Virus record (IMG/VR): IMGVR_UViG_3300020167_000008
Coordinates: 1 to 20,981 of that record
DNA length: 20,981 nt
Source: a virus
Strand: one strand, 5' to 3'
Shown here: positions 1-20,981 of the stretch, piece after piece
How the letters are laid out: every line of letters starts with the position of its first letter
How positions within the stretch are numbered: position 1 is the first letter of the stretch
Notes under the pieces: model-generated
The model's database searches: none
Told to the model about the DNA's origin: nothing
What the model saw: only the letters and a program-made list of their open reading frames with translations
Program-made: the position numbers and the translations under genes

Positions 1-1302
1 GGTGCTGTTGATATTGAGTTTCGTTGGGACACCCCGATTGTAGGGACATCATTTCCGGCCATTGGTTTTGTTTGCAGTGATCTTGGTGGAGGTGTAGCGC
101 CTGTCAGTTTGAGTGCAACAGGTTTGACTTGGATTTGGTCGGTCCAAGTCCCGAACGGGATCTACGAACTTGACCTAACCGGCGGCGCTGATTCTCCACC
201 GTGGTTCGACCCTGATGTTCCTGACTCCGCAGACTTCTACGGTCTATTCGTCGAAGAAATAACCGGGTTTGATGCTGTTGTGAACCGTGATATTACGGCT
301 GCTTCGATCTTTGGCGGGAGTTTGGGGCCACTGAAGTTAGGGCCACGAAGCCTAACCGTCACGGGTTACCTGTTTGCAAAGACTTGTTGTGGTTCGGAGT
401 ACGGGCTGCATTGGTTGAACGAGGCGCTCATTGGTTCGACCGGATGCGTTGATTGCGCAATAGGCGACTTCTTCATGCTGAAGTGTTGCCCACCGGCAGA
501 GGCAGACCCACTTGACTACGGGCGTGTCCTGCACCGCACAGGGCTAGTCGACGGCCCAAAGGTCGTTGACAAGTTCGGCACCTGCTGCGATCAGTGCGGC
601 TACACAACACTCAAGGTTCAGTTCACGATTGCATCCGAGTTGCCGTACCTGTACTCCGATTTGACTTTCCCGATATTCGAGGAGCCGTTTGGTGCTACAG
701 AATATGAGCGCTGCTTCTTTGATTGCACGGACTGCCCGCCCGTTGTACCCATTTCGTTCATCCCCGACTGTGGTCCTGCCAGGATTGTGCCGCCGCTCCC
801 GTTCATTCCTGATGCTGATTGCTTCTGTGAACCGTGGGTGACAAAACAGATATGTACGTCATATAAGAATCCTTCTGATTGGAACTCTGCGACTTCGTTT
901 ATACAGATTTTTGCGGGCGCTACCGATCTGCGAAACCTAAAAATTTCGGCTTACGAGAATCCGCGCGCTGATCTTGGTGAACCTTGCCCGTGTGGGATTA
1001 TTACCGATGATCCTGTTTGGAAATGTGTCAACCCGTGCCAAGAGCTAACCATCCCTCAACTTCCATCGGGTTCGACGCTCACGATTGATTCCCGCACGCG
1101 AATCGTTTCACTGAAACTCGCAGGCGGCGGCTATGTCTCCGGTCAAGGTATTGTCGGCTCCGCAGGGTATGCCGGGTTTCAGTGGTTTGATCTGCCGCAA
1201 TGCTCAACGCTGTGTTTCATCATCTCGGTTGACTCGCGTGTGTCTGACAGTGCGTGGGTAACGATTGGCGCGGCAGGCAAGTTCCTCGCATCGGGCGGTT
1301 GA
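1..1302 (+). CDS. Distal tail (Dit)-like minor tail protein, 5' truncated
   Basis: The frame is open from base 1, so the gene starts outside the window; the TTG at 109 is only an internal codon. The visible 433 residues contain a pattern typical of actinophage distal-tail or minor tail proteins: a beta-rich segment (LGPRSLTVTGYLFA, near residue 120 of the visible part), then a WLNEAL/CVDC segment, a tyrosine-arginine element (YGRVLHRTGLVDGP) and FTIASELPYLYSD before a C-terminal region. Dit proteins join the tail tube to the hub, and the next gene looks like the hub, which fits the usual order. Oddity: more than twenty cysteines, many as CC, CxxC or CxC pairs. Family assignment rests on pattern and order, not on a search; the coding call is firm. 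Confidence 0.72.
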   Translation, partial: GAVDIEFRWDTPIVGTSFPAIGFVCSDLGGGVAPVSLSATGLTWIWSVQVPNGIYELDLTGGADSPPWFDPDVPDSADFYGLFVEEITGFDAVVNRDITAASIFGGSLGPLKLGPRSLTVTGYLFAKTCCGSEYGLHWLNEALIGSTGCVDCAIGDFFMLKCCPPAEADPLDYGRVLHRTGLVDGPKVVDKFGTCCDQCGYTTLKVQFTIASELPYLYSDLTFPIFEEPFGATEYERCFFDCTDCPPVVPISFIPDCGPARIVPPLPFIPDADCFCEPWVTKQICTSYKNPSDWNSATSFIQIFAGATDLRNLKISAYENPRADLGEPCPCGIITDDPVWKCVNPCQELTIPQLPSGSTLTIDSRTRIVSLKLAGGGYVSGQGIVGSAGYAGFQWFDLPQCSTLCFIISVDSRVSDSAWVTIGAAGKFLASGG

Positions 1303-1306
1303 TCTC

Positions 1307-3163
1307 ATGCCCGTCACGGTTCACCCGCTTGGCTTTGATTGGCAATCAACGATCTCATCTGAACGCAACACTGTTGCGTGCTGCGGGCTAAACAACCCTG
1401 CAAATTGGGGCGCAGCAACCTCTAGCGAGTCCTATCTCGCGCTTGGCAACTATGAGGATATGCCGACGCTGTTCACAGAGAACGGTGCATTTAATGATCC
1501 GGCACTTTCCGATCCTGCAACGTATGGCGATTTCACTTTTATATATCGAACGCGTTGGGCAATCCTCACGGGGATGCCTCTGACGTTGCCTGCTAACACG
1601 TTGAGTGTTGAATTTCGTTTGAGAGCAGAAGTTGGTTCTGAGACTTCAGGTTCAGAACCGTTTCGCAATGAGCAAAACTTTTTTGTGATTCGTTCCGATG
1701 CAATACACAACGACAGCCTTGCAGATGACTTTGCTGCGTCAGCCATTTTCGTCTTTGCCGCAAATTGGGATTCAGCGGCCTTAGACCAATCGGTCACCTA
1801 TAGGGAGCCTGTTTCCCCTGAAGCAGGTTGGATTCCAGTGTACGGAGCGGGAGCCGAAACGCTATCCAATCCATATTTGTTTGACAAAACTTGGCCGATG
1901 AATTTTGCTGAGATGGTTTACCCCGGTGTTCCTCTCACAACAACCGATCCGTTTCCTGCGTGGGGCGCGCCGCTCTGGTTCTCGTGGGAAGCAACTATGG
2001 GTTTCACGAGTGACACCCCGATTCCTATTTGGCAAGCAAGCTACTCAGTAGCAAACCTCAGACTTGATCTAATCGTCACAACCGATGAGCCGGTCTTCAA
2101 CTCTGTTCTCACCCCAACCTGCCTCCCCGGTGCCGTCCTCGGCGTAGGCGACGACATCCAAGTCCTGTTGCTTACTCGTGGCGGTGGAAAAGTGATCGCT
2201 GAACTCAACCCCACTTCAGGTTCCTTCACTCGTGATGTTGACGCGACTTCGACGCTTGAGATGACCGGCGTAACCTCCGGCCTGCTCGGAGAATCCTGCT
2301 GTGATAATTGGAACGAGGTGTACCCCTGGAACACCGAGATCATCGTTTACCGTGATGGGCGGGATGCGTGGTGCGGTCCGGTGACGGGCGTTCAATTTGA
2401 GTATGGGTCGGTGAAAGTAACTGCTGCGGATTTGACGGCGTGGTGGGATCGACGCGTGCTTCCTGCTGATCTGAACTTCGTAAATGTTGATATTGCAACG
2501 ATCTTCGAGACCGTCGCTAACGCTGCAATGTCTACTGATCCTGTTGCCAACTTCAATATTGCGACTACATTGACCGGGGTTCTCGGCACAAGAAGTTATA
2601 TGCAATCAGATTACAAGTATGCGAATGACTTGTTGAACGAGCTTGCTAAGACGGGTATTGACTACTCGGCATATGGGCGGACGATTCTTTGCGGCGGCGA
2701 GCAGGTTCCTGCCGACCCATACGTCGTGCTGACTGACGAGTTTTGGGTTCAGCCCCCTACAGTCAGCGCTAGGGGCAACGATCAAGCCACACAGGTGATC
2801 GTTCTAGGGAAAGGCGTTACAGGTGTCGCGACTGCTAGCACGGCTTATACGGACTTCTACGGACTTCTCGTGCGAACCTTCAGCGAGAACGAGATCGAAG
2901 ATGCTGCGTCTGCACAGTCGGCGGCAAACACACGACTCGCGTTGCTGCAAGATCAGCTTTACATTGAAGCGGGGACGGGCGGCGGGCTTAAGTCAACAGC
3001 GCCGATCACGTTGCCGGAGCTAATACCGGGAATCAGAATAAGAGTTGACAGCTCCGCTTCATGCCGCCAGGTCGTAGCGGACTTCAGATTGAAGTCTGTC
3101 AAAGTCGGCTTCGATGGTAGCGTTTCAATCGACTTACAACCTCTTGGAACGGTTGGCACCTAA
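1307..3163 (+). CDS. Tail hub / minor tail protein (Gp37-like)
   Basis: ATG at 1307 lies 4 nt after the upstream stop, so translation is probably coupled; an earlier in-frame TTG at 1265 would overlap the previous gene and is less likely. The product is 618 residues. The N-terminal ~270 residues are beta-rich and unrecognised. From about residue 275 comes a segment characteristic of siphoviral hub proteins of the ReqiPepy6 Gp37-like type: GDDIQVLLLTRGGGKVIAEL, then WNTEIIVYRDGRDAWCGPVT, then VTAADLTAWWDRR near residues 375-385. This fold forms the ring at the tail tip and anchors receptor-binding proteins. The C-terminal part (SENEIEDAASAQSAANTRLA, then IPGIRIRVD) also matches hub proteins. 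The N-terminal extension could be a carbohydrate-binding or fibre-anchoring domain, which is inference. Confidence 0.78.
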   Translation: MPVTVHPLGFDWQSTISSERNTVACCGLNNPANWGAATSSESYLALGNYEDMPTLFTENGAFNDPALSDPATYGDFTFIYRTRWAILTGMPLTLPANTLSVEFRLRAEVGSETSGSEPFRNEQNFFVIRSDAIHNDSLADDFAASAIFVFAANWDSAALDQSVTYREPVSPEAGWIPVYGAGAETLSNPYLFDKTWPMNFAEMVYPGVPLTTTDPFPAWGAPLWFSWEATMGFTSDTPIPIWQASYSVANLRLDLIVTTDEPVFNSVLTPTCLPGAVLGVGDDIQVLLLTRGGGKVIAELNPTSGSFTRDVDATSTLEMTGVTSGLLGESCCDNWNEVYPWNTEIIVYRDGRDAWCGPVTGVQFEYGSVKVTAADLTAWWDRRVLPADLNFVNVDIATIFETVANAAMSTDPVANFNIATTLTGVLGTRSYMQSDYKYANDLLNELAKTGIDYSAYGRTILCGGEQVPADPYVVLTDEFWVQPPTVSARGNDQATQVIVLGKGVTGVATASTAYTDFYGLLVRTFSENEIEDAASAQSAANTRLALLQDQLYIEAGTGGGLKSTAPITLPELIPGIRIRVDSSASCRQVVADFRLKSVKVGFDGSVSIDLQPLGTVGT

Positions 3164-3351
3164 TGTCTTTTCGTGATGACGAACGCAATCTTGGTCACCA
3201 TATAGAAAGGCTAGAGGCGCGTGTTCGGGCGCTCGAACAGCCCGGAGCGTTGCCGCCTGATCGTGGTTGGATTCTCGCTCAGGTCGGCACAGACCTCAAA
3301 TATCTGTACGTTCCGACCGGCGTGTACGGACCGATTATTGGTAGTCAGTAG
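3163..3351 (+). CDS. Small tail protein with N-terminal coiled coil
   Basis: 62 residues. The ATG shares one base with the hub stop (TAATG), so it is translationally coupled to it. The first ~28 residues are charged and heptad-like (ERNLGHHIERLEARVRALEQ), predicting a short coiled coil. The rest is a short beta-like tail (GWILAQVGTDLKYLYVPTGVYGP). Small coiled-coil proteins between the hub and the fibre-like genes are common in actinophage tail modules; a trimerising adaptor for the downstream fibres is plausible but unproven. Confidence 0.72.
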   Translation: MSFRDDERNLGHHIERLEARVRALEQPGALPPDRGWILAQVGTDLKYLYVPTGVYGPIIGSQ

Positions 3352-3365
3352 GTTAGGATTCTGTT

Positions 3366-3767
3366 ATGGCACGTTGTGGTTGTTCTTCTGAGTGTGTATG
3401 CAGTGTTGTTGGTGGTGACTGCATCATTGTGTCAGGGTCAGGTTCACCTTCCTCCCCATACACTGCGGATGTAGTCGTTAATCCTGCAAGCGTGAACATG
3501 CTTGAATGCGGTGAACTTGGTTTGTTGGTTGAGTTGCAAACTGCGGACACGACCTGTATTGAATTGTCGGGGACGGGCGTACTTGGCCTTCCGCTTTTCG
3601 CAACCCCGATTGTTGACGGCGTTGTGAATGGCAACATTTTGTCTTGCGGGGCTGACGGTCTTGTCGCTGGCGGTCAACCGTTCTACGACTTTGTGGAAGC
3701 GCTTTCCGTCGCAGGCAATATCGCCGCTGTAAACGCTGCGGCTGTCACATATCTTGCGACGTTATGA
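3366..3767 (+). CDS. Minor tail / fibre-base protein, Cys-rich N-terminus
   Basis: 133 residues from ATG 3366, with AGGA about 8 nt upstream. The N-terminus is a compact Cys/Gly segment (MARCGCSSECVCSVVGGD) followed by IIVSGSGSPSSPYTADV. This C-rich opening plus a G-S-G-S/PY beta turn is a recurring start of actinophage tail-fibre and minor tail proteins. The C-terminal segment ends NAAAVTYLATL, closely resembling AAVAYVATLTPG near the end of the protein at 4738-5226, which suggests a shared terminal module. Probably structural; no catalytic motif is seen. Confidence 0.7.
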   Translation: MARCGCSSECVCSVVGGDCIIVSGSGSPSSPYTADVVVNPASVNMLECGELGLLVELQTADTTCIELSGTGVLGLPLFATPIVDGVVNGNILSCGADGLVAGGQPFYDFVEALSVAGNIAAVNAAAVTYLATL

Positions 3768-3778
3768 GGAGTTTCTGA

Positions 3779-4741
3779 ATGGCTCACTGTGGTGTACCAA
3801 CAGCGGCGTGGCCGTTTGCGTGTGGTGATGTTGACCTCAATAACGGTTTGCATTGGGATGACGCGACAAACAAGTTTTGGGTCGAACCGGGTATCTCTAC
3901 GACTGTGCCTGCTCTTGCGTGGCCTTACGCTGCGAGTATTGACGCTGCTTCCCCGACGGGGAACGGCCTGCATTGGGACGCTGCGCTTTGCAAGCCGTGG
4001 GTTCAGCCGGAGTCCAACACAAACCATTCTGTCGCGACTGTCCTTGGGACATTCTCTAACGCCGCAGGCTATCTACAGGATTACACAGGGCCATATGGAA
4101 CAACTAAGGCAATCTATTGGTCAGGCGCAAACACGACTCTTGGCCCACGCGTGTTCTTCGATGTTGTTCAAGTACTCAACTGCTTCATAACAATCTCAAA
4201 CACTTCCTCGAAGAACAGGCGTGTTGTTGGCGATATGATCTTGCCTCAACTGATTCACAACATGAATCAACAACTAGTCCAGTGTTCTCTTATCGCGACG
4301 CAATGGTATGAGATTTATACAACAGCGGTTGGGCCTACGGGTGTGTGGAGTCAGTTTGGTTTCACACTTCAGAACTTCCCTGACTACGCATCTCCAAGTG
4401 TGTATACGATGATTCTTGGGCCGGGGCCGTATCCGTGGCTTGACCACGGTGACGGGTTGGGCGTAAACGGTTTTCCCGGTTGGGTCGCTGCATCGGCTGT
4501 TGCCGCTTACCTCAATACAGGCACAAGTGCTTCCTATAACAAGTCTGAACATATGGGAACAATGCCGTGGGATACGGGTGTGATAGCTCCCGGTCAGTCG
4601 ATCCGCGTTGGCCTAATTATTCAGGGTGTTGCACCTTACGATCCGCTTTTTGAGCCTGCACCGGGGTTTCCTGATGTCCCGTACCTCTCGGGTTATACAC
4701 AACTCGCCACGCAACCCAAGATCATAGGGACTTTGATATGA
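3779..4741 (+). CDS. Putative receptor-binding / tail fibre protein
   Basis: 320 residues; ATG 3779 follows a GAGGAG ribosome site formed at the previous stop codon. The N-terminus carries two copies of a short repeat, NGLHWDDATNKFWVEP (about residues 22-37) and NGLHWDAALCKPWVQP (about 62-77), separated by a Pro/Ala-rich linker; such tryptophan-rich repeats occur near the anchoring end of phage fibres. The remainder (about 90-320) is rich in aromatics, Gly and Thr, with no enzyme motif, and reads like a beta-sandwich tip domain. Its place as the largest gene after the hub makes it the best receptor-binding candidate here. Function is inferred from position and composition. Confidence 0.68.
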   Translation: MAHCGVPTAAWPFACGDVDLNNGLHWDDATNKFWVEPGISTTVPALAWPYAASIDAASPTGNGLHWDAALCKPWVQPESNTNHSVATVLGTFSNAAGYLQDYTGPYGTTKAIYWSGANTTLGPRVFFDVVQVLNCFITISNTSSKNRRVVGDMILPQLIHNMNQQLVQCSLIATQWYEIYTTAVGPTGVWSQFGFTLQNFPDYASPSVYTMILGPGPYPWLDHGDGLGVNGFPGWVAASAVAAYLNTGTSASYNKSEHMGTMPWDTGVIAPGQSIRVGLIIQGVAPYDPLFEPAPGFPDVPYLSGYTQLATQPKIIGTLI

Positions 4742-5226
4742 GTAATGTCAGCGAACAGGTACCAGAATCAGCCACTTGGCCTCCGCTTCCTGAAACGATT
4801 CCCGAGGTTGTGACTTTCTTTGAAGGTCAAATCTTGAATTGGGTGAACAACGCTGTTCAACCAAAGGGTCAAACGACGGATGCTGCCGCAAGCCTTGAAT
4901 TTATGGTGAACAATCCTTCTTCTGAGTTGTTGCCATCGGCAGAATACTTGGCTCAACGAGCGGCGCTAGAAGCACTCGGCTTGGACCCTGACATCCTCGC
5001 CCCGATCACCCCCGCAAATATCATGGTCGGGGTGTACTTGAATTGGCTTACATATTCCGAACAGTCTGCACAAGCTTGGATTCTTGGTGTCGGCTGGTCC
5101 CAAGCTGACTGCGACACGATCTGCGCGCAACTCGTTTTCATCGACCCCGCTGCGGTAGCATATGTGGCTACGCTCACACCGGGCGTGCAGACGATCAACG
5201 GCAACCTCGTCAACATCATCCTCTAA
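4738..5226 (+). CDS. Unknown protein of the tail module
   Basis: 162 residues; the ATG overlaps the previous stop by 4 nt (ATGA). The N-terminal half is mostly helical by composition (PEVVTFFEGQILNWVNNAVQ, and AEYLAQRAALEALGLDPD). The C-terminal portion holds two cysteines (DCDTICAQL) and ends AAVAYVATLTPGVQTINGNL, resembling the end of the protein at 3366-3767. I do not recognise the family. Coupling to the fibre-like gene suggests a tail accessory protein or fibre chaperone; this is inference from position. Confidence 0.65.
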   Translation: MSNVSEQVPESATWPPLPETIPEVVTFFEGQILNWVNNAVQPKGQTTDAAASLEFMVNNPSSELLPSAEYLAQRAALEALGLDPDILAPITPANIMVGVYLNWLTYSEQSAQAWILGVGWSQADCDTICAQLVFIDPAAVAYVATLTPGVQTINGNLVNIIL

Positions 5227-5236
5227 GGAGTCCGTA

Positions 5237-5605
5237 ATGGGCGAATACAAAGCACTGTTCAGTCTTCCCAAGCATCCGTTCGGCACGGTACAGAACCTTG
5301 ATGACAACGATCCTGTCGTGATGCAGCGCGTGAAGTCAGGAATGCTTGTTCCCGTACTTAAGCCAGGGTCGGTCACACAAGTGTGGTCGGACAACCCTCA
5401 AGTCGACGTTGAGCCTTTAGAAAGCAAGCCTAAGCCTAAGAAGCGGGCGGCGCGTAAGGAGCCTGAAGTAGAGGTTGAGGCTGATGAACCAAACCCTCAA
5501 GTCGAGGTTGAGGGTTCAGCGACCCCAGTCGGCGACTCGCAGCCCGACACGGTGACGGTTGAAGCTCCCTCGTCGGTGATGACTTCTTGGAACCTGTCTG
5601 ACTGA
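5237..5605 (+). CDS. Small phage protein with acidic repetitive tail
   Basis: 122 residues. The start is ATG 5237, chosen because a perfect AAGGAG lies at 5225-5230; an upstream extension in the same frame would overlap the previous gene. Residues 1-45 look folded (FSLPKHPFGTVQNLDDNDPV, then SGMLVPVLKPG). The rest is low-complexity: a Lys/Arg patch (KPKPKKRAARK) between two copies of an acidic motif (PQVDVEPLE and PQVEVEGS), so it is probably disordered. The phrase GMLVPV recurs as GWLQPV in the next gene. Possibly a structural or virion-associated protein; family not recognised. Confidence 0.65.
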   Translation: MGEYKALFSLPKHPFGTVQNLDDNDPVVMQRVKSGMLVPVLKPGSVTQVWSDNPQVDVEPLESKPKPKKRAARKEPEVEVEADEPNPQVEVEGSATPVGDSQPDTVTVEAPSSVMTSWNLSD

Positions 5606-5796
5606 TGGCCTGTTCATGCAACCAAGGCAAGGCCGCTACTGAAGCGAACCCGTCGATCCTTGGTGATGATGTTGGTGCGACGCAGCATGTGAGGGCCACT
5701 GTTTCGGTGCTAGGCGCTCGGGCGGGGGAACTTACTTGGGTGCGGGGTTCGCACGTTCCCGGCATGATACAAGCGGGCTGGTTGCAGCCTGTTTAA
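5605..5796 (+). CDS. Small unknown phage protein
   Basis: 63 residues; TGATG junction with the previous gene (one shared base). Starts MACSCNQGK and ends GMIQAGWLQPV. Short phage proteins opening with a Cys-Cys-Lys cluster and ending in a beta strand are frequent in actinophage structural modules, but I cannot name the family. It is the last gene of the rightward tail block: its stop overlaps the stop of the convergent lipoprotein gene by 4 bases. Confidence 0.62.
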   Translation: MACSCNQGKAATEANPSILGDDVGATQHVRATVSVLGARAGELTWVRGSHVPGMIQAGWLQPV

Positions 5797-6245
5797 CCTT
5801 CGGCGTTGATCTGAGCGGTGGCTGTTGAAAAGTCATCAGACGCAGCGTAAACATAATCGGCGGCACCGGAGTAATCCCCTGCTATGCACGCAGCCGCACC
5901 ATCAAGCAGGTTCTGAAACGCGTCAATCATTGGCGGAAGCGGTGCATCTCCGTAAAGTGCAAGAGCGGAAGATGCTGAGTCTCGCAAATTTTCGCACGCT
6001 GACTCAACGGCACTCGGGTTTCCCGTATTTGCTGAAGCGGTAACGGCGCTCATATCGGCTTGAACACCGCGTAGGTCACCCATGAGGGACGGGTTGTTAG
6101 CAAAGTATTCCTTCATTGTTTGCAATGCGGGCGAGTCGCTTGTACTGCTGTCTTGGCTAGCGATGGTGTCTTCACTTGCGATTGTGGAACCGCATCCGGT
6201 TGCTGCGATCAGAACAGCAACAACTAAAACCATTTTCTTATTCAC
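5793..6245 (-). CDS. Putative secreted lipoprotein
   Basis: GTG at 6245 is chosen because a GGGAGA ribosome site lies just upstream. The 150-residue product begins MNKKMVLVVAVLIAATGCGS, a short basic n-region, a hydrophobic core and a lipobox-like end (ATGC; the -3 residue is Ala rather than the usual Leu) with Cys at about 18. After a Ser/Asp-rich linker, residues ~45-150 look like an all-helical domain with two further cysteines (ESACENL and AACIAGDY), possibly a disulfide. The protein should be exported and lipid-anchored in the host. It is oriented against the tail genes, as expected for an independently expressed moron. Superinfection exclusion is a reasonable hypothesis but not shown. 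Confidence 0.75.
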   Translation of the reverse strand: MNKKMVLVVAVLIAATGCGSTIASEDTIASQDSSTSDSPALQTMKEYFANNPSLMGDLRGVQADMSAVTASANTGNPSAVESACENLRDSASSALALYGDAPLPPMIDAFQNLLDGAAACIAGDYSGAADYVYAASDDFSTATAQINAEG

Positions 6246-6277
6246 TATCTTCTCCCTTGTTGAGTGTCTACAGGATG

Positions 6278-6290
6278 CCACATGATGTGG
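6278..6290. promoter_or_regulatory. Palindrome upstream of lipoprotein gene
   Basis: Perfect inverted repeat CCACAT-G-ATGTGG, 33 nt upstream of the lipoprotein start codon, so within its likely promoter region. The symmetry and position suggest an operator for a dimeric regulator. No strong -35/-10 pair is evident around it. Confidence 0.4.
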
Positions 6291-6298
6291 ACTTGAAA

Positions 6299-6442
6299 GA
6301 TCAGGAGGTGGCCGGGCGTGGGGTGCGTGTTAGCTTCTGCGTTGTCCTGCGAAAGCCCGAGGGTCGTGACGCTGTGGACGGTGCGTCGCTGCGAGGAACC
6401 GCTACTGCCCTGCAAAGAGGGAGGCCCGGCCACCACCTGATC
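6299..6442. repeat. Long inverted repeat enclosing a structured segment
   Basis: Left arm 6299-6317 (GATCAGGAGGTGGCCGGGC) and right arm 6424-6442 are complementary at 18 of 19 positions. The 106-nt interior has its own hairpin (6366-6372 pairing with 6383-6389, with one G-U pair). This could be a small non-coding RNA or a bulky transcription barrier between convergently arranged signals. No flanking target duplication is visible, so a transposable element is unlikely. Confidence 0.6.
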
Positions 6443-6459
6443 GTTCAGTTGTAAGGATG

Positions 6460-6508
6460 CCCCGGCATCACCGGGAGAGGAAAAGGGAAGGGTGTGGTGA
6501 TGCCGAGG
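6460..6508. repeat. Inverted repeat with purine-rich loop
   Basis: Arms 6460-6472 (CCCCGGCATCACC) and 6496-6508 match at 12 of 13 positions, with a 23-nt loop made almost only of G and A. A competing short hairpin, GATGCC-CC-GGCATC, overlaps the left arm, so two exclusive folds are possible. On the reverse strand it lies downstream of the 6585-7061 gene and could end that transcript, although no U-tract follows. Confidence 0.5.
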
Positions 6509-6517
6509 ACTAGCCAA

Positions 6518-6538
6518 CCGCTCGGGTATGGGGAGCGG
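6518..6538 (-). terminator. Possible terminator hairpin of the reverse operon
   Basis: CCGCTC (6518-6523) pairs with GAGCGG (6533-6538) around a 9-nt loop, 47 nt past the stop of the 6585-7061 gene. The following bases on the reverse strand are not a clear U-tract, so termination is only suggested. Confidence 0.35.
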
Positions 6539-6584
6539 GGCGTTCTTTGATTATGTTACATCGCACGGTAGACGACAACGCTTG

Positions 6585-7061
6585 TCAGGTAACCCCTCGG
6601 ATACCCTTAGCAACCGACATCAAAGCCGTAGCCCTTGTCTGAATTGCACGGATGTGCCGGTCAATAGATTTCTCACGCGCCTCAAAAATCTTGTATAGGC
6701 GGTAGAGGTCGTCGCCTATCGCCGAGTCGGGATCTGAAGGATCGACCCTGGAGCGTTTCGCTCTAGCCTCACGGATGTCCGCCGCTTCTTTGTCGCCCCG
6801 GTCAGCGATAGCGACTAGCACGCGATCCCGGTGGCGTTTCCAATCTGCTTCAGCTTCAGCGGCCTGCTCTGCTGCGTTGTAATGCTGCTCAACTAGGTCG
6901 GCTAACTCGTCATCGACTCGCATGATGCGTCGCTCAACCTCGCCTAGCGACGGAAGCTCGGGAAGCATCTGCCCGCCGTTGTCTCTTGTTCGCCCGGTTC
7001 GTGCGCGTTGGTCAACGTGTCTAGCGGGTCGGGCTGTTCTCGGGTCGTAGTGGTCTGACAT
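6585..7061 (-). CDS. Coiled-coil phage protein of unknown function
   Basis: 158 residues, starting 9 nt after the methyltransferase stop. The N-terminal ~35 residues are basic and Arg-rich (PARHVDQRARTGRTRDNG), probably disordered. Residues ~38-155 form long amphipathic helices (VERRIMRVDDELADLVEQHY, AAEQAAEAEADWKRHRDR, then EAREKSIDRHIRAIQTRA), matching small helical proteins often found beside terminase or recombination genes in actinophages. No ribosome site precedes the ATG; instead the start codon overlaps a copy of the TGTCAGACC box (7052-7060) that elsewhere sits in promoters. It is probably co-transcribed with the methyltransferase. Function unknown. Confidence 0.72.
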   Translation of the reverse strand: MSDHYDPRTARPARHVDQRARTGRTRDNGGQMLPELPSLGEVERRIMRVDDELADLVEQHYNAAEQAAEAEADWKRHRDRVLVAIADRGDKEAADIREARAKRSRVDPSDPDSAIGDDLYRLYKIFEAREKSIDRHIRAIQTRATALMSVAKGIRGVT

Positions 7062-7070
7062 GCGACCATT

Positions 7071-8645
7071 CTACGATTCGGGTTGGACGCTTTCGGTGGC
7101 CTCAGTAGTCAAGTCTCCTGCTTGTACCGGCCCGCAAGCGCGTGTTGCTGCGCGTGAGTCGCCCTTGAGGAACACAAGGACATTCTGATGCGACTTGCCC
7201 AACTTGCGGGATACATCAAACTGTTTGCCGACACGCAGGATCAGAGATGCCAGGTTTGTTACAAGGATGGCCTCGTTATACAAGGTAAGTCCTGCGTCTT
7301 GAAAAGCGCTGATCGTGTCGGAAACAAAGTTGCGGTAGTTGCCGTCGGGTCCACGGAAGTCCCCGACGACGATAACAGCGAACCGATCATCCTTCAGCAT
7401 CTTTGTTGACCTATCAACTATCTGCCGGAATGACTCAATAAAAGTTGAGTAATCCATAGTTGAAAGATCGCGTGGATCATCTGAATACACTTCAAGATCA
7501 CCGTAAGGCGGACACGAAAACCACAAATCTGCTTCCAACCCCGGACACAAAGCCTGCGCGTCGGCACCGTCGCCAGCGACCCAGACCGGAGTCGGCGACG
7601 GCGCTAAAATTACCGACGGTCGAATAGCGCTGACCCATAACAAATCGCCCGACTGCAACGTCGGGATGCACTTTGCCTCATACCACGGGTCCAACTGCAC
7701 CCCACGGAACACTGTGACCGCTGCCTCATCATGGTAATCAGACGGGTGATCCACAATTGTCACCATGTCACGCCATCCGGGTGGTGCGTGCCTCTCAAGG
7801 CGTTCTAAGGGGGGGTGGCCGACACAGACACCAACTACCGGGATATTCCTCCCCGCTTCAACTAGACCCCATAGGATGCCCGCTAGGGTCATTCCTGAGC
7901 CGACACTGTTCACAATACGCTCAACGCCTTCAGGGATGTTCGCAACCTGTGGTTTCGTGAACTGCACCGCTTCCGGCGCTTCCATCCCATACGGGATCTC
8001 AACCCAACCGGACTCCACCGCATCCTCACGCGCACGCGCAACGATCACCGTGTTGTACCCCGCCTGATGTTGGATCAAGTCGCAACCCGCTCCACGCGCA
8101 GCGACAAGCTCCGGTGTGAGGTCGCCCGACGGGACATGCGCCCGACATTTCACACCTAACGCTGCTGCAATCTGAGCCACAAAATTCACTTGAGGTGATT
8201 GCCGTGACCCCGCCGTGATAACCCCCACGCCCTGTTCACGCGCACGCTCAACAAGAAGCATACAAGTCCGCACTTTCGCGCCCCTCACCCCACCGAAAAC
8301 GTAATGATCTTCACGTTTCAACCAGATGTCGCCATGAGTTTCGACAGGAGTGAGATCAGGCATGTGATCCGGCGGGACATCCGGCACGAAAGACAACCCG
8401 CCCGCACAAAGCGTGTCGCCTTGCAACCTGTTCGCTTCGACCTGTTCCGGTCGAACGTCAATCCCCGTGTACTCCCGACCCAACTTGGATGCAACAACAC
8501 CCCGCACACTTCCACCGGCGAACGGGTCCAACACTTGACCGCCCGGCGGACAAAACCACCTGTAAACAAGCTCACATAAAACCGGGTCAAACAGCGAAGT
8601 CGAACCCGCACCGTATCCTTCACCTTGGATTTCGACTTCAGCCAT
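7071..8645 (-). CDS. DNA methyltransferase with inserted PLP-enzyme-like domain
   Basis: 524 residues. Residues 1-75 and ~350-500 together make an amino-methyltransferase of the phage type: FDPVLCELVYRWF then motif I DPFAGGSVRG (40-49) and GIDVRPEQVEANR; motif IV SCPPY (377-381), SDDPRDLSTMDY, and the C-terminal GKQFDVSRKLGKSHQNVLVF. An SPPY-like catalytic motif suggests N4-cytosine or N6-adenine methylation. Between motifs I and IV, residues ~90-343 resemble fold-type II PLP enzymes (ACC deaminase / D-cysteine desulfhydrase group): DIWLKRED, candidate Schiff-base Lys124 in GVRGAKVR, SRQSPQVNFVAQIAAALG (148-164) and a phosphate-loop-like SVGSGMTLAG (247-256). The start overlaps the ParB-like gene by 8 nt, so the two are co-expressed. 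The PLP chemistry is inferred; it could be a non-catalytic recognition insert. Confidence 0.85.
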   Translation of the reverse strand: MAEVEIQGEGYGAGSTSLFDPVLCELVYRWFCPPGGQVLDPFAGGSVRGVVASKLGREYTGIDVRPEQVEANRLQGDTLCAGGLSFVPDVPPDHMPDLTPVETHGDIWLKREDHYVFGGVRGAKVRTCMLLVERAREQGVGVITAGSRQSPQVNFVAQIAAALGVKCRAHVPSGDLTPELVAARGAGCDLIQHQAGYNTVIVARAREDAVESGWVEIPYGMEAPEAVQFTKPQVANIPEGVERIVNSVGSGMTLAGILWGLVEAGRNIPVVGVCVGHPPLERLERHAPPGWRDMVTIVDHPSDYHDEAAVTVFRGVQLDPWYEAKCIPTLQSGDLLWVSAIRPSVILAPSPTPVWVAGDGADAQALCPGLEADLWFSCPPYGDLEVYSDDPRDLSTMDYSTFIESFRQIVDRSTKMLKDDRFAVIVVGDFRGPDGNYRNFVSDTISAFQDAGLTLYNEAILVTNLASLILRVGKQFDVSRKLGKSHQNVLVFLKGDSRAATRACGPVQAGDLTTEATESVQPES

Positions 8646-9309
8646 GACGCACCATATCTACCGCCTGATGCCCGTGGCCTTGTGGCACAGCAACATTCCA
8701 GGTTAAAGGTTTACCGTCACGACCCAACTCGGATTCAATCCCAAGATCAGTCCAAGCCCGTTTGCGTTCCTGCCACCAACCCTCACGGCTGTTCAACACG
8801 CTCACCGGTAAACCAACAAACCTGTCGGCTAGTTTCACCGGCGCTTTACGCGACTCCGGGACCGGCAACTCCTCGCTCTCATCCGAACTCGGTAGAGTCT
8901 CGGCAAGCAACGCATCCAAATCTGCTGCCGTATATGATGCCGCAGATAACAATTCGGAATCCTCGGCCATGACATCAGAGATCATCGCAGCCAACATCTC
9001 GTCGTCATACCCGCCTAGTTCCGATGTCCGGTTATCAGCCAACGCGAACGCCTTAGCAGTTACGTCGTCATCCTGAACCCACACGACAGCAATCTCAGTC
9101 CACCCGAGGCGCTTCGCTGCCATGAACGTGTGGTTCCCCGCTATAACCTCACCTGTACCCTCACGAACAATAATTGGTTTGCGTTGACCGAACGTGTCAA
9201 GGGAACGCATCACCGCTTCCACATCACCCCGACGGGGGTTCCCCGTCATTGTCCGTATGGACTCAACAGGAACACACAAACCCTGTAACTGCTCAACAAC
9301 ATTCGACAC
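8638..9309 (-). CDS. ParB-like nuclease-fold protein, methyltransferase partner
   Basis: GTG at 9309 is chosen for the GGAGG 5-6 nt upstream; extending upstream would run into the divergent promoter region. The product is 223 residues. Residues ~13-110 form a ParB/sulfiredoxin-type domain: NPRRGDV (24-30), FGQRKPIIV, GEVIAGNHTFMAAKRLGW (53-70) and ALADNRTSE. Residues ~160-200 (ADRFVGLPVSVLNSREGWWQ, then ERKRAW, LGIESELGR) are an element that in actinophages commonly sits just ahead of a methyltransferase domain. Here the methyltransferase is a separate gene overlapping by 8 nt, so this looks like a split version of a usually fused ParB-methyltransferase. Nuclease activity is not assured from the domain alone. 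Confidence 0.85.
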   Translation of the reverse strand: MSNVVEQLQGLCVPVESIRTMTGNPRRGDVEAVMRSLDTFGQRKPIIVREGTGEVIAGNHTFMAAKRLGWTEIAVVWVQDDDVTAKAFALADNRTSELGGYDDEMLAAMISDVMAEDSELLSAASYTAADLDALLAETLPSSDESEELPVPESRKAPVKLADRFVGLPVSVLNSREGWWQERKRAWTDLGIESELGRDGKPLTWNVAVPQGHGHQAVDMVRHG

Positions 9310-9363
9310 CAAAACCTCCAAGATAAGCCCCAACAGTACCCCAAATAAATCCTTCAGATGTGG

Positions 9364-9369
9364 TAGAAT
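9364..9369 (+). promoter_or_regulatory. -10 element of a leaderless promoter
   Basis: TAGAAT lies exactly 7 nt before the ATG at 9377, so transcription should begin at or next to the start codon. No good -35 is seen and no ribosome site precedes the ATG, consistent with a leaderless mRNA. The promoter sits in a 67-nt divergent region shared with the ParB-like gene. Confidence 0.55.
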
Positions 9370-9376
9370 CAACACA

Positions 9377-9661
9377 ATGAGCAACTCGGGGCCACGGCAA
9401 AAATGGATCTCAAAATCGGCGCATCCGAAAGAAGCGATCCGCAAATTTTCCGGCGCTCAACCCCAAAAACTTGGTGACAGAAACGGGCGCGCAACACACC
9501 GCAACACACAAGACGGAACATGTGTTACCTGCAACACGCATGTCGAAGCAGAAACCGGATGGCTCCTCATCCTCCCGTTCAGAAACGGGCAAAACAAAAG
9601 CTCCTACGCAGTCATGTGCAAACCCTGCGCAACACCGACCCTGGAACCCGCAACCAAATGA
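9377..9661 (+). CDS. Small zinc-ribbon-like protein
   Basis: 94 residues from ATG 9377, a leaderless start behind a TAGAAT box; a longer frame upstream would cross the divergent gene and is rejected. The N-terminal half is basic (RQKWISKSAHPKEAIRKFSG). Residues ~49-86 hold two CxxC pairs (CVTC and CKPC) separated by a hydrophobic strand segment (ETGWLLILPF), the arrangement of a zinc ribbon. Nucleic-acid binding is likely. The stop overlaps the next ParB-like gene by 4 nt, so they form one operon with the small terminase. The sense strand is unusually rich in A and C. Confidence 0.72.
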   Translation: MSNSGPRQKWISKSAHPKEAIRKFSGAQPQKLGDRNGRATHRNTQDGTCVTCNTHVEAETGWLLILPFRNGQNKSSYAVMCKPCATPTLEPATK

Positions 9662-10149
9662 ACACCGATGACATCACCCAACTCCTCACACCTATCAACA
9701 CCCTGATCCCGTTAGCGCACAACCCCCGGCGCGGCAACGTCAACGCAATCAAAGCAAGCCTCACAAAATTCGGGCAACTCAAACCGATAGTCGTAAACCA
9801 GAACGGCGAAATCCTCGCAGGGAACCACACCCACGCCGCCGCCGTCCAACTCGGCTGGACCGAAATAGCAGTCATTAGGGTCAACGCAACAACAGAAGAA
9901 GCACAAGCATTCGCGATAGCCGACAACCACACCTCGGATCTCTCCCGGTGGGACAACAAAGAACTCGCCGCGATGCTCAAAGACATCCAAGAAACCGACA
10001 AAGCCCTCCTCAAAGCAACAAGCTTCACCTCCGATGACATAGAAGCCCTACTACAAACAGAAGAAAAACCGCCCGGCTACCAACAACCCGAAAAAGACAA
10101 CAGCATCACCGGCAAAGGAAACTGCCCCTCATGTCAACGACCCCTGTAG
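9658..10149 (+). CDS. Second ParB-like nuclease-fold protein
   Basis: 163 residues; the ATG overlaps the previous stop (ATGA). Residues ~10-110 are a ParB/sulfiredoxin-type domain with the same signature as the paralogue at 8638-9309: NPRRGNV, FGQLKPIVV, GEILAGNHTHAAAVQLGW and AIADNHTSDL. The C-terminus is short, polar and ends in a CxxC (NCPSCQRPL), a possible half zinc site. It lacks any methyltransferase domain and leads directly into the small terminase gene, which it overlaps by 19 nt. In phages such stand-alone ParB domains accompany DNA modification or packaging genes; the exact role is open. Confidence 0.85.
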   Translation: MNTDDITQLLTPINTLIPLAHNPRRGNVNAIKASLTKFGQLKPIVVNQNGEILAGNHTHAAAVQLGWTEIAVIRVNATTEEAQAFAIADNHTSDLSRWDNKELAAMLKDIQETDKALLKATSFTSDDIEALLQTEEKPPGYQQPEKDNSITGKGNCPSCQRPL

Positions 10150-10628
10150 CCTCATACGATCACCCCGGCAGACCCACAAAGTTCAACCCCGAACGCTGCG
10201 AAAAAATAATCACCGCACTAAGAGGCGGCAACTACAGAGAAACAGCCTGCAAATACGCAGGCATCAGTAACCAAACACTACGAAACTGGCTGAAACAAGC
10301 CGAAAATCCCGACGCACCCCCCGAATACATGGAATTCTTATGCGCAGTAGAAAAAGCAGAAGCCGATGCTGAAGTCGCAGACATCGCTTTGATCCGACGT
10401 AGCGCGCAGGACGGGCAGTGGCAGGCGGCGGCCTGGATTCGGGAGCGTAAGAACCCTGAGCGTTGGGGGCGTAGGGATGCGTCGAAGATTGAGTTGACGG
10501 GTGCTGATGGTGGTCCGGTTGATATGCGGGTGACGTTGGGTGTTGATATGTCTGCGATTGAGAGTTTGGCGTTGAAGTTGGAGGGGCGGCGGCGGGCGAT
10601 TGAGGCTGTTGCTGAGGAGCTTGGTTGA
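10131..10628 (+). CDS. terS: Terminase small subunit
   Basis: 165 residues. The N-terminal helix-turn-helix (GRPTKFNPERCEKIITAL, then YRETACKYAGISNQTLRNWL, about residues 35-55) should bind the packaging site. The central helical part (YMEFLCAVEKAEADAEVADI, then QWQAAAWIRERKNPERWGRR) is typical of phage small terminases of the homeodomain-like type, and the length fits. It partners the large terminase at 13003-14574, from which it is separated by a block of reverse-strand genes. Oddity: codon choice switches sharply near 10390. Nine of nine Glu codons are GAA before that point and eight of eight are GAG after it, with similar shifts for Lys and Gln. Confidence 0.85.
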   Translation: MSTTPVASYDHPGRPTKFNPERCEKIITALRGGNYRETACKYAGISNQTLRNWLKQAENPDAPPEYMEFLCAVEKAEADAEVADIALIRRSAQDGQWQAAAWIRERKNPERWGRRDASKIELTGADGGPVDMRVTLGVDMSAIESLALKLEGRRRAIEAVAEELG

Positions 10629-10807
10629 GGGTTTCCTATTTGGTTGGGGTCGGTTTTGGGGGTGTTTGGTCAGGGGTCGGAAGTCGAAACCCGTGTCGAC
10701 ACTGGGGAAAGTGCGGGTGGCTCACCGACGGGTAACCGGGTTTGTGGTTTCCTATTAGTTGTGGTGGCCGGTCCTAAGTGTTTCAGCCGGGATCGGTCAC
10801 CGCTTGG
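10629..10807. other. Gene-free gap with repeats after terS
   Basis: 179 nt without a credible gene. It holds an 11-nt direct repeat GGTTTCCTATT (10630-10640 and 10746-10756), a perfect 10-bp palindrome GTGTCGACAC (10693-10702), a 7-bp inverted repeat AAACCCG/CGGGTTT (10687-10693 and 10737-10743) and a small hairpin GGTG-GCT-CACC. The combination, just right of a strand-composition switch, is compatible with a terminator, packaging or replication site; none is proven. Confidence 0.45.
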
Positions 10808-11038
10808 TTATCGTGTCTTGTTTGCCCGGCGGGTGAGTGTTGCTTTGATGACACCCTGGCGCTTGTTGCGCTGACCGATGGCCTCGTTGTGGTTGGTGGT
10901 CCAGAACGAGTTGTAGACAACGCCTTCAGCGAACTGTGAGCGGTCTAGGACGATGAACCCTGCGCGGCCTGTGATGGGGTGGGAGTGGTTTTCGACGGTG
11001 ACGCTTGTCGGGTGGTAGTGGGCTGTTGCAGTGTTCAT
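10808..11038 (-). CDS. Small unknown protein
   Basis: 76 residues; the ATG overlaps the upstream gene's stop by 4 nt (ATGA), so it is the second gene of a two-gene leaderless operon. The sequence is His-rich at the N-terminus (MNTATAHYHP, then VENHSHP), has a beta-like core (GRAGFIVLDRSQFAEGVVYN) and a basic C-terminus (KRQGVIKATLTRRANKTR), so nucleic-acid contact is possible. Family not recognised. Sense-strand codons are C/A-rich, the reverse of neighbouring rightward genes. Confidence 0.65.
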   Translation of the reverse strand: MNTATAHYHPTSVTVENHSHPITGRAGFIVLDRSQFAEGVVYNSFWTTNHNEAIGQRNKRQGVIKATLTRRANKTR

Positions 11039-11298
11039 GCTTGCTCGGCTTCTGCTCGCTCGGCTTCGCCTTCTTCTACTAGGACGAGGATGTGGTTGCA
11101 TCGGGATGGACCGCCGCCGAACTCGGCTGTTCCAACGAATAGCTCAACGAGCTGATCGTCGGTCATGTTGTCATCTGCTGTGTTGTAATGCAGTCCTGCT
11201 AGGCAGGCCATGACCTCATAGTGGATGAGGGTGAATCCGGTGAAGCCGGGGTAGTCACAGTTGATGGTTGTCATTCTGCTTGCTAGTGGTTCATTCAT
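11035..11298 (-). CDS. Small unknown acidic protein
   Basis: 87 residues from ATG 11298. This start is chosen because the promoter -10 ends 7 nt upstream, giving a leaderless transcript; the longer frame would include the promoter. The sequence has a hydrophobic middle (FTLIHYEVMACLAGLHYNTA), an acidic segment (DDNMTDDQLVELFVG) and an Ala/Glu C-terminus (EEGEAERAEAEQA). No known domain. The spread of three Cys residues is not a clear metal site. Confidence 0.65.
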   Translation of the reverse strand: MNEPLASRMTTINCDYPGFTGFTLIHYEVMACLAGLHYNTADDNMTDDQLVELFVGTAEFGGGPSRCNHILVLVEEGEAERAEAEQA

Positions 11299-11305
11299 GT
11301 AGACT

Positions 11306-11334
11306 ACCCTACTACACGGGTGTGACATTATCAA
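11306..11334 (-). promoter_or_regulatory. Leaderless promoter with TGTCACACC box
   Basis: Reverse strand: -35 TTGATA (11329-11334), 17-nt spacer, -10 TAGGGT (11306-11311), then 7 nt to the ATG. The spacer carries TGTCACACC (11319-11327), exactly 7 nt from the -10, a box shared with four other promoters in the window. A GAAAAGAATC element lies upstream near 11347-11356. Confidence 0.65.
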
Positions 11335-11356
11335 ACCAGAAACCAAGATTCTTTTC

Positions 11357-11404
11357 GACACCAGGGTCGTGCGACCCGACCCCAGTCGCCGACCGTGCGA
11401 CCGC
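11357..11404. repeat. GTCG/CGAC palindromic intergenic repeat
   Basis: Contains GGGTCG-TG-CGACCC, a perfect 6-bp palindrome, then CGACCCCAGTCGCCGACC, a phrase repeated with variation upstream of other promoters in this phage. It lies just upstream of the leaderless promoter at 11306-11334 and behind the end of the 11464-11685 gene, so it could terminate one unit and regulate the next. Confidence 0.55.
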
Positions 11405-11463
11405 TAACTGATCTTGAGTTACCCGGCTCACAGTTCGTGATCTCCTTTGGTCCAGGGTCGGGT

Positions 11464-11685
11464 TCAGGCTCGGCGGGCTTCACGCATTTCGTGCAGCAGG
11501 GCAGAGGCACGCATCATTGTGTTGAGGTCATCTTGTGTGAAGTTGCTTTGGCCTGAGAATGCCATGCCGGTTAGTTCGGTTGCGGCGGCGGTGAGGGCGT
11601 TGGCTGTGAGCTGAAGTTCTTCATCAGTCAAGCGGGCTGAGGTTGAGGAGAACTCTGTGTTGTTGTGGGTGCCGGTAAGGTTCAT
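11464..11685 (-). CDS. Small unknown helical protein
   Basis: 73 residues, ATG at 11685, with the -10 box TACAAT ending 6 nt upstream: a leaderless start. After a polar N-terminus (MNLTGTHNNTEFSSTS) the sequence is helical and Ala/Leu-rich (LTDEELQLTANALTAAATEL, then DDLNTMMRASALLHEMREAR). It appears to be a single-gene unit flanked on both sides by GTCG palindrome arrays. Function unknown; a small helical regulator or inhibitor is possible. Confidence 0.66.
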   Translation of the reverse strand: MNLTGTHNNTEFSSTSARLTDEELQLTANALTAAATELTGMAFSGQSNFTQDDLNTMMRASALLHEMREARRA

Positions 11686-11691
11686 GTCTTT

Positions 11692-11719
11692 ATTGTAGCA
11701 CGCCGGACTACAATATCAA
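11692..11719 (-). promoter_or_regulatory. Leaderless promoter
   Basis: Reverse strand: -35 TTGATA (11714-11719), 16-nt spacer, -10 TACAAT (11692-11697), followed 6 nt later by the ATG at 11685. A GAAAAGAAATC element lies upstream at about 11742-11752. The TGTCA box of the other promoters is absent here. Confidence 0.62.
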
Positions 11720-11762
11720 GTCAATATCAAACAAATATGAGATTTCTTTTCGACCCCAAACC

Positions 11763-11800
11763 CGGTCGCCCGACCCCAGTCGTTGCGACTCCGGCGACCG
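11763..11800. repeat. Nested GTCG/CGAC inverted repeat
   Basis: An 8-bp outer stem, CGGTCGCC (11763-11770) with GGCGACCG (11793-11800), encloses a perfect 5-bp inner hairpin AGTCG-TTG-CGACT (11778-11790). It lies downstream of the 11828-12073 gene on the reverse strand and upstream of the next promoter, as in the other arrays. No U-tract follows, so a classical intrinsic terminator is not shown. Confidence 0.6.
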
Positions 11801-11827
11801 CTGACCGGTCTTGCGAGTTGCCCCCGC

Positions 11828-12073
11828 TTACCCTGCGAGAATCTCGGCGTGAATCACGCACGCTTCAAGGTAAGCGGCTTCAAGCGTTGAGTACATGCCG
11901 TATGACTCTCCTGCTCCGCCAGGTCGGAAAATGGCGATCTGGTATCCGCTCGGTCGGGGAAGGATCAGGATGCGTTCGCCGTTCTCTATGTTGGCATTCC
12001 ACCAGATCGCGCGTGAGGTGCTGCTGTGGCGTTGCCCTGTTGATGTGATCCGGGTGAACTCGGGTGGGGTCAT
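11828..12073 (-). CDS. Small unknown protein
   Basis: 81 residues with AGGAG 5-6 nt before the ATG at 12073. It reads as a compact alpha/beta protein: a Ser/Thr/Arg-rich N-terminus, then IENGERILILPRPSGYQIAI and MYSTLEAAYLEACVIHAEIL. The strand-strand-helix pattern resembles small unnamed phage proteins. It is the last gene of a five-gene reverse operon that starts at 12869. Function unknown. Confidence 0.65.
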   Translation of the reverse strand: MTPPEFTRITSTGQRHSSTSRAIWWNANIENGERILILPRPSGYQIAIFRPGGAGESYGMYSTLEAAYLEACVIHAEILAG

Positions 12074-12106
12074 GCTGCTCCTAATTTTGCTTTCGTTAGT
12101 AGGTGA

Positions 12107-12289
12107 TTAGTAGATCGGCTGCGGATGGTTGATTGCCGAAGATTGCATGATGCGGAATTGCTCCGCTCCGATTTCGCAGTCCACGCAACGCCCGGTTGCA
12201 GGGACAAGGTGTCGATCCCATTCGCAGTCCCGGCAGATGTCGGTTTCGCCGGACTCGGTTGCTGCTTCTAGTAGGGCCTGGATGTTCAT
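12107..12289 (-). CDS. Small zinc-ribbon-like protein
   Basis: 60 residues; the ATG at 12289 overlaps the previous stop by 4 nt and has GAGGAG upstream. After a short helix (NIQALLEAATES) come two CxxC knuckles, CRDC and CVDC (about residues 18-21 and 34-37), separated by 12 residues (EWDRHLVPATGR): a treble-clef or zinc-ribbon arrangement. The tail is polar. A nucleic-acid or protein-binding accessory role is likely; specific function unknown. Confidence 0.7.
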   Translation of the reverse strand: MNIQALLEAATESGETDICRDCEWDRHLVPATGRCVDCEIGAEQFRIMQSSAINHPQPIY

Positions 12290-12510
12290 GCTGCTCCTCG
12301 TGGGTTTGGGTGTGTGCGTCCTGCGATGACGGCCATTGCCATCAGAATGATTTCTGAAGGGGCTACCTCGTCCCATCCGGCTGCCCGGCAAACGGATAAC
12401 CAAATGGGGTTCGTTGGGTCTGTCAGCTCTTGTGAGTTGAGGTGCCAATCCTCTGCCTCGTTGGCTAGGGTCAGTGATACTTGGATGGTGCTTGCGATGA
12501 ATTCGCTCAT
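12286..12510 (-). CDS. Small unknown protein
   Basis: 74 residues from ATG 12510, preceded by AAGGAG. The sequence (TIQVSLTLANEAEDWHLNSQ, then NPIWLSVCRAAGWDEVAPSE, then IILMAMAVIAG) is partly hydrophobic with two Trp-containing segments. The last stretch is too short and interrupted to be a clear membrane helix. Both ends overlap neighbours by 4 nt, showing tight coupling in the operon. Family not recognised. Confidence 0.65.
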   Translation of the reverse strand: MSEFIASTIQVSLTLANEAEDWHLNSQELTDPTNPIWLSVCRAAGWDEVAPSEIILMAMAVIAGRTHPNPRGAA

Positions 12511-12671
12511 GCTTCTTCTCCTTCTGTCACGGTGGCGCTGTGAACCACTCCCTGAATGTTGTCTTGAACGGTGTACTCGAACGCTCCGCTTTGGCGCATA
12601 CGAATGGCGGCGCTTGATGCGAGTGCGGTGCAGATTGCGCACCCGGTGTGTGTTGTTGTGATTTCGTTCAT
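12507..12671 (-). CDS. Very small protein with CxxC
   Basis: 54 residues. Supported by AAGGAG upstream of the ATG at 12671, by the ATGA overlap with the next gene and by its place in an otherwise gapless operon. The sequence begins MNEITTTHTGCAICTALASS and ends with an acidic tail (TVTEGEEA). One CxxC only, so a metal site would need a dimer. Function unknown. Confidence 0.6.
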   Translation of the reverse strand: MNEITTTHTGCAICTALASSAAIRMRQSGAFEYTVQDNIQGVVHSATVTEGEEA

Positions 12672-12698
12672 GCTTGTTCTCCTTGTGTTGTGATTGGT

Positions 12699-12869
12699 TT
12701 AGTTCTCGAAGACCATTGAGCTATAGCGCCCTTGGAACAGAACCGGATTGCCGAGTCCCATCATCCAATCCATAGCTGCTTGCCATTCCTGCTCGGTGAC
12801 CTCGTGAGTCAAGCGCACGTTGCAGTTGGTTGGTGTGTGGAAGATGGTGTAGAAAGTTGTTGTTCTCAT
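12699..12869 (-). CDS. Small unknown protein, first of a five-gene operon
   Basis: 56 residues from ATG 12869, chosen because the -10 box ends 7 nt before it (leaderless) and the longer frame would translate the promoter. The sequence MRTTTFYTIFHTPTNCNVRL, then TEQEWQAAMDWMMGLGNPVL, ends in an aromatic tail. It looks like a beta hairpin followed by a Trp-rich helix. It resembles other small phage proteins only in general style; no family named. Confidence 0.65.
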   Translation of the reverse strand: MRTTTFYTIFHTPTNCNVRLTHEVTEQEWQAAMDWMMGLGNPVLFQGRYSSMVFEN

Positions 12870-12876
12870 GTAGATA

Positions 12877-12905
12877 ACTATACAGCATAGGTCTGACATT
12901 ATCAA
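12877..12905 (-). promoter_or_regulatory. Leaderless promoter with TGTCAGACC box
   Basis: Reverse strand: -35 TTGATA (12900-12905), 17-nt spacer, -10 TATAGT (12877-12882), then 7 nt to the ATG at 12869. The spacer begins A-TGTCAGACC (12890-12898), again 7 nt from the -10. A GAAAGAAATC element lies at about 12927-12936. This is the best-formed member of the family. Confidence 0.72.
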
Positions 12906-12935
12906 GTCAATAATCAAGAAAGTTTAGATTTCTTT

Positions 12936-12990
12936 CCGACCACCCCGACAGTCGCACGACTCCCAGTCGGCGACAAGCCGATTCGACAAC
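12936..12990. repeat. GTCG/CGAC repeat between operon and terL
   Basis: Contains AGTCG-CA-CGACT and TCGGC-GACAA-GCCGA hairpins and a CCCAGTCGGCGAC phrase matching the other intergenic arrays. It lies between the divergent reverse operon and the large terminase gene. A TAGCAT box follows, ending 7 nt before the terL GTG, so terL may also be leaderless. Confidence 0.52.
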
Positions 12991-13002
12991 TAGCATAAAA
13001 GC

Positions 13003-14574
13003 GTGGAACCACTAGTCATCATCCCCCCAGAGCTACTAGCACTCGCCACCGACCACGAACGAGAGCAGTACCGGCTCTACCTCCTAGACGCAGCCGTCGA
13101 AACAGACGAGTGGGAAACGTGGCTCATGTCGATGGCACCCAACTACGCGTCGCTCCCGTTCGGAGATCATCACGCGCTGTTCTGGAATTGGGCGTGGAGT
13201 ATCGAACCCGACGCGCGCCCTCAACCATTCGTAGCGATATGGCCGCGAGGCGGGGCAAAGAGTACAAGCGCTGAGATGTGTGTCGTAGCGTTAGCCGCAC
13301 GACGCAAACGCAACTACTGCCTGTACGTTTCGGAGACACAAGATCAGGCAGACGATCATGTCGCCAACATTGCTGCGCTCCTCGAAGATACAGAAGTCGG
13401 GTTCGCATACCCTGAACTTGGTTCTCGGCTCATGGGTAAGTTCGGATCAGTGAAGGGGTGGCGGCGTAACCGTGTCCGCACAGGAACGGGTTTCACGATT
13501 GACGCTGTAGGGCTTGACTCCGCCGCACGAGGAATCAAGTTGGAAAGTATGCGCCCCGACCTGATGGTCTTTGACGACATCGACAGCGAAGCCGATTCCC
13601 CTCTCGCTACAGACAAGAAGATCAGAACCATCACCCGGAAGCTTCTCCCGGCAGGGTCCAACTATTGCGCAGTGATCGCTATTCAGAACAAGGTCCACGA
13701 TGACTCCATCTTCGCGAGGCTTGCCGACGGTCGGGCTGATTTCCTACGCGACCGGATTGTGTCCGGGCCTATACCCGCCGTGTGGAACTTTGGTTGGATC
13801 GAAGAAAACGGGTTGTTCAAGATCGTTGACGGCCAGGAGTCGTGGGAAGGGCAACCCGTATCCTCGTCGCAAGCGCTCCTCAACGACATCGGGCTAACAG
13901 CGTTCCTCGCTGAGTGCCAACACGCCACCGTCACGATGACCGGCGGGATGTTCGACCATATCAACTGGCCGCATTTGCATGTCACCGAAGCCGAGTTACC
14001 ACTGATGCGTCGGGTGGTCGTCTGGCTCGACCCAGCCGTTACGTCGACCGACCAATCCGACTGTCAGGGTATTCAGTGTGATGGGCTAGGTGTTGATGGT
14101 CTGATTTACAGGTTGTGGTCGTGGGAAGGTAGGACGACACCGTTGGATGCTGTGAAGCGTGGTATCCGTGCGGCGATTGAATGGAACGCTGAGACAATAG
14201 GCATTGAGTCGGACCAAGGGGGCGACACCTGGAAGGCTGTGTATCACCAAGCGTGTGAGAGTTTGCGTGACAGTAAGGAACTTGAGGGATCAGCTCCGAG
14301 GTTTGCTTCTGCGAAAGCCGGTGCGGGTCACGGGTCGAAAATGACAAGGGCGCAAAGGATGCTTGTCGATTATGAGCGGGACAAGATTCGACACCTAGTC
14401 GGTACGCATCAGCAGTTGGAACTTGGGTTGATGCGTTTCCCGAAAGCCAAACCGTATGATCTTGTCGATGCTGCGTATTGGTCGTGGGCCGACCTAGCGG
14501 GCAAAGCGTACCGGGGGAAGTCTCGGGTTGGTTCTGCGTCGGGTCAAACCATCGGCGCTTTCAACTTCAACTAG
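13003..14574 (+). CDS. terL: Terminase large subunit (ATPase and nuclease)
   Basis: 523 residues starting at GTG 13003; TAGCAT ends 7 nt upstream, and no ribosome site is seen, so it is probably leaderless. N-terminal ATPase: Walker A-like PRGGAKST (81-88) and Walker B VFDDID (189-194), followed by coupling segments. C-terminal RNase H-like nuclease: WLDPAVTSTDQSD with Asp343, IGIESDQGGDTW near 399-410 and KPYDLVDAAYWSW with Asp486 and Asp489, which fit the metal-binding acidic residues. It translocates DNA into the prohead and cuts concatemers, working with the small subunit at 10131-10628. The length is normal. Its 3' end overlaps the convergent gene by 4 nt. Codons drift from C/A-ending to G/T-ending after about 14050. 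Confidence 0.93.
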   Translation: MEPLVIIPPELLALATDHEREQYRLYLLDAAVETDEWETWLMSMAPNYASLPFGDHHALFWNWAWSIEPDARPQPFVAIWPRGGAKSTSAEMCVVALAARRKRNYCLYVSETQDQADDHVANIAALLEDTEVGFAYPELGSRLMGKFGSVKGWRRNRVRTGTGFTIDAVGLDSAARGIKLESMRPDLMVFDDIDSEADSPLATDKKIRTITRKLLPAGSNYCAVIAIQNKVHDDSIFARLADGRADFLRDRIVSGPIPAVWNFGWIEENGLFKIVDGQESWEGQPVSSSQALLNDIGLTAFLAECQHATVTMTGGMFDHINWPHLHVTEAELPLMRRVVVWLDPAVTSTDQSDCQGIQCDGLGVDGLIYRLWSWEGRTTPLDAVKRGIRAAIEWNAETIGIESDQGGDTWKAVYHQACESLRDSKELEGSAPRFASAKAGAGHGSKMTRAQRMLVDYERDKIRHLVGTHQQLELGLMRFPKAKPYDLVDAAYWSWADLAGKAYRGKSRVGSASGQTIGAFNFN

Positions 14575-14792
14575 ATGCGGAACATGTTGGCTAGGCGCTC
14601 GGGGCCGGGGGTGCCGTCAGCGGAACGAGGGTTGTGTAGCAGGTTGTGCAACTCGTTCAACTCTCGCAAGCGATCAGCAACAGGTTCTAGGCGATACCAT
14701 CTTGCGCCCCACCCGCCTTCAAGAAACCCCGTGTTGCTGTGTTCCTTTTTCAGGTGGATCAGCGCCTCGTCAATACTGAGAAAGTCGTTCAT
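14571..14792 (-). CDS. Small unknown protein
   Basis: 73 residues; the ATG overlaps the upstream stop (ATGA). Starts MNDFLSIDEALIHLKKEHSN, then GFLEGGWGARWYRLEPVADR and LRELNELHNLLHN, suggesting helix, short strand, helix. It is the last of a reverse-strand chain and its stop overlaps the terL stop. No domain recognised. Confidence 0.65.
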   Translation of the reverse strand: MNDFLSIDEALIHLKKEHSNTGFLEGGWGARWYRLEPVADRLRELNELHNLLHNPRSADGTPGPERLANMFRI

Positions 14793-15088
14793 GCGAACAC
14801 CGCTAGTTTCATCCCGGCCACGATTACCCGGTCTGCGCCTACGGCTGTTGACCGGGGCTTGATGTAAACGCACCAATCGTCAGCTTCGATAGCCCGTCGG
14901 GATCGTGGCACAACGTCCATCCCTGCGTGATCCAACTCTCGGCGGAGTACCCGGTCCCTGTAAGTAACGAGCATGAGCGAGTCGTTATCTTTGTTGTTGA
15001 AGTATGCCCTCACAGCGGAGGTCATCTCTGTCGCTAACCATGAAGCACGGACTGCTTCAACAAGTATGTGTTCCATGTCCATCATCAT
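14789..15088 (-). CDS. Unknown protein, paralogue of its neighbour
   Basis: 99 residues; the ATG overlaps the upstream stop by 4 nt. The pattern EAVRASWLATEMTSAVRAYF, then YRDRVLRRELDHAGMDVVPR and DWCVYIK, parallels the protein encoded immediately upstream (15085-15390) in order and spacing: helix, RD/AD-x-x-LR-x-x-L-x-x-AG, then an edge strand. The two are therefore probably diverged tandem duplicates. Function unknown. Confidence 0.66.
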   Translation of the reverse strand: MMMDMEHILVEAVRASWLATEMTSAVRAYFNNKDNDSLMLVTYRDRVLRRELDHAGMDVVPRSRRAIEADDWCVYIKPRSTAVGADRVIVAGMKLAVFA

Positions 15089-15390
15089 TCGGCCATTCTC
15101 CTTACGTCAAAGCCTGCGAGCGATACGCGCCAGGGTTCGCAAAGTTGCATCCCGTTCTCACGGAACATCCATACCGTCATCTCGCCACGGTCGGTTTCTT
15201 CTTCGAACCGGTCGAAGACTTTGATGCCTGCCTCCTTCAGTTGGATTCTAAGAATCTCATCGGCCCGGAACATCTCGGCCTTGCGTTCGGCACCGCCGTT
15301 GCAGTCATAGTCTTGGACCGCCCGGTTAAAGGCTTGAGCAACTTCGGTTTCCCGGATTGCTTTGATGACGTAATAGGAGATTTCGTTCAT
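15085..15390 (-). CDS. Unknown protein, paralogue of its neighbour
   Basis: 101 residues from ATG 15390, chosen over a GTG two codons upstream because of the ATGA overlap with the previous stop. The sequence IKAIRETEVAQAFNRAVQDY, then FRADEILRIQLKEAGIKVFD and EMTVWMF, matches the downstream protein in layout. Highly charged, no signal peptide, no enzyme motif. Probably cytoplasmic; function unknown. Confidence 0.66.
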   Translation of the reverse strand: MNEISYYVIKAIRETEVAQAFNRAVQDYDCNGGAERKAEMFRADEILRIQLKEAGIKVFDRFEEETDRGEMTVWMFRENGMQLCEPWRVSLAGFDVRRMAE

Positions 15391-15629
15391 GCCCACACCC
15401 GCTCAAAGACAAGGGCGAGTGTTGCGGACACGGTCGCCTCGGAAGGCAAACGGGTTGTACCGGCTGCGGCTGCGATGTCGCTCCAGAAGGTGCGGTCGCC
15501 TACAGAGTCCATCAGCATTGACAGATCAAGGTCGGTTGGGACTGCTTTGCCTTGGGCAACGAACCGGATGGTTTCGTCTGCCATACGGCTTGCGAGGTTG
15601 AGCCTGTTAACTAGGTGTGCTGGATGCAT
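15387..15629 (-). CDS. Small unknown helical protein
   Basis: 80 residues; AAGGAG lies about 8 nt before ATG 15629 in a short leader. The sequence is largely helical (LVNRLNLASRMADETIRFVA, then LDLSMLMDSVGDRTFWSDIA, then TVSATLALVFERVW). It heads a four-gene overlapped chain (15629 to 14571). Function unknown. Confidence 0.66.
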   Translation of the reverse strand: MHPAHLVNRLNLASRMADETIRFVAQGKAVPTDLDLSMLMDSVGDRTFWSDIAAAAGTTRLPSEATVSATLALVFERVWA

Positions 15630-15665
15630 GTGCTGTTCTCCTTGTGTTGTGATTACTTGTTAGTG

Positions 15666-15687
15666 ATTGTAGTTGGGGGGTGTGACA
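15666..15687 (-). promoter_or_regulatory. Promoter with TGTCACACC box
   Basis: Reverse strand: TGTCACACC (15679-15687), 7 nt, then -10 TACAAT (15666-15671). No recognisable -35, so activation through the box is possible. The ensuing ~35-nt leader with AAGGAG closely resembles the leader of the promoter at 15991-16012. Confidence 0.55.
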
Positions 15688-15688
15688 G

Positions 15689-15955
15689 TCAGTCGTCTTC
15701 GAGCATGTACTCGCTGAAGCGTGGGGTTGCAGTACGGACATTTACAATGCCCGTGATGTTGGTGACATCAGCGAATTGGTGGATGCAAGCGATTGCTTCT
15801 GCCTCGCTTGCGAACCAACCGATTGTCTCGTCAGCCCATGCGCCGGTGTCAGTGATGACTACGGCCTTGAACAACTTCTCGTTGTCACCGTGGTTGACTG
15901 CGATGTGTTCGGCCAACGCATCTGCCTGTACTTGGGTGAGTGTTTGTGTTTCCAT
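15689..15955 (-). CDS. Small unknown acidic protein
   Basis: 88 residues, with AAGGAG before ATG 15955. An N-terminal helix (TLTQVQADALAEHIAVNHGD) is followed by alternating strands (LFKAVVITDTGAWADETIGW) and a helix (SEAEAIACIHQFADV), ending acidic. It is transcribed from its own TATAAT promoter, and its downstream end abuts the next promoter by 2 nt. Family not recognised. Confidence 0.66.
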   Translation of the reverse strand: METQTLTQVQADALAEHIAVNHGDNEKLFKAVVITDTGAWADETIGWFASEAEAIACIHQFADVTNITGIVNVRTATPRFSEYMLEDD

Positions 15956-15990
15956 CTTGGCTCCTTAGTAGTTGTGATTACTTGTTTGTA

Positions 15991-16012
15991 ATTATACTTG
16001 GGGGGTGTGACA
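15991..16012 (-). promoter_or_regulatory. Promoter with TGTCACACC box and TATAAT
   Basis: Reverse strand: TGTCACACC (16004-16012), 7 nt, then a consensus -10 TATAAT (15991-15996). The 40 nt from the box through the leader are nearly repeated at 15650-15687. The -35 position is poor. Confidence 0.6.
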
Positions 16013-16038
16013 CTTTGCGTGCCTCACCCCCCAAGCGG

Positions 16039-16314
16039 TTAGAAGTTGTTGCGAACTGTGTTCCAGTTGTTCGCCCGCTGGATCAGCTCACGGACGTTCA
16101 TGTCACAAGAGAACCCGCCGGTGGAAAGCCGGGTCATTGTGCGTGACCATGCTGCCTGATCCTCACTGCTGAGGCTTGCAACCCAAGCCTCAAGGCGAGC
16201 GTCTTCAACTTCCTCAATCTCGGTGGTGAGTTCGTCTACCCAAGCCTGCGGGCCTTCGCTGCGGGCCTCGCCGAGTTCTTCCTCAAGTCCTTCAAGTTGC
16301 TCGGTGAAAGTCAT
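16039..16314 (-). CDS. Small acidic unknown protein
   Basis: 91 residues, with AAGGAG before ATG 16314. The first ~45 residues are Glu-rich and helical (EQLEGLEEELGEARSEGPQA, then DELTTEIEEVEDARLEAWV), suggesting a coiled coil or DNA-mimic-like acidic surface; the C-terminal half is more neutral (AAWSRTMTRLSTGGFSCDMN). Single-gene unit behind its own promoter. An inhibitor role is only a thought prompted by the acidity. Confidence 0.66.
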   Translation of the reverse strand: MTFTEQLEGLEEELGEARSEGPQAWVDELTTEIEEVEDARLEAWVASLSSEDQAAWSRTMTRLSTGGFSCDMNVRELIQRANNWNTVRNNF

Positions 16315-16358
16315 TCTGTACTCCTTGTCCTGTTGGGCTGTGTTGCCCTACCCCCATG

Positions 16359-16387
16359 AATGTAGTTGATGGTCATACAGAATGCAA
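16359..16387 (-). promoter_or_regulatory. Promoter with upstream GAAAAGAAATATC box
   Basis: Reverse strand: -35 TTGCAT (16382-16387), 17-nt spacer, -10 TACATT (16359-16364). The spacer contains TGTATGACC, a looser version of the common box. The A-rich element lies at 16408-16420, inside the 3' end of the upstream gene. Confidence 0.55.
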
Positions 16388-16395
16388 GTCAATAA

Positions 16396-16653
16396 TCAAG
16401 ATTGTTTGATATTTCTTTTCAGGCGCTCCGACTTCCAGAAGTCGCCTGACCGAACATCACAACCATCAGTCAACCGTTGAGCAATCCGAATCACCCGCTC
16501 CATCTCACGCACCATCTCCGGCCCGCACTCAATCGCCGCTTGCGGATACTCGTCAGGATTATTAGCAAGCTCCTGAGTAGCCTTCACCATAAAGTCCAGG
16601 GCTAGGAGCCATTGCTGCGCAGGCGTGTAGTTGCTGCTGATTAGATCACTCAT
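16396..16653 (-). CDS. Small unknown helical protein
   Basis: 85 residues; ATG 16653 shares one base with the upstream stop (TAATG) and has GGAGGAG before it. The sequence is helical (TPAQQWLLALDFMVKATQEL, then GPEMVREMERVIRIAQRLTD) with a basic tail (SERLKRNIKQS). The 3' end encodes a 7-bp perfect DNA hairpin (CGACTTC-CA-GAAGTCG), so coding sequence and an intergenic-type repeat overlap here. Function unknown. Confidence 0.65.
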   Translation of the reverse strand: MSDLISSNYTPAQQWLLALDFMVKATQELANNPDEYPQAAIECGPEMVREMERVIRIAQRLTDGCDVRSGDFWKSERLKRNIKQS

Positions 16654-16796
16654 TACTTCTCCTCCGGTTTGGGCATTGGTTGCACGTTCTTCCATGCAGT
16701 GAGTTTCCTACTGATCCGCATGAGTCGGTCGACTTCTGTCTCCGGCACTTCTTCTTGTGGAGTCTCGGCATCACTCGGTGTTTCTTCAGTAGTCAT
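16653..16796 (-). CDS. Very small acidic protein
   Basis: 47 residues. Supported by a TATACT box ending 9 nt before ATG 16796 (nearly leaderless) and by coupling to the next gene. The N-terminal ~22 residues are Glu/Pro/Thr-rich (TTEETPSDAETPQEEVPETE), the rest basic-helical (VDRLMRISRKLTAWKNVQP). Function unknown. Confidence 0.58.
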   Translation of the reverse strand: MTTEETPSDAETPQEEVPETEVDRLMRISRKLTAWKNVQPMPKPEEK

Positions 16797-16805
16797 ATGT
16801 TCAAC

Positions 16806-16826
16806 AGTATACGGAATGGTGTAGAC
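16806..16826 (-). promoter_or_regulatory. Reverse half of a matched promoter pair
   Basis: Reverse strand: GTCTACACC (16818-16826), 6 nt, then -10 TATACT (16806-16811). The same GTCTACACC-6-nt-TATA arrangement occurs on the forward strand at 16991-17011, so the divergent units probably respond to one factor. Confidence 0.55.
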
Positions 16827-16832
16827 GCAAAC

Positions 16833-16905
16833 CGGTCGAAGATCACCGACAGTCGCAGCCAACAGTCGAACCCGACCCCAGTCGCCGACGCTTCGACTCT
16901 AGCGA
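16833..16905. repeat. GTCG/CGAC intergenic repeat
   Basis: An array of GTCG and CGAC motifs including CCCGACCCCAGTCGCCGAC, the phrase seen at 11357-11404. It lies between the two divergent promoters that serve 16653-16796 and 17057-18043. Confidence 0.52.
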
Positions 16906-16990
16906 CATGTCTAACTGTAAACCTGTACTTGAGGTTGAGGGTTAGGGTTGTAAAAGAATCTGAAGAAAGGTTTAGCAAAAAGTCATTTAC

Positions 16991-17011
16991 GTCTACACCG
17001 TTGTTTATAGT
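16991..17011 (+). promoter_or_regulatory. Promoter of the DUF932 gene
   Basis: GTCTACACC (16991-16999), 6 nt, then -10 TATAGT (17006-17011), about 40 nt ahead of ATG 17057. The leader carries AAGGAG. No good -35 is seen; the A-rich stretch AGCAAAAAGTC lies upstream. Confidence 0.55.
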
Positions 17012-17056
17012 GAGTCATACAACAACCAACAGCAACAACTAACAAGGAGCAAGATC

Positions 17057-18043
17057 ATGGCAAACCACACAGACATCACAATCCTCGGCAACGGCGGCAG
17101 CGCCCACGCAACAGAAAACCTTGAAGGCCCCGTTCCCTTTGACCGGGTACGCGAGCTGTTCAACTTCAACGTGGAGTACACACCCCTCTACACACAAAGC
17201 TCACACGAGTACGCAAGTGAGATGGTCAAGCTCAACAACCGTCAAGCAATTCGCCGCACCGATACCGGCATGGTTCTCAACACCGTTTCCAAGTCTCACG
17301 GCTTGCACCAATTCCGTGATGTACTCGTTGACAACCTGTTTACTCTCTTGGATGCGTCCGAGACTGACCTTCAGGTTTCAGGTGCGGGCCTGCTGAAGAA
17401 CGGCGCTGTGGGTTGGGTTCAGGTTCAGGCACCTTGCTTGGAAGCCGGTGAGGGTGACGTTGCACCAACGCTCACGCTTGCATCCTCGCATGATGGTTCG
17501 CTTGCCACTAGCTACCGGGTGGGCATGTTCCGCTTCATCTGCTCTAACCAGATTGGCGCTCTACGCCGTAACAGCAAGAACGTGTTCAAGTTGCGGCACA
17601 CGCTCAACTCGGCAATGAACTTCACAACCGCCCGGAACACTCTTGGTCTGATGTGGAATCAGGCGGAGTCTTTCAACGCTGAGGTCAACACCCTGATTGA
17701 AACCTCGGTGAGCGACGCAGAGTTCTACCGGATCGTGAATCAGTTGGCTCCTATGCCTCCTGAGTCCGCAACCGAGGCTGCTCGCACTCGTTGGGAGAAC
17801 CGTGTTGAGTCCGTGTCAAACATCTACCGCAACGATGAGCGGGTAGGTGACTTCCGTGGAACCGGGTGGGGAGTTGTGCAGGCGTTCAATACTTACCGTC
17901 AGCATGAGCGCCCGTTCCGTGCGAACGGCACCGCCGGAACTACGTCACGCCTTGGCCGCACGATGGGTGACTTCCTCTCGGGAGCGATTGACCTTGACGA
18001 TCAGAAGGTAACCGCCGCCGTGTTCGCCGAGGTTTCCCGCTGA
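17057..18043 (+). CDS. DUF932 domain protein
   Basis: 328 residues, with AAGGAG 7-8 nt before ATG 17057. The layout matches the DUF932 / phage-plasmid-like family: an N-terminal opening on substrate-like turns (LEGPVPFDRVRELFNFNVEY), VNDNLFTLL-type strands, then YRVGMFRFICSNQIGALRRN, KLRHTLN and a helical C-terminal half. Members occur widely on phages and plasmids; the biochemical role is not established, though links to DNA metabolism have been suggested by context. Here it leads into a ParB-methyltransferase gene, from which a strong hairpin separates it. Codons are balanced and highly regular, suggesting good expression. Confidence 0.82.
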   Translation: MANHTDITILGNGGSAHATENLEGPVPFDRVRELFNFNVEYTPLYTQSSHEYASEMVKLNNRQAIRRTDTGMVLNTVSKSHGLHQFRDVLVDNLFTLLDASETDLQVSGAGLLKNGAVGWVQVQAPCLEAGEGDVAPTLTLASSHDGSLATSYRVGMFRFICSNQIGALRRNSKNVFKLRHTLNSAMNFTTARNTLGLMWNQAESFNAEVNTLIETSVSDAEFYRIVNQLAPMPPESATEAARTRWENRVESVSNIYRNDERVGDFRGTGWGVVQAFNTYRQHERPFRANGTAGTTSRLGRTMGDFLSGAIDLDDQKVTAAVFAEVSR

Positions 18044-18047
18044 TCTT

Positions 18048-18080
18048 GGTTGCGGGGCAGAGATAGTCTGTCCCGCAACC
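18048..18080 (+). terminator. Strong hairpin after DUF932 gene
   Basis: GGTTGCGGG (18048-18056) pairs perfectly with CCCGCAACC (18072-18080), with one further G-U pair, around a 14-15-nt loop starting 5 nt after the stop. No U-tract follows, so it may attenuate transcription or stabilise the 3' end instead of terminating fully. Confidence 0.55.
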
Positions 18081-18101
18081 GACACCCCTGAAAGGCGTGT
18101 G

Positions 18102-19697
18102 ATGACTTCTAATATCCTTGACGGTCTAAGGCCCCTGGTTGTCCCTATAGGCGACGTTAAACAGATGGCGGGTAATCCTCGCAGAGGCGACGTTGACTCT
18201 GTTGCTAAGTCACTGAAACGCTTTGGGCAGCACAGGCCGATAGTGGTTCAGCAGGCAACCGGCGAGATCCTCATTGGCAACCATACGCACAAGGCTGCGG
18301 TGAAACTCGGGTGGACTGAGATCGCTGTCCTCTATACCGACGACGACCGGGAAACGGCGGTGGCCCGATCCCTCGCCGATAACCGAACACATGACTCAGG
18401 CAAATACGACAACAACGAATTGGCTTCCCTCCTTGCCGAACTATCCGAAGTCGATTCATCTCTCTCGCTCGACGCAGGATTCCAGGCTGATGAGATCGAC
18501 GCTTTGCTCCGGCTGACCGCACCTAAAGTTGAAGAACCCGTTGTACCGAAACCGGTTAAAGCTGATCCGCCTAAGCAGACTGTTCGCAAACCTGAGAAAC
18601 AGGTTGTTGAAACCTTCGCTTATACGGGTGAGCCGGGGGAGTCACAACTACTCCTCGGGGATTGCCTATCTGTAATGTCAGAGATACCGGACAACACTTT
18701 CAATTCGTGCATCACCGACCCGTTCGGCGGGATAGCACCTAAAGGGGTTCGCACTGATGCAACGGGCTTTGATGCGGATGAGTGGAAAAGCGTTCCCGGT
18801 CCTGCGTTCTGGTCGGAAATCAACCGTGTTGTGCGACCTGGCGGGCATGTGGCAATCATTGCTTCCACTAAGTCATTCCACCGGGTAGCGGTAGCCGCCG
18901 AGGAAGGCGGGCTAGAGCTGAGAGACACGCTGATGTACCTGTATACGACAGGCATGACTGACGGGATCGACATTGGGCAATCAGTTGACCGGTTGCACGG
19001 GGGTAAGGGGCAACCGTATTTCAAGAACGCTAACGCTATGGGTGACTCTGAGCGTGAAGCGTGGAAGCAAGCAGATCCCGACAACGAGTGGTACGGGTTT
19101 TCGACGGCGTTGAAGCCTGCGTGGAAACCGATCCTGTTGATGCGCAAACCTCCTAAGCAGTCTGCTGCGAAGTCTGCTGAACAATGGGGAACGGCTGTTA
19201 TGAACATTGACGGTTGCCGGGTCGGCGAAGAAGAACGTGATTCGATTACGAGTTATCGGAACAAGCCGGAGGGTGATGAGCATGGGGCGGCGCTAGGCAA
19301 GAGGAGTTTGGTGACGGGGACAACGACGTTAGGGCGGTGGCCTTCTAACGCAATCGTTGATGAGTCCGTGGCCCTGGAACTTGGTCAGACTGCCCGCTAC
19401 TTCTTGTGCGCCTACGCGTCGAAGCGTGAGCGTAACGAGGGGTTACCTCCGGGGGTTGAGAATGACCACCCGATAGTTCGACCTGTGGCGTTGATGAAGT
19501 GGCTTGTTCGTCTTCTGAACCCGGCGGGCGGCGTTGTGCTTGATCCTTTCTGTGGGACGGGTACAACGGGCGTTGCTGCTGTTGAAGAAGGGATGGGGTT
19601 TGTTGGCATTGACCGGAACGAGCGTTGGGTTTCGGAGATCGCTGAACACCGGATTGCTTATGCACGCTCGGAGCAGATGAAGAAGGTGAAGCGATGA
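18102..19697 (+). CDS. ParB-like domain fused to DNA methyltransferase
   Basis: 531 residues from ATG 18102, with GAAAGG 6-7 nt upstream (a GTG one codon earlier is possible). Residues ~12-110: ParB/sulfiredoxin domain (NPRRGDVDSV, FGQHRPIVV, GEILIGNHTHKAAVKLGW, SLADNRTHD). Residues ~140-170: Pro/Lys-rich linker. Residues ~180-525: beta-class amino-methyltransferase, with motif IV first, then a target-recognition region (GFSTALKPAWKPILLMRKPP, then RWPSNAIVD, then HPIVRPVALMKWLVRL) and motif I DPFCGTGTTG (481-490). Motif IV reads DPFG (206-209) where family members have DPPY, so catalysis may be altered. It probably methylates phage DNA. The downstream zinc-finger gene overlaps by 4 nt. Confidence 0.9.
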   Translation: MTSNILDGLRPLVVPIGDVKQMAGNPRRGDVDSVAKSLKRFGQHRPIVVQQATGEILIGNHTHKAAVKLGWTEIAVLYTDDDRETAVARSLADNRTHDSGKYDNNELASLLAELSEVDSSLSLDAGFQADEIDALLRLTAPKVEEPVVPKPVKADPPKQTVRKPEKQVVETFAYTGEPGESQLLLGDCLSVMSEIPDNTFNSCITDPFGGIAPKGVRTDATGFDADEWKSVPGPAFWSEINRVVRPGGHVAIIASTKSFHRVAVAAEEGGLELRDTLMYLYTTGMTDGIDIGQSVDRLHGGKGQPYFKNANAMGDSEREAWKQADPDNEWYGFSTALKPAWKPILLMRKPPKQSAAKSAEQWGTAVMNIDGCRVGEEERDSITSYRNKPEGDEHGAALGKRSLVTGTTTLGRWPSNAIVDESVALELGQTARYFLCAYASKRERNEGLPPGVENDHPIVRPVALMKWLVRLLNPAGGVVLDPFCGTGTTGVAAVEEGMGFVGIDRNERWVSEIAEHRIAYARSEQMKKVKR

Positions 19698-19861
19698 AGC
19701 CAGGTCGAAAGTTCTGTGGTGCCGACACCAAGATTGGTACTGCTTGTAGGAATTGGGCGGCGGCGGGCGAGGTTCATTGTTCGGATCATGGCGGCGCGTC
19801 ACCGCGTGCTGATGCGCGCCGTGCTGCGAAGCTTGCGAAGTTGGAAGCGGAGGCTGCGTAA
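19694..19861 (+). CDS. Small HGG-type zinc-finger protein
   Basis: 55 residues; the ATG overlaps the methyltransferase stop by 4 nt (ATGA). The pattern C-x9-C-x10-C-x2-H-G-G (Cys8, Cys18, Cys29, His32; FCGAD, TACRNW, HCSDHGGASP) followed by a basic helix (RADARRAAKLAKLEAEAA) matches a small family widespread in actinophages and actinobacteria. Probably binds one zinc and nucleic acid. Coupling to the methyltransferase suggests a helper or specificity role. Confidence 0.75.
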   Translation: MKPGRKFCGADTKIGTACRNWAAAGEVHCSDHGGASPRADARRAAKLAKLEAEAA

Positions 19862-19942
19862 GTCGGAGTGTCGCCCGACTTGCGTCGGCGACTGGGGTCG
19901 GTTGTGTCGACTTGGGTCGGTCGACTCTGGTCGTGCGACCGA
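19860..19942. repeat. GTCG/CGAC palindrome array after the methyltransferase operon
   Basis: Begins at the stop codon of the zinc-finger gene with a perfect 7-bp hairpin AAGTCGG/CCGACTT (19860-19866 and 19875-19881), followed by GTCGGCGACTGGGGTCGG, the inverse of the phrase seen at 11357-11404 and 16833-16905, and ending with GGTCG-TG-CGACC. It may terminate the operon; no U-tract is present. The structure is in the same relation to the next promoter as elsewhere. Confidence 0.58.
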
Positions 19943-19963
19943 ACACACGTTCCAATTTACTGT

Positions 19964-19977
19964 GTGACAAGTGTCAC
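19964..19977. promoter_or_regulatory. Palindromic operator candidate
   Basis: Perfect inverted repeat GTGACA-AG-TGTCAC. Each half equals the TGTCAC core of the box found in the promoters of this phage. It lies just upstream of the RNA promoter, so the factor that reads the boxes may bind here as a dimer. Confidence 0.5.
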
Positions 19978-19998
19978 AAAGAAATATGCCATTTGGGG

Positions 19999-20027
19999 TT
20001 GTGAATGTCAGACAGGTGTAGTACTCT
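19999..20027 (+). promoter_or_regulatory. Promoter of the long non-coding RNA
   Basis: -35 TTGTGA (19999-20004), 17-nt spacer, -10 TACTCT (20022-20027), with the box TGTCAGACA (20006-20014) 7 nt from the -10, and AAAGAAATAT at 19978-19987. The layout equals that of the reverse-strand leaderless promoters, down to TATCTACAT after the -10, but here no open reading frame follows. Confidence 0.65.
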
Positions 20028-20177
20028 TATCTACATAAGGAAGTGAGCAACAAGAACCGGAGAAACAACCGGGGGCGAATCGCAGCAAGACGCACAAAGC
20101 GTGTAGCGGGTTCCGGGTGACACACCACCTACAAGGAAATGTGAAGGTTGCACACTCAGCAACAGAAACAGCGAGTG

Positions 20178-20290
20178 CTAGTTAGATTCTGTTTGATACC
20201 AGAAGACGATTGAAGTGCATGAAGTAGCCCTCGGGTGTAAGCCTTCCTCTCCTAAGACATCCTCAGTACGGCTTCCTCAACAGTAACTAG
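20178..20290 (+). repeat. Duplicated RNA domain, copy 1
   Basis: Closed by CTAGTTA (20178-20184) with TAACTAG (20284-20290). Inside: hairpin TTCTG/CAGAA (20187-20204), the shared GACGATTGA, a GAAG/CTTC pairing (20212-20215 with 20272-20275), and a hairpin GCC-CTCG-GGT in GTAGCCCTCGGGTGTAAGCC. Confidence 0.65.
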
Positions 20291-20294
20291 AATG

Positions 20295-20413
20295 ACTCAA
20301 GTTGAAACTTGCGGTATCGGACCCAAGACGATTGAGGTGACCAAGTAGCCTTCGGGCGTAAGCCTTGCTCTCCCAACACATCCCTAGTACGGCACCTCCG
20401 CAGCAACTTGAGT
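20295..20413 (+). repeat. Duplicated RNA domain, copy 2
   Basis: Closed by a perfect 10-bp stem ACTCAAGTTG (20295-20304) with CAACTTGAGT (20404-20413). Inside: hairpin CTTG-C-GGT / ACCCAAG, the shared GACGATTGA, GAGGTG/CACCTC (20334-20339 with 20393-20398) and a GCC-TTCG-GGC tetraloop hairpin. Roughly three quarters identical to copy 1 over ~85 nt, offset 120-122 nt. Confidence 0.65.
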
Positions 20414-20709
20414 TGATTCACCACGGGTCAGGATTCGGTGTTAGTCCGATGAACCTACTTGCAGCAGATGCGGAAACGGGGCAATTTCAATCAGCCATCC
20501 GAAACGCCGCTCCAACTAGGGATCAGCTTCAGAGTTCTGACTCGTGATGATTCAAATAGCTAAGTGAGAATCAGTCAGGTTGCGAGAAGTCTCCAACAGG
20601 ATTCAGATAATCAAGCGGTGAACGACATGGCACCAGAATAGAGCTGATAGATCGGAAACGGTTGAAGGCTTGAGCTTCAGTGGACCTGAGGATGGACTGA
20701 GTTGTAAAG

Positions 20710-20747
20710 GATCAGCAGACTTCAAGTGATCTTGCTGGTTCTCTCTT
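20710..20747 (+). terminator. Terminator of the long RNA
   Basis: CAGCA (20713-20717) pairs with TGCTG (20733-20737), extended by A-U and G-U pairs on the outer side, with a small ACTT-C-AAGT hairpin in the loop, followed by a U-rich tract GGTTCTCTCTT. This is the clearest intrinsic-terminator-like site in the window. Confidence 0.5.
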
Positions 20748-20798
20748 AGCTAGTTGATTCATCAGTAAAAAGAAATATCAAATAATCTCTGTTTCGAT

Positions 20799-20827
20799 TT
20801 GCACGCTGTAGTCACATCGGCTACTGT
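20799..20827 (+). promoter_or_regulatory. Second rightward promoter
   Basis: -35 TTGCAC (20799-20804), 17-nt spacer, -10 TACTGT (20822-20827), with the A-rich box AAAAGAAATATCA at 20768-20780 as upstream of the other promoters. No start codon with a ribosome site follows within the window. Confidence 0.55.
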
Positions 20828-20833
20828 CTTGTG

Positions 20834-20981
20834 TGTGGAGGGGCAACAACTTCACAACAGCAACTTGAAAACAGAGTCAAAGTATTGAGCGCCACATAGG
20901 TTGCTCGCAGGGATTAAGTAAGAACCTTACTGAGTGTGCGAATGAGTCCACACGGGTACATGACTACCCGCAAAGGTCAAA
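20834..20981 (+). other. Start of a second possible structured RNA
   Basis: 148 nt with no plausible gene, downstream of a promoter and running off the window. Contains AGCAAC/GTTGCT, GAGC/GCTC, a perfect GTAAG-AAC-CTTAC hairpin, GTGTG/CACAC and a perfect CGGGTA-CATGAC-TACCCG hairpin. It may be the beginning of another non-coding RNA or an unusually folded leader; no tRNA signature is seen. Confidence 0.4.

Follow-up and report, generated by a model that had tools for sequence, protein, structure and literature searches.

The closest described systems are GOLLD and ROOL (Rumen-Originating, Ornate, Large), RNAs with a phage setting and ornate folds that assemble into cages made solely of RNA, whose function is unknown (PMC12286853). 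ROOL assembles as an ordered RNA nanocage. Giant phage RNAs of this type are a standing puzzle, with intricate folds, RNA-only particles, and no known job. OLE is a large structured bacterial RNA with known OLE-associated proteins, according to references cited in the same article. The DNA analyzed here (the window) spans an entire IMG/VR contig (G000; 20,981 bp), which is a linear fragment, and contains the noncoding region RNA1 (Table 1). On balance, we favor the explanation that an actinophage-like virus encodes large structured noncoding RNAs in a tandem array, that RNA1 is the first unit of this array, and that it may act as a scaffold.

Like GOLLD, RNA1 has a phage setting, a length of >700 nt, and a predicted ornate multidomain fold with a conserved and a variable part (PMC12286853). 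However, the 3' region of GOLLD is universally conserved and its 5' region less so, whereas in RNA1 conservation lies in the 5' ~380 nt, and it is the 3' part that is exchanged between phages. GOLLD is also often, though not obligatorily, located near tRNA islands, whereas none was found here, and here several different RNAs occur in tandem. The phage setting, a size of 0.6 to 0.7 kb, and a complex fold are shared with ROOL (PMC12286853), but the locus has no tRNA island, and the different RNAs of a single phage exchange domains. OLE is similar in being large and structured but differs in that no Rfam match was obtained here. At gathering thresholds, no Rfam family, including GOLLD and ROOL, matched the window or its relatives, and the GOLLD and ROOL covariance models gave no match in the RNA regions at E values up to 10. 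The suggestion in the initial annotation that RNA1 is a divergent GOLLD or ROOL was not supported, there being no covariance-model match in the tests run and no tRNA in searches of the window and a 67.5-kb relative. The likeness to these RNAs is of kind and not of family. The alternative suggestion, a new class, found support, with the correction that several different large RNAs in tandem, rather than one RNA, make up the unit.

TABLE 1 Positions of RNA1, its predicted elements, and the adjoining start of RNA2 in the window
Feature	Start	End	Strand	Description
RNA1 promoter	19978	20027	+	Read by eye from sequence; UP-like AAAGAAATAT 19978-19987; -35 TTGTGA 19999-20004; N17; -10 TACTCT 20022-20027
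RNA1	20035	20766	+	First large RNA of the array; noncoding; homologues in L006, L003, L005, L007, L012, and L015
RNA1 5' hairpins	20057	20113	+	Pairing prediction only; CCGG 20057-20060/20069-20072; GAAUC 20077-20081/GGUUC 20109-20113; inner ACGC 20090-20093/GCGU 20099-20102
RNA1 domain 1	20178	20290	+	Closing helices nearly or fully invariant in relatives; closing helix CUAGUUA 20178-20184/UAACUAG 20284-20290; further helix CUGUUUGA 20189-20196/UCAACAG 20277-20283
Repeat copy r1	20193	20280	+	Model R1, 105.7 bits; r1 in training set
RNA1 domain 2	20295	20413	+	Closed by perfect 10-bp helix 20295-20304/20404-20413
Repeat copy r2	20315	20401	+	Model R1, 100.5 bits; r2 in training set
r2 covarying stem	20342	20367	+	Compensatory changes among copies and relatives; CAAG 20342-20345/CUUG 20364-20367; GCC 20348-20350/GGC 20355-20357, UUCG loop
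RNA1 3' domain	20422	20546	+	Closed by CACGGGUCAG 20422-20431/CUGACUCGUG 20537-20546
RNA1 extra domain, 207 nt	20560	20766	+	Long imperfect helix, arms 20545-20592/20717-20764; missing in L006
RNA2 promoter	20766	20827	+	Read by eye; 88 to 94% conserved in relatives; UP-like AAAGAAATATC from 20769; -35 TTGCAC 20799-20804; N17; -10 TACTGT 20822-20827
RNA2 start	20834	20981	+	Interrupted by window end; 94% identical to L006

Querying IMG/VR with DNA patterns and two neighboring proteins yielded a limited set of phage contigs. Those with RNA1 are L004/L006 (a single contig that shares 99.9% identity with the window across 12 kb), L003, L005, L007, L008/L015/L024, and L012/L018/L025, and its start alone is visible at the contig end of L011/L014. 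Other RNAs of the set were found in L014, L016, L017, L020, L022, L026/L019, and L036. All of these sequences represent one small phage clade with fragmentary contigs, giving 4 to 9 rows per alignment. No match to the RNAs was found in L030, L031, L033, L034, and L035, which have related terminases, in cultured-phage DNA by distant DNA search, or in GTDB genomes probed by the repeat-element pattern and by the terminase. L047 to L049, picked up by an 18-mer of RNA3a, were discarded, the similarity being limited to those 18 bases. Literature searches, which covered open-access papers, found none in which these RNAs are described.

Neighboring genes encode a DUF932 protein (17057-18043) and a putative terminase large subunit (13003-14574; 23 to 25% identity to annotated terminases; no match in a Pfam search). 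The relatives of the DUF932 protein in cultured phages (~30% identity) are mostly from actinophages, and L014 has a PF06737 (transglycosylase-like) gene, suggesting that the host of the RNA-carrying phages is likely an actinobacterium.

That the RNA1 region has no believable reading frame was borne out. The longest stop-to-stop frame has 61 codons, the homologues differ from one another by single-base indels, a codon-based gene caller predicts no gene, and a search for a conserved coding frame across the region found none. The gene caller is crude, so gene-free gaps were not counted as RNA without fold evidence. The promoter of the phage's own family proposed upstream was also recognized by eye, and its elements make a start at ~20034-20035 plausible. 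A similar -35/-10 arrangement is present 5' of RNA1 in L012 and L015, the promoter/start block of RNA1 in L003 shares 27 identical nt with the RNA4 promoter block in L014, and similar blocks also precede other RNAs and protein genes of the window. The RNA1 promoter was missed by a generic sigma-70 scan because this requires 9 of 12 matches, and a regular-expression scan was too strict to inform. The RNA2 promoter is ~80% identical to 16376-16419 on the minus strand, upstream of a small minus-strand gene. Promoter-like intergenic repeats resembling the RNA promoters were also seen at 11706-11763, 12902-12946, and 16330-16420 (minus strand).

The 3' end had been placed near 20747, at a hairpin followed by a U-rich tail, giving a unit of ~710 nt, and this did not hold. 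The terminator scan reported none near 20747, the U-rich stretch is part of the 3' strand of the long helix of the extra domain, a second promoter follows, and the relatives continue into RNA2 and RNA3. In relatives with RNA1, noncoding DNA runs past the position of the window end, with arrays of 2.0 to 2.4 kb; the noncoding stretch is ~2.5 kb in L006 (8806-11282) and similar in L003 (6368-8885). Split at the promoter-like blocks, the arrays consist of RNA1 (~0.53 to 0.73 kb), RNA2 (~0.8 to 0.95 kb), and a third unit, RNA3a or RNA3b (~0.65 to 0.8 kb). The RNA2/RNA3a boundary has a promoter in L008 and L022 and no recognizable one in L006. The units are not separated by any terminator that could be seen, which makes read-through likely, and the arrays close with hairpin-T terminators outside the window (at ~8845-8890 in L003 and ~10933-10975 in L006).

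The structure of RNA1 rests on repeat comparison and a few helices, since its 5' half is too conserved to covary among orthologues and its fold energy is ordinary. Identity to L003 is 96% over the 5' 387 nt, compared with 84% for the DUF932 gene, 76% for the terminase gene, and 70% for the upstream DNA. Owing to this high conservation, orthologues of the 5' half showed no covariation (0 to 1 double-changed pairs). In L003, the GGUUC arm of the 5' hairpin reads GAUUC, a one-sided change that preserves pairing. The many hairpins and nested stems of the initial annotation were upheld in part: one perfect helix of at least 10 bp was observed in RNA1 (0.17 expected), and the region 20422-20981, comprising its 3' half and the RNA2 start, is predicted to be far more stable than its shuffles, on the plus strand only (z of -7.8 in the sense and -0.2 in the antisense direction), but the whole RNA1 fold is mildly unusual (z of -1.75 and -1.27 in two runs) and 19862-20421, comprising its 5' half, is ordinary (z about 0).

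A ~90-nt element occurs twice in RNA1, each copy closed by its own helices, and recurs in L014, where one copy lies within an RNA3b insert and another within RNA4. Model R1 scores these at 71.8 and 64.7 bits, respectively, but its training set consisted of the very copies concerned, the L014 ones included. Over nine rows, C-G is replaced by G-C, A-U by U-A, and C-G by U-A in the element stem without loss of pairing, and GCC-UUCG-GGC becomes GUC-GAAA-GAC in relatives, with the GAAA loop in L003, L007, and L012. The covariation score, 0.421 versus 0.216 in shuffles, was reached by 0 of 500 shuffles, the counts resting on few independent events. An alternative GGGC-GUAA-GCCU hairpin was rejected, as it is disrupted in the L003-type r2, whereas compensatory changes maintain the GCC-UUCG-GGC hairpin. 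The apparently unpaired stretches of the element are very strongly conserved.

In RNA3a (alignment A4, four sequences), 98.7% of the cells of 192 consensus pairs are paired, and 11 pairs are double changed versus 4.4 in shuffles (0/500), with at most two when the partners were slid. For RNA2 (alignment A5; 158 pairs, 97.5% paired), there were 17 double-changed cells versus 8.5 in shuffles (0/500) and 10 double-changed pairs versus 7.3 (25/500). The preference for the RNA3a and RNA2 structures over slid controls is to be read with the structures having been derived from those same alignments. Column shuffling in 160-column windows gave minimum z values of -8.6 (RNA3a) and -4.3 (RNA2), and values near zero for the DUF932 and terminase coding controls. 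Single-sequence fold z values were -4.4 and -5.5 for RNA3b, -4.5 for RNA4, and -7.5 for RNA2 plus RNA3a, versus -0.3, -0.3, and +1.7 for coding controls. Covariation in the RNA3b core was not above background; its closing helices have 14 to 16 bp. An excess of GNRA/UNCG tetraloops was unconvincing relative to coding controls. Sequence analysis thus shows the region to be noncoding and constrained, with compensatory changes in RNA2, RNA3a, and the RNA1 element. The locus thus has the attributes of a large structured noncoding phage RNA (>500 nt, noncoding, covariation above controls, and a phage genome), as initially annotated on the strength of RNA1, for which covariation was found only between the repeat-element copies; strand-specific fold stability and conservation add to this.

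Comparison of the relatives also shows that domains closed by long predicted helices have been gained, lost, or swapped as whole units. The window shares its type of RNA1 3' domain with L006 (where it is closed by CUGACCCGUG, a perfect 10-bp helix), whereas L003, L007, L012, and L015 have an unrelated type, and both types are closed by a long helix. The 207-nt domain of the window is replaced by a short stem in L006 (around 9503), a clean presence/absence difference with imperfect inverted repeats at the flanks. The RNA3b insert in L014 (~205 nt), which contains the RNA1 element, is closed by a 15-bp perfect helix. A piece of RNA4 resembles 5' sequence of the L022 RNA2 unit, and in L022 an RNA3b domain comes after RNA3a. 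We consider it reasonably probable that the mutually different giant RNAs (RNA1, RNA2, RNA3a/3b, and RNA4; ~0.5 to 1.0 kb each) are built from shared plug-in domains that pass from one RNA to another, as in a modular toolkit, and constitute a new phage RNA class outside all described families. The phage group offers several giant RNAs per genome, unrelated in sequence to GOLLD and ROOL, in which domains have been inserted, deleted, and swapped naturally. Such variants, for example, of the 207-nt domain, provide ready-made comparisons concerning the importance of domains, the generality of oligomerization, and shared partners.

The serial rigid modules, the conserved repeat loops, the units' own promoters, and the lack of an evidently controlled gene make a trans-acting architectural RNA the best inference. 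An array of structured, trans-acting RNAs is very probable; a scaffold or assembly-type function is put forward tentatively. Phage sigma-70-type promoters before the units would drive transcription, and read-through would give one transcript of ~2.0 to 2.4 kb plus shorter ones. The RNAs may then act in trans as architectural scaffolds, each a chain of rigid modules, with conserved loops, including the doubled element of RNA1, binding a shared partner or other RNA copies in an assembly that would resemble the GOLLD and ROOL particles.

The main rival explanation, which we regard as rather unlikely, is that the RNAs are decoys or sponges, with conserved loops that mimic a nucleic acid and sequester either a host factor or a defense protein. 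The presence of several RNAs per phage, the resemblance of their promoter blocks to those of small protein genes, and the conserved, apparently unpaired stretches of the element would suit such a role. However, at the gathering level, the Rfam search revealed no similarity to any family, including CRISPR repeats, tRNA, rRNA, and tmRNA. Nor was a short sequence common across the RNAs: no 8-mer was present in at least four of them, so that no common binding site was identified, and shared short motifs were not above shuffles.

A cis-acting leader or regulatory RNA governing the next gene would likewise have a promoter and a structured 5' region, and in L006 another promoter and a similar short leader precede a protein gene after the array. 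Yet the arrays stop at terminators, and the RNAs adjoin different genes in different phages: RNA4 adjoins a peptidase gene in L014, and RNA3b, at a separate locus in L014, L015, and L012, adjoins the terminase gene, which it faces on the opposite strand. This makes regulation in cis improbable. A ribozyme or self-splicing RNA with an unknown catalytic activity is more doubtful still: a large, multidomain, compact fold is predicted here, but no Rfam ribozyme or intron was matched and the surrounding genes are uninterrupted. Least probable of all is a DNA-level element (an origin or a site of packaging or recombination), its repeats and palindromes merely mimicking RNA structure: there are direct and inverted repeats, and one array is near the terminase gene, but fold stability is strand specific (z of -9.8 versus -2.8 in G001), G-U pairs, compensatory changes, and the exchange of a UUCG loop for GAAA are consistent with pairing in RNA, and promoters and terminators flank the units.

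Apart from the array, some regions had unusual fold energies, each estimated from only eight shuffles. The plus strand of 11262-11894 in the window (z of -4.1; small minus-strand ORFs only) is possibly a further structured RNA, and L041:13343-13983 and L042:7267-7793 in the 67.5-kb relative (z of -4 to -5; no long ORF) are candidates for extra RNAs. Between the DUF932 gene and RNA1, the stretch 18099-19697 (plus strand) shows weak ParB-N-like similarity and, after this, an N6/N4 DNA methylase match; it is present in the window and L006 and missing there in L003. One ORF at 7071-8645 (minus strand) matches both PALP (a PLP-dependent enzyme family) and N6/N4 DNA methylase, an unusual pairing in a single phage protein.
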